Positions 1-64,000 of a stretch of DNA of 64,000 nucleotides are shown here, piece by piece. The notes beneath the pieces were generated by a model that was not told the DNA's origin, ran no database searches, and saw only the letters and a program-made list of their open reading frames with translations. The translations under genes and the position numbers were made by a program. The first letter of the stretch is position 1; every line of letters begins with the position of its first letter. The DNA is from Microbispora bryophytorum (GTDB lineage: Bacteria; Actinomycetota; Actinomycetes; Streptosporangiales; Streptosporangiaceae). Where the stretch lies: contig NZ_VIRL01000021.1 in assembly GCF_006874465.1 (NCBI RefSeq), positions 1 to 64,000 on the forward strand, in the 5' to 3' direction.

Positions 1-715
1 TGTCGTGCGTCGTCGCGTAGACGAGGTGCTTGCCGTTGTAGACGACGTTGGTGAAGTCCTTGAGCGAGGCCCAGCCCGACTTCGGGCTCGCCAGCGCGCC
101 GGTCGAGCTCCAGCGGTACGACGACGGAAGGTTACACGTGCCGGTCGGCGTCGACGGGGACGGCGTCGCGGTCGGGCCGCCTCCGCCGGAGGTGGTCCAC
201 TTCTGGTTGGTCTGGCCGTGGCAGGCCCACAGCTGGACGACGCTCCCGTTGGCCGTGCCGTAGTTGCTCACGTCCAGGCACAGACCCGACTGCACGCCCG
301 TGATCGTGCCGTCACTGTTCAGGCGCCACTTCTGGTTGTTCTGCCCGTTGCAGGACCAGATGACTACCTGGGTGCCGTTCGTGGTGCCCTGACCGTAGGC
401 GTCGACGCACCGAGTGCCGTTGAACGTCCGCAGATCACCGGAGGAGGTGAACTCGAAGGCCTGGTTCGCCTGGCCGTTGCAGTCATAGATCTGCAGGCCG
501 GTGCCCAGCGCGTCGGTGTTGCCCGTCACGTCCAGGCATCGGCCCGACTGCGCGCTGACCAGCGGCGCCGCCGCCGCCGACGCCGGCATCGCCCACACCA
601 CGGCGACCGCCAGCACCGTCGCCAGCGCCGTGGCCAGGACCGTCAAGAAGCGCACGCCGGCACTGACCGGCGAGCGACGCCGGCCGCTCGTCACACGAAT
701 GGGGGGTGAATCCAT
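1..715 (-). CDS. Secreted GH62 alpha-L-arabinofuranosidase with N-terminal CBM13, 3' end beyond window
   Basis: Extracellular arabinoxylan-debranching enzyme, truncated by the left edge: 238 codons are open from an ATG at 715 with no stop. AAGGAG at 725-730 lies 9 nt before the start. Residues 1-48 are an Arg-rich signal peptide ending PASA. Residues about 52-175 form a beta-trefoil (ricin-B/CBM13) with three NGQxNQ repeats, two of which end in QKW. A Gly/Pro/Thr/Ser linker follows, then [13 protein letters not shown] and SLKDFT, which I recognise as the opening of the GH62 catalytic domain; the Asp of LKDF is at the position expected for a catalytic base. The assignment to GH62 rests on only about 45 catalytic-domain residues. 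Two LacI-type palindromes upstream suggest sugar-controlled expression. Confidence 0.85.
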
Positions 716-896
716 TGTTTCGTTCTCCTTGGGGGGGTGAAGGCGTGGCGACGCGGCCACACCGGGGGATAACCGCAGTGGTCTGAGAGGGCCGGCAGGG
801 GCAGCCGGCCACCGGTGCGCATCACGCCGTCCACGAAGGCGGCAGCGTGGTTGCGCGGATCGTCGGCTGGATCACGGGGGGCCGCGAGCTCGAAGC

Positions 897-910
897 TGTT
901 AGCGCTAACA
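897..910. promoter_or_regulatory. Perfect 14-bp LacI-type operator-like palindrome
   Basis: TGTTAGCGCTAACA is a perfect palindrome with the central AGCGCT typical of LacI-family operators controlling glycoside hydrolases in actinomycetes. It lies 182 bp upstream of the arabinofuranosidase start. The regulator itself is not in the window. Confidence 0.6.
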
Positions 911-1103
911 TGCTGGCAAATCCGGGGCTCCTCTCCCTCGACTGCCTGGAGGTGGTGGCGCAACGGAGCGAATACGACCGGGCGAGGCCCGTCAGGAAAG
1001 CGCCCCCTCCCGATGCCGGCCACGCCCGGACGCCTCTGGGGTGGTGGCACGCGACTGCGGGCCGTCTCCGATCATGGAGACCCTCCTTCCCGGGGCCGAG
1101 GCG

Positions 1104-1117
1104 TGTTAGCGCTCACA
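1104..1117. promoter_or_regulatory. Second LacI-type operator-like palindrome
   Basis: TGTTAGCGCTCACA differs from the site at 897-910 at one position, and its 16-bp context GTG...CAC stays symmetric. The centres are 207 bp apart, a spacing that could allow repression by DNA looping (inference). Confidence 0.5.
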
Positions 1118-1355
1118 CATGTCCGCGGCGCGGGGTGTCGTGGCCGCGGGTATCGATTCCGGTGGTAATGGCGGAGCAAACTAGGAATCACCGGGTCGCG
1201 TCAAGAGGAAGATCGAGACCCGGGTGTGCGTCGCGCGCCCGGAACGCCACTCACCTGGCCTTCCCGGCCCGGCAGACAGCGCGTGCGCGACGCTTGTGAT
1301 GAAAGTTTCAACTGAGCGCACGCCGACGCCGGCCGCCCCTTCGCCAGGCTTTCGG

Positions 1356-1399
1356 CCATCCCGCTTTCCCGGACGAGCCATCCCGCTTTCCCGGGCGAG
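1356..1399. repeat. Two tandem 22-bp units
   Basis: CCATCCCGCTTTCCCGGACG is the start of a 22-bp unit repeated directly with one mismatch (GGACGAG versus GGGCGAG). It lies just downstream of the response-regulator stop. No function is evident. Confidence 0.7.
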
Positions 1400-1450
1400 C
1401 CCACCGCGCCGACGCCGAGCGGCGAACCGTGGCCGGCGTGCCGTGGCGGC

Positions 1451-2095
1451 TCAGGAGCCGAGGTAGCGCAGGACGGCCAGGACGCGGCGGCTGTAGCCGG
1501 TCGTGTGCGACAGCGCGAGCTTGTCGAACAGGGCGTTGACGTGCTTTTCCACCGCGCTCTGCGACACGTGCAGGGATTGGGCGATCGAGGCGTTGGTCAG
1601 GCCCTGGGCCATGAGCTCCAGAACCTGGCGCTCGCGGGCGGTGAGCCGGGCCAGCGGGTCGGCGTGGCTGGTGCGCGCGAGCAACTGACGCACCACCTCC
1701 GGGTCGAACGCCGTCCCGCCCGCGCCCACCCGCTCCAGCGCGTCCAGGAAGTCGCCGACCTGGGCCACGCGGTCCTTGAGCAGGTAGCCGACCCCGTCGA
1801 TGCTGCCGCTCATCAGCTCGGTGGCGTACTTCTTCTCGACGTACTGCGACAGCACCAGCACCTTGACCTCCGGCCGGCGCCGCCGGAGCTCCAGCGCGGC
1901 GCGCAGGCCCTCGTCGGTGTGGGTGGGCGGCATCCGTACGTCGACCACGACCGCGTCGGGGCTGTCGCCGTCCACCGCCTCCAGAAGCGCGTCGGCGTCG
2001 CCCACCGCGGCCAGGACGTCGTGGCCTTCCTCCTTGAGCAGCCGCACCAGGCCCTCGCGCAACAGGGCCGAGTCCTCGGCCAGCATCACGCGCAC
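1451..2095 (-). CDS. NarL/FixJ-type (LuxR-HTH) response regulator
   Basis: Cytoplasmic two-component response regulator of 214 residues, the usual length. The receiver domain (about 1-118) has the acidic pocket AEDS at 6-9, phospho-acceptor Asp52 in VVDVRMP and the Lys of LLKD. The LuxR-type HTH (about 148-210) reads LTARERQVLELMAQG...SIAQSLHVSQSAVEKHVNALF. The start is GTG 2095, overlapping the end of the kinase remnant by 10 bp, which is the normal kinase-regulator coupling. The partner kinase is almost wholly gone (see 2086-2190), so this regulator is now orphan or driven by another kinase. Confidence 0.93.
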   Translation of the reverse strand: MRVMLAEDSALLREGLVRLLKEEGHDVLAAVGDADALLEAVDGDSPDAVVVDVRMPPTHTDEGLRAALELRRRRPEVKVLVLSQYVEKKYATELMSGSIDGVGYLLKDRVAQVGDFLDALERVGAGGTAFDPEVVRQLLARTSHADPLARLTARERQVLELMAQGLTNASIAQSLHVSQSAVEKHVNALFDKLALSHTTGYSRRVLAVLRYLGS

Positions 2096-2190
2096 GGCGG
2101 CCCCACCTCGATCGCGGCCGGCCCGTCACCGGCGGCAGCGGCTCCGCCCATGCCGTCATCCTCCACTCGCACGTACCCATGCTGCCTTCT
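2086..2190 (-). pseudogene. C-terminal remnant of a NarL-type sensor histidine kinase
   Basis: In the frame ending at 2086, the last ~34 codons read as two pieces of a NarL-partner kinase ATPase domain. GYVRVEDDGMGGA matches the G1 box (normally xVxVxDDGxGGA), and GPAAIEVGPPCA resembles the kinase C-terminus that normally overlaps the regulator start. The roughly 30 residues that should lie between them (the GLxGLxxR G2 box and following strand) are missing, and upstream of GYVRV nothing kinase-like is left. I read this as a decayed kinase with an internal deletion and loss of its 5' part. Confidence 0.6.
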
Positions 2191-2655
2191 CGCGGTGCCG
2201 AGCCGCCATGAGGCATGCGGCCGTTCGGGGGTGCGGGAAACCACACCCCGCCCGGCCCGAAGAACACCTTCACCCACAGCCGGCAACTCGTCATGCGCCG
2301 TCATGCGGCCATGGTGCGGGCATGGTTGCGGGCATGGTGCGGGCAGCCGGCGCGAAGCGACAGCACGCACGCGTCGGTCGTGCCACCTGTCGCGTGACCG
2401 TCCCAGATGACGTCCGAATCTCAAATCGGTTCATCCCCTGCGACCTGCCGAAACCACACGAGCCGCCTCAGCACCGCAAATTCGCCCGCATGGACTCGGT
2501 GGATATGGGAAAGGTCTCCACAATCCCTCGGAAGTGACACAGTTTGGCAACAAATTGACCGATCACTTCAGTCGGGTATCGGGGCAGAGCGCTCCGGTAC
2601 GACCGCCGCCGCCCCGTTCGGCGGAGACCATCGAATCGATCGATACGGAGGAACG
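2191..2655. other. 465-bp region without a recognisable gene
   Basis: It lies between the kinase remnant and the Pro/Thr-rich secreted protein. Frames here show no protein-like composition. The part after about 2400 is relatively A+T-rich and probably carries the promoter of the gene starting at 2656. The first half may be further debris of the lost kinase but is too degenerate to say. Confidence 0.5.
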
Positions 2656-3789
2656 GTGAAGCCGACCAACCCCCACCGCCTGGAGAAAGGACGGTCGTCC
2701 GGACCGGGCGGGCCGAGCCGGCGCATCTCCCAACCCATGATCCTCGCGACCGCGTTCGCGCTGACGGCGTCCGTCGGCGCCGGAGCGACGGCGGCATCCG
2801 CCGCCACCCCCGTCACCCCACCGGCCGAGACGTCGGATCCTGTCGTGACGGCCACCGTGACGATCACGCCGACGGCCACCCCGGCGGAGACCGCCACCGA
2901 CACCCCCACGGCGACGCCGACCCCCGAGGTGCCCCTGGTGGGCCCGTTCCTCGGCGCGCTGCACGGCGAGGTGATCGTGCCGGCCAAGGACGGATGCGGC
3001 ACCGTCACGGTGTTCACCCAGACCGGGCAGGTCGTCGCCGCGGCCGATGACTCGATCACTGTACGCAGCCAGGACGGCTTCGAGCGGTCGTACGCGATCG
3101 GTGACTCCACACGGGTGCTCACCGCCCGCCGGGGCGGCGAGATCCGGCAGGACGCCTGGATCTCGGTGATCGCGGCCGCCCAGCCCGGCACGCCGGCCCC
3201 CACCCCGCCGAGCCCGGCTCCGGTTCCGTCCGCCCCGCCACCGCCGCCGACGACGCCGACGGCCCCCGAAACCACGCCGACAGCTCCCGAAACCACACCT
3301 ACGACTCCAGAAACCACACCCACGGCTCCCGAGCCCACGCCGTCGCTCTCGCAGGGCGCGCCGGCTCCCTCCGAGGGCACGCCGACACCTGCGGAAAGCG
3401 CCCCGGCGCCGCTTCCGAGTGAGACCGCGCCGCTTCCCGCCGCTCCCCCTGGCCAGGCGAGCTCCACTCCCCCGCAGACCGAGGAGACGACGCCCGCCGC
3501 CCCTCAGGGGGAGACGGCGGCGGCCGCCTACGTCTTCGACCTCTCGCGGCCGAGCAAGCGGCTGTGGTACCTCAGCAAGAACTCTCCGTACTCGCTGAAG
3601 TGGCACTCGGGGAAGCCCGCCTGGCGCGCCCCTGAGCCCTGTCCGACGCCGACGGTCGTCCCCACGGAACCGCCGGCCCCGACACCGGACCCGGCCACGC
3701 CGCCCACGGAGACCGCGACTCCCACCGAGACCGCGACTCCCACCGAGCCCACGCCCACGGACACGCCGACCCCGAATCCCACGTCCTGA
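2656..3789 (+). CDS. Secreted Pro/Thr-rich protein with a DUF5666-like domain
   Basis: Exported protein of unknown function, 377 residues. I chose GTG 2656 because GGAGG lies just upstream and the next residues form a signal peptide (RR at 22-23, hydrophobic 28-45, cleavage near ASA49). Upstream in-frame codons look non-coding. Residues 97-175 form a compact beta-rich domain (GEVIV...VTVFTQTGQVV...ITVRSQDG...WISVIA) resembling the DUF5666 fold of the protein at 62604-63227. It is flanked by long Pro/Thr/Glu linkers, including repeated APETTPT units. A short conserved-looking segment (YVFDLSRPSKRLWYLSKNSP) follows, then another Pro/Thr tail. No LPXTG or C-terminal membrane anchor is seen. Confidence 0.7.
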   Translation: MKPTNPHRLEKGRSSGPGGPSRRISQPMILATAFALTASVGAGATAASAATPVTPPAETSDPVVTATVTITPTATPAETATDTPTATPTPEVPLVGPFLGALHGEVIVPAKDGCGTVTVFTQTGQVVAAADDSITVRSQDGFERSYAIGDSTRVLTARRGGEIRQDAWISVIAAAQPGTPAPTPPSPAPVPSAPPPPPTTPTAPETTPTAPETTPTTPETTPTAPEPTPSLSQGAPAPSEGTPTPAESAPAPLPSETAPLPAAPPGQASSTPPQTEETTPAAPQGETAAAAYVFDLSRPSKRLWYLSKNSPYSLKWHSGKPAWRAPEPCPTPTVVPTEPPAPTPDPATPPTETATPTETATPTEPTPTDTPTPNPTS

Positions 3790-3801
3790 CCTACCGTGAG
3801 A

Positions 3802-3830
3802 CCGGCCCTCGCCTCCCCGGCGGGGGCCGG
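3802..3830 (+). terminator. Stem-loop after the secreted-protein gene
   Basis: CCGGCCCTCGCC (3802-3813) pairs with GGCGGGGGCCGG (3819-3830) over 12 bp with one U-G wobble and a 5-nt loop, 12 nt after the stop at 3789. There is no U-tract. Confidence 0.55.
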
Positions 3831-3866
3831 CGCCATGAAGGCATGCAGGTCGGCCCCGCCCGCTGG

Positions 3867-3896
3867 CCGCGACCGCGACCGCGACCGCGACCGCGA
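3867..3896. repeat. Five tandem CCGCGA hexamers
   Basis: A perfect (CCGCGA)5 run in the intergenic space upstream of the MATE gene. Likely a slippage-prone simple repeat; no function is assigned. Confidence 0.85.
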
Positions 3897-3904
3897 GAAG
3901 CTTG

Positions 3905-3921
3905 TTGCGAATAAGTCGCAA
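3905..3921. promoter_or_regulatory. TTGCGA-N5-TCGCAA inverted repeat upstream of the MATE gene
   Basis: A perfect 6-5-6 inverted repeat in a locally A+T-rich stretch, 94 bp before the MATE start. Weaker outer symmetry is present (CTTG at 3901-3904, CAAG at 3925-3928). It resembles a repressor operator (Fur- or TetR-like geometry), but the binding protein cannot be named. Confidence 0.4.
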
Positions 3922-4014
3922 TAGCAAGATGATTGCGTTTCTCCGCGCCCGGTGCCGCGGCGAGCGACACGGCTCACCGCGACGTCCGGCCGGTCGGCCT
4001 TCCTGGAGGAACGC

Positions 4015-5337
4015 ATGGGTGAGCACGTGGGTGAGCACGTGGGCCGGGCCCCGCTGCGTCAGATACTCGCGCTCGCCGTGCCCGCGCTCGGGGTCCTGGC
4101 CGCCGAGCCGCTCTACCTGCTCGTCAACACGGCCGTGGTCGGCCATCTCGGCGCGGTGCCGCTCGCGGGGCTGTCGGCCGGCGGGATCGTGCTGGCACAG
4201 ATCGCCTCGCAGATGACGTTCCTGTCCTTCGGCACGACCGCCCGCGCGGCCCGGCTGCACGGCGCCGGCCGCCGTGCCGATGCCGTGGCCGAGGGGGTGC
4301 AGGCGACCTGGCTCGCCGCGGTCGCCGGGCTGGTGATCACCGTGGCGGGACAGCTGCTCGCCGCGCCGGTCGCCGGTCTGCTCACCGGTGACGGCCGGGT
4401 CGCCGGCGCCGCGGTGAGCTGGCTCAGGATCGCCCTGCTCGGCGCTCCGCTGATCCTGGTCACCATGGCCGGGAACGGCTGGATGCGCGGCGTGCAGGAC
4501 ATGCGGCGCCCGCTGCGCTACGTGCTCGCGGGCAACGTGATCTCCACCGCGCTGTGCCCGGCTCTGGTGTACGGACTCGGCTGGGGGATCGACGGCTCGG
4601 CGGTCGCCAACGTGGCCGGACAGTTGATCTCCGCGAGCCTGTTCGTGCGGGCGCTGCGGGCCGAGGGCGTGCCGCTCGCTCCGGTTCCGGCCGCGATGCG
4701 CGCCCAGCTCGGCCTGGCGCGCGACCTGGTGCTGCTCGGCCTGGCCTTCCAGGCGTGCTGGGTGTCGGCGACCGCGGTCGCCGCCCACACCTCCGCCGCG
4801 GCGGCCGGCGCCCACCAGGTGGTGTTCCAGCTGTGGATGTTCCTGGCCTTCGTCCTCGACGCGCTGGCCATCGCCGCCCAGGCGCTGGTCGGGGCCGCGC
4901 TCGGCGCGAACGACGCGGAACGGGCACGCCGCCTGGCCTGGCAGGTGACCGGCTGCGGGCTGGTCTTCGGGAGCCTGCTCGGCGTGGTGTTCGCGGCGTT
5001 GGCCGGTTCCCTCCCCCACGTGTTCACCACCGACGCGACGGTGCTGGCTGAGATGCCCGGCGCATGGTGGTTCTTCGTCGTCCTGCAGCCGATCGGCGGT
5101 GTCGTGTTCACGTTGGACGGAGTGCTGCTCGGCGCCGGGGACGCGGCATACCTGCGCACCGCGACGGCGAGCGGGGCGGTGCTGGGGTTCCTGCCGGTGG
5201 TGTGGGCCTCGCTGCGGTTCGGCTGGGGGCTGGTGGGGATCTGGTCGGGGCTGTCGGCCTTCCTGCTGATTCGAATGGTCACCGTGCTGGCCAGGCTGCG
5301 GTCCGGCCGGTGGGCGGTGCTCGGCTCCGTACGGTGA
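4015..5337 (+). CDS. MATE-family multidrug/toxic-compound efflux transporter (DinF-like)
   Basis: Polytopic inner-membrane exporter of 440 residues, probably coupled to H+ or Na+ and extruding organic cations or a metabolite. About twelve hydrophobic segments are arranged as two MatE halves; the first half begins LRQILALAVPALGVLAAEPL and VVGHLGAVPLAGLSAGG, hallmarks of the DinF branch. The start at ATG 4015 is supported by GGAGG 6 nt upstream; an earlier in-frame ATG would add a charged, unlikely N-terminus. A strong terminator follows at 5411-5439. Substrate unknown. Confidence 0.92.
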   Translation: MGEHVGEHVGRAPLRQILALAVPALGVLAAEPLYLLVNTAVVGHLGAVPLAGLSAGGIVLAQIASQMTFLSFGTTARAARLHGAGRRADAVAEGVQATWLAAVAGLVITVAGQLLAAPVAGLLTGDGRVAGAAVSWLRIALLGAPLILVTMAGNGWMRGVQDMRRPLRYVLAGNVISTALCPALVYGLGWGIDGSAVANVAGQLISASLFVRALRAEGVPLAPVPAAMRAQLGLARDLVLLGLAFQACWVSATAVAAHTSAAAAGAHQVVFQLWMFLAFVLDALAIAAQALVGAALGANDAERARRLAWQVTGCGLVFGSLLGVVFAALAGSLPHVFTTDATVLAEMPGAWWFFVVLQPIGGVVFTLDGVLLGAGDAAYLRTATASGAVLGFLPVVWASLRFGWGLVGIWSGLSAFLLIRMVTVLARLRSGRWAVLGSVR

Positions 5338-5410
5338 TCCGGGCCCGAATCCCGGCGTCTAACTCGGGAGGCGCCCGGCCGCGATCGGCGCCGTGTTCGG
5401 GGAGAAGCCT

Positions 5411-5439
5411 GGGCTCCGGCGGTTGAGTCGCCGGAGCCC
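5411..5439 (+). terminator. Strong stem-loop terminator after the MATE gene
   Basis: GGGCTCCGGCG (5411-5421) and CGCCGGAGCCC (5429-5439) form a perfect 11-bp stem with loop GTTGAGT, 73 nt after the MATE stop, followed by TTGTCCCTGTT. Confidence 0.75.
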
Positions 5440-5631
5440 TTGTCCCTGTTCTGCGGAATGAACGCTTCCGAGCTCGATAGTGCTCATCGGCGCGTTCATG
5501 TGCGAACCCTCGCCCTTCGGAGCATCTCTCACATCAGCCGACGCCACGGTGCTCATGAGGCAGTCACCCGGGCCTTACAGCCGTTCGCCCCGAAGCACGC
5601 GGTTCGTTCCGCAGGCCGTCTGACCGGCTTT

Positions 5632-5973
5632 CTATTCGTCAACCATCCCGGGGAGCATGTTGGAGCAGTGGCCCGCGACGCAGACATCCCAGAGGATGTC
5701 GTCGAGGTCCGAGCTGGAGCAGCTGTTCCGGGAGCAGTCGTTCTGGAAGCACCCGTTCCCGAAGCCCCCGTTGCCGAAGCACCCGTTCTGGAGGCCGGTG
5801 TTTTCGAAGGTGTTGTTGAACCCGTTGTCGATCCCCGTGCTACACGGGTTGGTACAACCCCAGCCGGTTGGGACGGTCGACGCGCTCGCGGCTGTGGCGC
5901 CCAGGGCGAGGGCACCACCGCCGAGCGCGGTGGAAAGTGCGAGTCCGGCGATGACCTTCTTGAGCTTGGGCAT
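5632..5973 (-). CDS. Small secreted Cys/Gly/Asn-rich protein
   Basis: Exported protein of 113 residues with no family I can name. Residues 1-32 are a clear signal peptide (KLKK, hydrophobic core, cleavage at ASA). The mature part of about 81 residues has eight cysteines, three in short NGCF/NPCS turns within a Gly-Asn-Phe-rich section (CFGNGGFGNGCFQNDC) and two near the C-terminus, so up to four disulfides are possible. The start ATG 5973 follows AGAGGGGG. The promoter region is unusually A+T-rich and carries two inverted repeats (6013-6062). It could be a structural surface or spore protein, a bacteriocin-like peptide or a secreted inhibitor; the sequence does not decide. Confidence 0.75.
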   Translation of the reverse strand: MPKLKKVIAGLALSTALGGGALALGATAASASTVPTGWGCTNPCSTGIDNGFNNTFENTGLQNGCFGNGGFGNGCFQNDCSRNSCSSSDLDDILWDVCVAGHCSNMLPGMVDE

Positions 5974-6012
5974 TTCGTCCCCCTCTAAAGGATCAACTGC
6001 CTAATATGTGCA

Positions 6013-6062
6013 CCATTCCTCAATAATGGGGAATGGCGCTTAATGACCGTTAAGTGGTCATT
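6013..6062. promoter_or_regulatory. Two adjacent inverted repeats upstream of the Cys-rich peptide gene
   Basis: CCATTCC (6013-6019) pairs with GGAATGG (6030-6036). AATGACC (6042-6048) pairs with GGTCATT (6056-6062) around GTTAAGT. The half-site TTAATGACC (6040-6048) recurs at 6120-6128. These sit 40-155 bp upstream of the start at 5973 and look like a repressor or activator array. Confidence 0.5.
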
Positions 6063-6190
6063 GCCCCGCGACGTCATTGTTTCCCGACAGAACGGGCGAT
6101 AAACGGCGATCTACGCTGTTTAATGACCATTGTCACAACAACAGCCCTCGCTGCGCACTTATGTCGCCTTTATCCCGAAATGTCCGATTT

Positions 6191-7711
6191 CTAGCCTGCC
6201 TGCGCGGGTGGGCGGCAGGGGTCGTCCGACCGCAGCCTGCCGTCGAGAGCGTCCCTGAGCGCGTCGGAGAAGTGGCGGAAGTCGGGAGCCGCGCCGGACG
6301 TGGTCGTCGCCACGGGAAGCAAACATGATCGGAAGACCTGACTGAACGTGGCGTAGTAGGCGGACATGGGACGCGGCCTCGCGTGGTCCACCGCCTGGTG
6401 CACCTCGCGGGCGAACCTCGCGAGTTGCCCGCCCGTGATCTCGGTGTCCCGCTCGGCCGGGCGGGCCGCGCCGTCCGCGCCCTCGGACGCGAGCTCTCCG
6501 CACGTTCGCGCGGTCCCCGACCTCTCGTACCGCTCATACAGGGCCGCGACCACCGGCGGATAGCCGGCGCAGGCGAACAATCTCTCCTGGACGTCCTCCG
6601 AGACCAGGTAGTAGATGAGATCCCTGGCCTCCTCCTTGTGCGGCGAGTCCTTGGCGATGGCGAGGTCGACGCCTCCCAGCACCCCGGTCCCCGGGAACGA
6701 GAGCACCTGGAACCTCAGGGTCCCGTCGTCGTCGCGCATCAGCGGGTCGGCGGCCAGCCGGTTGAAGGCGAACGGCCAGTTGCGCATGTAGCCCACGCGG
6801 CCCGTGCGGAAGGCCTGGAGGCTGCTCTCCTCCCGTAACACGCTCTCGTCCCGCAGCGTGCGCGTGCCGTCCTTGACCGTGAACAGGGCATCGCGCCAGG
6901 CACCGAGGGCGTCCATCACCTTCTTGCCGTTGCCGTCCTCGTCGAGGACGACGTCTCCCCCGTCGTCGACGACCACGGGGCCGTCTTGGGCCTTCTGGTC
7001 CTCGGCCTTCTGGCTCTGGGCCGAGAGGATCGCTTCGAGCAGGTTGACGGTGCCGCCCTCGTAGTCGTCGAACTGCGCCGCGTAGCCGTGCTCCTTGGCC
7101 AGTTCGAGGAACCTCTTCGTGTCCTGCGGCGGCGGAGCCGGTACGTCGGTTCGCCGGTACAGGAGCGGAGCGTCGGCGGCGAACGGCACCGCGAACCGCT
7201 CTCCATCGACCTGCCCGGTCCCCAGGGACTGCCGCAGGAAGTAGCGCTCCGGGATGCCGCCCAGCTTCTCGGGGTCCAGCTCGAACTTCTCCAGATAGTT
7301 GGTCCTGGCGAACTCCGTGATGTAGGCGACGTCCAGGAGGAGCACGTCATAGGCGCATCGCTTCGACTGCGCCGCGGCGGCCAGTTCGGAACGCTGCTCG
7401 TCGGAGGACTCGGAGATCTCGACCAGCGTCGCCTTCAGCGGCTTCTTCTTCAGTTTGCGCTGCTCGTCGTTCCACTCCTTGATCACGTCGTGGCGTACGC
7501 CGCCGGCGCCGATCTCCGCCCCTGTCCCTATGACGAGGTCGTCCGGGCGACCGGGGCAGGCGTCGGGCGAGGACGACGCCCCGGAGTGCTGGCTCACCGC
7601 GATCACGAACACCGCACCCGCCAGGAAGCAGGCCGCGGCGAGCCTGAGGTGGAACCTCGTGAAGCGTTCGTACCAGCGGTTCCAGAACGCTCCGAGGGAT
7701 CCCCCCGCCAT
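6191..7711 (-). CDS. Membrane-anchored extracellular solute-binding protein (family 1-like)
   Basis: Probable extracytoplasmic ligand-binding protein, 506 residues, tethered by one N-terminal membrane segment (about residues 21-42, HLRLAAACFLAGAVFVIAV) rather than a lipobox. The remainder has the layout of ABC-type family 1/8 binding proteins: an early LVIGTGAEIGAGG strand, a central hinge RFAVPFAADAPLLYRR, and late GVDLAIAKDSPHKEEARDLIYYLVS. The start ATG 7711 overlaps the stop of the upstream VWA gene (ATGA), so the two are translationally coupled. There is no permease or ATPase gene nearby, so it may act as a sensor or ligand-capture subunit rather than in transport (inference). Confidence 0.8.
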   Translation of the reverse strand: MAGGSLGAFWNRWYERFTRFHLRLAAACFLAGAVFVIAVSQHSGASSSPDACPGRPDDLVIGTGAEIGAGGVRHDVIKEWNDEQRKLKKKPLKATLVEISESSDEQRSELAAAAQSKRCAYDVLLLDVAYITEFARTNYLEKFELDPEKLGGIPERYFLRQSLGTGQVDGERFAVPFAADAPLLYRRTDVPAPPPQDTKRFLELAKEHGYAAQFDDYEGGTVNLLEAILSAQSQKAEDQKAQDGPVVVDDGGDVVLDEDGNGKKVMDALGAWRDALFTVKDGTRTLRDESVLREESSLQAFRTGRVGYMRNWPFAFNRLAADPLMRDDDGTLRFQVLSFPGTGVLGGVDLAIAKDSPHKEEARDLIYYLVSEDVQERLFACAGYPPVVAALYERYERSGTARTCGELASEGADGAARPAERDTEITGGQLARFAREVHQAVDHARPRPMSAYYATFSQVFRSCLLPVATTTSGAAPDFRHFSDALRDALDGRLRSDDPCRPPAQAG

Positions 7712-9891
7712 CACGACCACTCCCTGAACTGGAAGATCATCCGTCCGAGCGCTCCCGCGACATCCGTACCGGCCGCGTCGTCGCACACGACGTGCTTGGC
7801 GACCGGCTCCGAGGACCCGGGCGGCTCGCCGGACGGCGACGCGGACACCGATGGCCGCACCGCACGTGGGGTCTCAAGACCGTCCGGGCACTTTCCCCCG
7901 AAGGTGAGGATGTAGAGGTTCGATACGTCCGCGGCCGCTTCCAGAGCGCGCCTGATGGACCGCCCGGCGTCCCCATGGTCGGGTTCGTCGTTGAAGGGGC
8001 CCCCGTCGGTGATGACGGCGAGCGAGTTCGCCGGGCGGCTCAATCCGCCGATCAGTGTCGAGATCGGCTCGTCGAATCCCGACTGCGTGTCGTCCGCGAT
8101 CCATTGAAGGATCTCGCCGTACCCCCTCGGGCCTTGTCCACCGCCCGCGTCGCCCTCCCGCGCCATGGGCGCCTTCGCGCTCCCGCGGTCGTCGGCGAAG
8201 AACTTGCCCGCCGAGACCTGGTCGGTGTCGGTGAGGATCTGCCTGACCTCGGCCAGGGCGTCGTGCAGAGCGGAGGCGGACGCGGTGGGAGACCGTGCCA
8301 TGGATCCCGATCCGTCGATCATCATCTGGAGATCCACCCGGTGACCCGGCCTGGCGGCGTCCGCGGATATCCGGGCCGGCGACGACGGCTGTGGTCCCTC
8401 CCCGGCGGGCTCGAACAGCTTGTTGTGCGCGAGCCACGTGGCGAAGGCGTCCAGCGCCTCCCGGCGGGCCGGATCCTCCGACCAGTCGATCTCCACGAAC
8501 GGATAGTCGAGCGTGGGCAGGTCCACGGAGGAGACCGCGGTCAGCGCCGCTCTTCCCGCGAGTGGATTGTGCGCGCACCCCTCGATGCCCATGTCGCTGC
8601 CGCGGTTGTACTCATCGGCGCTGTGCGACGGAACCAACGCCACCAGCCTCGCCCAGTCCTCATCAGTCCAGTCCTCGTCAGCCCGGCTTTCATCCGCTCC
8701 CTCCCCGTCCGCCGCCTCCTGGCCGGCGCCTCTCAGATGGCACAGCAAGGCGTTGGCGCTGTTGTCGAAGGTCGCACGCAGTGCGGTGTCGCCGGACCGA
8801 GGCTCGGCCCGGCTCAGGGTCGTGGCCACGATCGCGCCGGACGTGGAGAACGCGGGCTGCGGGTAGACGAGCGACATGTCCTTGCTCCGGGCCCGCTCCA
8901 CGATCCCGGCAAGCGGGTAACCCGCGCTCTCCAGCTCGCTGGTGAGGAGATCGTTCTTCGCCGCGCCGAACACCGCGATCGACATGTGGTCCGTCCCCAC
9001 CTGTTCGTTCCTCTTGCGCAGGAGGGAATTCAGGCTGCCCGCCTTCTCCGGCACGCCCCCGTTTCCCGTCTTCTCACCGCCCTTCTCCGACACATCCTGA
9101 ACGACGAGGTCGAACTCGGCGGAACCGGTGGGAATCCATGCGTCGGGCGTCAGGCCGAGCATCCGGCGATAGGGCTCGTCGTTTTGCAGCGCGTCGTCCC
9201 GGAGCCACTCATTACGGAAGCCGTAGCGCATTTCCTCGATCGTCGGCGCGACGCCGACCGCTATCCGAACCGGTGCGCAGCCGTCTGTCCGCTGCTCCTT
9301 CGTATAAGCCTCGGCCCTTTCCCGCAGCGCCGTCACGTTCTCGAGAGCGGTGATGACACGCAACTCTCGCGGGGGCTCGCACGCGCCGGGCGGGGCGACC
9401 ACCCTGAAGACCACCAACCCCACCAGGCCGGTGAACGCCCCCAGGCACGCGGCGATGTAGCCGACCGCGAGGGGCACCAGCATCCGGCCCGCCCAGCTGC
9501 GAAGTCCCTGGGGCCACTGGATCCGGCGTAAAGGCCACAGGACCACTGCGGCGACGGCCGCCGCCCATCGGCCGGACGTCCTGACCTTGCCCCGCCACAA
9601 CGGGTAGCAGCAGATGCTCACGAGCGCCCCGACGGACACGGGAACGGTGATGAGCGGAGTGACCGGCGCCTGCTCGATGAGACTCTGCAGCCTGTTGGAG
9701 AAGGGCGTCGCCACCGCTGTCACCACCAGCGTCGCCACGGAGGTGACCGCCGCGGTCAGTGCCGTGGTGACCAATCCGGATCGGCTGTTGGAGTGCTCCT
9801 CCTGTTTGTTTCGGCTTTTTCCGCGTATATCCGGATTTTCTCCTGAAGATCGATCCGGACTTTCTCCTGGTGAGGGCACGGGGGCGGACAT
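7711..9891 (-). CDS. Membrane protein with solute-binding and von Willebrand factor A domains
   Basis: 726-residue protein. A charged cytosolic N-terminus (1-38) and about four membrane segments (around 39-64, 74-98, 107-122, 136-165) precede an extracytoplasmic region. Residues ~175-470 resemble a type 2 periplasmic binding fold (ELRVITALENVTALRERAE..., FDLVVQDVS...). Residues ~515-726 are a VWA domain with an intact MIDAS DGSGS (526-530) and the later TDGG. VWA domains bind proteins through a Mg2+ ion, so it could assemble with the coupled binding protein encoded immediately downstream. The function is unknown. An acidic linker (ADGEGADESRADEDWTDEDW) separates the domains. Confidence 0.8.
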   Translation of the reverse strand: MSAPVPSPGESPDRSSGENPDIRGKSRNKQEEHSNSRSGLVTTALTAAVTSVATLVVTAVATPFSNRLQSLIEQAPVTPLITVPVSVGALVSICCYPLWRGKVRTSGRWAAAVAAVVLWPLRRIQWPQGLRSWAGRMLVPLAVGYIAACLGAFTGLVGLVVFRVVAPPGACEPPRELRVITALENVTALRERAEAYTKEQRTDGCAPVRIAVGVAPTIEEMRYGFRNEWLRDDALQNDEPYRRMLGLTPDAWIPTGSAEFDLVVQDVSEKGGEKTGNGGVPEKAGSLNSLLRKRNEQVGTDHMSIAVFGAAKNDLLTSELESAGYPLAGIVERARSKDMSLVYPQPAFSTSGAIVATTLSRAEPRSGDTALRATFDNSANALLCHLRGAGQEAADGEGADESRADEDWTDEDWARLVALVPSHSADEYNRGSDMGIEGCAHNPLAGRAALTAVSSVDLPTLDYPFVEIDWSEDPARREALDAFATWLAHNKLFEPAGEGPQPSSPARISADAARPGHRVDLQMMIDGSGSMARSPTASASALHDALAEVRQILTDTDQVSAGKFFADDRGSAKAPMAREGDAGGGQGPRGYGEILQWIADDTQSGFDEPISTLIGGLSRPANSLAVITDGGPFNDEPDHGDAGRSIRRALEAAADVSNLYILTFGGKCPDGLETPRAVRPSVSASPSGEPPGSSEPVAKHVVCDDAAGTDVAGALGRMIFQFREWS

Positions 9892-10041
9892 GAGGAAGAG
9901 CCTGTTCGACGGGCTGGCTGATCCGGCCGACGCCGGACCACGAAAGATCGCCCCCTATTGTGCGCGGCGCTGTCAGGAAATGTAACCCCTTTCTTACAAA
10001 CAGCCACCGGACTGCCGCTCAGCGTTGCGCGAAGCGCGCTC

Positions 10042-10959
10042 TCAGCCCGCCCGCAGCATGGTGACGAGCGCGTGCGCGACGTCGAGGAACTGCTCACGCG
10101 AAGAGCTCGCCGTCTGCAGGTCGACGAACGCCTCGTGGGCCCCGGCCGCGGCGAGGGTCAGCAGATAGTCGGCGACCTGCCGTACGGTTCCCGCGTGCGG
10201 CACCTGGTCGGCGGGCGCCGGCGAGTCGGTGATCTCCGGATTGACCCGCACCACCATGCGCAGAGCGGACGGGTCCCGGCCCGCGCGGGACGCGGCCTCC
10301 AGCGCCAGGTCCCACAGGGAGGTCAGGTAGGCCATCGGCATGGCCGCGCTCAGCCAGCCGTCGGCCCGCCGGCCGACTCGCTCCAGCGCCGGAGGCGTGT
10401 AACCGGCGAGCAGGATCGGAGGGCGCGGCCGCTGGCAGGGCTTCAGGTCGATGTGCGACGGCGGCACCGTCCACAGCGCGCCCTTGTGCTCGACCACGTC
10501 ACCGGTCCAGGCGGCCTCCATCACGTCGAGCGTCTCCTCCAGCCGGTCGCCCCTCCCCCGCCACGGCACCCCGGTCGCGGTGTACTCGTCACGAAGCCAG
10601 CCGAGACCGATGCCGACATCCAGCCGTCCGTGACTGAGCAGGTCGAGCGAGGTCAGCGTGCGGGCGAGCAGGACGGGCGGCTGCCACAGCGCGTTGAGCG
10701 TGCTGGTCCCCAGCCGGATCTCGCGCGTGCTGACGGCGGCCAGCGTCAGTGCGGTGAGCGGGTCGAAGAAGGTCCCGAAGGCCGGGGGGACCGTTCCGTC
10801 CCCTCCGGGGTACGGATCGCTGGGCGTGAGCGGCAGCAGGATGCGGTCGCCCGCCCACAGGCTGTCGTAGCCCATGGATTCGAGATCCGTGCTCGCCTGC
10901 CGGATGAACTCCGGGTCGGCGAACGCGCCGTACTGGGGGACCGTGTATCCGAGCCGCAT
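10042..10959 (-). CDS. LLM-class F420-dependent oxidoreductase
   Basis: TIM-barrel luciferase-like monooxygenase-family oxidoreductase, 305 residues, likely using reduced coenzyme F420; the substrate is unknown. Family marks include MRLGYTVPQYGAFADPE at the start, SLWAGDRILLP, the STLNALWQPPVLLARTLTSLD segment shape, and GRLDVGIGLGWLRDEY, which is characteristic of the TIGR03619-like group. It stands alone on the minus strand with 150 bp to the VWA gene downstream. Start ATG 10959. Confidence 0.9.
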   Translation of the reverse strand: MRLGYTVPQYGAFADPEFIRQASTDLESMGYDSLWAGDRILLPLTPSDPYPGGDGTVPPAFGTFFDPLTALTLAAVSTREIRLGTSTLNALWQPPVLLARTLTSLDLLSHGRLDVGIGLGWLRDEYTATGVPWRGRGDRLEETLDVMEAAWTGDVVEHKGALWTVPPSHIDLKPCQRPRPPILLAGYTPPALERVGRRADGWLSAAMPMAYLTSLWDLALEAASRAGRDPSALRMVVRVNPEITDSPAPADQVPHAGTVRQVADYLLTLAAAGAHEAFVDLQTASSSREQFLDVAHALVTMLRAG

Positions 10960-11367
10960 GAGTGTTTCCTTCGCTGTGCCCCGATTGCAGATCGCCCTGA
11001 TCGGGCGTCGGCGGAGACGCTAGGAAAGCCCGCTTACGGAAAACTTGGACAGGCCGAGATTCAGGGCCCAAGAGCGTCCCAAGGCTGGAGTTGCCTGTGG
11101 ACGGTGGTCGAAACCGGCAGCACGAAGGTTCCTGCGCGCCACTCCTCGGCTGCGGCGCAGGTGAGGGCAGCGGCGCGTGAGCGGTCGCCCGGCCCGGCTG
11201 CCTGTCACAGCGGCCGGGCCGGGCGACACCCGATCCGGACCGAAAGTGCCGGCTCCGGAGCGTCCGCTCCGGAACGCCGGCGTCAGAGGCAGCGCTCAAA
11301 GGCAGCGTTCAGAGATATCCGCTCAGAGACGTCCGCTCAGAGACAGCCGCCCGCTCCGGGTGACGGC
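10960..11367. other. 408-bp gene-free region with short direct repeats
   Basis: It lies between the Lsr2-like gene's 3' end and the LLM gene. The 13-mer TCCGCTCAGAGAC occurs at 11318-11330 and again at 11332-11344, with degenerate CAGAGG/CAAAGG relatives just before. CCCGAT and ATCGGG flank about 10980-11005. No supported gene. Confidence 0.5.
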
Positions 11368-11835
11368 TCAGGCGGGGACGGCCGCCTCCACGCGCGGGGC
11401 GGCCGCCCCCGCGGATGCCTCTGCGTGGTCGGCGGCGGACTCACCGGTGGAGTCCTCGGCGGCGGCGTCGGGGCCGGCATCGGGGCTGGCATCGGGGTGC
11501 GCCGCGATGAACTGCTCGACGACCTCGTCGGACATCTTCCCGCGCGCGGGCACGTCCAGCCCCTGCTCGCGGGCCCATTCGCGCACGTCCGTCTGGGTGT
11601 AGCCGCGCAGCCGCGGGGAGGCGTCCGCGGCCTTCTTGGCCCGCGACGCCTGCTTCACCTCGCGGGCGTTCTCCAGCACTTCGTCGATGAACGCGAGAGC
11701 CTCGCTCAGCCGCTGCTGGTTCGCGTCGGACAGGTCGATGGAGAAGGTCCGGTTCAGCAGCGGGAACTCCCGTCTCGCCACATCGTCGCCCTCGGAATGG
11801 TCGAGGTCGTCAACCAGTATCACCTTCTGCGCCAC
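11368..11835 (-). CDS. Divergent Lsr2-family nucleoid protein with acidic/Ala-rich tail
   Basis: Histone-like bridging/silencing protein family. The N-terminal dimerisation part (MAQKVILVDDLDHSEG...SIDLSDANQQRLSEAL) and the C-terminal DNA-binding helices (YTQTDVREWAREQGLDVPA) are recognisable. Two departures from classic Lsr2 are visible. The minor-groove hook, RGR in canonical Lsr2, reads ARGK here. The protein is 155 rather than about 110 residues, with an Asp/Glu/Ala-rich tail from about 112. This suggests a specialised paralogue with altered DNA affinity. Monocistronic; start ATG 11835. Confidence 0.85.
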   Translation of the reverse strand: MAQKVILVDDLDHSEGDDVARREFPLLNRTFSIDLSDANQQRLSEALAFIDEVLENAREVKQASRAKKAADASPRLRGYTQTDVREWAREQGLDVPARGKMSDEVVEQFIAAHPDASPDAGPDAAAEDSTGESAADHAEASAGAAAPRVEAAVPA

Positions 11836-11863
11836 GTGCAGCCCTTCCAGGGTGGATCTCCGT

Positions 11864-12391
11864 CTATCTGGACCGTGGCATCTTACTGGTGCTTCCGTTG
11901 CCGGTCCGCCTTCCCGGGCTCCTCGACCCGAGCGCGAACGCCACGGCGGCGACGCCGTACGCGATGGTCGTGAGCAGGGCGGGCAGGAGTCTCCCGGGAG
12001 ACGAGTAGTCGGGCTGGCTGCCCGCGCTGATGTCCGCCACGATCACCGAACGCGGGAACTCGTCGATCGCGACCACCAGGTTGACGACCACTAAGACGCC
12101 GAGCAGCGCCACGACACCCCACCTCGCCTTCCGCAGATGCCGGTGGAAGACGGCCGCCACCAGGACGAGCATCGTCAGCCACCACGCGATCATGATGTCC
12201 AGGCCGAAGAACCGGCGCGCGGCGACCCCGATGAAGAGCCCCAGGAAGGAGAGGAGCGGCTGGTAACCGAGGAAGCCGCCCGGCCCCCCGATCGGGAGAC
12301 CCATGGGCGCCGCCGCGGCGAGCACCGCCAGGACCAGCCACGGCCATACGCGGCGCGCACTCACCTCGGGCAGCGGATCCCGCTCGGACAC
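11864..12391 (-). CDS. Hypothetical membrane protein, about five transmembrane segments
   Basis: 175 residues and no family recognised. Hydrophobic segments sit roughly at 15-35, 47-66, 70-92, 95-113 and 138-160, with a polar extracellular-type loop (DISAGSQPDYSSPGR) before the last, and a basic C-terminal tail. The start ATG 12391 gives a short acidic N-terminus. It is 28 bp upstream of the Lsr2-like gene on the same strand, so the two may be co-transcribed. Confidence 0.65.
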   Translation of the reverse strand: MSERDPLPEVSARRVWPWLVLAVLAAAAPMGLPIGGPGGFLGYQPLLSFLGLFIGVAARRFFGLDIMIAWWLTMLVLVAAVFHRHLRKARWGVVALLGVLVVVNLVVAIDEFPRSVIVADISAGSQPDYSSPGRLLPALLTTIAYGVAAVAFALGSRSPGRRTGNGSTSKMPRSR

Positions 12392-12416
12392 CGCCGAAGT
12401 ATCGCAGGAAACGGAC

Positions 12417-12785
12417 TCATTCAGGGCCGTGCGTGCCCCACCCGGAGACGATCAGGTCGTCCTCGAAGACCAGCACCTCGTTGGCGAGCGCCCCCGTCTG
12501 CCTCCGGAAGTTGACGACGACACAGTCGACGCCCGCGTAGACGCCGACGACCTCGAACCGCAGATCGGGGTTGCGCCGCAGCCCCTCGGCCCAGTAGGCC
12601 CGCAGGGCGTCCTTGCCGCGGATCGTGCCGTTCGATCCCTCGACGAGCCGCGCCGCGATCGGGGAACGGAACACCACGTGGTCGGCGTAGTGCCGCATGA
12701 TGCGGTCGAGGTCGTGGGCGTTCCACTCGGCCACCCAGGTCTCGGCGAACGCGTGTGCCCGGTCAAGATCCATGACCTCATCCAA
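12417..12785 (-). CDS. NTF2-like / SnoaL-like small protein
   Basis: 122-residue single-domain protein of the nuclear-transport-factor-2 fold: helix FAETWVAEWNAHDLDRIMRHY, strand DHVVFRSPIA, GKDALRAYWAEGLRRNPDLRFEVV, and paired strands GVDCVVVNFRR and NEVLVFEDDLIV. Members serve as small hydrolases, isomerases or ligand binders, often of polyketide-like compounds; no catalytic residue set can be assigned here. ATG 12785 or the internal ATG 12773 are both possible starts. Confidence 0.8.
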   Translation of the reverse strand: MDEVMDLDRAHAFAETWVAEWNAHDLDRIMRHYADHVVFRSPIAARLVEGSNGTIRGKDALRAYWAEGLRRNPDLRFEVVGVYAGVDCVVVNFRRQTGALANEVLVFEDDLIVSGWGTHGPE

Positions 12786-12800
12786 GCACGCCGTGACGCT

Positions 12801-14753
12801 TCACCGCCTGCGCCTCCGTCCGCCGGTGCGGCCCCGGGCGCCGGGGCGCGGGCCGGGCACGAACCTGAGCGGATGGGACCGCGCGCGCATGGTGTCGAGG
12901 ACCAGCCTGCGCAGCTCCTCCATGCTCTCCTGTGCGGGGTGGCCGGAGGCGGCCATCGCCTCGACGAGGGCGAGCGCGCTCGGCCCCGCCATGGCGCGCA
13001 ACTGCTCCAGCACCTTCTCCGGGCCGGCCAGCTCCAGCAGGCCGAGCACGCCCTCCGTCGTCACCAGCAGGTTCTCGTCGGCGCCGAGATGGCCGTGGCC
13101 CGGATCCCCGCCGTCGGCGAGCTCCATCAGGACGATGGGGCCCAGCACCGGATCCGTACGCAGGCCGGGCAGCATCAACCGCAGGCCCGGATGGATCCTG
13201 GTCAGGAGGGAGAGCATGGCGGCCGCCCGGGTGCGGAAGGAACAGGCGCGGACCGCGTCCAGCAGCGGCCCCGGGTCGCCTCCGTGCGCCGCGAGCCAGC
13301 CGTCCAGCTCCCGTGCGGCGGCGTCCGTCGGGTAGTGCTCCACGAGCACTCCCAGCAGCTCGGCCGCCGAGGCGTCCGCGAGCTCGCCGATCAGCGGGGC
13401 GTCCCGGCCCTCGGCCAGCATCCGCTCGCGCGCCGCCCTCGCGCCGAGTGGCGTCAGCCGTACGAGGAGGCCCGGCTCGGCGAGACGCCGCAGCAGCCGG
13501 GCCCGCGCCTCGGCGGGCAGCGTGGGCGCGGCGCCGGCGGTGGGATCGTCGTCTGGGAGCTCGCCGGCGAGGTCGCCAACGAGGTCGCTGGAGTAAAGCG
13601 CGTCGGCCACGCCGTGGCTCAGCTCCACAGCGCCGAGCTCGGCCAGCACCTCGAACGCCCGCGTCAGCTCCCGCGCGAGCCGGTCGCGCCAGGTCTCCTC
13701 CGGCACGCGGCCGGACGGCACGTGGTCCTGGTAGACCAGCCAGACCGTCTCCTCCAGCCGGGCCGTCGGCATCGGGCTCGCCATGCCGTACATGCTGTAG
13801 AGCACGTCGGGCATCAGCTCGTCGAAGACCGACCACAGCAGCGACGACGACGACGGTATATCGCGGCCCAGCTCGAAGTACGCCTCGAACGCCCGCGACC
13901 ACAGTTTCTCGGGATCGTGCAGGAGCGGCGCGGCCTTGGCGACGCGGAGCAGCCGGCCCTTGGACGCGCGGACGATCCGGGCGTGCTTCGCCCATGCGAG
14001 CAGGAGACCGACATCGGGCAGGTCCTCGGCGCCGCGCGCCTCCGGATCCCGCTCACCGGTGCCGAGTAGTTCGGCCAGTTGCCGGGCATCGGCAAGACGA
14101 AGGTGACCGGCCTCGGTGAGCGGCTTCCCCTCGGTGCCCACCCAGTCGGCGAGGGTCGCGAGCCGCCGTACGACGTCGCTGCGCGCCGCCGCCTCGGCGA
14201 GTTCGCCTGCCGGCGGCAGGGTCAGCGGGGGCTGCGGGAAGGCCCGCTGCCCGTCGAGGTGCGGACGGGCGAACTGCGCCTCGGCCACCCTGTCGAGTTC
14301 CGCCCTGTCGAGTGCCGCCCTGTCGAGTGCCGCCGGAGCGGACGCGGCGACGTCCTTCACCGCCTGTTCCAGCTCGGCCAGGGTGGCGCCACGCGGGTCG
14401 CGCAGCCCCTTCGCGGCGATGTACCGCAGCAGCGTCAGCAGGCTGTCCGGTGCGGTGTTCGGCACGGCGTTAGACGCTGTGCCCGCCGCCATGTTAGGCG
14501 CGGTGCCCGGCGGCTTCCGGCGAGCGGTGGCGTGGCGCGGGATCCACTCCAGCAGAAACCTCCGGACCTGCGCCTCGTCCCAGTAGGCCAGCCGGCCGTC
14601 CACGCTGTGGTGGCGGAAGTCCAGGGCCGCCCCCAGCACCGGCGGCTCGGCGGCCATGCCGCGCTCCGCCGCCCAGACGAGGCAGCGGCGGACCAGCAGG
14701 TCCTTGGCCGCCTCGAACTCCTCGGCCTCATGCGGCTCGAACCAGGTGCGCAT
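12801..14753 (-). CDS. Large hypothetical actinobacterial protein
   Basis: 650 residues, soluble, Ala/Leu/Arg-rich and helical throughout, no signal peptide. I do not recognise a family. Visible elements are a short Ala-Pro low-complexity stretch around 88-105, an ALDRAALDRAELDRV repeat near 145, a winged-helix-like middle (GKPLTEAGHLRLADARQLAE) and a very basic C-terminus rich in RGRTGGRRRRR that could bind nucleic acid. It diverges from the Nei-like glycosylase gene across a perfect 18-bp palindrome (14786-14803), suggesting shared control. Confidence 0.7.
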   Translation of the reverse strand: MRTWFEPHEAEEFEAAKDLLVRRCLVWAAERGMAAEPPVLGAALDFRHHSVDGRLAYWDEAQVRRFLLEWIPRHATARRKPPGTAPNMAAGTASNAVPNTAPDSLLTLLRYIAAKGLRDPRGATLAELEQAVKDVAASAPAALDRAALDRAELDRVAEAQFARPHLDGQRAFPQPPLTLPPAGELAEAAARSDVVRRLATLADWVGTEGKPLTEAGHLRLADARQLAELLGTGERDPEARGAEDLPDVGLLLAWAKHARIVRASKGRLLRVAKAAPLLHDPEKLWSRAFEAYFELGRDIPSSSSLLWSVFDELMPDVLYSMYGMASPMPTARLEETVWLVYQDHVPSGRVPEETWRDRLARELTRAFEVLAELGAVELSHGVADALYSSDLVGDLAGELPDDDPTAGAAPTLPAEARARLLRRLAEPGLLVRLTPLGARAARERMLAEGRDAPLIGELADASAAELLGVLVEHYPTDAAARELDGWLAAHGGDPGPLLDAVRACSFRTRAAAMLSLLTRIHPGLRLMLPGLRTDPVLGPIVLMELADGGDPGHGHLGADENLLVTTEGVLGLLELAGPEKVLEQLRAMAGPSALALVEAMAASGHPAQESMEELRRLVLDTMRARSHPLRFVPGPRPGARGRTGGRRRRR

Positions 14754-14785
14754 CGGACCTCCTCATCCACGACCATTCAGCGGAG

Positions 14786-14803
14786 GGTATCCGTACGGAT
14801 ACC
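14786..14803. promoter_or_regulatory. Perfect 18-bp palindrome between divergent genes
   Basis: GGTATCCGTACGGATACC is fully symmetric and lies 33 bp from the start of the 650-residue protein gene and 64 bp from the glycosylase start. Its position in a divergent promoter argues for a dimeric repressor or activator operator; the binding protein is unknown. It does not match the actinobacterial LexA box that I know (GAAC-N4-GTTC). Confidence 0.6.
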
Positions 14804-14866
14804 GACAGCACCGGAAAACGGCCCGGCTCCGGTGGTGACTCCACACGGCGCGGGTAGGACGAGGGC

Positions 14867-15622
14867 ATGCCGGAGGGGCATCTGGTCCATCGCTACGCGG
14901 ACGAGCAGCACGAGGCGCTCGCCGGGCGCGTGGTCAGGGCCACGAGCCCGCAGGGCAGGTTCGACGCGCGGCCGTACGACGGCAGGGTCGTCGAGGGCGT
15001 GGAGGCACTCGGCAAGCACCTGCTCTACCGGGTGGAGGACGCAACGCCCATCCACGTGCACCTCGGCATGCAGGGCCTCTTCCTGCGGTACGACGACCCG
15101 GCGGCCGAACCACGCAGGGGCACCCGGCTGCGGCTGGCGACCGGCGAGGCGGCGTTCGACCTGATCGCGCCCGCCCGCTGCGAGCCGATGGACGAGCAGG
15201 CACTGGCGGCGCTGCGGGCCGCGACCGGCCCCGACCCCCTGCGAAACGACACCGACAGGGCCGAAGCCGTGCGACGCCTGCTCGCCGCCCGCACCGCGGT
15301 CGGCGCGGCCGTGCTCGACCAGAGCGTGTGGTCGGGGGTCGGCAACGCCTGGCGGGCGGAACTGCTCTTCCTCACCGGTCTCGACCCCGGCGCCCGCGAC
15401 ATCGGCGCCGAGGCCGCCGGGCGGCTGTGGGACGCGGCGGTGCGCTACCTCGCGCTGGGCCGGGACGCCGGACAGGTGGTCAGCGACCCGGACGCGCCGG
15501 ACGAGCGATGGGTCTACAAACGTGCGCGCTGCCGCCGCTGCGCAGCCGTCGTGCGGACCTGGACCCTGGCCTCCAGGACGGCGTACGCGTGCCCGGCCGA
15601 CCAGCACCTGCATGCCCTCTGA
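14867..15622 (+). CDS. Fpg/Nei-family DNA glycosylase (endonuclease VIII-like) with altered zinc finger
   Basis: Base-excision repair glycosylase/AP lyase, 251 residues. MPEG at the N-terminus supplies the catalytic Pro2 and Glu3, and GKHLLYR and HLGMQG are typical of the Nei2 branch. The C-terminal zinc finger begins Cys222-x2-Cys225 and continues to Cys242, but the fourth ligand, normally in CPxCQ, is Asp245 here (CPADQHLH), so zinc binding may use Asp or the nearby His residues, or be weak. The next gene, a spore photoproduct lyase homologue, lies 38 bp downstream, making a DNA-repair pair. Confidence 0.9.
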   Translation: MPEGHLVHRYADEQHEALAGRVVRATSPQGRFDARPYDGRVVEGVEALGKHLLYRVEDATPIHVHLGMQGLFLRYDDPAAEPRRGTRLRLATGEAAFDLIAPARCEPMDEQALAALRAATGPDPLRNDTDRAEAVRRLLAARTAVGAAVLDQSVWSGVGNAWRAELLFLTGLDPGARDIGAEAAGRLWDAAVRYLALGRDAGQVVSDPDAPDERWVYKRARCRRCAAVVRTWTLASRTAYACPADQHLHAL

Positions 15623-15660
15623 CCTGGGAAGTCACGCCTTCATCGAGGTGTTATACCTAG

Positions 15661-16728
15661 GTGAACGAAGGCCGGAGACTGCTGGACATCCGCCGCATCT
15701 ACGTCGAGCCCGCCGCGGCCGAGCTGCCGCGCGGCAGGGAGATCCTCGATCGGTTCCCCGGGGCCGAGCGAATCGAGATCGAGGCCCACCACCGCATTCC
15801 CGAGCTGTACGGGGACGAGGCGAACGTGGCCCGCTGGGTCAGAATCAAGACCGAGGCGCTGGTCCTCGGCGTCAAGAAGTCGCTCACCGCGCGGCCGAAC
15901 GGCCGGTCGAGCGACTTCATCGCGCCCTCGACCGCCAACGGCTGCGCGATGGCCTGCGCCTACTGCTACGTGCCGCGCCGCAAGGGCTACAGCAACCCGA
16001 TCACGGTGTTCGCCAACATAGACAAGATCACGGGTTATCTCGCCAGGCACGCCGGGCGGCAGGGGGTCAAGCCCGTGCCCGACCAGGTGGACCCGCACGC
16101 CTGGGTCTACGACATCGGTGAGAACTCCGACTGCTCGGTGGACGCGACCGTCTCCGACAACGTACGCGACCTGGTCGGCCTCTTCCGCGGCCTGCCGAAC
16201 GCAAAGGCGAGCTTCGCCACCAAGTACGTCAACCGCGATCTGCTCGGCTGGGACCCGCAGGGCCGTACGCGCGTACGCTTCAGCCTGATGCCGGCCGCCG
16301 ACGCCAAGCTGCTGGACATCCGCACCTCGCCTGTCGCCGACCGGATCGCGGCCATCGGCGACTTCGTCGAGGCGGGATACGAGGTGCACGTCAACTTCAG
16401 CCCGGTGGTCGTCCGCGACGGCTGGCTGGAGGACTGGGCGGAGCTGCTCGGGCAGCTCGACGACGCGCTGAGCCCCGCGGCCCGCGCCCAGCTCGCCGCC
16501 GAGGTCATCTTCCTCACGCACAACGACCGGCTGCACGAGGTCAACCTCGGCTGGCATCCCAAGGCCGAGGAGGTGCTGTGGCGTCCCGACCTCCAGCAGC
16601 CGAAACGCTCGCAGACGGGCGGCTGGAACGTCCGCTACAAGACCGGCCACAAGGGCCGCTACGTCACCGCGCTCACCGACCTGATCGCCGAGCAGATCCC
16701 GTACTGCCGGGTCCGCTACGCCTTCTGA
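15661..16728 (+). CDS. Radical SAM spore photoproduct lyase-family protein
   Basis: Predicted to repair the UV spore photoproduct (5-thyminyl-5,6-dihydrothymine) using S-adenosylmethionine and a [4Fe-4S] cluster. 355 residues. The cluster motif is Cys95-x3-Cys99-x2-Cys102 (CAMACAYCYV), preceded by STANGC as in SplB proteins. The C-terminal part (YKTGHKGRYV, RVRYAF) is also family-typical. Start GTG 15661, 38 bp after the glycosylase. The presence of SPL fits a spore-forming actinomycete exposed to UV. Confidence 0.9.
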   Translation: MNEGRRLLDIRRIYVEPAAAELPRGREILDRFPGAERIEIEAHHRIPELYGDEANVARWVRIKTEALVLGVKKSLTARPNGRSSDFIAPSTANGCAMACAYCYVPRRKGYSNPITVFANIDKITGYLARHAGRQGVKPVPDQVDPHAWVYDIGENSDCSVDATVSDNVRDLVGLFRGLPNAKASFATKYVNRDLLGWDPQGRTRVRFSLMPAADAKLLDIRTSPVADRIAAIGDFVEAGYEVHVNFSPVVVRDGWLEDWAELLGQLDDALSPAARAQLAAEVIFLTHNDRLHEVNLGWHPKAEEVLWRPDLQQPKRSQTGGWNVRYKTGHKGRYVTALTDLIAEQIPYCRVRYAF

Positions 16729-16791
16729 CCGCCGTCCGGCCACGCGAGAGCGCGTACGGCGAGCCTGCACGCGCCGGTGCCGAGGGCGCGG

Positions 16792-16842
16792 GCCGCGGTC
16801 GTGGCGGTCAGGCGCTGCGCCGCGGTCGTGGCGGTCAGGCGC
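16792..16842. repeat. 24-bp direct repeat, period 27
   Basis: GCCGCGGTCGTGGCGGTCAG begins each of two identical 24-bp copies (16792-16815 and 16819-16842), the second overlapping the stop region of the methyltransferase gene. Probably a slippage duplication at a gene end. Confidence 0.75.
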
Positions 16843-17635
16843 GCGCCGCGGTGACCACCACCGTGGCATAGGTCATCGTGAAGCCCCCTCCCATCCGGTC
16901 GATGGCGGCCCCGACGTCCGCCAGCACCTCGGCGAGTTTGTCCGGCGGAAGCCAGGTCAGGGCGCCGGACGTGGGCAGCTGGTCCAGCCACTCGTCGCGG
17001 GTGTAGAAGCGCTGCCAGTCGTAGCGCCACTCCTCGGGGTCGCCGAACGCGCCCGCGTCCCTGATCCCGCCGGCGACCTTGGCGAACAGCCCCTGATAGG
17101 GATCCACGGACGACGTCGCCGGCTGGAAGCTGATCGGCGAGTCGGGCACGACCCGCCGGTAGACCGCGGCGAGGGCCTCCGCCACCGCGGCCGGGGGCTC
17201 GAACACGTGCCAGAACAGCGCCAGCCGGCCACCGGGACGCAGCGCCCCGGCCGCCTTCGCCGCTCCGGCGACCGGGTCGATCCAATGCCAGGCCGTTCCG
17301 GCGACGACCGCGTCGAACGTGCGGCCGGCGGGGTCCCAGGCTTCGAAGGTCGCCACCTCGACCTCGAATCCGGCACGGCGCGCGAAGTCCGCCATCCGCG
17401 CGTCGGGTTCGACGCCGAGCACCGTGCAGCCTGCCGCCCGGAACTGCCGGGCGGCGATGCCGGTGCCGCAGCCGACGTCGAGGACGTCCGGCCCGGGGCA
17501 GGCGGTCACGATGCGCTCCACCATCGCGTCGGGATAGGGCGGCCTGGTCCGGTCGTACCGCTCGGCGTCCACGCCGAACGACTCCGCCATTCCCCTGGCC
17601 TTGTGTGGTTCGTTCTCGGAGACTGAAGTGGGCAT
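16835..17635 (-). CDS. Class I SAM-dependent methyltransferase
   Basis: 266-residue Rossmann methyltransferase with an unknown small-molecule substrate. Motif I is VLDVGCGTGIAARQF, followed by VLGVEPDARM (motif II acid), DAVVAGTAWHWIDP and RPGGRLALFWHVFEPP, the pattern of the UbiE/Methyltransf_11 group. ATG 17635 is the start; upstream in-frame sequence lies in the operator region and in the tetR gene. The start codon itself is inside operator 1 of the twin operators, so the divergent TetR protein probably represses this gene. Confidence 0.9.
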   Translation of the reverse strand: MPTSVSENEPHKARGMAESFGVDAERYDRTRPPYPDAMVERIVTACPGPDVLDVGCGTGIAARQFRAAGCTVLGVEPDARMADFARRAGFEVEVATFEAWDPAGRTFDAVVAGTAWHWIDPVAGAAKAAGALRPGGRLALFWHVFEPPAAVAEALAAVYRRVVPDSPISFQPATSSVDPYQGLFAKVAGGIRDAGAFGDPEEWRYDWQRFYTRDEWLDQLPTSGALTWLPPDKLAEVLADVGAAIDRMGGGFTMTYATVVVTAARA

Positions 17636-17665
17636 GCGCCCACTATGAGTGGGCAAGTGCCCACT
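17627..17665. promoter_or_regulatory. Twin TetR-type operators
   Basis: Site 2, AGTGGGCAAGTGCCCACT (17648-17665), is a perfect 8-2-8 inverted repeat. Site 1, AGTGGGCATGCGCCCACT (17627-17644), is the same repeat with one half-site mismatch. The centres are 21 bp apart, two helical turns, and site 1 covers the methyltransferase start codon. This is the usual arrangement for autoregulated TetR control of a divergent target. Confidence 0.75.
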
Positions 17666-17711
17666 CGTCAATTCGGATAAAGTCGGCGGACGGACAGGAG
17701 GGGATGGAACG

Positions 17712-18332
17712 GTGCCGACGGGGGTTGCCCTCCGCGACGTGCGGGAGCAGTTGTTCTCCGCCGCAGAGCGGGTCCTGCTCAGGGACGGGCCGAGCGCGCT
17801 GACCAGCCGGGCGGTCACCACCGAGGCGGGCTGCGCCAAGGGCGTGCTGCACCGGCACTTCGCCGACTTCGACGCCTTCCTCGCCGAGCTCGTGCTCGAC
17901 GGCATCGCCAGGATCGACGGTCAGGCCGCCGCCCTGCGCGCCTCCGCCGGAAGCGGCACCGTCGCCGGCAACCTCACCACCGTGCTGACGGACCTGTTCG
18001 GGTCGGTCGCGGTGGCGGTCGTCGGCCTGATCATCTCCCGCGACGCGCTGCGCGCCCGGCTGCGCCAGGCCAGGCCGGGCCCCGGCCTCCCGCTCCTCAC
18101 GGAGGCCGCGGCCATGCTCGCCGCCTATCTCACCGCCGAGCGCGACCTCGGCCGCATCGCGGCGGACGCCGACGTCGACACGCTCGCCCCCACACTGCTG
18201 GGGGCCTCACACCTGCTGTTCGCGGACAGGGACGGCGGACCGCCGCAGGCCGACGCCGTCCACAAGATGGTGACCTCGGTCATCGCCGGCGTCGTACGGA
18301 CCGAGGCGCAAGCGCCGGAAAGGCTTGGCTGA
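17712..18332 (+). CDS. TetR-family transcriptional repressor
   Basis: 206-residue regulator. The N-terminal HTH reads RDVREQLFSAAERVLLRDGP...SRAVTTEAGCAKGVLHRHFADFDAFLAEL, a canonical TetR DNA-binding domain (about 8-55). The ligand-binding C-terminal domain is variable. I chose GTG 17712 because AGGAGG at 17696-17701 precedes it by 10 nt. It is transcribed divergently from the methyltransferase across two operators, so it is likely both autorepressor and methyltransferase regulator. Confidence 0.92.
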   Translation: MPTGVALRDVREQLFSAAERVLLRDGPSALTSRAVTTEAGCAKGVLHRHFADFDAFLAELVLDGIARIDGQAAALRASAGSGTVAGNLTTVLTDLFGSVAVAVVGLIISRDALRARLRQARPGPGLPLLTEAAAMLAAYLTAERDLGRIAADADVDTLAPTLLGASHLLFADRDGGPPQADAVHKMVTSVIAGVVRTEAQAPERLG

Positions 18333-18336
18333 GGGG

Positions 18337-18999
18337 TCAGCCCAGCAGCGGCGCGAGTGCCGCCTCCAGGTCGGAGACGTCGGTGAACAGGACGGCCGTC
18401 AGGCCGAGCGCCCTGGCCGCCTCCACGTTCTCCTCCCGGTCGTCGACGAACAGGCACCGCCCGAGTGGCACACCCGCGCGCTCGGCGGCGATCTCGTAGA
18501 TGCGGGGGTCGGGCTTGCCCACTCCCACCCGCGCGCTGCTGACCACCTCGTCGGCGAAGTGGGTCAGGCCCAGCCAGGCGAGGTCGTCCTCCAGGTCCAG
18601 CGTCGCGTTGGTCACCAGCACGACGGGCACGTGCTCCTGGGCCCGGCGCAGCAGGTCGAGCACGTCGTCGTCAACCCGGACGGGCGCCTTGACGAACGCC
18701 GTGACCAGCGCGCGGGCCTGCTCCCGCGGCACCTGGAGGGCCAGGGCGGCCTCGGCCGCCTCCGTCCACTGCTCGACGGTGATCTGCCCCAGCAGCGCCG
18801 GCCGGTCCACCTCGGGCGCGAAGACGACCTTCGTCGTGGTGCCCTCGGCCAGGCCCATCGCCCGTTCCAGCTCGTTGAGCTCCGTCTGGTCGTGGAAGCG
18901 GATGACATCGTCGAAGTCGCACAGCACCGCGTCGTACGGCCGGGGGATCGTCATCGGCCATGCATACCACGGGTGGTCGCCTCCCGGAGTGGCCGACAT
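18337..18999 (-). CDS. HAD-superfamily hydrolase (subfamily IA)
   Basis: 220-residue haloacid-dehalogenase-like phosphatase or hydrolase. Motif I is AVLCDFDDV (DxD nucleophile), motif II VVLVTNAT, motif III Lys in GVGKPDPRIYEIAAERAGV and motif IV CLFVDDREENV. Those are full catalytic motifs, so it is probably active on a small phosphorylated metabolite. It converges on the tetR gene with 4 bp between stops. Start ATG 18999 or more likely the internal ATG 18954 (MTIPRPYD), since the first 15 residues are atypical. Confidence 0.88.
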   Translation of the reverse strand: MSATPGGDHPWYAWPMTIPRPYDAVLCDFDDVIRFHDQTELNELERAMGLAEGTTTKVVFAPEVDRPALLGQITVEQWTEAAEAALALQVPREQARALVTAFVKAPVRVDDDVLDLLRRAQEHVPVVLVTNATLDLEDDLAWLGLTHFADEVVSSARVGVGKPDPRIYEIAAERAGVPLGRCLFVDDREENVEAARALGLTAVLFTDVSDLEAALAPLLG

Positions 19000-19107
19000 G
19001 ATCGGCGGGTGATCGCGGCCACGGCCGAGCTCGGGTGCGAAACCGCTTCCCGCGCACGCTCCGCGGAGCTCACCGCGCCCCGGCAGGCGGCCGGAGCGCG
19101 GCGCGGG

Positions 19108-20061
19108 TCAGCGCAGCATGTCGAGGGACCGGGCGGTGCCGAGGGAGTCGTCGGCCGCCGTGTGCCGGGGCTCGGCCTCCCCGCGCAGCACCTCGTGGAT
19201 GTGGCGGATGCCCCAGGAGAACGCGGTGCCCTCGCCCGGCTCGTGCCGGTCGATCAGGCGTCCGTCACGCCACACTTCGAGCCCGTCGTGCGGCTCGGGG
19301 TGGAACGGGTTGGTCAGCCGGATCTCCCCGCCGGTGCCGACCAGGCGGGTGTACGTCGTGAACGGCAGGGCGAAGCCGCAGCTCATCATCAGGCGGCCGG
19401 AGTCGAACTCCAGGACGCCGGCGGTCTCGATATCCACCCCCGCCTCGCCCTTGACCGCAACGGCGTGGCCGGCGACGGCGTCGCCGCCGAACAGCAGGTG
19501 CGCGAGCCGTACGGGATAGCAGCCCACGTCGTAGAGCGCGCCGCCGCCGAGGGCCGCCTCAAGCCGGATGTCCTCGGTGCCCTCCATGGTGAAGTGGAAG
19601 GACGACCAGATCTCCCGCAGTTCGCCGATCGCGCCTCCGGCGAGCAGGCCGCGCAGCCGGGCCGTCTGCGGGTGGAACGGGAAGACGAACGCCTCCCAGA
19701 GCGGCCGGACCGACCGGCGCGCCACCTCGATGACGTTTCCGGCCTCCGCGGCGGTGAGGCACAGCGGTTTCTCGCACAGGACCGCCTTGCCCGCTTCCAG
19801 GGCGGCGATCGTCCACTGCGCGTGCAGGGCGTTCGGCAGCGGGATGTAGACCGCGTCGATCGACGGGTCCTCGATGACGGCCTCGTAACCGCGCACGGCC
19901 TGGGTGACGCCGTTCCGCGCGGCGTACTCCTCGGCGCGGGACAGGTCGCGGCCGGCGACCACGGCGGCCGTACCCCCGCCGGCCTCGCGCAACGCGGGCA
20001 GGAACGCCCGCGCGGCGATGCCGGCCGTGCCGAGGACCCCCCACCGGACAGCCCCACTCAT
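19108..20061 (-). CDS. Gfo/Idh/MocA-family NAD(P)-dependent oxidoreductase
   Basis: 317-residue sugar or cyclitol dehydrogenase family member. The Rossmann motif is WGVLGTAGIAARAFLPAL near the N-terminus. AGKAVLCEKPLCLTAAEA carries the family Glu-Lys-Pro, and ALYDVGCYPVRLAHLLFG corresponds to the GGALxDxGxY/H catalytic segment. The start MSGAVRWGV at ATG 20061 is preferred over a longer frame. Monocistronic; the nearby genes give no substrate clue. Confidence 0.9.
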   Translation of the reverse strand: MSGAVRWGVLGTAGIAARAFLPALREAGGGTAAVVAGRDLSRAEEYAARNGVTQAVRGYEAVIEDPSIDAVYIPLPNALHAQWTIAALEAGKAVLCEKPLCLTAAEAGNVIEVARRSVRPLWEAFVFPFHPQTARLRGLLAGGAIGELREIWSSFHFTMEGTEDIRLEAALGGGALYDVGCYPVRLAHLLFGGDAVAGHAVAVKGEAGVDIETAGVLEFDSGRLMMSCGFALPFTTYTRLVGTGGEIRLTNPFHPEPHDGLEVWRDGRLIDRHEPGEGTAFSWGIRHIHEVLRGEAEPRHTAADDSLGTARSLDMLR

Positions 20062-20153
20062 CCCCCACCCACTCCTCGCCACCGTTGCCGACATTTCACG
20101 ATTCACCGGGAATACCTGCGGGGACCGTAGCACAGCGCGCTGGCGGGAACTTT

Positions 20154-20196
20154 TGCCCCCAGAGTCCGATATCGGAGAGCCCAAGGGGGTACGTGA
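20154..20196. promoter_or_regulatory. Nested inverted repeat upstream of the Ohr-like gene
   Basis: TCCGATATCGGA (20165-20176) is a perfect 12-bp palindrome, bracketed by CCCCC and GGGGG runs that could form an outer stem. It lies 47 bp before the start at 20223 and is a candidate operator; it does not resemble the OhrR boxes I know. Confidence 0.35.
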
Positions 20197-20222
20197 CCCC
20201 GCGATCCCGACCGAGGCTCGAC

Positions 20223-20879
20223 ATGAGCGGACGAGGACGCGCGATGGGCGAGGAAATACGGCGATTCACCCACCTGCCGAGCGACCGGGCGCCCGGGCCC
20301 GACTACTCGGGGCCGGGCGTCGAAGCGGAGCTCACCGGGCGAATGCCCGAGGGCCGCCCCGCCGAACGGCACGAGCGGCCCGAACGGCACGAGCGGCCCG
20401 CACGGCACGAGCGGCCCGAGCGGCCCGCACGGCTTGAGCGGCTTGAGCGGCTTGAGCGCGGCGACGGACCGTATGACGACCTCTACACGGCTCGGGCCTC
20501 GTCCAAACTCGGCAAGGTGGCGTCGGACGACGGCATGCTCGACGTCCGTGTCAAGGCGCCGGGGGAACTCGGCGGCCCCGGCGGGGCGACCAACCCCGAA
20601 CAACTGCTCGCCGCGGCGTACGCCTCCTGCTTCCACAACTCGCTCACGCTGGTCGCCGGGCGGCAGGGCGTCCGCACCTGCGACGCCACCGTGGAGACGT
20701 CCGTCACGCTGCGCAAACGCGGCACCGCCGATGACTACACGATCGCCACCGACCTGACCGTACGTCTGCCGGGGGTCGAGCCCGCGGCGGCTCGCAGGCT
20801 GGTTGAACAGGCCCACGGGGAGTGCCCGTATTCACGGGCCTTCATGGAGGGCGCCGAGGTGCACGTCCACCTCGCCTGA
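20223..20879 (+). CDS. OsmC/Ohr-family organic hydroperoxide resistance protein with repeat-derived N-terminal extension
   Basis: Thiol peroxidase reducing organic hydroperoxides, with lipoylated partners in known Ohr proteins. The core (about 84-218) has both active cysteines: Cys136 in AAYASCFHNSL and Cys201 in HGECPYSR, 65 residues apart as in Ohr, plus GELGGPGGATNPEQLLAA. The oddity is a ~80-residue N-terminal extension containing ERHERPERHERPARHERP and LERLERLERG, coded by tandem DNA repeats (20364-20459). The true start is uncertain: ATG 20223 or 20244. The ordinary Ohr length is about 140 residues. Confidence 0.87.
   Translation: MSGRGRAMGEEIRRFTHLPSDRAPGPDYSGPGVEAELTGRMPEGRPAERHERPERHERPARHERPERPARLERLERLERGDGPYDDLYTARASSKLGKVASDDGMLDVRVKAPGELGGPGGATNPEQLLAAAYASCFHNSLTLVAGRQGVRTCDATVETSVTLRKRGTADDYTIATDLTVRLPGVEPAAARRLVEQAHGECPYSRAFMEGAEVHVHLA
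20364..20459 (+). repeat. In-frame tandem repeats: 18-bp units then 9-bp units
   Basis: Three near-identical 18-mers (GAACGGCACGAGCGGCCC at 20364, 20382 and, with one change, 20400), a degenerate part, and three 9-mers CTTGAGCGG (20433-20459). Both unit lengths keep the reading frame, so copy number could vary without breaking the Ohr-like protein. Confidence 0.85.
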
Positions 20880-20915
20880 CCGCCGGCACCCCGGACCCGC
20901 CCGGACCGGTCCGAC

Positions 20916-21692
20916 TCAGACCTTCTGCCACAGCGCGGGGACGTTCGGCGGCTCCCAGCCCACGAGCGCCGTGTGGGCCTGGATGCACCGATACGTCACC
21001 CCGCCGTAGGTGACCCGGTCGCCCACCTTGTACGCCGTGCCGGCGGCCCAGGTGCCACCGGGGATGGTCGGAGTGGGCGTGGGGGTACGCGTCGGCGTGG
21101 GAGACGGGCTCGGGGTGCGCGTCGGCGTCGGGCTGGGAGTGGGCCTGGGGCTGGGAGTGGGCGTCGGGCTGGGAGTCCCGCCCCCGCCGACCTGGAGGTC
21201 GACGCAGGCATAGAACGCGTTGGCGGTGTCGGCCACATTCCAGATCGCCAGCACCTTCTGCCGGCCCGTCCGTCCACCCAGGCTCACGCTGTGGCTGACG
21301 GTGGCGGGCGGCTGCGCCCCGTGATCGTCGAAGACGGCTATCCGGGTGCCTCCGATGTAGTACTCCCACGTGCTGGTCGAGTGGCGGGCGGTCAGCGACC
21401 ACGTGAAGGTGACGGTGTTGCCGACGCTGGTGGCCGGCCAGGGCTTGCTCTCGTCGTCGAGCTGGGCGAAGCGGGCGTTGCCCCCGCTACAACTGCGCAG
21501 ACCTTTCGGTCCTTCCACGCTCTGCGGCTCGTAGACGATGTCGCCGCAATTGGGAACGCGGCCCTGGGCGCACATCGCCTGGCGACTCGCGGGCGACGAG
21601 ATGTACCCGTGCGCCTGAGCCGGTGCGGCGACGAAGAGCGTGGCGCCGATGCCGATGATCGCCGTCGCGAGGAAGGTCAGCGTTCTTCGCAT
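20916..21692 (-). CDS. Secreted AA10 lytic polysaccharide monooxygenase with CBM5/12
   Basis: Copper-dependent LPMO that oxidatively cleaves chitin or cellulose. 258 residues. The signal peptide ends AQA27, leaving His28 as the mature N-terminus (HGYISSPASRQAMC), one half of the histidine brace; His104 in SLTARHSTSTW is the second. The region around ANAFYACVDL supplies the axial aromatic (Phe160). A Pro/Thr/Ser linker (about 173-211) leads to a C-terminal CBM5/12 (GTWAAGTAYKVGDRVTYGG...WQKV) with chitin-binding aromatics. Together these favour chitin as substrate. Start ATG 21692. Confidence 0.95.
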   Translation of the reverse strand: MRRTLTFLATAIIGIGATLFVAAPAQAHGYISSPASRQAMCAQGRVPNCGDIVYEPQSVEGPKGLRSCSGGNARFAQLDDESKPWPATSVGNTVTFTWSLTARHSTSTWEYYIGGTRIAVFDDHGAQPPATVSHSVSLGGRTGRQKVLAIWNVADTANAFYACVDLQVGGGGTPSPTPTPSPRPTPSPTPTRTPSPSPTPTRTPTPTPTIPGGTWAAGTAYKVGDRVTYGGVTYRCIQAHTALVGWEPPNVPALWQKV

Positions 21693-21892
21693 GTGTGCTC
21701 CTCACTGCTGGGGGTGGCGTAAATGTAAAAGAAAGTTTCCTAATAGTAAAGACCCAATGACTGCTGCGGTCAGAGGATCCGAGGCGGGTCGGCCCGCACC
21801 CCTGAGACTCTGAGCGCGCGCCTTTGAACCTGGTCCCTCGCCCCTGAACTGTGAGCCCTGAGGCGGGTTGGGCAAAAGGGAGCGGGAACGCG

Positions 21893-21942
21893 TTGACATG
21901 AGCCGCCCGCGACCTACACTCACACACGTGAACGATCGTTCA
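21893..21942 (+). promoter_or_regulatory. Promoter and ArsR-type operator of the metal-efflux operon
   Basis: TTGACA (21893-21898) and TACACT (21915-21920), 16 bp apart, form a good sigma-70-type promoter. The predicted start of transcription falls at or next to GTG 21928, suggesting a leaderless mRNA. TGAACGATCGTTCA (21929-21942), a perfect 14-bp palindrome of the kind bound by ArsR/SmtB repressors, covers the start site. Confidence 0.7.
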
Positions 21943-22335
21943 AGTGTTGTGGATCTCGTGACGGCCGACTCCTGCACGCTCCCCGTGGTGGACGCGCACC
22001 GGGTGGAGACCGTCAGGGGGGCCATGCCGGCCCAGGAGACGGTGGAGGACCTGGCGCAGGTCTTCGGCCTCCTGGCCGACCCCGGGCGGCTGCGGCTGAT
22101 CGCGGCGCTGCTGGAGGGCGGCGAGATGTGCGTGTGCGATCTCGCGGCGGCGACCGGTCACCGCATGTCGGCCGCGTCCCACGCCCTGCGCCTGCTCCGC
22201 GCCCATAACGTGGTGAAGGTGCGGCGCGCGGGAAGGATGGCCTACTACCGCCTCGCGGACTCGCACGTGCGGCTGCTGTTCGACCTGGCGATCACACACA
22301 TCGGACATGAGGAGAAGGACCGGAGCGATGGGTGA
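21928..22335 (+). CDS. ArsR/SmtB-family metalloregulatory repressor
   Basis: 135-residue winged-helix repressor expected to release DNA on metal binding. The alpha-3 metal motif reads EMCVCDL (ELCVCD in CadC-type sensors), and an extra N-terminal Cys (DSCTLPVVDAH) could complete the site, favouring a Cd/Zn/Pb-type sensor. The HTH is GHRMSAASHALRLLRAHNVVKVRRAGRM in form. GTG 21928 is inside the operator and may be a leaderless start; GTG 21949 is an alternative. The stop overlaps the CDF transporter start by 8 bp, so the two form an operon. Confidence 0.9.
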   Translation: MNDRSSVVDLVTADSCTLPVVDAHRVETVRGAMPAQETVEDLAQVFGLLADPGRLRLIAALLEGGEMCVCDLAAATGHRMSAASHALRLLRAHNVVKVRRAGRMAYYRLADSHVRLLFDLAITHIGHEEKDRSDG

Positions 22336-23557
22336 GACCGGCAAGGAGCACGGACACCGCACCGGGACGGGTGACGACCGCGAGCACGAGCACGGGCACC
22401 GCACAGGGACGGATGACGACCGCGAGCGCGGACACGAGCGGGAGGGCGAGCACGACCGCGGGCATGGGCGCGAGCGCGGTCACGGGGGCGAGCGCGGGCA
22501 CGCGCACGGACGCGGACATGGACATGGGCACGGGCACGCGGTCAGCGCCGAGGCCGATCGGCGTCTGCTGACCGGCGCGCTGGCGCTCATCCTCGGCTTC
22601 ATGGCGGTCGAGGTCGTCATCGGCGTCATCGCGCACTCCCTCGCCCTGGTCTCCGACGCCGGGCACATGCTCACCGACGCCATCGCCATCGCCTTCGCGA
22701 TCATCGCCATGCGGATCGCCGCCCGTCCGCCGCAGGGCGGCTTCACCTACGGCCTGAAACGCGCCGAGATCATCAGCGCCCAGATCAACGGCATCACGCT
22801 GCTGCTGCTCAGCGTCTACTTCGTCTACGAGGGCATACGCAGGCTGATCGAGCCCCCCGAGGTCGAAGGCGCGTACGTCGTCGCGACCGGCATCGCCGGA
22901 ATCGCGGTGAACCTGGCCGCGACCTGGCTGCTGAGCAGGGCCAACCGCGGCAGCCTGAACATCGAGGGCGCCTTCCAGCACATCCTCAACGACCTGTTCG
23001 CCTTCATCGCCACCACGGTCGCCGGCGCGGTGATCTGGCTGACCGGCTGGGGCCGGGCCGACGCCCTGGCCGCGCTGGTCGTGGCCGCCCTGATGCTCAA
23101 GGCCGGATGGGACCTGGTGCGCGATTCCGGCCGGGTCTTCATGGAGGCGGCCCCCGCCGGGATGAACCCCGCCGAGATCGGCCGGAAGGCCGCCGCTCTG
23201 GAACACGTGGTCGAGGTGCACGACCTGCATATCTGGGAGGTCACCAGCGGCTATCCCGCCATGTCGGCGCACATCCTGGTCGCCCCGGGCGCGGACTGCC
23301 ACGCCGTACGGCAGGCGGCGCAGCGGATGGTCCACGACGAGTACGGCATCGCCCACACCACACTGCAGGTCGACCACGCCCCACCCGAGCTTCTCGCGAT
23401 CGGCGCGGCGGCGGCCGGGGCGGCAGAGCCCCACTGCGCGGACGCGCACGGCCCCGCGCACGTCAACGGGCGGACAGAGGCCGCGGACGACCGCCGATCA
23501 CAGGGCTGCGCCGGCCGCCGGCGCATCAGATTCCCCGGCGCCAGACGCCTCTCCTGA
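22328..23557 (+). CDS. Cation diffusion facilitator (CDF) metal efflux transporter
   Basis: Proton-coupled Zn2+/Cd2+/Co2+ exporter of the plasma membrane, 409 residues. Residues 1-71 are an extended cytosolic tail with 15 histidines (ending HGHGHGHGH) that may gather metal. Six membrane segments follow from about 81 to 275; the transport site residues are in SDAGHMLTDA (helix 2) and QHILNDLFAF (helix 5), i.e. HxxxD twice. A C-terminal cytoplasmic metal-binding domain contains VEVHDLHIWEVTSG. Start ATG 22328 is coupled to the ArsR gene. A further tail after about 350 is atypical and basic. Confidence 0.95.
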   Translation: MGETGKEHGHRTGTGDDREHEHGHRTGTDDDRERGHEREGEHDRGHGRERGHGGERGHAHGRGHGHGHGHAVSAEADRRLLTGALALILGFMAVEVVIGVIAHSLALVSDAGHMLTDAIAIAFAIIAMRIAARPPQGGFTYGLKRAEIISAQINGITLLLLSVYFVYEGIRRLIEPPEVEGAYVVATGIAGIAVNLAATWLLSRANRGSLNIEGAFQHILNDLFAFIATTVAGAVIWLTGWGRADALAALVVAALMLKAGWDLVRDSGRVFMEAAPAGMNPAEIGRKAAALEHVVEVHDLHIWEVTSGYPAMSAHILVAPGADCHAVRQAAQRMVHDEYGIAHTTLQVDHAPPELLAIGAAAAGAAEPHCADAHGPAHVNGRTEAADDRRSQGCAGRRRIRFPGARRLS

Positions 23558-23657
23558 CCTCGCCCCCCTCTCCTCTCGTCCCCGACGTCTTCACCCTGGC
23601 GTCGGCCGTGGCCGGGCACGACCCGAGACGCGCACGGAGGAGAAGGACACGGCGGGC

Positions 23658-24545
23658 GTGAGCGGCGGACGGGCTCCGTTTGCCGTGCGACCTCAGGGGT
23701 ATCAGGCGCGCATGTTCGCCCCGTCTGACCTGGACGTTCTCGTGCCCACCAAGGACCGCACGGGCGCGCTGGCCGTCACGTTGGCGGGCCTCGCGGCGCA
23801 GACCGTGTCCGGGTTCCGCGTCGTGATCTCGGACCAGTCGCACGAACCGGTCGCCGACGACCCGCTGGTGGCGGCGCAACTGCGGATCCTCGACCACCGC
23901 GACAGGCCGGCGGCCGTCCACCGCCACCTGCCCCCGCGCGGCATGGCCGAGCAACGCGCGTTCCTGCTCGGCCATGCCGCGCGGCGGCTGGCGCTCTACC
24001 TGGACGACGACGTGTGGCTGGAGCCGGAGGCGATCGAGGTCCTGCTGTCCGCGATCGGCGAGCTGCGCTGCGGCTTCGCCGGCTACGCCCTGCACGGCCT
24101 GTCCTACCGCGACGACGTACGCCCCGCCGAGCTCGCGCCGTACGAGGAGTGGCCGGACGGCGTGCGGCCCGAGCGGGTGCGCCGGGAGTCGCCGGCCTGG
24201 CGGCGCCACACCCTCCACAACGCTTCCAACCCACTGCATCTCGCCCGCGAGCACCTCGGCTCGCCGGGTCCCCGGGAGTGGCGGCCGTACAAGGTGGCCT
24301 GGATCGGCGGCTGCGTGCTGTACGACCGGGAACGGCTGCTGGAGTGCGGCGGCTTCGGCTTCTGGCGGTCGGTGCCGCCCGGGCACGCCGGTGAGGACGT
24401 CGTGGCGCAGCTGCGCGTCATGGAGAGGTACGGCGGGGCGGGACTGCTGCCGAGCCGGGCCTACCACCTGGAGCTGCCCACGACGGTCACCGACCGCAGG
24501 GCCGAGTGCTACGACTACGTGTTCGAGACGGCATGGGCGCGCTGA
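23658..24545 (+). CDS. Family 2 glycosyltransferase
   Basis: GT-A fold inverting glycosyltransferase of 295 residues. The N-terminal part reads LDVLVPTKDRTGALAVTLAGLAAQT, the classic GT2 opening, with ISDQSHE after it; ALYLDDDVWLEPEAIE is the metal-binding DxD region; WIGGCVLYDRERLLECGGF and PPGHAGEDV are acceptor-site features. Its stop overlaps the start of a GT9 gene by 13 bp, so the two act in one pathway, perhaps a cell-surface glycan. GTG 23658 or ATG 23712 may be the start; the latter begins right before the conserved domain. Confidence 0.9.
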   Translation: MSGGRAPFAVRPQGYQARMFAPSDLDVLVPTKDRTGALAVTLAGLAAQTVSGFRVVISDQSHEPVADDPLVAAQLRILDHRDRPAAVHRHLPPRGMAEQRAFLLGHAARRLALYLDDDVWLEPEAIEVLLSAIGELRCGFAGYALHGLSYRDDVRPAELAPYEEWPDGVRPERVRRESPAWRRHTLHNASNPLHLAREHLGSPGPREWRPYKVAWIGGCVLYDRERLLECGGFGFWRSVPPGHAGEDVVAQLRVMERYGGAGLLPSRAYHLELPTTVTDRRAECYDYVFETAWAR

Positions 24546-25612
24546 TCGAGGGCGTGCGCCGCATCGCGGTACTGCGGGCCAACGCCCTGGGCGACCTGGT
24601 TCTCGCGATGCCTGCCCTGGAGGCGCTCCGCCGGGCCTATCCGCGGGCCCGGCTGACCCTCCTCGGCACCCCCTGGCACGCCCGGTTCCTGGACGGCAGG
24701 CCGGGACCGGTCGACGACGTCGTCGCCCTGCCGCCGATCTCCGGGGTGTCGTCGGCGGACGGCGGCCACCGGGCTCCGGAGAGCCTGTTCGAGGAGCTGC
24801 GCGAGCACCGGTTCGACCTCGCGGTGCAGATCCACGGCGGCGGGCGCAACTCCAATCCCTTCGTCAGGGCGATCGGCGCCCGGGTGACGGCCGGTCTGTG
24901 CACACCGGACGCCGAACGGCTCGACCGGTGGGTGCCGTACGTCTACTACCAGCACGAGACGCTGCGCTACCTGGAGGTCGCCGCGCTGGTCGGCGGGACG
25001 GCCGAGGCGTACGAACCGAGCATCGCCGTGACCGACGCCGACCGCGCCGAACTCGCCCGCGTGTACGGCGAGCCGCCGCCCGGCCTGGTCGCGCTGCATC
25101 CGGGGGCGAGCGACCCCCGGCGGCGCTGGCCGGCGCGCGCCTTCGCGGAGGCGGCCGACCGGCTCGGCCGCCCAATCGTGATCACCGGCGTCGAGAAGGA
25201 GCGGGAGGTGGTCGAAGAGGTCGCGGCGGCGATGCGGCGGCCCGCCGCCACGGCGATCGGCACGCTCGGCATCGGCGGCCTCGCCGCGCTGTACGAGCGG
25301 TGCGACCTGGTCATCTCCAACGACACCGGCCCCCGGCACCTCGCCGCGGCGATCGGCACGGCCACCGTCGGCATCTTCTGGTGTGGCAACCTCATCAACG
25401 CCGGGCCCCTCACCCGCGCTCTCCACCGGCCGCTGGTCTCCTGGACCGCCCGGTGCCCGGTCTGCGGCGTCAGCGGACACGATCCCGGGGTGGGGCGGTG
25501 CCCGCATGACGAGTCGTGGGTGGCCGAGGTCCCGGTCGACGACGTGGTCGAGCAGGCCGAACAGCTGCTTGGCGGCCACCGCCCGGCCGTCGTCGCGAAC
25601 CGGCCGCGGTGA
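24533..25612 (+). CDS. Family 9 glycosyltransferase (heptosyltransferase-like)
   Basis: GT-B glycosyltransferase of 359 residues. Gram-positives lack LPS, so the sugar is likely transferred to another surface polymer or a natural product. RIAVLRANALGDLVLAMPALEALRRAYP is in form the GT9 N-terminus, and SNDTGPRHLAAAIGTATVG is the signature. A Cys cluster near the C-terminus (RCPVCGVSGHDPGVGRCPHD) is usual in actinobacterial members and may bind a metal. ATG 24533 lies inside the end of the GT2 gene, so translation is coupled. Confidence 0.9.
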   Translation: MGALIEGVRRIAVLRANALGDLVLAMPALEALRRAYPRARLTLLGTPWHARFLDGRPGPVDDVVALPPISGVSSADGGHRAPESLFEELREHRFDLAVQIHGGGRNSNPFVRAIGARVTAGLCTPDAERLDRWVPYVYYQHETLRYLEVAALVGGTAEAYEPSIAVTDADRAELARVYGEPPPGLVALHPGASDPRRRWPARAFAEAADRLGRPIVITGVEKEREVVEEVAAAMRRPAATAIGTLGIGGLAALYERCDLVISNDTGPRHLAAAIGTATVGIFWCGNLINAGPLTRALHRPLVSWTARCPVCGVSGHDPGVGRCPHDESWVAEVPVDDVVEQAEQLLGGHRPAVVANRPR

Positions 25613-25614
25613 CC

Positions 25615-25770
25615 GTACTCCCCCGGTCGTAGCGGCGTACAACGCTGATCCCGCGGCGGTAGGACCGGGAGCCTTCCCGCGTGCGACGACGCCGGCGGCC
25701 CCCCGCGGCACCATCGAGATACCGCCAGGGGGCGGACGGAACCGGCCCCGCGTACTCCCCCAGCGGTAGC
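25615..25770. promoter_or_regulatory. Repeated TACTCCCCC-N4-GTA elements upstream of the DUF6220-oxidase operon
   Basis: TACTCCCCCGGTCGTA (25616-25631) and TACTCCCCCAGCGGTA (25753-25768) share TAC...GTA ends and the CCCCC core at an interval of 137 bp. They are the only notable structure in the 248-bp gap, apart from a CCGCC-AGGG-GGCGG hairpin at 25722-25735. They are candidate regulator sites; the binding factor is unknown. Confidence 0.4.
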
Positions 25771-25860
25771 CGACGGGTCTCTCGACGAGGGACGACACCG
25801 CCGGCCACGTGGGACACGATCCCCGTGAACCCCAATCCGCTGACCGAAGGGAACAAGAGC

Positions 25861-26316
25861 GTGCGCAAGGTATACGCCGCTTTAGCGGGACTGCTGCTCG
25901 CCGCCACCGTGGTGCAGATGTACCTCGCGGCCGTCGGCGCGTTCGACAAACCCCAGGACGACTCCTCGTTCGCCCTGCACAGCATGAACGGCATGATGAT
26001 CATCCCGGTGCTGTCGCTGGTGGCCACCGCCGCCGCGGCGGCCGCCAGGGCGCCGGGACGCCAGATCGGGCTGACCGTCCTGCCCCTCGGGCTGATCATC
26101 GTGCAGGCGCTGATCGTCGCGCTCGGCGGCCTGTTCGACGACAGCACCGGCAACACGACGCCGCTGTCCCTGGTGATCCTCGGCCTGCACGCCATCAACG
26201 GCATGGCGATCATGGGCGTCTGCGGCATGGTGTTCCGCAATGCGCGGCGCCTCGTGGCGGCCGGTCCCGCACCGTCGGAGGACGCCGCGGAGGGCCGTCC
26301 GGTTCGCGCGTCATGA
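25861..26316 (+). CDS. DUF6220 four-helix membrane protein
   Basis: 151-residue integral membrane protein of unknown function. Four hydrophobic helices are clear. Helices 2 and 4 each start with a similar motif, LHSMNGMM and LHAINGMA, placing one His and one Asn at matching depths; this internal symmetry would suit a cofactor such as haem, though that is inference. I chose GTG 25861, with GAAGGG upstream, over GTG 25825. The stop overlaps the multicopper oxidase start (ATGA), so the two proteins are made together. Confidence 0.8.
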   Translation: MRKVYAALAGLLLAATVVQMYLAAVGAFDKPQDDSSFALHSMNGMMIIPVLSLVATAAAAAARAPGRQIGLTVLPLGLIIVQALIVALGGLFDDSTGNTTPLSLVILGLHAINGMAIMGVCGMVFRNARRLVAAGPAPSEDAAEGRPVRAS

Positions 26317-28373
26317 CGACCGACCGGCTCATGGCGCTCGACCTGCTCGTCTCGGTCCTGACCGCGGCGGCGTGGATGAGCGCGGGCGTGGCCGCCGCGG
26401 CCCGCCGTCCGAGAACGGCCGCGGCCCTGTTCGCGGTGGCCCTGGTCGCGTCGCTGGCCCGGGTCTGGTCCGTCCTCGCACTGGCCGGGGCCGGCTGGTG
26501 GTTCGTGCAGGAGAAGATCACCGTCGCCCTGCCGCTTCTCGTCGCGGCGGGCGCCGCGGCCACCGCACTCGCCGGACCGCGCCTGCTTCGCGCCGCCCGG
26601 CGAGCGGACGCGGCTTCGCGGGAAGCCGTCAAGGCTCCCGCCGTCGCGGTCCCGCTGCTCGGCGCCGGGTACGCCGCGACGGCCGGGATCGTGCAGACCT
26701 TCCTGATCGGATACCCGGCGGATCCGGGCACCGCTCTCCTTCTCCTGGCCGTGGCCGCGGGGGCCGTCCTGGGGACCTGGAGAGCGATGAGCACGCACGT
26801 CCCCGGGCTGCGGACGGCGACGGCGGTCACCGCCGTGGCGGCGGTGCTCGGAGGCACCCTCGTCTTCGTTCCCAGCGGGGAGACCACGGCGGAGGGCTCC
26901 GCCACCGGAGGGACCGCCGCGATGGCCGCCACCGGCTCCGGCACCGGCTCCCACGAGCATCACTCCGCCTCGGAAGGATCCGCCTCCCTCATGGGAGCGG
27001 AGACCCGGCCGGTGACCGACCTGCGCGGCCCGGCCGCACCGCCGCCGGGCGGCGCCGTGCGCCGGTTCGAGCTGACGGCCCGTACGGCGACCGTCACGCT
27101 GTCCTCGGGGCGGAAGGTGCCGGCGTGGACCTTCAACGGCCAGGTCCCCGGGCCGCCGCTCACCGCCGTTCAGGGCGACCTCGTCGAGGTCCGGCTGCGC
27201 AACGCGGACATCACGTCCGGGGTGACGCTGCACTGGCACGGCTACGACGTGCCCTCGGGAGAGGACGGCGTGCCCGGCCTCACCCAGGAGGCCGTGCCGC
27301 CCGGCGGGGAGTTCGTCTACCGGTTCGTCGCCGCCCAGGTCGGGACGTACTGGTATCACACCCATGAGGTGTCCGACCTCGGCGTCCGCATGGGGCTCTA
27401 CGGAACGCTCGTGGTGACGCCGAAGGGGACCGCGGCCGAGGGCCTGGACCTCACGCTGCCCGTGCACACTCTCGGCGGCGTGACGGTGACGGGCGATCGC
27501 GACCAGCCCCTGGTCCGGCAGGCCGCGCCCGGCACGCCCGTACGGCTGCGCCTGATCAACACCGACAACACGCCGCATCGGTTCACGCTGGCGGGCACGC
27601 CCTACCGGCTGGTGGCGGTGGACGGGACGGACCTGAACGGGCCGGGCACGCTCGGCCGCGTCGGCCTGCGACTCGCGGCGGGCGGCCGGTACGACCTGGC
27701 GTTCACGATGCCGTCGGACCCCGTGCTCCTGCGCGTCGACGACCGCACCGACTCCGTACGCATCACCCCGGAGAGCGGACCGCCCGGCGACGGCGCCGCC
27801 GCCGCAAAGGGCGCGGGCGCGAGCGCGACCGCCGATTCCGCTGCCGATTCCGGCGCCGTTCCCGCCGCCGACGGCCAGACGGCGGGCTGGCCGGAGCTCG
27901 ACCTGACGCGGTACGGCGCCCCCGCCCCCACGCCGTTCACCTCGCGAAGCCGCTTCGACCGGAACTTCACGCTCGTCCTCGACAGGGGGTTCGCGCTGAC
28001 GAACGGCCGGCCGGCGTACGCGCACACAGTGAACGGCGCCGCCTTCCCCGACATCCCCACCGAAGTGGTCAGGGAGGGCGACCTGGTCCGGCTCACCGTG
28101 GTCAACCGCGGCCGGGAGACCCACCCCTGGCACCTTCACGGTCATCGGGTGCTCGTGCTCTCGCGTGACGGCCGCTCCGTCACCGGCAGCCCGCTGTGGC
28201 TCGACACCTTCGACGTACAGCCCGGCCAGGTGTGGGAGGTGGCCTTCCGCGCCGCCAACCCGGGGCTGTGGATGAACCACTGCCACAACCTCAGCCACGC
28301 CGACCTGGGAATGATGCTGCACCTGGCGTACGAGGGAGTGACCACGCCCTTCCACGGCGCGCACAGCGGGTGA
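26313..28373 (+). CDS. Membrane-anchored multicopper oxidase
   Basis: Laccase/copper-oxidase-family protein of 686 residues with an unusual N-terminal membrane domain: about five hydrophobic segments (roughly 8-30, 36-60, 70-90, 110-133, 140-185) before an extracytoplasmic catalytic part. All copper ligand motifs are present: HWHG (307-310), YWYHTH (346-351), HPWHLHGH (604-611) and HCHNLSHADLGM (656-667), giving T1, T2 and T3 sites. Likely roles are oxidation of Cu(I), phenolics or a membrane quinol. It is translationally coupled to DUF6220 upstream. An Ala/Gly/Ser-rich insert (about 485-520) interrupts the middle. Confidence 0.93.
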   Translation: MTTDRLMALDLLVSVLTAAAWMSAGVAAAARRPRTAAALFAVALVASLARVWSVLALAGAGWWFVQEKITVALPLLVAAGAAATALAGPRLLRAARRADAASREAVKAPAVAVPLLGAGYAATAGIVQTFLIGYPADPGTALLLLAVAAGAVLGTWRAMSTHVPGLRTATAVTAVAAVLGGTLVFVPSGETTAEGSATGGTAAMAATGSGTGSHEHHSASEGSASLMGAETRPVTDLRGPAAPPPGGAVRRFELTARTATVTLSSGRKVPAWTFNGQVPGPPLTAVQGDLVEVRLRNADITSGVTLHWHGYDVPSGEDGVPGLTQEAVPPGGEFVYRFVAAQVGTYWYHTHEVSDLGVRMGLYGTLVVTPKGTAAEGLDLTLPVHTLGGVTVTGDRDQPLVRQAAPGTPVRLRLINTDNTPHRFTLAGTPYRLVAVDGTDLNGPGTLGRVGLRLAAGGRYDLAFTMPSDPVLLRVDDRTDSVRITPESGPPGDGAAAAKGAGASATADSAADSGAVPAADGQTAGWPELDLTRYGAPAPTPFTSRSRFDRNFTLVLDRGFALTNGRPAYAHTVNGAAFPDIPTEVVREGDLVRLTVVNRGRETHPWHLHGHRVLVLSRDGRSVTGSPLWLDTFDVQPGQVWEVAFRAANPGLWMNHCHNLSHADLGMMLHLAYEGVTTPFHGAHSG

Positions 28374-28427
28374 GGGAATCACCCTTTTCCCCCGGTGTGT
28401 CGAGTAAAAAAACCAGGCGGGAATTCA

Positions 28428-28448
28428 ACCGAGGTGTAAACGCTCGGT
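28428..28448 (+). promoter_or_regulatory. Small stem-loop between the oxidase and SH3-repeat genes
   Basis: ACCGAG (28428-28433) pairs with CTCGGT (28443-28448) around GTGTAAACG. It lies 55 bp after the oxidase stop and 84 bp before the next start; it could be a weak terminator or an operator. Confidence 0.35.
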
Positions 28449-28531
28449 AATCAGATCAGAACTTCGGGTGAGCACCACTGGCCCGGATCCCCCCCGGCCG
28501 GGCGTGGCGATGCCGACCGAGGGGAGAGATC

Positions 28532-29257
28532 GTGACAGTGGCGAAGAGCACGGCGAAGAGCATGGTTCCCGCGCTGGCGGCGTGGGCCGTCACGGGGTGG
28601 ATCGTCGCAGGCCATCCCGCGCCGGCCCTCGCCGGGCAGGCCGGATCCGGCACCGGGGGGCGCCTCACCCCGGGGGTCGCGGCCGAGCCGGCCTCGGGAC
28701 TCCGGGGGCATCCCGCCTCCGGAGTCGCGACGGTCCGGCCACCCGGCCCCGGTGACCCCATCGCGTCGGGACCTTACGGGCAGGTCGTGCACGAGGCCAG
28801 GCAGGGGCCCGGTCTCGTGTGCTCCTACCGGCTCCGGGGCGTGCACAAGGGGGGCTTCCTCAACGTGCGGGAGAGCGCGGGCGTCCGCCACGCCCGCGTC
28901 GCCACGCTGCGACCGGCCGACGGAGGCTTCTCCGGCGCCTGCACCGCCGCCAACGGATGGATCGCGGTGAAGACCGCCGCCGGGACCTCGGGTTTCGCCG
29001 CCGCCCGCTACCTCCACAGGATCGACCTGAGCGGACGGCCCTCGCTCTCGTGCGCCTACCGCCTCCGGCACGTGCGCAAGGGCAGCTTCCTCAACGTCCG
29101 CGAGGGCGCCGGCATCCGCCATGCTCGCGTCGGCACGCTGCGACCGGCCGGCGGGAACATCGCCGGAGCCTGCGACGCCACCCACGGCTGGGTGGCCGTG
29201 GACAGCGCCGGCGGCATTCCCGGATGGGCCTCCGCCCGCTACCTCCGCAGGGTGTGA
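28532..29257 (+). CDS. Secreted protein with two SH3-like repeats
   Basis: 241-residue exported protein. Signal peptide 1-34 (cleavage at ALA), a Gly/Pro-rich spacer, then two 70-residue bacterial SH3-like repeats (about 95-164 and 171-241) that share CxYRLRxVxKGxFLNVRExAGxRHARVxTLRPA. Such domains bind peptidoglycan or wall polymers; no catalytic domain is attached. Each repeat has two Cys that could form a disulfide. GTG 28532 follows GAGGGGAGA. Confidence 0.85.
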   Translation: MTVAKSTAKSMVPALAAWAVTGWIVAGHPAPALAGQAGSGTGGRLTPGVAAEPASGLRGHPASGVATVRPPGPGDPIASGPYGQVVHEARQGPGLVCSYRLRGVHKGGFLNVRESAGVRHARVATLRPADGGFSGACTAANGWIAVKTAAGTSGFAAARYLHRIDLSGRPSLSCAYRLRHVRKGSFLNVREGAGIRHARVGTLRPAGGNIAGACDATHGWVAVDSAGGIPGWASARYLRRV

Positions 29258-29325
29258 CGTCCCGGGCCGGAAGGCCCCGGACGCGCCGGCCGGCCCTCGC
29301 CGGACGCGGCGAATCCGTGCTGCCC

Positions 29326-29356
29326 CCGTCCCCGGTGTCCCCCTGGCCGGGGACGG
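29326..29356. terminator. Bidirectional terminator-like hairpin between convergent genes
   Basis: CCGTCCCCGG (29326-29335) and CCGGGGACGG (29347-29356) form a perfect 10-bp stem, followed by a second small GGCCG/CGGCC hairpin and TTTCGTT on the plus strand. Confidence 0.65.
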
Positions 29357-29439
29357 AGGCCGCCGGCCTTTCGTTCCGATCACCTTGGGGCGCGCCCGTC
29401 CTGCCGTTGCCCGCGGGTCCGTACGGCGGTGCAGGCCGA

Positions 29440-30297
29440 TCAGCCCTTGATGGCCCCCGCGGTCAGGCCGCTGACGAGCTGACGCTCGGCCACGGCGTAG
29501 AAGCCGAGGGCGGGCAGCATCGCGACCACGATGTAGGCCATGACCCGTGCGACGTCCGTCGCATACTGCCCCTGGAACTGCTGGACGCCCAGCGGGATGG
29601 TGAAGAGACTGTCGTCGCTGAACACCACGAGCGGCAGCATGAACTGGTTCCAGCTGTTCACGACGGCCAGAACGGAGACCGTGGCGACCGCGGGCCGGGC
29701 CATCGGCAGCAGGATCCGCCAGAAGAAGCCGAACGAAGAGCACCCGTCGAGGATCGCCGCCTCCTCGATCTCCCCCGGGATGGCCCGGAAGAAGCCGCGC
29801 AGGATGATGATCGTCATCGGCATGCCGAAGGCCGCCTGCGGGAGGATCACGCCGAGCGGGTTGTCGAGCAGCCCGAACATCCGCAGCAGCACGAACAGCG
29901 GCAGGATCGCCACCGCGAACGGGAACATGAGCCCGGCGGCGAACATCGTGAACAGCGCCTCACGCCCCCGGAAGGCGAAGCGCGCGAACACGTAGGCCGC
30001 CAGCGCGGACACCGCGACGACCACGACGGTGGTCAGCACCGCGATGTAGGTGCTGTTCCAGAGCATGCGCCAGAACGACCCCGAGGCGAGGATGCTCGCG
30101 TAGTTCTCCGGCACCCAGGGGGAGGGCAGGCCGATCGGGTTGCTCGAGAGCTGCCGGGTGGTCTTGAAACCGCCCAGCACGCCGTAGAGCAGCGGGACAC
30201 CGACGAACAACGCCGTGACCACGACGATCGCGTGCAGGGACAGGCTACGCAGCGGACCGCCGGACGTCGGGGACTGCCTGTGGCGGTTGGCGCTCAT
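29440..30297 (-). CDS. Carbohydrate ABC transporter permease (MalG type)
   Basis: 285-residue integral membrane subunit of a CUT1-type sugar importer with about six helices. The cytoplasmic EAA loop, EEAAILDGCSSFGFFW, which docks the ATPase, is intact, and the N-terminal YGVLGGFKTTRQLSSNPIGLP layout is MalG-like. The start overlaps the stop of the upstream permease gene by 4 bp. The cognate ATPase is not in the window, which is usual in actinomycetes where a shared MsiK energises many such systems (established knowledge). Confidence 0.95.
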   Translation of the reverse strand: MSANRHRQSPTSGGPLRSLSLHAIVVVTALFVGVPLLYGVLGGFKTTRQLSSNPIGLPSPWVPENYASILASGSFWRMLWNSTYIAVLTTVVVVAVSALAAYVFARFAFRGREALFTMFAAGLMFPFAVAILPLFVLLRMFGLLDNPLGVILPQAAFGMPMTIIILRGFFRAIPGEIEEAAILDGCSSFGFFWRILLPMARPAVATVSVLAVVNSWNQFMLPLVVFSDDSLFTIPLGVQQFQGQYATDVARVMAYIVVAMLPALGFYAVAERQLVSGLTAGAIKG

Positions 30298-31220
30298 CGC
30301 TGGTCTCGCAGCACGGTGGAGGCTCCTTCGAGATCACGGCGCATGACGTATCGCTGGTAGAGGACCGCGAACACGAGGCTGATGAGGAACATCACCACGC
30401 TGATCGCGCTCGCGTAGCCGACCTGGAAACGTTTGAAGCCGAACTGGAACATCGTGACGGCCATGGTCTCGGAGGAGTGCGAGGGACCTCCGCCGGTGAT
30501 GATCCAGATCAGGTCGAACAGCTGGATCGCACCGATGACCGACAGGAACACACTGATGCGGATCGTGGGTCCGAGCAGCGGCAGCGTGACGTAGCGGAAG
30601 ACGTTCCACCCTGTCGCGCCGTCGATCTGGGCGGCCTCGGTGAGCTCCTTCGGGATTCCCTGGCGCCCGGCGATGTACAAGATCATGTGGAAGCCGAAGT
30701 ACTTCCACGTCATGACGATGAACACCGACATCATGACCGTCGACGGGTCGGCGAACCAGTCGAGCTGGTCGATCCCAAACCAGCCGAGAATGTAGTTGGC
30801 CAGGCCGTCCGTGGGCGAAAGGATCATCATGAACAGGACCGCGGTGATCGCCTCGGACAGCATGTACGGGGCGAAGAACAGCAGGCGGAAGAACGCCCGG
30901 CCGTAGATCCTCTGGTTGAGCAGCATGGCGATGCCCAGCGAGAGGGGCAGCTGTATCACCACCGACAAGATGATCAGCAGCGCGCCGTGCCACAGGTCGC
31001 CCAGGAAGACCTCGTCCGCCAGCAGGCGGGTGAAGTTCGCCATGCCGATGAAGTCGGTCGGCAGCCCGCGCATGCCGTTCCACTTGAACACGCTCGCGTA
31101 GAAGGCGAGCAGGATCGGCGCCACGACGAGCCCGAAGAAGAGCACGAGCGCGGGAAGCAGGAACAGAAGGATCGTGGTGAACCCCCGGAGCCTGAGGCTC
31201 CGGGGTCTCGTCGTCTTCAC
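30294..31220 (-). CDS. Carbohydrate ABC transporter permease (MalF type)
   Basis: 308-residue membrane subunit partnering the MalG-type permease. The EAA motif reads ELTEAAQIDGATGWNVF; six predicted helices start with FTTILLFLLPALVLFFGLVV. It lies 7 bp after the binding-protein gene and overlaps the next permease, so binding protein, MalF and MalG form one operon. Confidence 0.95.
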   Translation of the reverse strand: MKTTRPRSLRLRGFTTILLFLLPALVLFFGLVVAPILLAFYASVFKWNGMRGLPTDFIGMANFTRLLADEVFLGDLWHGALLIILSVVIQLPLSLGIAMLLNQRIYGRAFFRLLFFAPYMLSEAITAVLFMMILSPTDGLANYILGWFGIDQLDWFADPSTVMMSVFIVMTWKYFGFHMILYIAGRQGIPKELTEAAQIDGATGWNVFRYVTLPLLGPTIRISVFLSVIGAIQLFDLIWIITGGGPSHSSETMAVTMFQFGFKRFQVGYASAISVVMFLISLVFAVLYQRYVMRRDLEGASTVLRDQR

Positions 31221-31227
31221 GCGACAG

Positions 31228-32514
31228 TTACTCCGACTTCGCGGTTTCCGTGATGGCCTGCGCCACCTGCTCGGGCGTCTTGGTCCCCCCGATCAGCTGG
31301 GCCACGGAGTCGTTGACCTCCTGGCCGACGGCCGGCGGGAACGCCTGGTCGAGGTAGAGCTGGAACCCGGAGGCCCCGGCGAGGTTCTTGGCGACCACGC
31401 TCAGGTTCGGGTCGGTGACCGCGTCCTCCTCGCCCTTCAGCACCGGAAGCAGGCCACCGGTCGCGACGGCCTTGCGGTGCTCGGCGCTGTCGGTGAGGAA
31501 CTTCAGGAACTCGAGAGCCTCCGCGGGGGCGTCGGCCCCGATCGCGTAGCCGCCGCCGCCGCCGAAGGCGTCGGTGACCGCGCCCTGGCCGCCGTCGACC
31601 GCCGGGAAGGGGAAGAAGCCGAGGTCGTCGCCGAGGCCCTTGCCGGCGTCGTTCTGGACCGCGGGCGCCCACTGGCCCATCAGTTCCATGGCCGCCTTGC
31701 CGTCGCCCATCGTCGCGGCCTGGCCGCCCGGGTCGCCGTACGTCGCGCCGAGGTAGCCCTTCTGGAACGGCTGGAGATCGGCCAGTTCCTTGAGCTTCTG
31801 CCCCGCCTGGACGAAGGCCGGACCCGTGAAGTCCTTGCTGTCACCGGCCTGTTTGAGGGCGTCAAGGCCGCCGATCCGCATGGCGAGGTAGGCCCAGTAG
31901 TAGTGGCCCGGCCACTTGTCCTTTCCGCCGAGGGCTATCGGGGTGACGCCGGCCGCCTTGAGCTTCTTGACGTCGTCGATGAGCTGCGACCAGGTGCCCG
32001 GGGCCTCGGTGATTCCGGCCTTCTTGAACAGCGCCTTGTTGTACCAGAAGCCCACCATGCCGATGTCGTCCGGAATGGCGTACTGCTTGTCACCGACCTT
32101 GTACGCCGACAGCGCGGCGTCCGTGAAGGTGCCGAGCCAGGGGCCGGCGTCGGCGGTGAGGTCCTTGACCAGGCCCGCGTCCACCTGCTGGGCGAGCACG
32201 CCACCACCCCAGGTCTGGAAGATGTCGGGCGCCTTGCCGGACTGGGTGAGCGTCGTCAGCTTCGCCTTGAACGCCTCATTCTCGTAGGGAACGCTCTTGA
32301 TCGTAATGTTCGGGTGCGCCGCCTGGAAATCCTTGATCGCCTGAACGCCGTAGCTCTTCAGGGGGTCGGTGGTCCAGATATTCCAGAACTCGACGGTCAC
32401 CTTGCCGCCGGCTGAGCTCTTGCTCTCGCCGGCGTCGTTCCCGGTACTACCACATCCCCCGAGGACCAGTGCCGACGCCGCTAAGAGCGCCGCACCTCGC
32501 CGACTCAACTTCAC
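31228..32514 (-). CDS. Sugar ABC transporter lipoprotein binding protein (family 1)
   Basis: 428-residue extracytoplasmic lipoprotein that captures the sugar for the two permeases. The lipobox LVLGGC places the lipidated Cys at 21. Family 1 features include KVTVEFWNIWTTD, PDIFQTWGGGVLAQQVD, WYNKALFKKAGI and WPGHYYWAYLAMRIGG. The substrate is not provable from sequence; a xylo-oligosaccharide importer (BxlE-like) is plausible from the CGAA/TTCG operator upstream and the xylan-active secreted enzymes in the window. Confidence 0.93.
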   Translation of the reverse strand: MKLSRRGAALLAASALVLGGCGSTGNDAGESKSSAGGKVTVEFWNIWTTDPLKSYGVQAIKDFQAAHPNITIKSVPYENEAFKAKLTTLTQSGKAPDIFQTWGGGVLAQQVDAGLVKDLTADAGPWLGTFTDAALSAYKVGDKQYAIPDDIGMVGFWYNKALFKKAGITEAPGTWSQLIDDVKKLKAAGVTPIALGGKDKWPGHYYWAYLAMRIGGLDALKQAGDSKDFTGPAFVQAGQKLKELADLQPFQKGYLGATYGDPGGQAATMGDGKAAMELMGQWAPAVQNDAGKGLGDDLGFFPFPAVDGGQGAVTDAFGGGGGYAIGADAPAEALEFLKFLTDSAEHRKAVATGGLLPVLKGEEDAVTDPNLSVVAKNLAGASGFQLYLDQAFPPAVGQEVNDSVAQLIGGTKTPEQVAQAITETAKSE

Positions 32515-32538
32515 GGTGGTTTCCCTTCTGGATTCCGA

Positions 32539-32570
32539 CCGAAACTTTCGGAACTTGTCCGATAGTTTCG
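32539..32570. promoter_or_regulatory. CCGAAACTTTCGG operator-like inverted repeat upstream of the sugar importer
   Basis: CCGAAACTTTCGG (32539-32551) is a perfect 6-1-6 inverted repeat; CGATAGTTTCG (32560-32570) is a one-mismatch relative 20 bp away. The form resembles the CGAA/TTCG sites I recall for the LacI-type regulator BxlR of xylobiose operons, so xylo-oligosaccharide control is suggested. No regulator gene is adjacent. Confidence 0.5.
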
Positions 32571-32838
32571 CGATGGGGCAGACGTTACAGGGGGGTTAGG
32601 TTCATATCAACGGCTGTTGTGCACCTGTTACGCGCGCTCGGCGGCAAAGGAAAGTGCGGCCGGTTCACTACGCCCAAAAAGGATTGATCAGGAGTAATCA
32701 GGCGGCATTAACGGTCATCCGAAAACAAAAGGGGCGCCTGCTCGGGCGCGGGCCGCGCGAGGAGCGAGGTACGCAAAGCCCGCCCTGCCGCGAAACGTAA
32801 ATCGCGCATAGTGCCATAAAACGCGCATACGCCAAGAA

Positions 32839-32856
32839 ACCCGGACACTCCCGGGT
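32839..32856 (-). terminator. Rho-independent terminator of the conservon
   Basis: ACCCGG (32839-32844) pairs with CCGGGT (32851-32856) around a 6-nt loop. On the minus strand the stem is followed by TTTCTTGG. It lies 19 nt past the CvnD stop. Confidence 0.65.
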
Positions 32857-32874
32857 GAGGAGCCAGTGAAAGCG

Positions 32875-33474
32875 TCAGTGGGCGGCGGCGGTCGGGCGCT
32901 TGCCGTACGCGTGCTTGACGAGCTCGATCAGGACTTCCTTGCCCGATTCCCGCCTGCGCGCGTCGCACAGCATGATCGGGACGTCCGGGCCGAGGTTGAG
33001 CGCGAGCTTGACCTCGTCCAGGTCGAAGACCGGGGCGCCCTCGAAGCAGTTGACCGCGACGACGAAGGGCGTGCCCCGCCGCTCGAAGTAGTCGACGGAG
33101 GGGAAGCAGTCGGCGAGCCTGCGGGTGTCGGCCAGCACGACCGCGCCGAGCGCGCCCCGGGCGAGCTCGTCCCAGACGAACCAGAACCGCTCCTGGCCGG
33201 GGGTGCCGAAGAGGTAGAGGACGAAGTCCTGCCCGATGCTGATGCGGCCGAAGTCCATGGCGACCGTGGTGGTCGCCTTCGCCTCGACGCCGGACAGATC
33301 GTCGACGCCGACGCTGCGGTCGGTCAGCGTCTCCTCGGTGCGCAGCGGCCGGATCTCCGACACCGCGCCGACCATCGTGGTCTTGCCCACTCCGAAGCCT
33401 CCGGCGATCAGCAACTTGATCGCCGTGGGCATCTTCGGCGGGTTCTTCCCGGAGTCAGAGCGCGCGAAGGCCAT
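32875..33474 (-). CDS. Conservon GTPase CvnD (MglA-like small GTP-binding protein)
   Basis: 199-residue small GTPase, last gene of a four-gene conservon. P-loop GGFGVGKT at 25-32, switch region TTTVAMDFGRI, G3-like LFGTPGQERFWF, and VVAVNCFEG in place of the NKxD box. In conservons it pairs with the roadblock protein CvnB, which acts as its effector or GAP-like partner, as MglA/MglB do. Its start overlaps the CvnC end by 20 bp. The internal Met15 (MPTAIKLLI) may be the real start. Confidence 0.93.
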   Translation of the reverse strand: MAFARSDSGKNPPKMPTAIKLLIAGGFGVGKTTMVGAVSEIRPLRTEETLTDRSVGVDDLSGVEAKATTTVAMDFGRISIGQDFVLYLFGTPGQERFWFVWDELARGALGAVVLADTRRLADCFPSVDYFERRGTPFVVAVNCFEGAPVFDLDEVKLALNLGPDVPIMLCDARRRESGKEVLIELVKHAYGKRPTAAAH

Positions 33475-33829
33475 CGAGCACCGCCTTGTACATCCGCTCG
33501 TCGAGCACGTTCATCTCCGGTTGGGGCTGCTGCACGGCCACGAAACCCCGGTCGAACAGGTCGCCGAGGAGGACCCGGACGATTCCGGCCGGCAGGTCCA
33601 GATGGGCCGCGATCTCCGCGACCGACAGCGGCCTGCGGCACAGCCGCACGATCGCCTGATGCTCGGGGTCCAGCCCGATCTCGGCTCCCGTGGTGGGCCG
33701 GACGGTCACCGCGAGCGAGATGAGGTCGAAGCGATCCTGCGCCTCCGTACGGCCGCGCGCGATCACGTACGGCCGGATGGTCGGCGCGTCGAGCAAGCGC
33801 TCCTCGTCCGGGTTCCACTCGGTGTTCAC
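33455..33829 (-). CDS. Conservon protein CvnC (DUF742)
   Basis: 124-residue winged-helix-like DUF742 protein. IRPYVIARGRTEAQ matches the N-terminal RPY motif of the family; HQAIVRLCRRPLSVAEIAAHLDLPAGIVRVLLGDL is in form the conserved core. GTG 33829 starts within the CvnB stop (GTGA overlap). The DUF742 protein is a fixed third member of conservons, between the roadblock protein and the GTPase; its molecular role is not settled. Confidence 0.92.
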   Translation of the reverse strand: MNTEWNPDEERLLDAPTIRPYVIARGRTEAQDRFDLISLAVTVRPTTGAEIGLDPEHQAIVRLCRRPLSVAEIAAHLDLPAGIVRVLLGDLFDRGFVAVQQPQPEMNVLDERMYKAVLDGLRAL

Positions 33830-34260
33830 AGGCGGACCTCTCTCCCGGTGGCCCGGTCGATCGTGGTCCGGGCGGGCGAGGTCAGGTACTGCCCGACGCG
33901 CACGACGAGCATGGCCATCTCGTAGGCCACCAGGCCGACGTCGGCGTCTCCCGAGCAGAGGACGGCCAGGCAGGCGCCCTGACCCGCCACGGTCACGAGC
34001 AGGTAGGCCGACTTCATCTCCACGATGGTCTGCCGTACGGACCCGCCCTGGAAGCGTTCGCCGACTCCACGCGCCAGGCTCTGCAGGCCGGAGGCGACGG
34101 CGGACAGGTGCTCGGCGTCCTCCACGAGAAGTCCCTGCGAGCCGGCCAGCAGCAGGCCGTCGGTGGACAGCACGATGCCGTGCTCGACCTCGCGGATCCG
34201 TGCGACGAGGTCGTCGAGCAGCCATGCGAGGTCCGCGGAGGCACCGGTCTTCTGCGTCAC
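33826..34260 (-). CDS. Conservon roadblock/LC7 protein CvnB
   Basis: 144-residue roadblock-domain protein: DLAWLLDDLVARIREVEHGIVLSTDGLLLA, then ASGLQSLARGVGERF and SAYLLVTVAGQGACLAVLCSGDADVGLVAYEMAMLV, as in CvnB and MglB. It is predicted to bind the CvnD GTPase and the CvnA kinase-like protein at the membrane. The start overlaps the CvnA stop by 4 bp. Confidence 0.95.
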   Translation of the reverse strand: MTQKTGASADLAWLLDDLVARIREVEHGIVLSTDGLLLAGSQGLLVEDAEHLSAVASGLQSLARGVGERFQGGSVRQTIVEMKSAYLLVTVAGQGACLAVLCSGDADVGLVAYEMAMLVVRVGQYLTSPARTTIDRATGREVRL

Positions 34261-36563
34261 AGGTTGTCCTCCTCGTCACTCAGCAGCTTCGCCGCCTCGG
34301 ATCTGCCACGCCTCGTCCCCGACTGGAACGAGCCCATGATCTTGCGGATGTCGTCCGGCGAGCGGTCCTCCTGGTCCTCCGCCTCGTCCCCGTTCGTCGA
34401 CTCCTCGGCGAGCGCGGGGGCGAGATTGGCCTGCGGCACCCGGAAGGGCAGGCCCGACGGGGTGAACCCGGCCGAGGACGCGGAACCGTCCGGATCGGCG
34501 CCGCCGGGCGGTGGGGCGCTCTGCACAGGCCTGGGCGGCTCGGGAGCCCTTGGCACAGGAACCACCTCCTGAGCTGGTTCGGGGGCCGCATCGGGCGCAC
34601 CGACCAGCGCGATCCTCCGGGACCCGGGCTCCCGCCGCGGGAGCCCGGAACCGGTCTCCTCCTCGGGCAGGGCCTCCCCGCCCTCGATGACGAGGTCGCG
34701 CGGCAGCAGCACGACCGCGGTCGTGCCGCCGTACGGCGACGCCTTGAGCGACACCCTGATCCCGTGGCGCTCGGCCAGACGGCTGACGACGTACAGGCCC
34801 AGCCGGGCGGTGCTCGACAGGTTGAACTCGGGCGGGTCGGCGATCCGCTGGTTGGTCGCCTCCAGGTCCTCGGCGCTCATCCCGAGGCCGCGGTCCTCGA
34901 TCTCGATCGCGTAGCCGCTGGCCACCACCTGGCCGCCCACCTGCACCATCGTGTACGGCGGGGAGAACGACACCGCGTTCTCGATCAGCTCGGCGAGCAG
35001 GTGGATGAGGTCGCCCACCGCGCGTCCGATGAGCGCGGTCTCCCCCATCGGCATCACGGTGACGCGGGTGTAGTCCTCGACCTCGGCCAGCGCGCCGCGT
35101 ACGACGTCGACCATCGGCACCGAGCGCCGCCAGGCGCGGGCGGGGGACGCCCCCGACAAGACGATGAGGTTCTCGGCGTTGCGCCGCATGCGGGTCGCGA
35201 GGTGGTCGATGCGGAACAGGTCCTTCAGCTCCGCCGGGTCCGACTCGCGCCGCTCCATCACGTCGAGCAGCGTGAGCTGGCGGTGCACCAGCGACTGCGT
35301 ACGCCGGGCGAGGCTGAGCAGGATGTCGCGGATGCTCTGCCGGAGCTGGGCCTCCTCGACGGCGGTGCGGATGGCGGTCTCCTGCACGGTGTTGAACGCC
35401 GCGCCCACCTGTCCGATGACGTCGGGACCGAAGTCGAGCGGCGGCGCCTCGGCCTTGACGTCGACCTTCTCGCCCTGGGCGAGGCGGGCGACCACTCCGG
35501 GCAGCCGCTCGTTGGCCAGTTCGAGCGCGGCCTCGCGCAGCTTCTCCAGCTGACGCACCAGGGCCCGGGCCGTGGTGACCGACAGGACGATCGACGCGAT
35601 GACCGCCACCAGGCCGAGCACACCGGCCAGCAGGAGGCGGGCGAAGACGGCGACGGCGATCGGGACGGCCCGTTCGACCAGCGCGTCACCGGCGTCGATG
35701 ACCACCTTCTGGAGCTGGGTCATCGCCGCGTCCGCGGCACCCCGCCACTGCGTCTCCGCCACCATCGGCGGACGGCCGACCTGCCTGCTGAGCGAGAGCT
35801 GGTCTTCGAGGCTGCGGAGGGTGGTCACCGAGGGCGACTTCCTCCACCTGTCCAGCGCCGCGCGGTCGTCCGGCGGCAGGTCGGCCGCGGCCCGGTCGAG
35901 CTCGAACCGGGCGATACCCACCATTTGCGTGAACTGCCGGTGGTCCTGCTCGGTGAACCGGCCCTCGGCGAAGATGCCGGCGATCATCGCGTCCTCGCGG
36001 GCGAGCAGTTCGCGCGCCCGGCTCATGGCCGACAGCGTGCGGCCATCCTTGGCGAGCGTGGCGTCGTCGAGCGTGGCGACCGCGCCGTACATCGCGTCGA
36101 AGGAGTCCATGACGTCGCTGTAGGCGTCTTCCGTCCGCGTGCGGTCGAGTCGCCCGGCGTCGATGGCCGACCGGGTCTCGCGCAGGCCGTCCAGCCGCCG
36201 CAGCGTGTCGCTCAGGTGCCTCCTCAGCGCGTCGTCGGCCGCGAGGTGAACCTTGTCGCTGGTGGCCGACTCCTTGAAGGTGCCCACCGCGGCGTCCGTG
36301 CGGGCCCGCTGGTCCTGTAGTTCCTTCCGCAGCACCCGGGCGGGGTCGGCGGCGCGGGTCACCGAGAGCCGGCGCTCGCGCTGCAGTTCCAGCAGCAGCG
36401 GCTCGCTCGGCTGGGCGACCTCGCTGTCGATGGTGGTGGCCCAGATGAGGTTGACGCCCTCCCGGACGGTGACCCACGCCGCGAACGCCCACAGGGCGGT
36501 CAGTGACACCAGCAGGGCCGCGACCTTGGTTCGCACACGCGAATTCCGGAAGCGCATAGACAT
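34257..36563 (-). CDS. Conservon sensor kinase-like protein CvnA
   Basis: 768-residue membrane sensor. TM1 is at 13-32; a nitrate/nitrite-sensor-like (NIT) extracytoplasmic helical domain runs from about 45 to 295 (LELQRERRLSVTR is the NIT hallmark); TM2 is at 299-330, followed by HAMP. The kinase part has a DHp-like LVHRQLTLLDVMERRE (425-440) and an ATPase with HLLAELIENA (N box, 521-530), EDRGLGM (G1) and ARLGLYV (G2). A disordered Pro/Ala-rich tail of about 130 residues follows. It is first in the conservon and has 200 bp of leader after the diterpene cyclase gene. Confidence 0.95.
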   Translation of the reverse strand: MSMRFRNSRVRTKVAALLVSLTALWAFAAWVTVREGVNLIWATTIDSEVAQPSEPLLLELQRERRLSVTRAADPARVLRKELQDQRARTDAAVGTFKESATSDKVHLAADDALRRHLSDTLRRLDGLRETRSAIDAGRLDRTRTEDAYSDVMDSFDAMYGAVATLDDATLAKDGRTLSAMSRARELLAREDAMIAGIFAEGRFTEQDHRQFTQMVGIARFELDRAAADLPPDDRAALDRWRKSPSVTTLRSLEDQLSLSRQVGRPPMVAETQWRGAADAAMTQLQKVVIDAGDALVERAVPIAVAVFARLLLAGVLGLVAVIASIVLSVTTARALVRQLEKLREAALELANERLPGVVARLAQGEKVDVKAEAPPLDFGPDVIGQVGAAFNTVQETAIRTAVEEAQLRQSIRDILLSLARRTQSLVHRQLTLLDVMERRESDPAELKDLFRIDHLATRMRRNAENLIVLSGASPARAWRRSVPMVDVVRGALAEVEDYTRVTVMPMGETALIGRAVGDLIHLLAELIENAVSFSPPYTMVQVGGQVVASGYAIEIEDRGLGMSAEDLEATNQRIADPPEFNLSSTARLGLYVVSRLAERHGIRVSLKASPYGGTTAVVLLPRDLVIEGGEALPEEETGSGLPRREPGSRRIALVGAPDAAPEPAQEVVPVPRAPEPPRPVQSAPPPGGADPDGSASSAGFTPSGLPFRVPQANLAPALAEESTNGDEAEDQEDRSPDDIRKIMGSFQSGTRRGRSEAAKLLSDEEDNL

Positions 36564-36764
36564 ACCACCCAGCAGTCAGAACGCCCTAACAGCGCGTTTA
36601 CCGGCCATTAACAATCGCCCGCCGTATAAGGCAGCCCGGACTGTCCAGCGATAAGACCGCGCCGCGCCTCGCGCCACCCTAGCAAAGGGCTGGAAAACCA
36701 CTCAACCCGCAAGATCCGGCGAGAGCATGTCCGAATAAAGCGAAATGCAGATCAGCCCAGGTGA

Positions 36765-38351
36765 TCATAGTTGCCCAGCTTGTTGGACAACAAGTCCACT
36801 GGACTGTGCGAGATGCAGGGCGGCGAGCACGGCCGCCCGGACGACCGCCCGGGGCAGGTAGAGGTCCTTGTCGTGCCAGAGCGCCGGCCCGTCCGCCTGG
36901 TCGGCCGCGCGCAGCAGATAGCGGTACCCCCGGCGCACGGCCTCCGGGCGGCCTCCGTCGCCGGTCAAGGGGCCGGTCATGAGCAGGAGCTGCACGGCGT
37001 ACGCCGTCTCCTCGGCGGTGCCGCCCCACCGGCCCCAGGAGCCGTCCTCACGCTGGGTGGCGAGCACCCACCGTACGGCCGACTGCACCGCGACCACCGA
37101 TTCCGGCCCGCCGAACTCGTACAGCGCGAGCGCGCAGGACACCGTCGCGTAGTAGGGCGAGGCGTGCCAGCGGTCGTCCCAGCTTCCGTCGGCCCGCTGC
37201 CGCTCGCGCAGCCAGGCGGCGAGCCTGCCCAGCACCATGGCGTAGCGGGGTGCCTGCTCCGGCCGGGCCGCCGCGTACTGGCCGAAGGCGTCCAGCACGT
37301 GAGCGTTCACACTGACCGAGGAACCCTCCTCGCCCTGCCAGGTGCAAAAGTGCGTCGGCGTCTCGAAGGCCCACAGGCTGTCCGGCTCGTACGGCACGCC
37401 GAGCAGCGCCAGCGCGTACAGTGCGACCGAGGTGGTGTCGGCGTCGGGCGGCAGCCCCGCTCCGGCGGGCGTGCCCTCGGGGCCGATCGCCGCGCGGAGG
37501 TCGGCCAGCATCTCCGGCGGCACGTCGAACTGGATGCCCGCACGGGCGAGCCAGCTCAGCACCCAGCCGCGCTCGAACACGGTGATCGGCAGGCCCACCG
37601 GAACCGGGCCGCCGTGCCGCAGCGCCACCGCCTCCAGATAGCGCCGGGCGTGGTGGCCGGGATCGGGCAGGGCGCAGCCGCTCAGCCAGGCCGCGGTCGC
37701 CGCCGGCGAGGCTCCGACCGTTCCGATCGAGGTCGGGTTGACCGACGGGGCGCTGGCCGCCGATCGGCCGGCCACCTCAAGCGCGTGCAGGAGTTTGTCC
37801 GGCGGGGCGCCGCCGGACTCCAGGCGCTGCCGGATCAGGATGAGCGGCCCCTCGCTCATCCCCTCGGGGATCGGCAGGCGGCCGATCTCGCATTCGCTCA
37901 GGCCGTCCAGGTGCGCGTTGATGAGCGACACGAGCGCCGGCACGATGATCTCGATCGCGGGGGTGTCGGGCAGCGTGGCGACCGCCGTCTCCGCCAGCCA
38001 GCCGGACAGCACGCGCAGCCCGCGCCGGACCGCGCCGATCAGGACGTCCCGGTCCACGCCGTTGTCGCCCCTGCTGAGGACCGACAGCAACGCCTCGGTG
38101 GCGCTCAGGGTCGGGACCAGGCCGTAGCCGTCGGGCACGCCCCATGACCCGTCGGGCTGTTGCGTGGCGACGAGGTACGCCACCCGCTCGTCGTGGCCCA
38201 GGAGCCAGGGGGCCAGGGTGACGAGCCGCCCGGTCTCGTAGACGGACGGCGACACCTGGCCCCAGGGCCGGGACATCAGGTCCCGCATCAGCTCGCCCAC
38301 GGCCGCCGCCACGTCCACCGGCCCGGCAAGGGAGACATCACGCACGTTCAA
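36765..38351 (-). CDS. Class II diterpene cyclase (copalyl/halimadienyl diphosphate synthase-like)
   Basis: 528-residue protonation-initiated terpene cyclase, expected to cyclise geranylgeranyl diphosphate to a bicyclic diphosphate. The acid motif is DADTT at 303-307 (DxDTT rather than DxDD), the same form I recall for the mycobacterial type-B cyclase Rv3377c. QW-type repeats occur at 64-71 (QQPDGSWG), 384-391 and 433-440, followed by GGTAEETAYAVQLL; WHASPYYAT (395-403) and ALWHDKDLYLPRAVVRAAVLAAL in form also match that enzyme. The start overlaps the class I synthase by 14 bp. The skeleton (labdane, halimane or clerodane) cannot be fixed from sequence. Confidence 0.9.
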   Translation of the reverse strand: MNVRDVSLAGPVDVAAAVGELMRDLMSRPWGQVSPSVYETGRLVTLAPWLLGHDERVAYLVATQQPDGSWGVPDGYGLVPTLSATEALLSVLSRGDNGVDRDVLIGAVRRGLRVLSGWLAETAVATLPDTPAIEIIVPALVSLINAHLDGLSECEIGRLPIPEGMSEGPLILIRQRLESGGAPPDKLLHALEVAGRSAASAPSVNPTSIGTVGASPAATAAWLSGCALPDPGHHARRYLEAVALRHGGPVPVGLPITVFERGWVLSWLARAGIQFDVPPEMLADLRAAIGPEGTPAGAGLPPDADTTSVALYALALLGVPYEPDSLWAFETPTHFCTWQGEEGSSVSVNAHVLDAFGQYAAARPEQAPRYAMVLGRLAAWLRERQRADGSWDDRWHASPYYATVSCALALYEFGGPESVVAVQSAVRWVLATQREDGSWGRWGGTAEETAYAVQLLLMTGPLTGDGGRPEAVRRGYRYLLRAADQADGPALWHDKDLYLPRAVVRAAVLAALHLAQSSGLVVQQAGQL

Positions 38352-39234
38352 GCTCGCCCCAATAGTCCACGAGCCCGTAGAAGCCCGTGTTGAAACCGAT
38401 CTGTCGTTCGAGGTAGGCCGCAGCGCGCGGGCTGCGCGCTCGTATGGGCCCGAGAAGAGTCAGGCAGCGGCCGCGAATCTCGTTCATGCGCGCGGTCACT
38501 TCCGCGACGCCGGCGCCGAACGCCAGCGCGTTGGCGTCGCCCTGGGCGCGCTCCCGCTCCCGGGTGGCCAGGTCGTTGAGCAGGCGCAGGTAGCGCTGTA
38601 CCTCGTCGCTGACCTGCATGAGCTCGTCGATGTGGCCGACCGTCCAGGGGTCGCCCGTCCTGATCCAGTGGGACACGTTCACGAAGGAGGATCCGCAGCC
38701 GTCCGCGCCGTCGAGGTACTCGTCCAAACAGACGGGCGCGTCCTCCTCCTTCCACCGCCACTCCCGCACCATCGCGCGCAGCGTCCGCCCGAGCCGGTCG
38801 AGCCAGACCGGCCGCAGGGCGGCGAACGCGGGCGCCGCCGACAGGTCGTCCCGCAGGTCGGTGAGGAAGCGCACCACGGCGGGGGCGTCCCCGCCCGGGC
38901 CGGTCTCGGCCGCCGCGAGGCACTCGGCGACCAGCGCCTCCGCGTCCGCGCGCGAGCCCGCGACCTGGTCCACCAGGCGGTCGACCGCGAAGATCCACAG
39001 CGACGCGCGGCCGACCGCGCGCAGTTCGTCCGGCGATGCCGAGGGCGAGCCGAACGCGGTGACCATCGACAACGCGGCGAAGAACGCCGGATCGAACGGC
39101 CTGGCCGGGAAGAGCTCGCCGTACGCCGCGGCGCTGGCTTGGAGATCCCGCTGGCACCGCGTGGCGAGCGCACACGTCCTGCCCATATCCGCGGCGAGAG
39201 CCGTCTCCTGCTCCGCGAGGTGCTTGACAATCAT
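38338..39234 (-). CDS. Class I terpene synthase
   Basis: 298-residue ionisation-type terpene synthase, predicted to convert the class II product by loss of diphosphate. The Asp-rich motif is unusual: FAVDRLVDQ gives D85xxxD89 instead of DDxxD. The second metal triad NDLATRERE (220-228) matches ND(L/I)xSxxxE. EWRW (158-161) and NVSHWIR are typical helices. ATG 39234 overlaps the P450 stop (ATGA), and its stop overlaps the class II gene, so all three are coupled. Confidence 0.9.
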   Translation of the reverse strand: MIVKHLAEQETALAADMGRTCALATRCQRDLQASAAAYGELFPARPFDPAFFAALSMVTAFGSPSASPDELRAVGRASLWIFAVDRLVDQVAGSRADAEALVAECLAAAETGPGGDAPAVVRFLTDLRDDLSAAPAFAALRPVWLDRLGRTLRAMVREWRWKEEDAPVCLDEYLDGADGCGSSFVNVSHWIRTGDPWTVGHIDELMQVSDEVQRYLRLLNDLATRERERAQGDANALAFGAGVAEVTARMNEIRGRCLTLLGPIRARSPRAAAYLERQIGFNTGFYGLVDYWGELERA

Positions 39235-40592
39235 CTGCGGGCACGCTCGACGAACGTCAATTTGACCTTCTGGTTCGGCCGCAGAGAGGAGGCGAGCCGC
39301 GGCCTGACCGGCCTCGATGCCGTGAGCACGGGACGGTAGCGGCTCAGCAGGCCGGCCATGAGCAGTTGCGCCTCGATCATGAACAGGTGCTGGCCGAGGC
39401 ACTGGTGGGGGCCGCCGCCGAACGGGAAGTAGGCCCAGCGGTGCCGCCGCTCCCGCTCCCGCTCCGGCGCGAAGCGCTCGGGATCGAACTCCTCCGGCCG
39501 GTCCCAGAACCCCTCGAGCCGGTGCGTGAGGTAGGGGCTGACCATCACCGTGGAGCCGGCCGTGATCCTGACCCCGTCGATCTCGTCCGTCTCCACCGCC
39601 TTGCGCGGCAGGATCCAGCCCGGTGGATAGAGGCGTACCAGTTCGGACAGGAACATCTTCAGGAAGCGCAGCTTGGGCAGATGAGACGGCTGCACCATCT
39701 CCGTCCCGACCACCTCGTCGAGCTCCTCGTAAATCTTCGCCGCCAGGTCGGGATGCTCGTCGAGCGCGACCCACACCCACGTGAGCGCGGTCGCGGAGGT
39801 CTCGGTCGACGCGCCGTGCATGCTGACCATGTCGTCCCTGATCCGCCGGTCCCCCACCTCGCCGGGTTCGTCCGCGCGGGCACGGCAGATCGCCGACACC
39901 ACGTCCTTGCCCTCGTCCGCTGTGCGGCGGGCCTCGTGCACCCGGGGATAGACCACAGTGTTGATCGTCTCGATGGACCGGCGGAAGGGCCGGTCACCCG
40001 GCAGCGGCACCGTGCTCGGGACGAACGGCAGCAGCAGACGCGGCCACGTGGCCGTCACCGCCACCTCGTACGCGGGAATGAGCCGGGCGATGTCGTCCCT
40101 GGTGATCCGGTCGCCGAAGAAGAGCCGCACGATCGTCGGATGGACGATGGCCGAGATACCGTCGACGACGTCGAACGGTTCCCCGGGGCGCACGACGGCG
40201 TCGATCTGCTCGGCAAGGATCTCGGCCATGCGCTCGGCCAGCGAGTCGACGTACTTCGCGGTGAACAGGGGCTGCAGGACCCGGCGGCTCTCCTGCCAGG
40301 TCTCGCCGTCCGACAGGATGCCGCCACCCAGCAGCGGGACCAGCGGATCCCAGAACATGCCCTCGCGAACATAGTTGGGCTGGTTGGTCCGCAGCACGTG
40401 CTGGACGTGGTCCGGGTGGGTCACCAGATAAGGCCGGAACGGTCCCGTGTTGAGCCGGACGAGCTTGCCGGCGGCCTGCCTGCCGACCTCTTCGAAGGCG
40501 GAGACCGGATCGCGTGGGTGCTTCGCGAGAAGCCGATAAAAGGGAAGAATCTCCGCATTTCGGGTCGGTCTCGGACCAACATCGATCGACAT
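39231..40592 (-). CDS. Cytochrome P450 of the terpene operon
   Basis: 453-residue P450, likely oxidising the diterpene made by the two cyclases. The haem site is FPFGGGPHQCLGQ (Cys398), the I-helix HGASTET (259-265), ExxR at 317-320 (ELVR) and the PERF motif FDPERFAPERE. No ferredoxin or reductase gene lies nearby, so redox partners come from elsewhere. First gene of the operon, with its promoter probably at 40631-40660. P450s are frequent neighbours of conservons, but here it belongs by coupling to the terpene genes. Confidence 0.95.
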   Translation of the reverse strand: MSIDVGPRPTRNAEILPFYRLLAKHPRDPVSAFEEVGRQAAGKLVRLNTGPFRPYLVTHPDHVQHVLRTNQPNYVREGMFWDPLVPLLGGGILSDGETWQESRRVLQPLFTAKYVDSLAERMAEILAEQIDAVVRPGEPFDVVDGISAIVHPTIVRLFFGDRITRDDIARLIPAYEVAVTATWPRLLLPFVPSTVPLPGDRPFRRSIETINTVVYPRVHEARRTADEGKDVVSAICRARADEPGEVGDRRIRDDMVSMHGASTETSATALTWVWVALDEHPDLAAKIYEELDEVVGTEMVQPSHLPKLRFLKMFLSELVRLYPPGWILPRKAVETDEIDGVRITAGSTVMVSPYLTHRLEGFWDRPEEFDPERFAPERERERRHRWAYFPFGGGPHQCLGQHLFMIEAQLLMAGLLSRYRPVLTASRPVRPRLASSLRPNQKVKLTFVERARR

Positions 40593-40630
40593 CCGGTCTG
40601 CTCCCCACCTGACGAACGCCCAATTCGCGA

Positions 40631-40660
40631 AGTATCACATGATCTAATCGGATTGATCAA
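40631..40660 (-). promoter_or_regulatory. Candidate promoter of the terpene operon
   Basis: On the minus strand, TTGATC (40660-40655) and GATACT (40636-40631) are separated by 18 bp, 38 bp before the P450 start. TTGATCAA (40653-40660) is an 8-bp palindrome within it and might be an operator half. Confidence 0.4.
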
Positions 40661-40759
40661 CAATGCAGGTCAGTGACACTTTTGTGCCGGTGTGGCCGCA
40701 CATGCGACTACAGGCAGATTTGTCGCTAGAGACGGGTTTGACCTTCCGGAAAAAGGGGA

Positions 40760-40785
40760 AGGGCCGGGCCTCGCGGCCCGGCCCT
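40760..40785 (-). terminator. Rho-independent terminator of the small membrane-peptide gene
   Basis: AGGGCCGGGCC (40760-40770) and GGCCCGGCCCT (40775-40785) form a perfect 11-bp stem with a 4-nt loop. On the minus strand it is followed by TCCTTCCCCTTTTTCC, a reasonable U-tract, 15 nt past the peptide stop. Confidence 0.8.
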
Positions 40786-40800
40786 CCTCAGGACGTGTCG

Positions 40801-40893
40801 TCAGGCGTGGCTGGTCACCAGCAGCGCGATGCCCACGAGGATGACGATGGGAATCAGCCACACCACGACCTCGCCGAGGAACTCCTTGTACAT
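40801..40893 (-). CDS. 30-residue single-span membrane peptide
   Basis: ATG 40893 begins a 30-residue peptide: a short amphipathic head (MYKEFLGEV) and one membrane helix (VVWLIPIVILVGIALLV) ending TSHA. Support comes from the AGAGG ribosome site upstream, a strong terminator directly after, and a composition unlike random high-GC translation. It is an independent transcript between the terpene operon and the esterase gene; the 282 bp upstream are gene-free. Function unknown; such peptides often modulate a membrane complex or act as toxins. Confidence 0.65.
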   Translation of the reverse strand: MYKEFLGEVVVWLIPIVILVGIALLVTSHA

Positions 40894-41175
40894 GGGGACC
40901 GATCCTCTCGGTGACGTGCGAAAAGTTAATCTCACGCAGCATATTCGCTCGTGCCCGGCGGTGGAACACGGCACCGTCCCCGGGCCGCGGACGGCAGAGG
41001 CCGCTGTGCCCGGGGAGACCGGACGAGCCGGAAGCGACGCCCGCGTGTGCGCCGCCATACCTCGGATGAAACGTACATACATCACCGCTGGTCAGGGCTT
41101 TTGCCGCTCCTCATCCCTGGGCCGGCGGCGGGCCGCTCTCTAGCATCGCGCCGGACGGCACGAGAGAGGGACACG

Positions 41176-42309
41176 ATGTCGAGGATGAGTGCGGCGATGG
41201 CGGCCCTGCTCGTGGTGCTCGGGCTGCTCGTCGTCCGGCCCGCCGAGGCGGCCACGGTGCGGATCATGCCCCTGGGCGACTCGATCACCGGATCGCCCGG
41301 CTGCTGGCGGGCCCTGCTGTGGAACAAGCTGCAGAACGGCGGCTTCACCGACGTCGACATGGTGGGGACGCTGCCCGCCCAGGGGTGCGGGGTGCCGTAC
41401 GACGGCGACAACGAGGGCCACGGCGGCTACCTCGTCACGAACGTCGCCGACCAGAACCAGCTCCCGGGCTGGCTCTCGGCGACCCGTCCCGACATCGTGA
41501 TGATGCACTTCGGCACCAACGACGTGTGGAGCAACAAGCCGACCGGCACGATCCTCGCGGCGTACGGCACGCTCGTCGACCAGATGCGGGCGAGCAACCC
41601 GAACATGAAGATCCTCGTCGCCCAGATCATCCCGATGAACCCGAGCACCTGCGCCGAGTGCGCGCAGCGGGCCGTCGCCCTGAACAGCGCGATTCCGGGC
41701 TGGGCCGCCGCGAAGACCACGACGGCCTCCCCGATCGTGGTCGTCGACCAGTGGACCGGCTTCAGCACGAGCGCGGACACCTACGACGGCGTGCACCCCG
41801 ACGACAGCGGCAACCAGAAGATGGCGGACAAGTGGTATCCCGCCCTGTCGGCCCTGCTCGGCGGCGCGCAGCCGTCCCCCAGCCCGAGTCCCAGTCCCAG
41901 TCCCAGTCCCAGTCCCTCGCCGACCCGGTCGCCTTCTCCGTCTCCGTCGCCGTCTAGGTCGCCGTCCCCCTCGCCCTCGCCGTCTCCCTCGCCCTCCTCC
42001 GGCCCCTCCGGCTGCGGCGCGACCTACACGATCACCAACCAGTGGGGCGGCGGCTTCCAGGGCGAGGTCACGGTCAGGAACACGGGCGCCGCGTCCATCA
42101 GCGGCTGGACCGTCACCTGGACCTTCACCGACGGGCAGCGGGTGACCCAGGCGTGGGGCGGCAAGGCCACGCAGACCGGGGCGAGCGTGACCGTGCGGAA
42201 CGAGAGCTGGAACGGCTCCCTCGGCGCCGGCGCGAGCACCACGCTGGGCTTCATCGCCTCCTGGAACGCGTCCAATTCCGCCCCCGTGCCCACCTGCGCG
42301 GCGGCCTGA
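41176..42309 (+). CDS. Secreted SGNH-family carbohydrate esterase (CE3-like) with CBM2
   Basis: 377-residue extracellular esterase, probably removing acetyl groups from xylan. Signal peptide 1-26 (AEA). The SGNH catalytic domain (about 27-220) shows GDSIT (Ser36), GHGGY, HFGTND (112-116) and DGVHPD (Asp204/His207). A Ser-Pro repeat linker (about 222-275) leads to a CBM2 cellulose-binding domain with GCGATYTITNQWGGGFQGEV and conserved Trp residues. ATG 41176 follows GAGAGGG. A terminator-like hairpin lies directly downstream. Confidence 0.93.
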   Translation: MSRMSAAMAALLVVLGLLVVRPAEAATVRIMPLGDSITGSPGCWRALLWNKLQNGGFTDVDMVGTLPAQGCGVPYDGDNEGHGGYLVTNVADQNQLPGWLSATRPDIVMMHFGTNDVWSNKPTGTILAAYGTLVDQMRASNPNMKILVAQIIPMNPSTCAECAQRAVALNSAIPGWAAAKTTTASPIVVVDQWTGFSTSADTYDGVHPDDSGNQKMADKWYPALSALLGGAQPSPSPSPSPSPSPSPSPTRSPSPSPSPSRSPSPSPSPSPSPSSGPSGCGATYTITNQWGGGFQGEVTVRNTGAASISGWTVTWTFTDGQRVTQAWGGKATQTGASVTVRNESWNGSLGAGASTTLGFIASWNASNSAPVPTCAAA

Positions 42310-42317
42310 CCTCGATC

Positions 42318-42338
42318 GGGCCGGGCCTGTTCCGGCCC
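42318..42338 (+). terminator. Stem-loop after the esterase gene
   Basis: GGGCCGG (42318-42324) pairs with CCGGCCC (42332-42338), loop GCCTGTT, 8 nt after the stop at 42309. Confidence 0.6.
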
Positions 42339-42359
42339 GGCCGCGGCAGGCACGCGCCC

Positions 42360-42432
42360 CAGGTGCCCGATGTCCCTAGGCCCGATGTCCCTAAGTGGCC
42401 GATGTCCCCAGGTGCCCGATGTCCCCCCGATG
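42360..42432. repeat. Imperfect tandem array of CCGATGTCCC units
   Basis: Four direct copies of CCGATGTCCC(T/C) at intervals of 15-18 bp, with a degenerate fifth (CCGATGCCC), in the short gap between the convergent esterase and SDR genes. Probably slippage-generated; no function is assigned. Confidence 0.75.
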
Positions 42433-42447
42433 CCCGGACCGGCTCTG

Positions 42448-43362
42448 TCAGCGATAGCCGGTGACGTCGGCGGGCCGGCCGGCGTCCTGGACCTCCACGA
42501 GATATCGCCAGCAGTCGGGGCGGCTGCCGTCCACGTCGGTGAAGCCGTACACCTGGGCCAGTTGGCCGCTGGACAGCGACTGCCCGTTCCAGCGGCTCGC
42601 CTCCGGGTCGGCGGCCAGGGCCGCCACCGCGCGTCCGACGAAGGCCGGGCTCTCGGAGATGGCGAAGTGCGGCACTTTGGCCAGCGCGTCGCGCCAGTCG
42701 GCCTCCGTCACGCCGAAGTGCTCCAGCATGAGCTCCGAACGCAGCCAGCCCGGCGTGAGCGACACCGCGGTCGCCCCGTGCGGCGCCAGCTCCTTGGCCT
42801 GGGCGAACGCCATGCGGTTCACGGACGTCTTCGCGAGGTCGTAGAAGAACGAGACGCGGTAGTTGGCCGCGTTGTAGTCCGCCGTGCCGTCGGTCACCTC
42901 GACCACCAGGCCGCCGGGCTTGCGGATCAGCAGCGGCAGTGCGTAATGACTGGTGATGATGTGCGTGTCGACCGCCAGCCGCAGGATGCGCAAGCCGTCG
43001 TCGAGCGAGTGCTCCCAGAGCCGGTCGGTCCAGCTGAACAGCAGCTCGCCGCCCCAGATGTCGTTGACCAGCACGTCGAGCGCGCCCTGCTCGGCGTCAA
43101 TCCGCGCCACGAGGGCCCGCACCTGCTCGCGGTCGAGGTGGTCCACCGGCACGGCGATCCCCCGCCCGCCCGCGGCGGTCACCAGCTCGGCTGTCTCCTC
43201 GATCGTCTCCGGCCGGTTCATCTCCGAGCGCCGCTCACGGGTGCTGCGGCCGGTCACGTAGACCGTCGCCCCCGCCGCGCCCAGCTCGATCGCGATGCCG
43301 CGCCCCGCGCCCCGGGTCGCCCCGGCAACCAGTGCGACCTTCCCCACCAGGCTGCTCGTCAT
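42448..43362 (-). CDS. Short-chain dehydrogenase/reductase
   Basis: 304-residue NAD(P)-dependent oxidoreductase. The cofactor motif VALVAGATRGAGRGIA is at the N-terminus, with the YVTGRSTRE strand-2 end typical of NADP preference. The active site is atypical in spacing: FFYDLAKTSVNRMAFAQA resembles Yx3K (YDLAK). ATG 43362 was chosen because the domain starts right after it. No pathway clue from neighbours. Confidence 0.88.
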   Translation of the reverse strand: MTSSLVGKVALVAGATRGAGRGIAIELGAAGATVYVTGRSTRERRSEMNRPETIEETAELVTAAGGRGIAVPVDHLDREQVRALVARIDAEQGALDVLVNDIWGGELLFSWTDRLWEHSLDDGLRILRLAVDTHIITSHYALPLLIRKPGGLVVEVTDGTADYNAANYRVSFFYDLAKTSVNRMAFAQAKELAPHGATAVSLTPGWLRSELMLEHFGVTEADWRDALAKVPHFAISESPAFVGRAVAALAADPEASRWNGQSLSSGQLAQVYGFTDVDGSRPDCWRYLVEVQDAGRPADVTGYR

Positions 43363-43499
43363 GAGACGGCATGGTGGCACACGCCACCGACAGAACACGG
43401 GCCCGCGGCAAAACACCGGGCCCGCGGCTTGGCCGCGATCCCTGGGGGCAGAGCGTGCTTTCAGCTAGGGTGCTGATCGCGATCCCGGAGGAGGACGGC

Positions 43500-43712
43500 A
43501 TGAGCGAATATGCGGCGACTTTTCAACTTATCGACGCCGACAGGGACGGGCGGATCTCCGCCGAGGAGCTCGTACGCCTGATGGAGGTGCTCGGCCGGCC
43601 GCTGACACTTCAGGGGGCGCAGGGTGCGATCGACAGGGTCGACGCCGACCGCGACGGCCTGATCGATCTGGAGGAGTTCGGCGCCTGGCTGAGCAGCGCG
43701 GATCAGGGTTGA
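43500..43712 (+). CDS. Small EF-hand calcium-binding protein
   Basis: 70-residue calmodulin-like protein with two complete EF-hands, DADRDGRISAEE (about 13-24) and DADRDGLIDLEE (about 49-60), each with the 12-residue Asp-rich loop and terminal Glu. It would bind two Ca2+ ions in the cytosol; a partner is unknown. ATG 43500 has GGAGGAGG upstream. The next gene, a PucR-like regulator, may follow on the same transcript. Confidence 0.9.
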   Translation: MSEYAATFQLIDADRDGRISAEELVRLMEVLGRPLTLQGAQGAIDRVDADRDGLIDLEEFGAWLSSADQG

Positions 43713-43770
43713 GCAGCGCTCAGCGGGCGTTGAGCCGGCGCTGAAAGGCGACGACGAGTTCTGGGGCGCG

Positions 43771-44922
43771 GTGCCGGCAGGCGTCGCGAGGCTGCTGCGT
43801 CCCCGCATCGGCGACGTCGCGGACCAGATGATCACGGAGATCCAGCGGCGGGTGCCCGAATACGCCCGCCCGGACGACGAGATCTACATCAAGGTCCTGC
43901 GGCTGTCGGTCAACCAGGCGCTGCAGGGGTTCCTGGAACGCATCGAGAATCCGCGGGCGCCGTGGGACCCCGAGGTCTTCCGGACGATCGGCAGGGGCGA
44001 GGCCTCCGAGGGGCGCGGCCTCGAACCCTTCCAGACCGCGATGCGGCTGGGCGCGCGGGTGGCGTGGCGGCGGCTCACCGAGCAGTCCGAGCAGCTCGAC
44101 CTCGACCCGAGGACGCTGTACGACCTGGGCGAGGCCATCTTCGTCTACCTCGACCAGCTCGCCGACGCGGCGGCGCAGGGCTTCGCCGAGGCGCGGGCGC
44201 ACGCGGCGGGCGAGATGGAGCGCCGCCGCCGGCGGCTGCTCGACCTGCTGCTCACCCGTCCGGCGGCCTCGCCGGAGGCCGTCGCCGACCTGGCCAGGGC
44301 GGTCGGCTGGCGGCTCCCCCGCACGGTCGCCGGGGTGGCGCTGGAGGAACGCGACGGCGGCTCTCCCCTGCCGGTGCTGCCGCCGGACGTGCTGACCGGG
44401 CTCGACCGCAACGCCCCCTGTCTCGTGGTGCCGGACCCGGGCGGCCCCGGGCGGGTGCAGGCGCTGGAGAGCGTCCTGCGCGGATGGCGGGCCGCGATCG
44501 GCCCCGCCGTGCCGCTCGCCGCCGCCGCGGACTCGCTCGGCTGGGCCAGGGAGGCCCTCGACCTCGGCACCCGCGGCATCCTGCCCCGGCGGGGACTGCT
44601 GCGCTGCGCCGACCACATGGCCACGCTGGTCGTCTTCAAGGACGAGGACCTGGTGGCCGCCCTGGCGGAGGTGCGCCTCGCGCCCCTCGCCCACCTGCCC
44701 CAGAGCCGGCAGGACCGCCTGGCCGAGACCCTGCTCGCCTGGCTGTGTCACGGCCGGGGCGTCGCGGAGGTCGCCGCGGCGCTCCACGTCCACCCGCAGA
44801 CCGTGCGGTATCGCCTGCGCCAGATCGAGCAGCTGTACGGCGACGCGCTCTCCGACCCCGACGTCCGGTTCGAGCTGGAGATCGTCCTGCGCGCCCGCCA
44901 GGCCCGCCAGGGCACGACCTAG
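43771..44922 (+). CDS. PucR/CdaR-like helix-turn-helix transcriptional regulator
   Basis: 383-residue regulator. The C-terminal PucR HTH reads GVAEVAAALHVHPQTVRYRLRQIEQLYG; the N-terminal two thirds form the helical sensor and GGDEF-like middle region of actinobacterial PucR-type proteins (LGARVAWRRLTEQSE, YLDQLADAAAQGF). GTG 43771 is the first good start, but the frame is open upstream through KGDDEFWGA, so the true start may be further 5' near 43741. It may control the flavin oxidase or the EF-hand gene (inference). Confidence 0.85.
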   Translation: MPAGVARLLRPRIGDVADQMITEIQRRVPEYARPDDEIYIKVLRLSVNQALQGFLERIENPRAPWDPEVFRTIGRGEASEGRGLEPFQTAMRLGARVAWRRLTEQSEQLDLDPRTLYDLGEAIFVYLDQLADAAAQGFAEARAHAAGEMERRRRRLLDLLLTRPAASPEAVADLARAVGWRLPRTVAGVALEERDGGSPLPVLPPDVLTGLDRNAPCLVVPDPGGPGRVQALESVLRGWRAAIGPAVPLAAAADSLGWAREALDLGTRGILPRRGLLRCADHMATLVVFKDEDLVAALAEVRLAPLAHLPQSRQDRLAETLLAWLCHGRGVAEVAAALHVHPQTVRYRLRQIEQLYGDALSDPDVRFELEIVLRARQARQGTT

Positions 44923-44940
44923 GCCCGCCGGCCGCCCTCC

Positions 44941-46065
44941 CTACGGCATGGTGCCGCCGCTGGTGCGCAGGCCCCGCGCCACCGGCCGCCTGTGCAGGCC
45001 GAACCGCGCCTCCGGCTCCCGCGCGCCGTCGAGGATCTCCGCCACGTATCCGGCCAGGGCCGGGGCGTGCTTGAAGCCGTGCCCGGACTCGCCCCCGAGC
45101 AGCCAGACGCCGTCGTCGATCTCGGCGATGATCCACTCGGCGTCCCTGGTCAGCGCGTACTGGCAGACCTGGCTGAACACCACCGGCGCGCCCACCAGCG
45201 AAGGGAACCGCCTGGCCAGATAGGCGCGCGCCTGCTCCTCGGTGTGCCGGAGCACCCGCCTGCCGCCGCTCTCCGCGTCGTACGGCTCGCCCTCGGCGTC
45301 GCCGGTGACCTTCATCCCCATGCCGTCCAAGTCGCCGTGCCCGTACGCCGACAGGTCGTAGTCGCAGAACGCGGGCAGCGGCGGCGTGGTCCAGTCCCTG
45401 GGCACCCCGAAGTGGAAGGTGTCCTGCCGCGTCACCTCGACGTGTCCCGCCTCGTGCGGGAACAGCCGCGGCAGCCACGCGCCGCACGCCCACACCACGC
45501 GGTCCGCCGTCAGCACCTCGCCGTCCGCCACGACCCCGGCGCCGCGTCCGTACGGCACGGCACGGGCGCGGACCTGCCGGACGCCGGCCGCGCCGGCCAG
45601 GCGCGCGGTCACCTGCGTCGCCCGCCGGGCCCGCAGCACTCCGGCGTTCGGCTCCCACAGCACGAAGGCGAGGTCGTCGCCCCGCAGCCCGGGAAACCGC
45701 CGCGCCGCCTCGGCCGGGTCGAGCAGCTCGCAGGGGATGTCCAGCCGCTCGAGCACCCGGGCGCTGCGCGTCTCCCAGCCGTCCGGGTCGCGGGCGAACC
45801 ACATCAGCCCCGACTCGACGTACAGCTCCTCGCCGCCCCGCCGTTCCAGCCGGCGCCAGTCGTCGCGGGCCTGCCAGGCCAGCCGGGGATACCAGTCGTC
45901 CGAGCCGTGCGCGCAGCGCAGCAGGCGGGTCTCCCCGGCGCTGGCCTGACGCACGTGGCCCGGCGCGTACTGCTCGACGAGCGTCACCCGCCAGCCCTCG
46001 TCGGCCAGCCGTAACGCCAGCGACGCCCCCCAGATCCCCGCCCCCACGACGATCGCCGACTTCAT
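44941..46065 (-). CDS. FAD-dependent amine/sarcosine-oxidase-like oxidoreductase (DAO family)
   Basis: 374-residue flavoprotein of the monomeric sarcosine oxidase/N-methyltryptophan oxidase group. FAD-binding motif VVGAGIWGASLALRLADEG at 6-24, the conserved ADRVVWACGAWLPRLF segment, GESGHGFKHAPALAGYVAEI near the C-terminus (substrate/flavin attachment region), and a Cys in LFCxY-like positions. It is divergent from the IclR regulator across a perfect inverted repeat at 46091-46107, so it is probably under that regulator's control with the tyrosine-degradation genes. Confidence 0.9.
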   Translation of the reverse strand: MKSAIVVGAGIWGASLALRLADEGWRVTLVEQYAPGHVRQASAGETRLLRCAHGSDDWYPRLAWQARDDWRRLERRGGEELYVESGLMWFARDPDGWETRSARVLERLDIPCELLDPAEAARRFPGLRGDDLAFVLWEPNAGVLRARRATQVTARLAGAAGVRQVRARAVPYGRGAGVVADGEVLTADRVVWACGAWLPRLFPHEAGHVEVTRQDTFHFGVPRDWTTPPLPAFCDYDLSAYGHGDLDGMGMKVTGDAEGEPYDAESGGRRVLRHTEEQARAYLARRFPSLVGAPVVFSQVCQYALTRDAEWIIAEIDDGVWLLGGESGHGFKHAPALAGYVAEILDGAREPEARFGLHRRPVARGLRTSGGTMP

Positions 46066-46090
46066 CCACCACTCCTTGATCGCGGACGGA

Positions 46091-46107
46091 CCTACGTCCG
46101 ACGTAGG
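46091..46107. promoter_or_regulatory. IclR-type operator between oxidase and regulator genes
   Basis: CCTACGTCCGACGTAGG is a perfect 8-1-8 inverted repeat in the 97-bp divergent promoter. Its TACGTCCGA half recurs at 46913-46921 upstream of the homogentisate dioxygenase gene. Confidence 0.6.
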
Positions 46108-46162
46108 CTACGTCGAATGTGGTTTTCGCCTACAGGCGCACCGGTGCCGCGATAATCGGAGC

Positions 46163-46816
46163 ATGATGGCGGCCGAATCGGCGCAGACGCTCGAACGGGG
46201 CTTGCGGCTGTTGCGACTGCTCGCCGACGCGAACAGGGGCCGCACGCCGACCGAGCTCGCCCAGGAGCTGGGCCTGAGCCGGCCGATCGTCTACCGCCTC
46301 CTGACGACCCTGCAGGCCGAGGGCTTCGCCCGGCGGGACGCGCACGGCCGCGTGCACCTGGGCTTCGGGGTGCTCGTGCTGGCCCAGGCCGTGCACCCCC
46401 TGCTGCGGGCGGCGGCGCTGCCGACGCTGCGCGCGCTCGCCGAGCAGGCGGGAGCGACCGCGCACCTGACCATGGCCGAGGGCGACGAGGGCCTGGCGGT
46501 CGCGGTGGTCGAGCCGTCGTGGACCGACTTCCACGTCGCCTACCGGGAGGGCTCGCGCCATCCGCTGACGCGCGGCGCGGCCGGGCTGGCGCTGCTCGCG
46601 CGGCGCGAGGGCCGCACCGAGCCGCCGCTGCACACGAGCAGCGGACACCTCCAAGAGGGCGCGCAGGGCATCGCGGCGCCGATTCCGGGCCTGCCGTGGC
46701 TGGAGGCGTCCGTCGGGGTGGTCAGCTTCACCGATCTCGACGCGGACAAGGTGGGCCCGCTGGTCCTGGAGGCCGCCTGCCGCCTCACGTCCGCCCTGTC
46801 CGAGCCCCCGCGCTGA
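46163..46816 (+). CDS. IclR-family transcriptional regulator of the homogentisate genes
   Basis: 217-residue winged-helix regulator: SAQTLERGLRLLRLLADANRGRTPTELAQELGLSRPIVYRLLTTL is in form the IclR HTH, with a GAF-like effector domain after residue 85. It sits between the amine oxidase and the homogentisate dioxygenase, 147 bp before the latter, and both flanking promoters share the TACGTCCGA motif. By analogy with HmgR it probably responds to homogentisate or a related acid. ATG 46163; ATG 46166 also possible. Confidence 0.9.
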   Translation: MMAAESAQTLERGLRLLRLLADANRGRTPTELAQELGLSRPIVYRLLTTLQAEGFARRDAHGRVHLGFGVLVLAQAVHPLLRAAALPTLRALAEQAGATAHLTMAEGDEGLAVAVVEPSWTDFHVAYREGSRHPLTRGAAGLALLARREGRTEPPLHTSSGHLQEGAQGIAAPIPGLPWLEASVGVVSFTDLDADKVGPLVLEAACRLTSALSEPPR

Positions 46817-46864
46817 CGGTCGCCGTTCCAGCAGCCGGGGCTCGGCGCGCTCGTGGCCGCCGTC

Positions 46865-46930
46865 TTGACATTCCGGTCGGCATGACGAATCGTCGTACAT
46901 ATATAGGACGCATACGTCCGATTAACGGAC
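46865..46930 (+). promoter_or_regulatory. Promoter-operator region of the homogentisate operon
   Basis: TTGACA (46865-46870) is a -35 candidate. GGACG-CATA-CGTCC (46906-46919) and GTCCG-ATTAA-CGGAC (46916-46930) are overlapping perfect inverted repeats, and TACGTCCGA (46913-46921) matches the operator at 46091-46107. Confidence 0.5.
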
Positions 46931-46963
46931 AAGCGCTCCCTAGGGACCGGCAGAGGAGGCGTC

Positions 46964-48130
46964 ATGCCGTACTACCGGGTGGTCGGGCAGGTGCCGCGCA
47001 AGCGCCACGTGCAGTTCCGCGCGCCCGACGGCGGGCTGTACAAGGAGGAGCTCATGGGAGAGGAGGGCTTCTCCTCCGACTCCTCGCTGCTCTACCACCG
47101 TCACGCGCCGACCGCCATCGTCAAGGCCGAGGCCGTGGACGCGGGAGCGCCCGGCCTCACGCCCAACCTGCCGCTGTCCCCGCGCCATTTCCGCACCCGG
47201 GACCTGACGCCCGACGGCGACCTGGTCTCCGGTCGGATGCCGCTCGCGGGCAACTCCGACGTCCGCATCTCGTACGCCGCGACGGACGCGCCCAGCGAGC
47301 TGTACCGCGACTCGATGGGCGACGAGTGCGTCTACATCGCGCGCGGCCGGGCCCGGTTCGAGTCGGCGTACGGCGCGCTGGACGTGGCCGAGGGCGACTA
47401 CGTCGTCATCCCGACCGGGGCGATCCACCGGTGGGTGCCCGAGGGCCCGGTGACCGCGCTGGTGATCGAGGCGGCCGGGCACATCAGGCCGCCCAAGCGC
47501 TACCTGTCCCGGTTCGGCCAGTTCCTGGAGCACGCGCCGTACTGCGAGCGCGACCTGCGCGCGCCGGCCGAGCCGCTGCTCGTGGACGGCGAGGAGGTCC
47601 CGGTCCTGGTCAGGACGCGGGGCGGGCTGACCCGGCTGACCTACGCCCACCATCCCTTCGACGTGGTGGGCTGGGACGGCTGCCTCTACCCGTACGCGTT
47701 CAACATCCAGGACTTCGAACCCATCGTGAAGCGGACCCACGCGCCGCCGCCGGTCCACCAGACCTTCGAGGGGCCGGGCTTCGTCGTCTGCTCGTTCTGC
47801 CCCCGGCCGCTGGACTTCCACCCGGAGGCCGTGCCGATCCCGTACAACCACCACAACGTGGACTCCGACGAGTTCATGTTCTACGTGGGCGGCGACTACA
47901 CCGCCAGGAAGGGGTCGGGCATCGACGTCGGCTCGATCTCGCTCCACCCGGCCGGCTTCACGCACGGCCCGCAGCCGGGCGCGGTGGAGGCCGCCGTCGA
48001 GGCCGTGCGCCAGGGACACACCGAGACGACCGAGATGGCCGTCATGATCGACACGTTCCGCCCGCTCGACCTCGGCCAGGCCGCCCTGGCCTGCGAGGAC
48101 ACCGGCTACGCGTGGACGTGGGCGCGATGA
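46964..48130 (+). CDS. hmgA: Homogentisate 1,2-dioxygenase
   Basis: 388-residue non-haem iron enzyme that opens homogentisate to maleylacetoacetate in tyrosine and phenylalanine catabolism. MPYYRVVGQVPRKRH at the N-terminus and the C-terminal iron ligands in NHHNVDSDEFMFY and LHPAGFTHGPQ (two His and one Glu) identify it. Its TGA overlaps the ATG of fumarylacetoacetase, forming an operon. A maleylacetoacetate isomerase gene is absent here and is expected elsewhere or unneeded. Confidence 0.97.
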   Translation: MPYYRVVGQVPRKRHVQFRAPDGGLYKEELMGEEGFSSDSSLLYHRHAPTAIVKAEAVDAGAPGLTPNLPLSPRHFRTRDLTPDGDLVSGRMPLAGNSDVRISYAATDAPSELYRDSMGDECVYIARGRARFESAYGALDVAEGDYVVIPTGAIHRWVPEGPVTALVIEAAGHIRPPKRYLSRFGQFLEHAPYCERDLRAPAEPLLVDGEEVPVLVRTRGGLTRLTYAHHPFDVVGWDGCLYPYAFNIQDFEPIVKRTHAPPPVHQTFEGPGFVVCSFCPRPLDFHPEAVPIPYNHHNVDSDEFMFYVGGDYTARKGSGIDVGSISLHPAGFTHGPQPGAVEAAVEAVRQGHTETTEMAVMIDTFRPLDLGQAALACEDTGYAWTWAR

Positions 48131-49218
48131 GCTTCGGGCTCGGCAACCTGCCGTACGGCGTGTTCTCCCGGCCCGGCGAGCCCCGCAGGGTCGGCGTCCG
48201 GGTCGGGGACCAGGTCCTCGACCTGGCCGCCGCCCTCGGCGGGGACGTCTACGCGGCGCCCAGCCTCAACCCGCTGCTGGCCCTGGGCCGTGCGTCCTGG
48301 CAGGAGACGCGCGCGCGGGCGCGAGAGGCGGCGGCCACGGGCGACCACCTGATCCCGCTGGCGGAGGTGACCCCGCACCTGCCGATCGAGGTGGCCGACT
48401 ACGTCGACTTCTACGCCTCGTTCGAGCACGCGTCGAACCTTGGGCGGATGTTCCGGCCGGACGACGAGCCGCTGAAGCCCAACTGGCGGCACCTGCCCGT
48501 CGGCTACCACGGGCGGGCGGGCACCGTCGTCGTCTCGGGAACGCCGATCAGGCGGCCGTGCGGGCAGCGGCCGTCGTTCGGCCCGTCGCGCAAGCTCGAC
48601 ATCGAGGCGGAGGTCGGCTTCGTCGTCGGGGTGCCGACGCGGCTCGGCGAGCGCGCCGGCGCGTTCGAGGACCACGTCTTCGGGGTGGCGCTCGTCAACG
48701 ACTGGAGCGCCCGCGACATCCAGGCGTGGGAGTACGTCCCGCTCGGTCCGTTCCTGGGCAAGTCGTTCGCCACCTCGATGTCGGCGTGGATCACGCCGCT
48801 CGACGCCCTGGAGGAGGCCAGGGTCGAGGGCCGGTCGCAGGAGCCGGAGCCGCTCGCCTACCTCCGCCGGCAGGCGCCCTGGGGTCTCGACCTCACCCTG
48901 CACGTCGAACTGAACGGCGAGACGGTCTCGACGCCGTCGTTCCGCGACATGTACTGGACGCCCGACCAGATGCTCGCCCACCTGACCGTGAACGGCGCCT
49001 CGCTGCGCACGGGCGACCTGTTCGCGAGCGGGACGGTGTCGTCGGTCGGGCAGCCGGGCTCGCTCATCGAGCTGACCTGGAACGGCGCATATCCGGTCAA
49101 ACTGCCCGGCGAGACCCGGAGCTTCCTGGAGGACGGCGACACCGTCACGATCAGCGCGTGGACCTCGCACGGCGTCAGCCTCGGCGAGGTGTCGGGGAAG
49201 ATCCTTCCGGCGACTTAG
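48127..49218 (+). CDS. fahA: Fumarylacetoacetase
   Basis: 363-residue hydrolase splitting fumarylacetoacetate into fumarate and acetoacetate, the last step of tyrosine degradation. The conserved metal/substrate region is present: DFYASFEHASNLGRMFRP, then PVGYHGRAGTVVVSG, LDIEAEVGFVVG, LVNDWSARDIQAWEYVPLG and GKSFATSMS, all signatures of FAH. ATG 48127 overlaps the dioxygenase stop (ATGA); GTG 48112 is an alternative start. Slightly shorter than the ~420-residue animal enzyme. Confidence 0.96.
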   Translation: MSFGLGNLPYGVFSRPGEPRRVGVRVGDQVLDLAAALGGDVYAAPSLNPLLALGRASWQETRARAREAAATGDHLIPLAEVTPHLPIEVADYVDFYASFEHASNLGRMFRPDDEPLKPNWRHLPVGYHGRAGTVVVSGTPIRRPCGQRPSFGPSRKLDIEAEVGFVVGVPTRLGERAGAFEDHVFGVALVNDWSARDIQAWEYVPLGPFLGKSFATSMSAWITPLDALEEARVEGRSQEPEPLAYLRRQAPWGLDLTLHVELNGETVSTPSFRDMYWTPDQMLAHLTVNGASLRTGDLFASGTVSSVGQPGSLIELTWNGAYPVKLPGETRSFLEDGDTVTISAWTSHGVSLGEVSGKILPAT

Positions 49219-49250
49219 CGTATTTCTGTCGTCACCCATCGCTATCTTTG

Positions 49251-50462
49251 GTGCCCGTGACGCCACGCACCCCGCCTCCCGCCGCCCGCACCCTGCTCGC
49301 CGGGCTGCTCGCCGGGCTGCTCGCGGTGCTGCTCGTGGCCTGTTCCGCGCTCGTCGCGGGCTGCGCCGTACGCGTGCCGCCCGCGCCGCGCATCACGATC
49401 ACCCCGGCCTCCGGCGCGGTGGCGGTCGCGCCCGAGGCGGGGTTGGTCGTCAGGGCGGAGGGCGGCAGGCTGACCAGTGTGCTGGCGTTCGCGGGACGCG
49501 ACCCGGTGCCCGGCGCCTTCGATCCGGCGCACACCGTGTGGCGGTCGTCGTGGACGCTGCGCCCCGGCACGCAGTATGTCGTCAACGCGGTCGCGACCGG
49601 GTCCCAGAGCGTCACCGCCCAGGTCGCGGCCCGGTTCCACACGCTCACCCCGCACCATGAGCTCGCCGTCGCCTCGGTCGTCCCGTCCGACGGGGAGACC
49701 GTCGGGATCGGCATGCCGATCGTCGTGACGTTCACCAGACCGGTCGAGGACCGCGCGGCGGTCGAGCGCGCGCTGGAGGTCCGAGGCCCGGCCGAGGGCG
49801 CGTGGCACTGGGCGAGCTCCACCCAGGTCGTCTACCGGCCGCGGAAGTGGTGGCCGACCGGCGGCGAGGTGCGCGTCACCGCCCATCTCGCCGGCGTCCG
49901 CGCCGCCCCCGGCACGTACGGCGCCGCCGACCGGAGCGTGGCCTTCACCGTGGGACGGGCCATGATCAGCTCGGTCGACGCCCGCACCCACCAGATGGTG
50001 GTGCGGCAGGACGGCAGGGTGGTCCAGCGCATGCCGATCAGCGCCGGCATGGCGACCACCAGGGAATACACGACCACGAGCGGAATCCACCTGACGATGG
50101 ACAGGGGCAACCCGGTCCGCATGGTCTCGCCCGGCCGCGACAAGGGCGACCCCGGCTACTACGACAAACTCATCGACTACGCCGTGCGGATCTCCAACAG
50201 CGGCGAGTACGTCCACGCGCTGGACAACGTGTGGGCGCAGGGCCGCGTCAACGTCAGCCACGGCTGCGTGAACGTCGGCCCCGACCAGGCGCGGTGGTTC
50301 TACGAGCATGCGCTGCGCGGCGATCCCGTCATCGTCACCGGCACCACGCGCGACCTGGAATGGAACAACGGCTGGGGCTACTGGCAGCTCTCCTGGCCCC
50401 GCTGGCTGGCCGGCAGCGCCCTCCGGCAGGACGGCGCCGAGACCCCTTCCACCGCCTCTTGA
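49251..50462 (+). CDS. L,D-transpeptidase lipoprotein with Ig-like domains
   Basis: 403-residue cell-wall enzyme forming 3-3 peptidoglycan cross-links. The N-terminus has a hydrophobic stretch with LVAGC, a lipobox (Cys about 41). Residues ~50-250 hold two Ig-like (BIG) domains including PSDGETVGIGMPIVVTF, and the catalytic YkuD domain contains MPISAGM and the active Cys in VSHGCVNV. A Trp-rich C-terminal tail (EWNNGWGYWQLSWPRW) matches actinobacterial LDTs. GTG 49251 or 49257 start. Free-standing on the plus strand. Confidence 0.95.
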   Translation: MPVTPRTPPPAARTLLAGLLAGLLAVLLVACSALVAGCAVRVPPAPRITITPASGAVAVAPEAGLVVRAEGGRLTSVLAFAGRDPVPGAFDPAHTVWRSSWTLRPGTQYVVNAVATGSQSVTAQVAARFHTLTPHHELAVASVVPSDGETVGIGMPIVVTFTRPVEDRAAVERALEVRGPAEGAWHWASSTQVVYRPRKWWPTGGEVRVTAHLAGVRAAPGTYGAADRSVAFTVGRAMISSVDARTHQMVVRQDGRVVQRMPISAGMATTREYTTTSGIHLTMDRGNPVRMVSPGRDKGDPGYYDKLIDYAVRISNSGEYVHALDNVWAQGRVNVSHGCVNVGPDQARWFYEHALRGDPVIVTGTTRDLEWNNGWGYWQLSWPRWLAGSALRQDGAETPSTAS

Positions 50463-50508
50463 CAGAGACGGTGGCGTTCGAGTCAGCGTCCTGCATTACG
50501 GTCGAGGC

Positions 50509-50940
50509 ATGGCAGTAGCAATCGATCTGACCCTTTACTGCGAGAACGCGCGGCTCCTCGCCGAGTTCTGGAAGACGGCGCTCGGCTACGTCGACGAGAT
50601 CCCGGCGGCCCGGCACGCGACCAGTGAGGAGTCGCTCGCGCGGTTCGGCCTGCCGGCCGGCGGCGCCGAGGACGACGGAGCCTGCCTCTGCGACCCCGAG
50701 GGGGCCGGCCCCCGGTTCTCCATCGTCCGGGTCCCCGAGCGGAAGACGGCGGAAAACCGGCTCCACATCGACGTGCGCGTGCCGGGAGACGGCACGGCCG
50801 CCGACCGGTGGGAGCGGATCAGGACGGAGGCCGCCCGGCTGGTGCGGGCCGGCGGCACGATCCTGGAGGCGTTCGACGACCACATCCTGATGGCCGACCC
50901 CGAGGGCAACGAGTTCCGCGTCACCGCTTCCCCTGGGTGA
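50509..50940 (+). CDS. VOC-superfamily (glyoxalase-like) protein
   Basis: 143-residue protein with the paired beta-alpha-beta-beta-beta layout of the vicinal-oxygen-chelate fold: IDLTLYCENARLLAEFWKTALGY at the start and NRLHIDVRVPG and ILMADPEGNEFRVT in the second half. His and Glu typical of the metal site are recognisable (HID, EFRV), but the substrate is unknown; similar proteins range from glyoxalases to antibiotic-binding proteins. Confidence 0.88.
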   Translation: MAVAIDLTLYCENARLLAEFWKTALGYVDEIPAARHATSEESLARFGLPAGGAEDDGACLCDPEGAGPRFSIVRVPERKTAENRLHIDVRVPGDGTAADRWERIRTEAARLVRAGGTILEAFDDHILMADPEGNEFRVTASPG

Positions 50941-50984
50941 GGCCCCGGGTTCCCTGAGTAAGGCCCTGCCTCTGGGACAACGCG

Positions 50985-51000
50985 ACCTAACGCGTTAGGT
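50985..51000. promoter_or_regulatory. Perfect 16-bp palindrome upstream of the NfeD-SPFH operon
   Basis: ACCTAACGCGTTAGGT is fully symmetric and lies 40 bp before the NfeD start, in an otherwise unremarkable 100-bp promoter region. It looks like a TetR/MarR-type operator; the regulator is not identified. Confidence 0.55.
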
Positions 51001-51040
51001 TTGAGGAGGAACCCCACCCGAGCGGTGTTCGTTCCTCGCT

Positions 51041-51484
51041 ATGGAGGCGGCAATGGACCCCTGGATCATTTGGCTCATCCTGGCGGCGGCACTGGGCGTG
51101 GCAGAGATCTTCACGCTGACCGCTTCATTGGGGCTGCTGTCCATCGCGGCCCTGCTCACGACCGCCGTCGCAGCCGTCGGACTGCCGCCCGCGCTCCAGC
51201 TCGCCGTGTTCGTCATCGCCTCCGCCGCCGGCCTCGCCGGGGTGCGCCCGATCGCGCTCCGGCACATCAAGCAGCCGCCGCCGAAACGCTTCGGCGTGTC
51301 CGCCCTCGTCGGCAAGTCCGCCTACGTGACCAGGGAGGTCACCGGCAGGGAAGGCCGGGTGCAGATCGGCAGCGAGGAGTGGTCGGCACGTGCCTACGAC
51401 GAGACGCTCGTGATCCCGCCGGGGGCCACGGTCGATGTCATAGAGATCGAGGGCGCCACCGCCCTCGTATATCCCCGGGAGTGA
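51041..51484 (+). CDS. NfeD-family membrane protein
   Basis: 147-residue NfeD1b-type protein. Two to three hydrophobic segments (about 8-75) precede an OB-fold domain (about 85-147: GVSALVGKSAYVTREV...GRVQIGSEEWSARAYDETLVIPPGATVDVIEIEGATALVYP). NfeD proteins act with SPFH proteins in membrane microdomains and quality control; the SPFH gene follows 3 bp later. ATG 51041 or 51053. Confidence 0.92.
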   Translation: MEAAMDPWIIWLILAAALGVAEIFTLTASLGLLSIAALLTTAVAAVGLPPALQLAVFVIASAAGLAGVRPIALRHIKQPPPKRFGVSALVGKSAYVTREVTGREGRVQIGSEEWSARAYDETLVIPPGATVDVIEIEGATALVYPRE

Positions 51485-51487
51485 GCA

Positions 51488-52579
51488 ATGGACGCTGCAC
51501 TGATCGCCGGAATCGTCATCGCGTTCGTCGCGATCCTGACGGTGCTGCGAGCGGTCCGGATCGTGCCCCAGGCGAGAGCCGGCAACGTCGAGCGTCTGGG
51601 CAGGTACTACCGCACGCTTGGCCCCGGCCTGAACTTCGTCATCCCCTACATCGACCGGGTCCGCCCGCTGCTGGACCTGCGCGAGCAGGTGGTGTCGTTC
51701 AAACCCCAGCCGGTCATCACCGAGGACAACCTCGTCGTGGACATCGACACGGTGCTGTATTTCCAGGTCACCGATCCCCGGGCGGCGGAGTACGAGATCG
51801 CCAACTTCATCCAGGGTGTCGAGCAGCTCACCGTGACGACGCTGCGCAACGTGGTCGGCGGCATGGACCTGGAGAAGACGCTCACCTCTCGTGACATGAT
51901 CAACAGCCAGCTGCGCGGCGTGCTGGACGAGGCGACCGGCAAGTGGGGCATCCGGGTCAACCGGGTCGAGATCAAGGCGATCGACCCGCCGAAGACCATC
52001 AAGGACGCCATGGAGAAGCAGATGCGCGCCGAGCGGGACAAGCGCGCGGCGATCCTCACGGCCGAGGGCCAGCGGCAGTCGCAGATCCTCACGGCCGAAG
52101 GTGACAAGCAGAGCGCGATCCTGCGGGCCGAGGGCGAGCGGACCTCCCAGATCCTCAAGGCCCAGGGTCAGTCGCAGGCGATCGACGAGGTGTTCCAGGC
52201 CGTGCACCGCAACGACCCCGACCCCAAGCTGCTCGCCTACCAGTACCTCCAGGTGCTGCCCCAGCTCGCCCAGGGTCAGGGCAACACGATGTGGGTGATC
52301 CCGAGCGAGGTCACCTCGGCGCTCGGCACGCTGTCGAAGGCGTTCACCGAATCGCTGCCCGCGAGCCGGGCCACCGTGACGGACGGCAGGGAGCACGAGC
52401 GGAGGACGGCGCGCGACGAGGCGGTCGCCGAGGCCGAGCGCGCCGCCGCCGAGGCCAAGGCGGCGGCCGAGGACAGCGAGCTGGGACCGCGCCAGATCGA
52501 AGCCTCCCGCCCCGTCCTCGGTGCGGACGTCCCCAACCCCGACCCGGCCCACGCCGTGCGCCCAGACGAGCGGCCGTAG
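51488..52579 (+). CDS. SPFH/Band 7 family protein (QmcA/slipin-like)
   Basis: 363-residue membrane-scaffold protein. One N-terminal anchor (about 5-24), then the SPFH domain with VPQARAGNVERLGRYYRTLGPGLNFVIPYID and QPVITEDNLVVDIDTVLYFQVTDP, then a coiled coil containing repeated ILTAEG/ILRAEG units (about 190-240). The C-terminal tail is acidic and Ala-rich. The operon with NfeD suggests a flotillin-like microdomain module. Confidence 0.95.
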   Translation: MDAALIAGIVIAFVAILTVLRAVRIVPQARAGNVERLGRYYRTLGPGLNFVIPYIDRVRPLLDLREQVVSFKPQPVITEDNLVVDIDTVLYFQVTDPRAAEYEIANFIQGVEQLTVTTLRNVVGGMDLEKTLTSRDMINSQLRGVLDEATGKWGIRVNRVEIKAIDPPKTIKDAMEKQMRAERDKRAAILTAEGQRQSQILTAEGDKQSAILRAEGERTSQILKAQGQSQAIDEVFQAVHRNDPDPKLLAYQYLQVLPQLAQGQGNTMWVIPSEVTSALGTLSKAFTESLPASRATVTDGREHERRTARDEAVAEAERAAAEAKAAAEDSELGPRQIEASRPVLGADVPNPDPAHAVRPDERP

Positions 52580-52586
52580 CCCGGCG

Positions 52587-53966
52587 TCAGACCATGGCCA
52601 GGTAGGCGGCGAGCTCCTCCACCGAGGAGGTGGAGATCCCGACGTGGCCGTCCGGCCGTACGAGGGTGTGCCGCTCGCCGCCGTACGGCCCGGCCGGCGC
52701 GTACGCCCGCACCTCGGGACCGCCGGGGACGCGCGGAGCGGGGTCGGGGGACAGCAGGGTGAAGTGCGGGCCCCGCAGCAGGTCGAACATGCGGGCCCGC
52801 GTCCCGTCCGCCAGCGGCAGCGGGCCGTCCGGCACCCGGTCGCCGCCGCGCCGGGCGAGCGAGCCGCCCCGGTAGCTCAGCGAGAGCTGGTAGGTGTCCT
52901 CGCCACGTTTGTAGGACTTCCTGTCGGCGAGATCCACGCTGAGGCCGAGCACCCCGGCGGCGACGGGCCTGCGCTCCTCCTCGTAGGTGTCGAGCAGCGC
53001 CTCCGGCGCCCCCGCGAGCACCCGGGCGAGCTTCCAGCCCAGGTTGTAGGCGTCCTGGACGCCGGTGTTGAGCCCCTGCCCGCCCGCCGGCGGGTGCACG
53101 TGGGCGGCGTCCCCGGCCAGGAAGACCCGGCCGGACCGGTAGCGGTCGGCGAGGCGGATGTTCACCCGGTAGAGGGAGGACCAGAGCAGCTCGGTCAGGC
53201 GCACCCGGGGCAGCATGGACCTCTCAGCGAGAATCCGCTGATATCCGGACAACGTCTGCTCCGGTGTGACCCCCGGCTTCAGCGAGGCGAGCATCTGGAA
53301 GGTGTCGGTGCCGGCCATCGGATAGAGCGCCACCATTCCCCTGCCCGGCCGCACCCAGACGTGGATGTGGTCCCGGTCGAGCCCCTCGGCCCGTACGTCG
53401 CCGAGGGCCATCCGCTCCTCCTCGCGGGTCTCGCCGGCGAAGCCGATGCCGAGGGCCTTGCGCACCTGGCTCCTGCCGCCGTCCGCCGCGACCAGGTAAC
53501 GCGCCCGCAGGCTCTGTCCCGTGCCGAGCCTGGCGGTCACCCCGTCCGCGTCCTGCTCGAAGCCGGTCAGCGCGCTGCTCTGCTCCACCTTCCCGCCCAG
53601 CCCGGCCAGGCGCTCGCGCAGCACCGCCTCGGTGCGCCACTGCGGATGCATCAGCACCGTCGGGTACGGCACCGCGTCCGTGGCCGCGGCGGTCCTGTGC
53701 ATGCGGGCCTGCCAGATCGGCACGGCACCGATCCTGACCCGCAGCGGCGGGTAGGGCGTCGCCGCCGCCAGGATCGGGCCGATCACCCCGAGGTCGTCGA
53801 AGACCTCCTGCGAACGCGGTTGCAGGCCCTTGCCCTTGGAGCCGGCCGCGGGCTCGGGCGCCTGGTCGACGATGCGGAAGGGGACGCCCCGGCGGGCCAG
53901 GTCCACGGCGAGGGTGAGCCCGGTCGGCCCGGCCCCGGCGATCAGTACGTCCGTGTTCTCATGCAT
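52587..53966 (-). CDS. FAD-dependent aromatic monooxygenase (PheA/TfdB-like hydroxylase)
   Basis: 459-residue class A flavoprotein hydroxylase using NAD(P)H. DVLIAGAGPTGLTLAVDLARRG is the FAD dinucleotide motif, DGGRSQVRKALGI the DG motif, and GRVFLAGDAAHVHPPAGGQG the GD motif; R residues SKGKGLQPRSQEV match the family. The rest resembles polyketide hydroxylases and rifampicin-monooxygenase relatives, so an aromatic natural product or antibiotic is a likely substrate. It diverges from an MFS exporter gene across 308 bp, which would suit a detoxification pair. Confidence 0.92.
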   Translation of the reverse strand: MHENTDVLIAGAGPTGLTLAVDLARRGVPFRIVDQAPEPAAGSKGKGLQPRSQEVFDDLGVIGPILAAATPYPPLRVRIGAVPIWQARMHRTAAATDAVPYPTVLMHPQWRTEAVLRERLAGLGGKVEQSSALTGFEQDADGVTARLGTGQSLRARYLVAADGGRSQVRKALGIGFAGETREEERMALGDVRAEGLDRDHIHVWVRPGRGMVALYPMAGTDTFQMLASLKPGVTPEQTLSGYQRILAERSMLPRVRLTELLWSSLYRVNIRLADRYRSGRVFLAGDAAHVHPPAGGQGLNTGVQDAYNLGWKLARVLAGAPEALLDTYEEERRPVAAGVLGLSVDLADRKSYKRGEDTYQLSLSYRGGSLARRGGDRVPDGPLPLADGTRARMFDLLRGPHFTLLSPDPAPRVPGGPEVRAYAPAGPYGGERHTLVRPDGHVGISTSSVEELAAYLAMV

Positions 53967-54274
53967 GCCCCGACCGTGACAGGCCGCTCTGCCAAACCTC
54001 TGTCAGGCGCCTGTCATGCCCCGCGGCGGCGATCGCCTCCCAAATCCCCGTGACGACTGTCATCGCGATAAGTGAGCGGTGACCTGACGGGTACCCGATC
54101 AGGGGGACCACTGCTGCTGGACACGTGAGGGGAAGGCTGTGACCTGGTGTGTGGGCATCTCCGTGAAGGGTGGGCGGCTCCCCGCCGCTTCGCCGGGGCG
54201 AGGTGCGCGCACCGGTGCCTGACCGGTCGAGCGGCGGGGTCCCCGCGGACGGGACGCCCGGCAGGCACGGGCAG
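53967..54274. promoter_or_regulatory. 308-bp divergent promoter region, monooxygenase / MFS exporter
   Basis: TGACAGGC (53977-53984) is mirrored by GCCTGTCA (54009-54016), and the latter half sits in CTGTCAGGCGCCTGTCA, which has an AGGCGCCT palindrome core. These are candidate operators shared by the two genes. No other gene is supported here, though the MFS start could lie up to 62 bp upstream at GTG 54213. Confidence 0.45.
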
Positions 54275-55666
54275 ATGGGTGCCGACCCCCGCCGCTGGAA
54301 GGCGCTGACCGTCTGCCTGATCGCCGGTTTCGTCACATGGTTGGACATCAGCATCGTCAACGTGGCGCTGCCCTCCATCCGCGTCGCGCTGGACGCCCCG
54401 CCGAGCGCCCTGCAGTGGGTGGTGTCGGGATACGCGTTCGCCTTCGGGCTGCTGCTGGTGCCCGCCGGGCGATTCGGCGACACGCACGGCCGGCGCAACG
54501 TGTTTCTCTTCGGCGCGGCCCTGTTCACCCTGGCCAGCGCCGCCGCCGGAGCCGCCCCCGAGTCGAGTTGGCTGATCACGGCGCGGGTCGTGCAGGGGGC
54601 GGCCGCGGGAGTGATCGCTCCGCAGGTCACCGGCCTGATCCAACAGCTGTTCCAGGGGGCGGAGCGCGGCCGGGCGTTCGGCCTGCTGGGTGCCACGATG
54701 AGCATCTCCACCGCGGTCGGCCCGTTGCTCGGCGGCCTGCTCATCCAGTTCAGCGGTCAGCGCGAGGGGTGGCGCCACGTCCTGCACGTCAGCATTCCGA
54801 TCAGCCTGATCGCCATGATCTTGGCGTACCGGTACATCCCCGGGCGGCCGGCCGGGAAGCGGCAGCGGGAAAGCATGGATCCTGTGGGAGTGCTGCTCCT
54901 GGCCGCCGGCGTCCTGCTGCTGATCCTTCCGCTCGTGGAGGGACGCGCATGGCCGGGACAGGGCAAGTGGCTGCTGATACTGGCCGGGGCCGTCGTGCTC
55001 ACCGGCTTCGTGGGCTGGGAGCACTGGTACGGCAAGCGCCACGACCCGATCGTCGATCTTTCCTTGTTCCGCCGGGGCTCGTACGCCCTCGGAACCTTGC
55101 TCGCGCTGCTCTACTTCGGCGGATTCACCGCGATCTTCTTCATCATCACCCAGTACCTCCAGGAGGGCTTGCACTATTCCGCTCTGCGGGCGGGCTGGGT
55201 GAGCGCGGCATTCGCGCTGGGATCGGCGCTCAGCGCCGCCCTGGGCGGCCGGGTCGTCGTCCGGTTCGGCCGCCCGCTGGTCGTGTTCGGGCTGGTGCTG
55301 GTCACACTCGGACTGGGCGCCACCGAACCCGCCACGCGACTGGTCTCCGGCCAGAACGCGGCCTGGGCGATCGCGGCGCCGTTGTTCGTCGCCGGGGTGG
55401 GCAACGGCCTGATCGTCTCGCCCAACCAGACGCTGACCCTGTCGGCGGTGCCCGTCGCCGAGGCCGGGGTCGCCGGCGGCATGTTGCAGATGGGACAGCG
55501 CATCGGTGCCTCCGTCGGTATCGCGGCGGTGGGCTCGGCTCATGGCATCTATGCGGCGTCGTTCCAGCAAGCGCTGCTGGTCAACATCATGTTCGTGCTG
55601 GCCGCCCTGGCCGCCGGGGTCGCCGACGTGTTCGTCGAGCGTCGCGCCGTCCGGCGGCCCGGATGA
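54275..55666 (+). CDS. MFS drug exporter (DHA2, EmrB/QacA type)
   Basis: 463-residue proton antiporter with about 14 membrane helices. FVTWLDISIVNVALPSIR, motif A-like GRFGDTHGRRNVFLFG, motif C ATMSISTAVGPLLGG and APQVTGLIQQLFQ are DHA2 signatures. It likely exports an antibiotic or toxic aromatic, consistent with the divergent flavin monooxygenase. The start is uncertain: ATG 54275 (no clear ribosome site) or an upstream GTG at 54213. Confidence 0.93.
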   Translation: MGADPRRWKALTVCLIAGFVTWLDISIVNVALPSIRVALDAPPSALQWVVSGYAFAFGLLLVPAGRFGDTHGRRNVFLFGAALFTLASAAAGAAPESSWLITARVVQGAAAGVIAPQVTGLIQQLFQGAERGRAFGLLGATMSISTAVGPLLGGLLIQFSGQREGWRHVLHVSIPISLIAMILAYRYIPGRPAGKRQRESMDPVGVLLLAAGVLLLILPLVEGRAWPGQGKWLLILAGAVVLTGFVGWEHWYGKRHDPIVDLSLFRRGSYALGTLLALLYFGGFTAIFFIITQYLQEGLHYSALRAGWVSAAFALGSALSAALGGRVVVRFGRPLVVFGLVLVTLGLGATEPATRLVSGQNAAWAIAAPLFVAGVGNGLIVSPNQTLTLSAVPVAEAGVAGGMLQMGQRIGASVGIAAVGSAHGIYAASFQQALLVNIMFVLAALAAGVADVFVERRAVRRPG

Positions 55667-55802
55667 AGCATGTGGGCCGGGCGGCCGAGGACGTGAATTA
55701 CCGAACGGACCGTTGACCGGACAGGGATTGTCCGCCTATCCGACTGGTCCATAGCGTCGTGAATATGTCGTCTCGTCGCTCGACGGTCCGCCGTGGACGT
55801 CC

Positions 55803-56270
55803 ATGATGGGTAGCCAGGCGTTGGATGAACAGCCGACTCTGATCGAGAGGGCACGGCGGATCGCGCTGCTGCTCGCCCGCATCGGCCTGGGCACCGTCTT
55901 CATCGCGAACGGATGGGAGAAGTTCGCGATGTCGGGCATCGGCGGCACGGCCGCGTTTTTCGCATCGCAGGGCGTGCCTGTTCCCTGGGTGTCGGCCGTG
56001 GTGATCGCGACCTTGGAGCTGGCCGGAGGCGTGGCACTGGTGCTCGGGCTGCTGCTGCCGGTGGTCGGTACGCTGCTCACGCTCGACATGCTGGGAGCGA
56101 TCGTCTTCGTCCACGGCAGCAAGGGCTTCTTCATCGCCGACGACGGCGTCGAGTTCGTCCTGAGCCTCGCGGCGGCCAGCCTCGCCATCGCCTTCAGCGG
56201 AGGAGGCGCCCTCGCCGCCGACAACCTGTGGCAGGGCCGCAGGGCGAAGGCCGTGGAACACAGGTCGTGA
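55803..56270 (+). CDS. DoxX-family membrane protein
   Basis: 155-residue four-helix membrane protein: RIGLGTVFIANGWEKFAMSG is the DoxX N-terminal motif, followed by LELAGGVALVLGLLLPVVGTLLTLDMLGAIVFVHGSKGFF in form. DoxX proteins take part in oxidative stress and thiol redox at the membrane in mycobacteria; the role here is not shown. ATG 55803; free-standing on the plus strand. Confidence 0.9.
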   Translation: MMGSQALDEQPTLIERARRIALLLARIGLGTVFIANGWEKFAMSGIGGTAAFFASQGVPVPWVSAVVIATLELAGGVALVLGLLLPVVGTLLTLDMLGAIVFVHGSKGFFIADDGVEFVLSLAAASLAIAFSGGGALAADNLWQGRRAKAVEHRS

Positions 56271-56314
56271 TGACGCCCGCATGACGCTGCCGAGCTTGAT
56301 CACGCCAGGTCGTG

Positions 56315-57997
56315 TCAGGCACTCCCCAGGGCGCGGGTGACGCGGTCGGCGAACCTGGCGTAGCGGGCGAGTTCGTCCCTGGTGGGCGCGATGATCAGCT
56401 CCCCGGCGACCTCTTCGATGCCGGCGCGCGACGCCTTGACGGCTCTGCGCGCCCTGCGCCGCCCGCCGATCCAGGCGAACACCCGGCACAGCGCGGCGAT
56501 CAGCACTCCCGCCAGCGCGCCGCCCAGCAGGAGCACGGTCGGCCACGGCGCCCGGCCGACCGTGGGGGTGGGCAACTCGGGCAGCATGAGGTAGTTCAGC
56601 GCGAAGCGCACGAGCAGCCAGATCGCGCCCGCGGCCATCGCCGCGACGGTCAGCCACTGCGCGGTCCCCGCCACGCGCCACCACCGAGGGGCTTTGGAGA
56701 CGCCGCCGGAGGTGGCCGCGGCGACAGTGCGGTCCAGGGCGTCGGTCAGCTCCCCCGACCGCGACCGCGCCGCGTGCCGTACGGCGGTCGCCCACGGCTC
56801 GGGCACCGAGGCCGAGGCGGCGGCTCCGACGTCGCGCAGGGCGGTGTCGACGGCCGAGACCTGCACGGCGGTGGCCGCGGGCAGCGAGGAGCGGGCGCCC
56901 TTGGCCAGGTGGAGACGGCGCAGCGGATCGGGCCGCAGCCTGCGCAGCCAGCGCGTCACCGGCCAGCCCGTCGCGGCGATCGAGCGGTGCCGGTGCGACT
57001 TCGCGACCGCCTCGACCGCGGCAGGCACCCCGGCCGCCTGTGCCAGCGCCCGCGTCAGCGCCCTGTTCGCGGCGACCTCCGGCACCGCCACCTGCCCCGG
57101 CGCGGGCGGTGCGGTGACCGGCAGGCTCTCCCGGGTCCGAGCGTCCGGAGGGCGAGCGTCCGGGAGCAGGGTGTCCGGGGGGCGGGCGTCCGGGGGGCGG
57201 GTGTCGGCCCAGAGCGCGGCGGCGGCCGAGGCCACGTCGGCGGCGAGCCGCGACGACCACGCGCGGCGGCGGGAGACCTGACGGTCGAGCAGCGCCCGCA
57301 GTTCGGGGACGCCCTCGCCGGTGCGGGCGGAGATCCCGAGCACCGGCACCCCTTCGAGCCCGCCGGCCGCCAGCAGGCCGCGCAGGTCGTCGAGGCAGCG
57401 CTTGACGGACCGCTCCGGCAGCCGGTCCACCTGGTTGAGCACGACGACCATGACGTCCCGGTGCCGGGCGAGCGGGCGCAGGTAGCGCTCGTGCACGGCC
57501 GCGTCGGCGTACTTCTGCGGGTCGAGCACCCAGACCAGCAGGTCGACCGCGGCGACCAGACGGTCGACCTCCCGGCGGTGGGGCAGTTCGATGGAGTCGT
57601 GGTCGGGCAGGTCCAGCAGGATCAGCCCGGACGCGTCGCCCTCGACCGTGTGCCGCAACGGGACGTCGAGCCAGTCGAGCAGCGGTCCAGAGCCGCCGGC
57701 GCCCCACAGGGCCGCCTGCGCCTTGGCGGTCGTCGGCCGGGTCACCCCCACTGCCGCCAGCTCGGTCCCGGACAGGGCGTTGAACAGCGACGACTTGCCG
57801 CTCCCCGTCGCCCCGGCGAGGGCGACCGCAGTGTGCTCCACCGACAGGCCGCGCCGTGCGCCGGCCCGGGCGACCACGGCTCGGGCGTGGTCCACGGCCT
57901 CCTGGCCGAGCCGGCCCTCCGCCAGGTCCGCGGCCTCCGCGAGCGCCTCCAGCCGGTCGTCCAGCGGCACCTCCGCCTTCCTGCGCGGGAGCTTCAC
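56315..57997 (-). CDS. Dynamin-like GTPase with two membrane helices (DynB-like)
   Basis: 560-residue large GTPase. G1 AGATGSGKSS (61-70), switch Thr in RPTTAKAQ, G3 LLDLPDHDSIELPHR and G4 LNQVDRL are present. A short tandem-repeat linker (PPDARPPD units, about 265-285) separates the GTPase domain from a helical part and two membrane segments near residues 440-505. It is coupled (ATGA) to the upstream GTPase gene. In Streptomyces a pair DynA/DynB of this layout stabilises sporulation septa, so that role is inferred. Confidence 0.88.
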   Translation of the reverse strand: MKLPRRKAEVPLDDRLEALAEAADLAEGRLGQEAVDHARAVVARAGARRGLSVEHTAVALAGATGSGKSSLFNALSGTELAAVGVTRPTTAKAQAALWGAGGSGPLLDWLDVPLRHTVEGDASGLILLDLPDHDSIELPHRREVDRLVAAVDLLVWVLDPQKYADAAVHERYLRPLARHRDVMVVVLNQVDRLPERSVKRCLDDLRGLLAAGGLEGVPVLGISARTGEGVPELRALLDRQVSRRRAWSSRLAADVASAAAALWADTRPPDARPPDTLLPDARPPDARTRESLPVTAPPAPGQVAVPEVAANRALTRALAQAAGVPAAVEAVAKSHRHRSIAATGWPVTRWLRRLRPDPLRRLHLAKGARSSLPAATAVQVSAVDTALRDVGAAASASVPEPWATAVRHAARSRSGELTDALDRTVAAATSGGVSKAPRWWRVAGTAQWLTVAAMAAGAIWLLVRFALNYLMLPELPTPTVGRAPWPTVLLLGGALAGVLIAALCRVFAWIGGRRRARRAVKASRAGIEEVAGELIIAPTRDELARYARFADRVTRALGSA

Positions 57998-59721
57998 AGG
58001 ACGCCCCTCTCCCGTACGGCCTTGTCGGCCTCCCGCAGCCGGGCCGCCGTCTCCGGAGCCGGGCCCAGCCCCTCCAGCAGGGAGGTGAAGCGGGCGCGTT
58101 CCTCGTCGAGCAGCGCGCGGACGCGCCGCCGCAGGTCCTCACGCGCGTCCTGCGTCAGCGCGCGTACGGCCTGGTCGCCGAAGACGGCTTCGAGCAGCTT
58201 CTGGCTGAGCACGCCGGTGCCGCCGGCGATGCCCAGCTCGATGCCGGTGATCCCGCCGGTCGTGGAGAACACCGCCAGCATGATCAGCACGCCGAGGCTG
58301 TTCACGCCGAACGACGCCGCCCGCGCGAGCGTGCGCCGGTCGGCGCCCTCGGAGCGGACGAGGTCGAGCACGTGCCCCTGCCAGGCGCGTACGGCCACGC
58401 CTGCCCGGGCGGGCAGATCGGCGGACGCGCGGCCGAGCCGCCCGGAGACGGCGACGCCGGACTTCTCCAGCAGGTCGCGCCCGGCGGGCAGGGCCAGCCA
58501 CGCCTCGACGGCACGCTCCGCGGCGGCGTCGGCGGTGGCGCGGATCAGCGACTCCACCCCGCTCTCCAGCGCGACCCGCAGCTCCCTGTCGGGCGCCGGG
58601 CGGCCGCGGAGGGCGGCGGCGAGGCGGTCGCGCAGCCAGCCGATGCGGGACTCCAGGGCCCGCATGAGGTCGCCGGTGCCGACGAAGTCCTGCCAGCGGG
58701 CCAGCACCTCGCCGCGCAGCAGCCTGCCGTCGCGCATCCCCTCGTCGAACGCCGACATCGCCACGTCGTACGCCCTGCCCGCGATGTCGCGCAGCTCGTC
58801 GATCCCCGCCCGCTGGCGCTCCACCCGGTCGGCCAGGTCGGGCACCCGGGTGCCGAGGCTGTCCAGGGCGCCGGACAGGGTGCGCCGTACGACCTCGGCC
58901 CGCGCCTTGGCGTCCACGGACAGGTCGGCGAGCCAGGTCGCGATCGGCTGCACGACGTGGCCGGGCAGCCGGGCGCGCTCCGACGGCAGCTCGAGCTCGG
59001 GGACGGCGAACAGCGGTGTGCCGCCCAGGCCGTTCTCCCTCAGGAGGCGGGTCAGGTCGGCGGCCACGGGTCCGCGTGCCTCGTCCGGGACCCTCTGCAG
59101 GATCACCGCGAGGGCCGTGCTCCGCTCCCGGGCCAGGCGCAGGAAACTCCACGGCACCTCGTCGGCGTACCGCGCGGCGGTCGTGACGAACAGCCACAGG
59201 TCGGCCGCGGCGAGCAGCTGCGCGGCCAGCTCGCGGTTGGCCGTGACGATTGAGTCGATGTCGGGGGCGTCGAGCAGCGCCAGCCCGGGCGGCAGGGCGT
59301 CCACGGGGGCGATCCGCAGGGTGCCGGGCTCGCCGCGTCCCCCGCCGGCCGCCCCGCCGGTCACCCTCGCCAGCCCGGGCAGGATCGTGGTGGAGGTGAA
59401 CCAGGCGGTGTCGTCCGGGCTGCACACCAGGGTCGGCGCGAGCGTGGTGGGCCGCAGCACCCCGGGCTCGGTCACGAGCATGCCGGCCAGCGAGTTGACC
59501 AGGGTGGACTTGCCGGCCCCGGTGGACCCGCCGACCACGGCGAGCAGCGGCGCGTCGATGGCCGACAGGCGGGGCAGCAGGTAGTCGTCGAGCTGCCCGC
59601 GCAGCTCCGCCAGGACGCGCCGGTCGGCCGCGGCGTCCCCGACCTCCAGGGGGAACAGGTCCTGATCGAGGTGACGCCGCAGGCTCTCCAGAGCGGACCG
59701 CAACCTGTCGCTCCCCGCCAT
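57994..59721 (-). CDS. Dynamin-like GTPase (DynA-like)
   Basis: 575-residue dynamin-family GTPase. P-loop GGSTGAGKST (64-73), RPTTLAPTLV, LLDAPDIDSI as G3 and VILQRVPDE in the G4 region, which lacks a clear NKxD. The C-terminal half is helical, with a hydrophobic segment about 470-510 (GVNSLGVLIMLAVFSTTGGITG) and a basic tail. First of a two-gene operon with the second dynamin, consistent with a DynA-DynB heteromeric complex at division septa. Start ATG 59721. Confidence 0.88.
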   Translation of the reverse strand: MAGSDRLRSALESLRRHLDQDLFPLEVGDAAADRRVLAELRGQLDDYLLPRLSAIDAPLLAVVGGSTGAGKSTLVNSLAGMLVTEPGVLRPTTLAPTLVCSPDDTAWFTSTTILPGLARVTGGAAGGGRGEPGTLRIAPVDALPPGLALLDAPDIDSIVTANRELAAQLLAAADLWLFVTTAARYADEVPWSFLRLARERSTALAVILQRVPDEARGPVAADLTRLLRENGLGGTPLFAVPELELPSERARLPGHVVQPIATWLADLSVDAKARAEVVRRTLSGALDSLGTRVPDLADRVERQRAGIDELRDIAGRAYDVAMSAFDEGMRDGRLLRGEVLARWQDFVGTGDLMRALESRIGWLRDRLAAALRGRPAPDRELRVALESGVESLIRATADAAAERAVEAWLALPAGRDLLEKSGVAVSGRLGRASADLPARAGVAVRAWQGHVLDLVRSEGADRRTLARAASFGVNSLGVLIMLAVFSTTGGITGIELGIAGGTGVLSQKLLEAVFGDQAVRALTQDAREDLRRRVRALLDEERARFTSLLEGLGPAPETAARLREADKAVRERGVL

Positions 59722-59729
59722 GCTTCCGA

Positions 59730-59745
59730 CCTTCCCTGAGGAAGG
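59730..59745. terminator. Small hairpin between lipoprotein and DynA-like genes
   Basis: CCTTCC (59730-59735) pairs with GGAAGG (59740-59745) around CTGA, in the 48-bp gap between the lipoprotein stop and the dynamin start. Weak terminator or spacer structure. Confidence 0.4.
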
Positions 59746-59769
59746 CCGACGAATCCGCCGCCCCGGCCC

Positions 59770-60330
59770 TCAGGCGGCGGGAGTGGGCGCGGAATTCGGC
59801 GCGGGCAGCAGCACCTTGCACTTGTCGTACGCCTTGGCCGCCTTCGGGTCCGCCGTCGGGGGATCGCGGCGCACCCGCCCGTCCGCGGGCAGCTCGGCGC
59901 CGTTGTCCTTCATGCAGGTGCGGAACGCCTGCATGGCCTGCGGATCGGCGCCGCGCCGGCCGCCGAACCCGCCCCTGCCGCCTTGCGGCATCAGGGAGCG
60001 GCACGCCTCGAACGCCTTGCTCATGGCGGGGTCCATCGACCGGAACCCGCCGAAGCCTCCGCTCGGTCTGGCCGTCGGTCGTGCTGTCGGCCTGTCCGTC
60101 GGCCTGCCGCCGGGCCTTCCCCAAGGCCGCCCGCTCGGCAGCGTGACGCCGTTCTTGCGCAGGCACTCGGTGAACGCGGCCTGGGGCCCGGCGCTCGAAC
60201 CGCCGCCGGCGGCGGCCTGCGTCGTGGTCGTGGTCGTGGCGGCGGTGTCGTCACCCCCGCCGCAGCCGGTCACCGTGACCGCCAGGACCGCCGCGGCGGC
60301 CGCGATGGACAGGTATCGCAAGTGGATCAC
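59770..60330 (-). CDS. Lipoprotein with duplicated Cys-x-x-x-x-G module
   Basis: 186-residue exported lipoprotein (lipobox VTVTGC, Cys about 22). After a Thr-rich spacer there are two similar modules, AFTECLRKNGVTLPSG...AFEACRSLMP and AFRTCMKDNGAELPAD...AYDKCKVLLP, each with two Cys likely to form a disulfide; an RPTxRPT repeat lies between. GTG 60330 overlaps the end of the histidine kinase gene by 4 bp, so it is the last gene of the MacB/two-component operon. No named family; possibly the periplasmic ligand or stress sensor of that system. Confidence 0.8.
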   Translation of the reverse strand: MIHLRYLSIAAAAAVLAVTVTGCGGGDDTAATTTTTTQAAAGGGSSAGPQAAFTECLRKNGVTLPSGRPWGRPGGRPTDRPTARPTARPSGGFGGFRSMDPAMSKAFEACRSLMPQGGRGGFGGRRGADPQAMQAFRTCMKDNGAELPADGRVRRDPPTADPKAAKAYDKCKVLLPAPNSAPTPAA

Positions 60331-61943
60331 CCTAGCCTTTCGTCGGGAGCCTCTTGCCGAGGAGCCCCTCGTCGAGGGACCTCCGGTCGAGGAGGGCATA
60401 CGGGGAGGCGGACGCGGAAGACCGCGCCGCGGCCGGGCTCGCTGTCGGCCGTGATGGTGCCGCCGTGGGCCTGGACGAGAGCGGCGGCGATGGACAGCCC
60501 GAGCCCCGTGCCGCCGGAGTCCGACCGGCTGCGCGAGGGATCGGCGCGGTAGAACCTCTCGAAGACGCGCTCGGCGTCGCCGGGGGACAGACCGGGCCCG
60601 TCGTCGGCCACCTCGATCAGGGCCTGCGATCCGGACACGATCCCCACGCCGACGCGGAACGCGGTGCCCGCGGGAGTGTGCCGCAAGGCGTTGCTGACGA
60701 GGTTGCCGACGACCTGGCGCAGCCGCGCCTCGTCGCCGAGCACCCGCACCGGCGCGTCCGAGTCGTCCAGCCGCAGCAGGTCGATCTCCCGGTCCGGCGC
60801 GAGGGTCTGCGCGTCGAGCACCGCCCCGGCCGCGAGGCTGAGCACGTCGACCGGGCGGCGTTCGAGAGGGCGCTGCTGGTCGAGCCGGGCGAGCAGCAGC
60901 AGGTCGTCCACCAGCAGGCCCATCCGCACCGCCTGGTCCTCGATGCGGCGCAGCAACAGGACGGGATCCTGCGAACTCTGCTGCCGATACAGCTCGGCGA
61001 AGCCGCGGATCGAGGTGAGCGGGGTGCGCAGCTCGTGGGACGCGTCGGTCATGAAGCGGCGCATCCGCTCCTGCGACGCCTCCCGCTCCCGGAACGCCGT
61101 CTCGATCTGCGTGAGCATGCCGTTGATGGACCGGCCGAGACGGCCCATCTCCGTGCGCCGGTGCCGGAGCGGGACGCGCCGCGACAGGTCTCCGGCCGCG
61201 ATCGCCTCCGCCGTCCGTTCGATCTCCCCCAGCGGGCGCAGGCTGCGCCGTACGAGCCAGTAGCAGGCGATCCCGAGCGCGACGAGCACCGCGAGGCCGA
61301 CCCCGATGACGATCACCGCCAGCCGGGAGACCGTGCCGTCGATGTCGGCCAGGCTGATGGCCGCGACGCGGAAGCCGGCGCCGCCCTCCTCGCGTACGGC
61401 GATCGCCCGCCACAGCGCTCCCGAGGGGCCCTCGACCGTGAACAGCCACAGCCTGCGGTCCTGCCGCGGCCTGGGCAGCGCGGGCAGCGGATCGGCGTTC
61501 GGCGGCTCCTGTACGGTGCGGACGACACCGCCGTCGCGGTCGAGCAGGACGATGTAGAACGAGCCGAACTGGCGCGGCGGCCGGGACAGGTTGCCCGTGG
61601 CCTGCAACGGAGGCTGCGGCTCCACCGGGCGCCGGCCGACGGCCATCAGCTGCCCGTCGACCCGGTCCACCAGATAACCCCGCAGGAGTTGCACGGCGAA
61701 GCCGCCGGTCAGCGCGATCGCGAGCGTCACGAGCAGCAGCGTCCCCGCCACGAGCCGCAGCCAGAGCGGGCTCCTCGCCGCCCGGCGCCGCAGCTCGCGG
61801 ACGCTCAGCAGGCGCAGCCCACCGACCGCGCGCGACAGCCGGGGCCACCGGCGGGCGCGGGTGGGCTCACCGGTCTTCGCACCGGCGTCGCGGGCCCGCC
61901 CGCCGGCGTGGAGCAGATCACTGACGCGGCGCACGAAGGACAT
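60327..61943 (-). CDS. OmpR-type sensor histidine kinase
   Basis: 538-residue membrane kinase. TM1 about 62-82 and TM2 about 208-230 bracket an extracytoplasmic sensor; HAMP follows; phospho-acceptor His303 lies in FMTDASHELRTPLTSI; the ATPase shows NLVSNALRHTP, EVADDGPGLSP and SGGTGLGLSI. Its gene overlaps its response regulator by 26 bp and the lipoprotein by 4 bp. With a MacB permease in the operon it may sense cell-envelope stress or an antimicrobial. Confidence 0.96.
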   Translation of the reverse strand: MSFVRRVSDLLHAGGRARDAGAKTGEPTRARRWPRLSRAVGGLRLLSVRELRRRAARSPLWLRLVAGTLLLVTLAIALTGGFAVQLLRGYLVDRVDGQLMAVGRRPVEPQPPLQATGNLSRPPRQFGSFYIVLLDRDGGVVRTVQEPPNADPLPALPRPRQDRRLWLFTVEGPSGALWRAIAVREEGGAGFRVAAISLADIDGTVSRLAVIVIGVGLAVLVALGIACYWLVRRSLRPLGEIERTAEAIAAGDLSRRVPLRHRRTEMGRLGRSINGMLTQIETAFREREASQERMRRFMTDASHELRTPLTSIRGFAELYRQQSSQDPVLLLRRIEDQAVRMGLLVDDLLLLARLDQQRPLERRPVDVLSLAAGAVLDAQTLAPDREIDLLRLDDSDAPVRVLGDEARLRQVVGNLVSNALRHTPAGTAFRVGVGIVSGSQALIEVADDGPGLSPGDAERVFERFYRADPSRSRSDSGGTGLGLSIAAALVQAHGGTITADSEPGRGAVFRVRLPVCPPRPEVPRRGAPRQEAPDERLG

Positions 61944-62607
61944 AGCCCACGCCGCGGAGCGTGTGGATCAGCTTCGGCCCGGCCGTGTCGATCTTGCGCC
62001 GGAGGTAGGAGACGTACGACTCGACCACGTTGCGGTCGCCGCCGAAGTCATAGTGCCAGACATGGTCGAGAATCTGCGCCTTCGACACCACCCGGCCCTG
62101 ATTGATCATGAAGTAGCGCAGCAGCTTGAACTCGGTGGGCGACAGCCGTACGGGAACGCCGTCCCGCCAGACCTGCCGGGAGTCCTCGTCGAGCTCCAGA
62201 TCGGCGACGTGCAGCCGGGCGGGGACGGCGTCGCCGCCGCGCGTGCGCCGCAGCACGGCCCGGATCCGCGCGAGCACCTCCTCCAGGCTGAACGGCTTGG
62301 TGACGTAGTCGTCGCCGCAGCCGAGCCCGGTGATCTTGTCCTCGTTCGCGTCCCTGGCGGTGAGGAACAGCACGGGGATCCGCCGCCCGGAGGCGTGGAG
62401 CCGGTCGGAGACGGCGAAGCCGTCCAGATCCGGCAGCATGACATCGAGCACGATCAGATCGGGATGCACCTTGGCGGCGATCTGGACCGCCTCGCGGCCG
62501 GAGGACGCGGTGATCACCTCGAACCCGGCGTATCGGAGGCTCGCCGACAGCAACTCCCTGATGTCGGGCTCGTCGTCGACGACCAGCAGCCGGCCTTCCC
62601 TGATCAC
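61918..62607 (-). CDS. OmpR/PhoB-family response regulator
   Basis: 229 residues. Receiver with acidic DD at 11-12, phospho-acceptor Asp55 (VLDVMLPD), conserved LTARD Thr and Lys of YVTKPF. The winged-helix effector (about 130-225) has RLSPTEFKLLRYFMINQGRVVSKAQILDHVWHYDFGG and RGVGYVLRAP. It is directly paired with the kinase and overlaps the DUF5666-like gene by 4 bp. Confidence 0.97.
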   Translation of the reverse strand: MIREGRLLVVDDEPDIRELLSASLRYAGFEVITASSGREAVQIAAKVHPDLIVLDVMLPDLDGFAVSDRLHASGRRIPVLFLTARDANEDKITGLGCGDDYVTKPFSLEEVLARIRAVLRRTRGGDAVPARLHVADLELDEDSRQVWRDGVPVRLSPTEFKLLRYFMINQGRVVSKAQILDHVWHYDFGGDRNVVESYVSYLRRKIDTAGPKLIHTLRGVGYVLRAPRQ

Positions 62608-63227
62608 GATCCCGCCCTCCGGCCCATCGCCGAGCCCTCGGTGACCGACGTCGCCGCCACCTGCCCCTGGGCGTCGGCGGTCCCCGCGACGGTGACGAAG
62701 CTGCCCGGCTTGAGGTCGGAGATCTTCCCCTGCTTGGTGACCTGCACCTTGGTGCCGCCCGACGTCGTCACCGTGACCACGCCGCCGTTCACGGTCTGGA
62801 CATAGATCTTGTCGCCGTCGACCAGCTTGACCGTGCCGAAGGTCGTGCCGCCGGGCCCTGCTCCCGCCCCCGCGCCCGCTCGTCTTCCCGCTCCGCCGCC
62901 CGCGCCCGCGAATCCGCCGCCCCCGCCCGCGCCTCGGGCGTACCCGCCCGCTCCTCCACCACCTGCTCCACCACCGGGGGCCTGACCGGCGCCGGCGTAC
63001 GCACCGGCACCGGCCGCGCGGGACGGGAACCGGCCCGGCGTGGAGCCGCCCAGGAGCTTCTGCACCTGGATGCCGAGGAGCAGCCCGGCCACGAGCAGGA
63101 CGCCTCCGGCCAGGGCGAGCGTCAGCTTCGACCCGCCCAGCCGAGCGGGACGCGCCGCCAGCACCTCCTGGAGGTCGTCGTCGAACGGCGAGGTCTCCAG
63201 AAGCTCCTCGGTGTCGTGCCTGCTCAC
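62604..63227 (-). CDS. Gly/Ala-rich single-span protein with a DUF5666-like domain
   Basis: 207-residue protein: cytosolic head 1-32, one membrane helix (about 34-54), a long Gly/Ala low-complexity linker (about 70-125), then a small beta-rich domain GTVKLVDGDKIYVQTVNGGVVTVTTSGGTKVQV...LKPGSFVTVAGT of DUF5666 type. It is located between the permease and the response regulator, coupled to the latter. A periplasmic adaptor for the MacB-type exporter is plausible but not shown. Confidence 0.85.
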   Translation of the reverse strand: MSRHDTEELLETSPFDDDLQEVLAARPARLGGSKLTLALAGGVLLVAGLLLGIQVQKLLGGSTPGRFPSRAAGAGAYAGAGQAPGGGAGGGGAGGYARGAGGGGGFAGAGGGAGRRAGAGAGAGPGGTTFGTVKLVDGDKIYVQTVNGGVVTVTTSGGTKVQVTKQGKISDLKPGSFVTVAGTADAQGQVAATSVTEGSAMGRRAGS

Positions 63228-63255
63228 ATTCGTCTCCCTTCCATGGGCCCGGCCA

Positions 63256-64000
63256 TCACTCGAAGCGCAGGGCTTCGATCGGCCGCAGCCCGGCGGCGCG
63301 GTTGGCGGGGTAGCTGCCGAAGAACAGGCCGATCGCGATCGAGACGCCGAGCGCCAGCGCGATCGACGTGGGGACGATCACCGGCTGCACGCCCGCGATC
63401 GTGAACTGGGCGCCGATCACGGCGATCAGCACGCCGATCAGGCCGCCGACGAGGCTGAGCATCGTCGCCTCGGCGAGGAACTGGCCCAGGATCGCGCCCT
63501 TGGGCGCGCCGATCGCCTTACGGATGCCGATCTCCCTGGTCCGCTCGGTGACCGTGACGAGCATGATGTTGGTGATGCCGATGCCGCCGACGAGCAGGCT
63601 GATCGCGGCCACCGCGCCGAGCAGGACCGTGAACGTCCCCGTCGCCGCGCTGACCGTCTCCTGCAGGGTCGCCTGGTTGAGGATGCGGTAGTCGGCGCCC
63701 GCCGCGTTGGTGATGCCGTGCCGCTGGTCGAGCACCTCGGTGACCTCGGTCTGCGCGGCGTCCACCGCCTCGGCGCTCTTGGCCTGGACGAGGATCTGTC
63801 CCAGCGGCCCGAATCCGGTCAGGCTCTGCTGCACGGCGGGCAGCGGGGCGATGGCCACGTCGTCGGCGTCCTGGAACCCGGACGAGCCGGCCTCCTTGAG
63901 CACCCCCACGACGGTGAACGGCACGCCCGACACGGTGATCTGCTTGCCGAGGGGATCGACCGTGCCGAACAGGTTCTCGGCCACCGTCTGACCGATCACC
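63256..64000 (-). CDS. MacB-type ABC transporter permease, 5' end beyond window
   Basis: The C-terminal ~248 residues of an FtsX/MacB_PCD permease. Part of the periplasmic domain (FTVVGVLKEAGSSGFQDADDVAIAPL) is followed by three membrane helices, with the conserved IGIRKAIGAPKGAILGQFL loop and GSYPANRAAGLRPIEALRFE end. MacB-family systems export peptides, antibiotics or lipoproteins. The gene continues off the right edge; its ATPase and likely adaptor are expected there. 28 bp precede the DUF5666-like gene, so operon organisation is likely. Confidence 0.93.
   Translation of the reverse strand, partial: VIGQTVAENLFGTVDPLGKQITVSGVPFTVVGVLKEAGSSGFQDADDVAIAPLPAVQQSLTGFGPLGQILVQAKSAEAVDAAQTEVTEVLDQRHGITNAAGADYRILNQATLQETVSAATGTFTVLLGAVAAISLLVGGIGITNIMLVTVTERTREIGIRKAIGAPKGAILGQFLAEATMLSLVGGLIGVLIAVIGAQFTIAGVQPVIVPTSIALALGVSIAIGLFFGSYPANRAAGLRPIEALRFE

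Follow-up and report, generated by a model that had tools for sequence, protein, structure and literature searches.

In the conservon model, as set out in the available part of PMC13343842, a membrane complex is formed and the state of a GTPase is changed by CvnA, CvnB and CvnC, and CvnE/F genes accompany those CvnA proteins that are without a sensor domain. According to the accessible text of PMC3617294, the biosynthetic genes of indole prenyltransferase clusters always have a conservon upstream of them. The terp1/sat operon of Salinispora (CYP1051A1, SaDTS/Sat1646, SaCPS) is described as a class I synthase, a class II cyclase and a P450 only; no diterpenoid was detected in fermentations of the sat strain, and the word "conservon" does not occur in the accessible text of that source (PMC9814573). 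No printed link between conservons and terpenes or class II diterpene genes was found in the portion of the open-licence literature that was available.

The seven-gene block and its enzymes

The window, a stretch of 64,000 nucleotides from Microbispora bryophytorum, carries a block of seven genes at 32875-40592, all on the minus strand, in the order P450, class I, class II, CvnA-B-C-D. The features of the block and its upstream sequences are as follows.

40628-40660, minus strand: promoter-like sequence of the terpene operon, TTGATC-N18-GATACT with GATCATGTGATACTTCG
39231-40592, minus strand: cytochrome P450, terp1 (CYP1051A1)-like (Pfam p450, 2.8e-66)
38338-39234, minus strand: class I diterpene synthase, Sat1646-like (Terpene_syn_C_2, 3.1e-9)
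36765-38351, minus strand: class II diterpene cyclase, TTG start (SQHop_cyclase_C, 7e-16)
36676-36705, minus strand: promoter-like sequence of the conservon, TTGAGT-N18-TAGGGT, inside the 201-bp gap
34257-36563, minus strand: CvnA (NIT, 7.6e-44; HATPase_c, 1.1e-12)
35679-36419, minus strand: CvnA residues 49-295, extracytoplasmic NIT-type sensor (Pfam NIT)
34257-35678, minus strand: CvnA residues 296-768, TM2, linker and HATPase part (HATPase_c)
33826-34260, minus strand: CvnB, roadblock protein (Robl_LC7, 2.3e-23)
33455-33829, minus strand: CvnC, DUF742 protein, GTG start (DUF742, 1.9e-33)
32875-33474, minus strand: CvnD, small GTPase (ATP_bind_1, PF03029, 1.6e-32)

The ATG of the class I gene overlaps the P450 stop codon by 4 bp (ATGA), the class II and class I genes overlap by 14 bp, and 201 bp separate the class II gene from CvnA. 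These coordinates agree in full with the original prediction, which had given overlaps of 4 and 14 bp and placed CvnA-D about 200 bp downstream on the same strand. The four conservon genes follow the cvnA-B-C-D order with histidine-kinase-like, roadblock, DUF742 and small GTPase domains, and the P-loop of CvnD reads GGFGVGKTT in translation. Since only seven DUF742 (cvnC-type) loci above the Pfam cut-off are present in this genome of 7.85 Mb, the window locus included, and the terpene/conservon adjacency is seen again in many other genomes, the adjacency exceeds what chance would give. Judged by Pfam domains, the block contains no exporter or resistance-type gene, and no known DNA-binding regulator is found in it.

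The closest solved structures are an ent-CPP synthase for the class II enzyme (5bp8, which we take to be PtmT2; phmmer 4.9e-123, 45% identity) and the isopimaradiene synthase Sat1646 for the class I enzyme (7e4n; phmmer 4.7e-69, aligned over residues 2-297), and these relatives back the compact class II/class I/P450 diterpenoid pathway that had been predicted. The class II acid motif (DxDD/DxDT) is DADTT at residue 303, a form common to 111 of 136 aligned class II rows, whereas 5bp8, although of the same family, has DSDDT. In quick tree searches 5bp8 fell outside the main conservon-linked class II clade, close to the three loci L126-L128, whose conservon is divergent; L063 was entered as "other side" in the class II comparison, though its cvnB-D lie downstream. 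The class I motifs VDRLVD and NDLATRERE align to EDWQVD and NDLASYERD of Sat1646, and the metal-binding positions, Arg220 and Tyr288 are kept, while the effector Tyr183 is replaced by Cys. Since the pocket residues of the window enzyme (Ile84, Phe85, Gly182, Cys183) differ from those of Sat1646, its product may differ as well, and formation of the terp1 product, isopimara-8,15-dien-19-ol, is uncertain given these active-site changes.

The window operon is homologous to terp1: the three kinds of enzyme and their order agree, and the DADTT motif is shared. It differs in its class I pocket, and a conservon is not part of terp1 as described. A terp1/sat-type locus among those compared (L160, in genome G719) has a class I enzyme 98% identical to Sat1646 and carries DADTT too, is 52% (class II) and 44% (P450) identical to the window, and also has CvnA-D directly downstream. 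The loci in this comparison, and in the rearrangement and swap-pair comparisons below, were chosen by the author, with reading frames taken from tblastn matches. What was put forward as a candidate undescribed system thus contains a three-gene operon of the known terp1 type; it is the conservon partner that goes unmentioned in PMC9814573. The P450 is unlikely to be a CvnE accessory, because CvnE/F go with sensor-less CvnA proteins whereas the window CvnA carries a NIT sensor.

Recurrence of the pairing and promoter-like sequences

Among 150 genomes of the window's family (ten rows having been dropped as second fragments of genes already counted), 74 contain both a class II gene and this type of CvnA, 73 contain neither and three contain only one, the Fisher p for this co-occurrence ignoring kinship. 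In 72 of the 74 the pair is on the same strand, with the CvnA match 154-1252 bp downstream of the class II match. In a second family, after five second-fragment rows were dropped, a CvnA of this type was found no more than 751 bp away at 35 of 42 class II places. At two of the 35, both in G551, the CvnA match scores 174-179 bits, under the 200-bit cut; these two were added since they adjoin class II. Fifteen CvnA matches of at least 200 bits in this family have no class II gene next to them. Where relatives of this CvnA are unlinked, their neighbours (P450, MerR/PP2C, epimerase, RIO and GNAT genes) show no common theme.

The doubt raised with the original prediction, that the pairing might occur in one genome only, is removed by its recurrence in two families, which rules out a one-genome accident. 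Mere local synteny is ruled out as well, since the block is kept between genera while its flanks turn over: among 59 named loci, a same-side neighbour within 6 kb of the block is common to only 191 of 1400 pairs from different genera. Rearranged loci retain the terpene/conservon contact. In 125 of 126 loci cvnA lies with its sensor end nearer to the terpene genes; the remaining locus has no long cvnA within 5 kb. Three linked loci are without class II (L174, L175, L177) and two without most of CvnA (L068, L082). The first locus set consisted of the best 80 of 354 relatives and is biased to close kin; the named-locus and G-genome sets are not additive because they are partly the same genomes (L006/G097, L034/L119, L048/L146 and L073/L147 are identical in the compared blocks). 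Judged from this distribution, the terpene/conservon pairing is old.

The same-strand placement of the conservon 200 bp downstream, noted in the original prediction, need not mean a single operon. A sequence of the form TTG[AC]NN-N16-19-TANNNT is present in 86 of 99 class II-CvnA gaps (6.5 in shuffles), and upstream of the P450 gene GTGATAC is present in 63 of 117 regions (1.5 in shuffles) and ATCATGTGATAC in 44 of 117 (none in shuffles); the shuffles preserve base composition only. A single seven-gene operon is therefore not favoured, and the block is probably not one operon, each half having its own conserved promoter-like sequence. The 17-mer of the terpene promoter has one exact copy in the genome; the element is missing in the second-family loci that were displayed, as in some loci of the first family. 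A wider regulon was considered and rejected: besides the exact copy there are two copies with two mismatches, both lying in or against predicted open reading frames, and 11 with three mismatches, against four for a reversed control.

Joint variation of the terpene enzymes and the CvnA sensor

In five genera, close relatives with near-identical CvnA kinase parts and CvnB-D differ jointly in the P450, in the class I and class II synthases and, within CvnA, in the extracytoplasmic sensor half alone; maker genes and receptor sensor thus diverge together. In the window's genus and a few near relatives, where the flanks were measured, these are conserved too. Between the window and Microbispora catharanthi the sensor is 46% and the kinase part 98% identical, with conserved flanks. 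At the nucleotide level, the window and locus L006 share 93-98% in flanking genes, 64% in the P450, 64% in class I, 75% in class II, 53% in the gap and 59% in the sensor; past the sensor, identity returns to 95% (CvnA 296-340), 97% (401-640) and 96-97% (CvnB-D). The window sensor is 42-51% identical to other Microbispora alleles and 81-87% within its own allele, while CvnA residues 401-640 are 88-98% identical across Microbispora loci and the tail (641-768) is more variable. In all 12 chosen swap pairs, from five genera, the jump in identity falls between CvnA residues 271-300 and 301-330.

In 74 pairs with a kinase part at least 94% identical, sensor identity is at most 0.48 in 35 and at least 0.55 in 39, with none between. 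In 175 pairs with a kinase part at least 90% identical, sensor and enzymes are both different in 97 and both alike in 58, with two pairs conflicting and 18 mixed, by cut-offs set after viewing the data and for pairs of loci that are not independent. This tally leaves out L157, L119, L146 and L147, the first because a frameshift or calling error is suspected there (identity to L143 is 33% in the P450, against 81-85% in sensor and class I). The kinase parts of G065 and G119 are 99% identical and those of G097 and G139 97% (cross pairs 93-94%), and the alleles instead join G065 with G097 and G119 with G139, so that, on these identities, alleles cross lineages.

Over 93 rows, the rank-partial correlation of the sensor, given kinase and CvnB-D, was 0.34 with class I, 0.38 with P450 and 0.26 with class II, none of 300 permutations being as high. 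In Microbispora alone the sensor tracks class II (0.71) more closely than it does class I (0.49); in Actinomadura the P450 gives the one clear value (0.81), class I reaching 0.24 (34/300 permutations as high) and class II 0.31 (18/300). Weak residual correlations were seen for CvnB with class I (0.16, 0/300) and for the kinase part with class II (0.17, 2/300).

The polymorphism is specific to the linked receptor when set against two other conservons of the window's genus, in which sensors are 76-95% and kinase parts 80-98% identical, as against 44-49% and 93-99% between alleles of the linked conservon. In a second genus (g62) the contrast is mild, linked sensors (65-85%) being only slightly more variable than those of the one paralog compared (79-89%). 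Fast sensor evolution as the whole explanation is disfavoured by these less variable paralogs, and also by L006, which matches the window at flanks and kinase about as well as L003 does, yet differs in its sensor. CvnB is an exception to this equal closeness (94 versus 97%).

NIT domains are named for nitrate sensing. An AF2 model of CvnA residues 1-330 (mean pLDDT 86.6) had as its best PDB match NasR (4akk; E 1.1e-5, 18% identity), which shares the NIT fold and is itself a transcription antiterminator. All of 73 sensors have Gln61, Glu63, Arg64 and Arg131, which together with the NasR-like fold could point to a polar ligand.

A putative matched unit and its alternatives

The joint exchange, in these soil actinomycetes, of the sensor half and the genes for a plant-like terpene suggests a cell sensing its own terpene, and we consider it somewhat probable that a terp1-type cassette and its dedicated conservon form one matched unit, with CvnA reading the diterpenoid of that cassette or something dependent on its structure. 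From the enzyme families and the likeness to terp1, GGPP from general metabolism would be converted by the class II enzyme, through its DADTT acid motif, to a copalyl-type diphosphate, which the class I enzyme would turn into a pimarane-related diterpene for oxidation by the P450. Outside the membrane, the NIT-type domain of CvnA would read this diterpenoid, or something dependent on its structure, to judge from the joint variation. CvnA would then shift the CvnD GTPase via CvnB and CvnC, following the printed model, and expression of target genes would change, probably including the terpene operon via its conserved promoter element. The predicted signal-metabolite system thus gains from the joint variation of enzymes and sensor, from which the link between signal and product is inferred. 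A wider version, in which terp1-type diterpenoids are strain-specific signals that a dedicated conservon detects through its NIT sensor in at least two actinomycete families, with several "dialects" per genus, is put forward tentatively, and we lean slightly against it.

The conservon might instead be a local regulator only, which senses another outside cue (a nitrate-like ion, envelope stress, a competitor) and switches the terpene operon, its sensor varying with habitat. Cvn8 represses an adjacent biosynthetic cluster, for a lanthipeptide, according to the available parts of PMC8510531 and PMC13343842; the NIT fold near NasR with its four invariant residues and the single exact copy of the promoter element would also fit. 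We nevertheless regard a local regulator as rather unlikely, since it would leave unexplained both the concordant change of sensor and enzymes in the 175 pairs and the failure of the two other conservons of the genus to vary in this way.

The sensor may also have been dragged along without functional matching, if cassettes recombine under selection for new chemistry and the tracts end in the conserved kinase part of CvnA. This would accord with the sensor end of cvnA facing the terpene genes, with the inclusion of the class II gene and the gap in the tract, and with the sensor of Microbispora tracking class II, its nearest gene, best. Against it, a sensor of no importance should itself be conserved, and tracts would be free to stop short of it, within-allele sensors being 81-87% identical; over the 93 rows the sensor tracks P450 and class I more than the nearer class II; and the adjacency survived rearrangements. 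Such dragging seems quite improbable to us. Polymorphic maker/receptor cassettes are expected for weapon-immunity pairs too, so the data behind the matched signalling unit would equally fit an antibiotic-like diterpenoid with the conservon as matched immunity or dosage sensor, diversified by strain competition; with neither exporter nor resistance-type gene in the block, and neighbours mostly not common between genera, this is very hard to credit.

The wider version, if true, would amount to communication between bacteria by diterpenoids and would give a conservon a ligand class. The window locus offers one class of conservon a concrete candidate ligand, matched to the strain, together with a natural set of sensor alleles. 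It also points to a candidate control of an operon of the terp1 type for which no product was seen in culture, a possible handle for switching such operons on.

The gene order and domains are those of conservons such as Cvn8 and Cvn9, from which the window differs in its attached diterpene cassette, its highly variable NIT sensor and a P450 assigned to the pathway rather than to CvnE. The indole prenyltransferase clusters are likewise conservon-linked, but their chemistry is that of prenylated indoles, and joint sensor/enzyme variation is unmentioned in the accessible text of PMC3617294. In comQXPA of Bacillus, as described in the available part of PMC4008528, the signal-making proteins and the N-terminal kinase sensor are variable and the cytoplasmic kinase part is conserved, which is the pattern of the window block. 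There the signal is a peptide pheromone, the receiver a two-component system and pherotype groups have been shown, whereas here the signal would be a small terpenoid and the receiver a conservon. On the best explanation, the unit would work like such a polymorphic pair of signal maker and receptor, the terpenoid standing in for the peptide and the conservon for the two-component system.

Terpene genes, conservon and predicted product

The original prediction described seven genes on one strand, with overlaps of 4 and 14 bp between the terpene genes and a conservon about 200 bp downstream, and the whole arrangement is present in the sequence, on the minus strand.

Features of the block and its downstream neighbour
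39231-40592 (-): P450, first gene of the block
38338-39234 (-): class I synthase, 4-bp overlap with the P450 gene (ATGA)
36765-38351 (-): class II cyclase, TTG start, 14-bp overlap with the class I gene
Class II to CvnA: gap of 201 bp
34257-36563 (-): CvnA
33826-34260 (-): CvnB
33455-33829 (-): CvnC, a DUF742 protein
32875-33474 (-): CvnD
29440-32514: sugar-type ABC importer, downstream neighbour of the block

The upstream neighbours encode a GDSL/CBM2 protein, an SDR, an EF-hand protein and a PucR regulator, and no prenyl diphosphate synthase was found among that part of the window's genes given to Pfam. The host genome (7.85 Mb in 137 contigs) has seven DUF742 loci above the Pfam cut-off. 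It probably falls in Microbispora, since the same-genus genome G097 carries a block 100% identical to the one in M. catharanthi L006. Besides DUF742, CvnC (33455-33829, -) gives a Pfam HTH_IclR match barely over the family cut-off (23.1 against 22 bits).

Among solved chains, the class II cyclase best matches the ent-copalyl diphosphate synthase 5bp8 (4.9e-123). The acid motif of 5bp8 is DSDDT whereas that of the window enzyme is DADTT, as in L160, a locus with a 98% match to Sat1646; DADTT is shared by 111 of 136 aligned rows, and five of the seven unlinked relatives displayed have DxDDT. The class I enzyme matches Sat1646 (7e4n; 4.7e-69), an isopimaradiene synthase from a Salinispora cluster that closely resembles terp1, being almost the same in sequence; class I, class II and P450 enzymes together yield isopimara-8,15-dien-19-ol there (PMC9814573). 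The metal-binding positions, Arg220 and Tyr288 of Sat1646 are kept, but the window enzyme has Ile84, Phe85, Gly182 and Cys183 instead of the Sat1646 residues, and changes of Tyr183 in Sat1646 lowered the yield or shifted the deprotonation (PMC9814573). The product is thus probably a pimarane-related oxidised diterpene, and not necessarily the terp1 compound itself, since positions 84, 85, 182 and 183 differ.

Recurrence and arrangement of the pairing

A neighbourhood search had been proposed earlier, with occurrence in a single genome to count against the pairing; the pairing recurs in two families. The conservon genes were downstream on the same strand in 80/80 loci when the best 80 of 354 relatives from named genomes were kept. 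Of 150 genomes drawn from the window's family, 75 gave a class II gene and 76 the sensor half of the window-type CvnA at no less than 200 bits; 74 had both and 73 had neither. In 72 of the 74 double positives the CvnA match is on the same strand and begins 154-1252 bp downstream, the order being rearranged in the other two (G067 and G140). A second family, to which the 'Micromonospora sp.' locus L081 belongs, was sampled with 121 genomes holding 42 class II places, and 35 of these have such a CvnA no more than 751 bp away (30 tandem, 5 divergent). The other seven have no linked CvnA, although one (G556) sits close to where its contig ends; 15 CvnA matches of at least 200 bits in this family have no class II gene beside them. 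Among 394 genomes drawn across the class, 20 gave a class II gene, three of them outside the window's family: G331 has the complete block (L107), G482 has no window-type conservon adjoining class II and only a cvnA and cvnD of weak similarity (27 and 48%) several kb upstream, and G227 has no conservon of this kind at all. L160 (genome G719) carries P450, class I and class II followed by CvnA-D, and one of the 20 loci taken as best Sat1646 matches, L164, had no conservon in the stretch fetched. Judged from these sequence comparisons, the terpene-conservon pairing is old and general. The L164 operon (genome G730) is terp1-like and closely related to that of Salinispora; a DUF4241 gene follows its class II gene, and the 19.5 kb fetched contain no conservon.

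Both flanks were available for 59 of 81 named loci, all picked for having the block. Pairs of these loci from different genera had a homologous same-side neighbour within 6 kb in 191 of 1400 cases, and pairs from one genus in 293 of 311; on this comparison the block is a unit, more than old synteny. Its parts can be rearranged. In Nonomuraea loci the usual class I gene no longer separates P450 from class II, and another class I synthase can be present ahead of CvnA in the opposite orientation (a weak class I match there in 10 loci, none at the cut-off in 7); the opposite-strand genes of two loci, L018 and L019, are terpene synthases by Pfam. L168 and L171 have the conservon divergent beside the P450 gene, and L126-L130 have it divergent beside the class II gene. 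Of 126 loci, 125 have cvnA oriented with its sensor-coding end nearer the terpene genes, and the remaining one has no long cvnA within 5 kb. Mapped onto a 104-row class II tree, the conservon-downstream label requires 4 changes (16.8 when shuffled), and 5bp8 falls outside the conservon-downstream clade; on a CvnA tree of 84 rows linked and unlinked rows are mixed, mainly in the second family (8 changes versus 14.0).

Several loci depart further from this plan. In L115 and L124 conservon genes flank the terpene genes on both sides, with inverted class I and P450 genes adjoining one conservon and class II adjoining a second cvnB-C-D set; the second cvnA of L124 is a C-terminal piece only. L068, L082 and L063 keep cvnB-C-D while the cvnA beside class II is reduced or weakly recognisable. 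L174, L175, L177 and L165 have P450, class I and conservon genes with no recognised class II, and their class I substrate may be different or supplied from elsewhere. L126, L127 and L128, with a P450, a divergent conservon and a class II nearer 5bp8 (motif DADDT or DCDDA), are possibly a second terpene-conservon pairing. L123 (genome G114) has a window-type CvnA without terpene genes; upstream, by eye, are two ROK-like genes and a sugar-isomerase-like gene and, further away, inositol-phosphate-synthase-like and UbiA-like ORFs.

The gap before CvnA contains a promoter-like TTGAGT-N18-TAGGGT (36676-36705). Sequences of this type are present in 86 of 99 such gaps, where shuffles give 6.5, and in 3 of 117 regions upstream of P450, where shuffles give 5.5. 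Upstream of P450 a promoter-like TTGATC-N18-GATACT (40631-40660) lies inside an element ending GATCATGTGATACTTCG; GTGATAC is present in 63 of the 117 regions (shuffles 1.5) and ATCATGTGATAC in 44 (shuffles 0). The element is missing in the second-family loci displayed and in some first-family loci, and its 17-mer has one exact genome copy. The pattern of these motifs suggests two transcription units, one for the terpene genes and one for the conservon. Also upstream of P450 is a 30-residue ORF, MYKEFLGEVVVWLIPIVILVGIALLVTSHA (40801-40893, -), by eye a small membrane peptide followed by a hairpin and T-run; similar DNA occurs in L003, L004, L052 and L021.

Apparent replacement of the cassette together with the CvnA sensor

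In distances among 93 complete loci, the CvnA sensor (residues 50-300) tracks class I and P450, whereas the kinase part tracks CvnB-D. In a rank correlation with four controls, the sensor gives 0.34 with class I, 0.38 with P450 and 0.26 with class II, none of 300 permutations being equal or higher, and the kinase part gives -0.06 with class I; weaker residual correlations were seen for CvnB with class I (0.16) and the kinase part with class II (0.17). By group, Nonomuraea (13 rows) and the second family (27 rows) show a clear link of sensor and enzymes. Microbispora (9 rows) shows it too, most strongly with class II, and in Actinomadura (8 rows) it is clear for P450 only.

Comparison of close relatives explains this correlation. 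At the flanks and kinase, M. catharanthi (L006) and M. hainanensis (L003) are at similar distances from the window: 96 versus 94% for the SDR, 98 versus 93% for an FAD oxidoreductase, 96 versus 93% for a solute-binding protein, 98 versus 97% for CvnA residues 401-640 and 94 versus 97% for CvnB. For P450, class I, class II and the CvnA sensor, L006 is 54, 52, 70 and 46% identical to the window, and L003 is 90, 90, 90 and 87%. At the nucleotide level, the window and L006 share 93-98% in flanking genes and 53-75% in the cassette, and cvnA identity rises through 48, 70, 94 and 100% in four successive 90-nt bins near the sensor end. The P450, class I and class II genes, the gap and the sensor thus seem to form a single cassette that was replaced in situ, up to roughly TM2.

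Twelve Microbispora rows, in which the G097 block is 100% identical to that of L006, fall into three clear alleles, with M. oryzae carrying a fourth: allele I (window, L003, L004), allele II (G065, G097/L006, L009) and allele III (G119, G139, L052, with L021 looser). The kinase part pairs G065 with G119 (99%) and G097 with G139 (97%; cross pairs 93-94%), whereas the alleles group G065 with G097 and G119 with G139. Because these groupings disagree, the comparison indicates that the cassette has crossed between lineages.

Among 74 pairs with kinase parts at least 94% identical, sensors were at 0.38-0.48 in 35 and 0.55-1.0 in 39. Twelve hand-picked swap pairs from Microbispora, Microtetraspora, Acrocarpospora, Actinomadura and Nonomuraea have sensor bins (residues 61-300) of 17-63%, then 77-93% in the bin from 301, with CvnB-D at 87-99%; in eight non-swap pairs the sensor bins range from 40 to 97%. 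With kinase parts at least 90% identical (175 pairs), sensor and enzymes both differ in 97, both match in 58, conflict in 2 and are mixed in 18. Two further conservons of the window's genus, taken as a control, combine sensors at 76-95% with kinases at 80-98%, and G065-G119 gives sensor/kinase values of 46/99 for the linked CvnA versus 95/97 for the paralog; in genus g62 the contrast is mild (linked sensors 65-85%, paralog sensors 79-89%).

What CvnA may sense, and known systems

Modelling predicts a helical sensor domain of NIT type (mean pLDDT 86.6) whose nearest solved structure is NasR, and under a rule on CvnE/F helpers in PMC13343842 the window CvnA, having a sensor, should need none. 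We hold it somewhat more probable than even odds that CvnA senses the product of its cassette. The conservon could instead respond to an unrelated cue, NIT being named for nitrate and several sensor residues being invariant, which we consider unlikely. Contiguity could also drag the sensor along with the terpene genes by hitch-hiking, and for this explanation to suffice without any sensing seems to us quite improbable.

In the literature searched, we did not find the terpene-conservon pairing and its depth, a conservon beside terp1, or joint variation of enzymes and sensor, and the word 'conservon' is absent from PMC9814573. Terp1-type operons are already known, as are conservons tied to biosynthetic clusters, namely indole prenyltransferase clusters and Cvn8 beside a lanthipeptide cluster. 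The reading that CvnA senses its own diterpenoid is drawn from comQXPA of Bacillus, in which the signal maker and the sensor half of the kinase are jointly variable and ComP is predicted to contact the signal through its variable N-terminal part (PMC4008528). Maker genes and the sensor half of the kinase vary together here too, and because this joint variability matches comQXPA, CvnA would by analogy read the diterpenoid of its own cassette.
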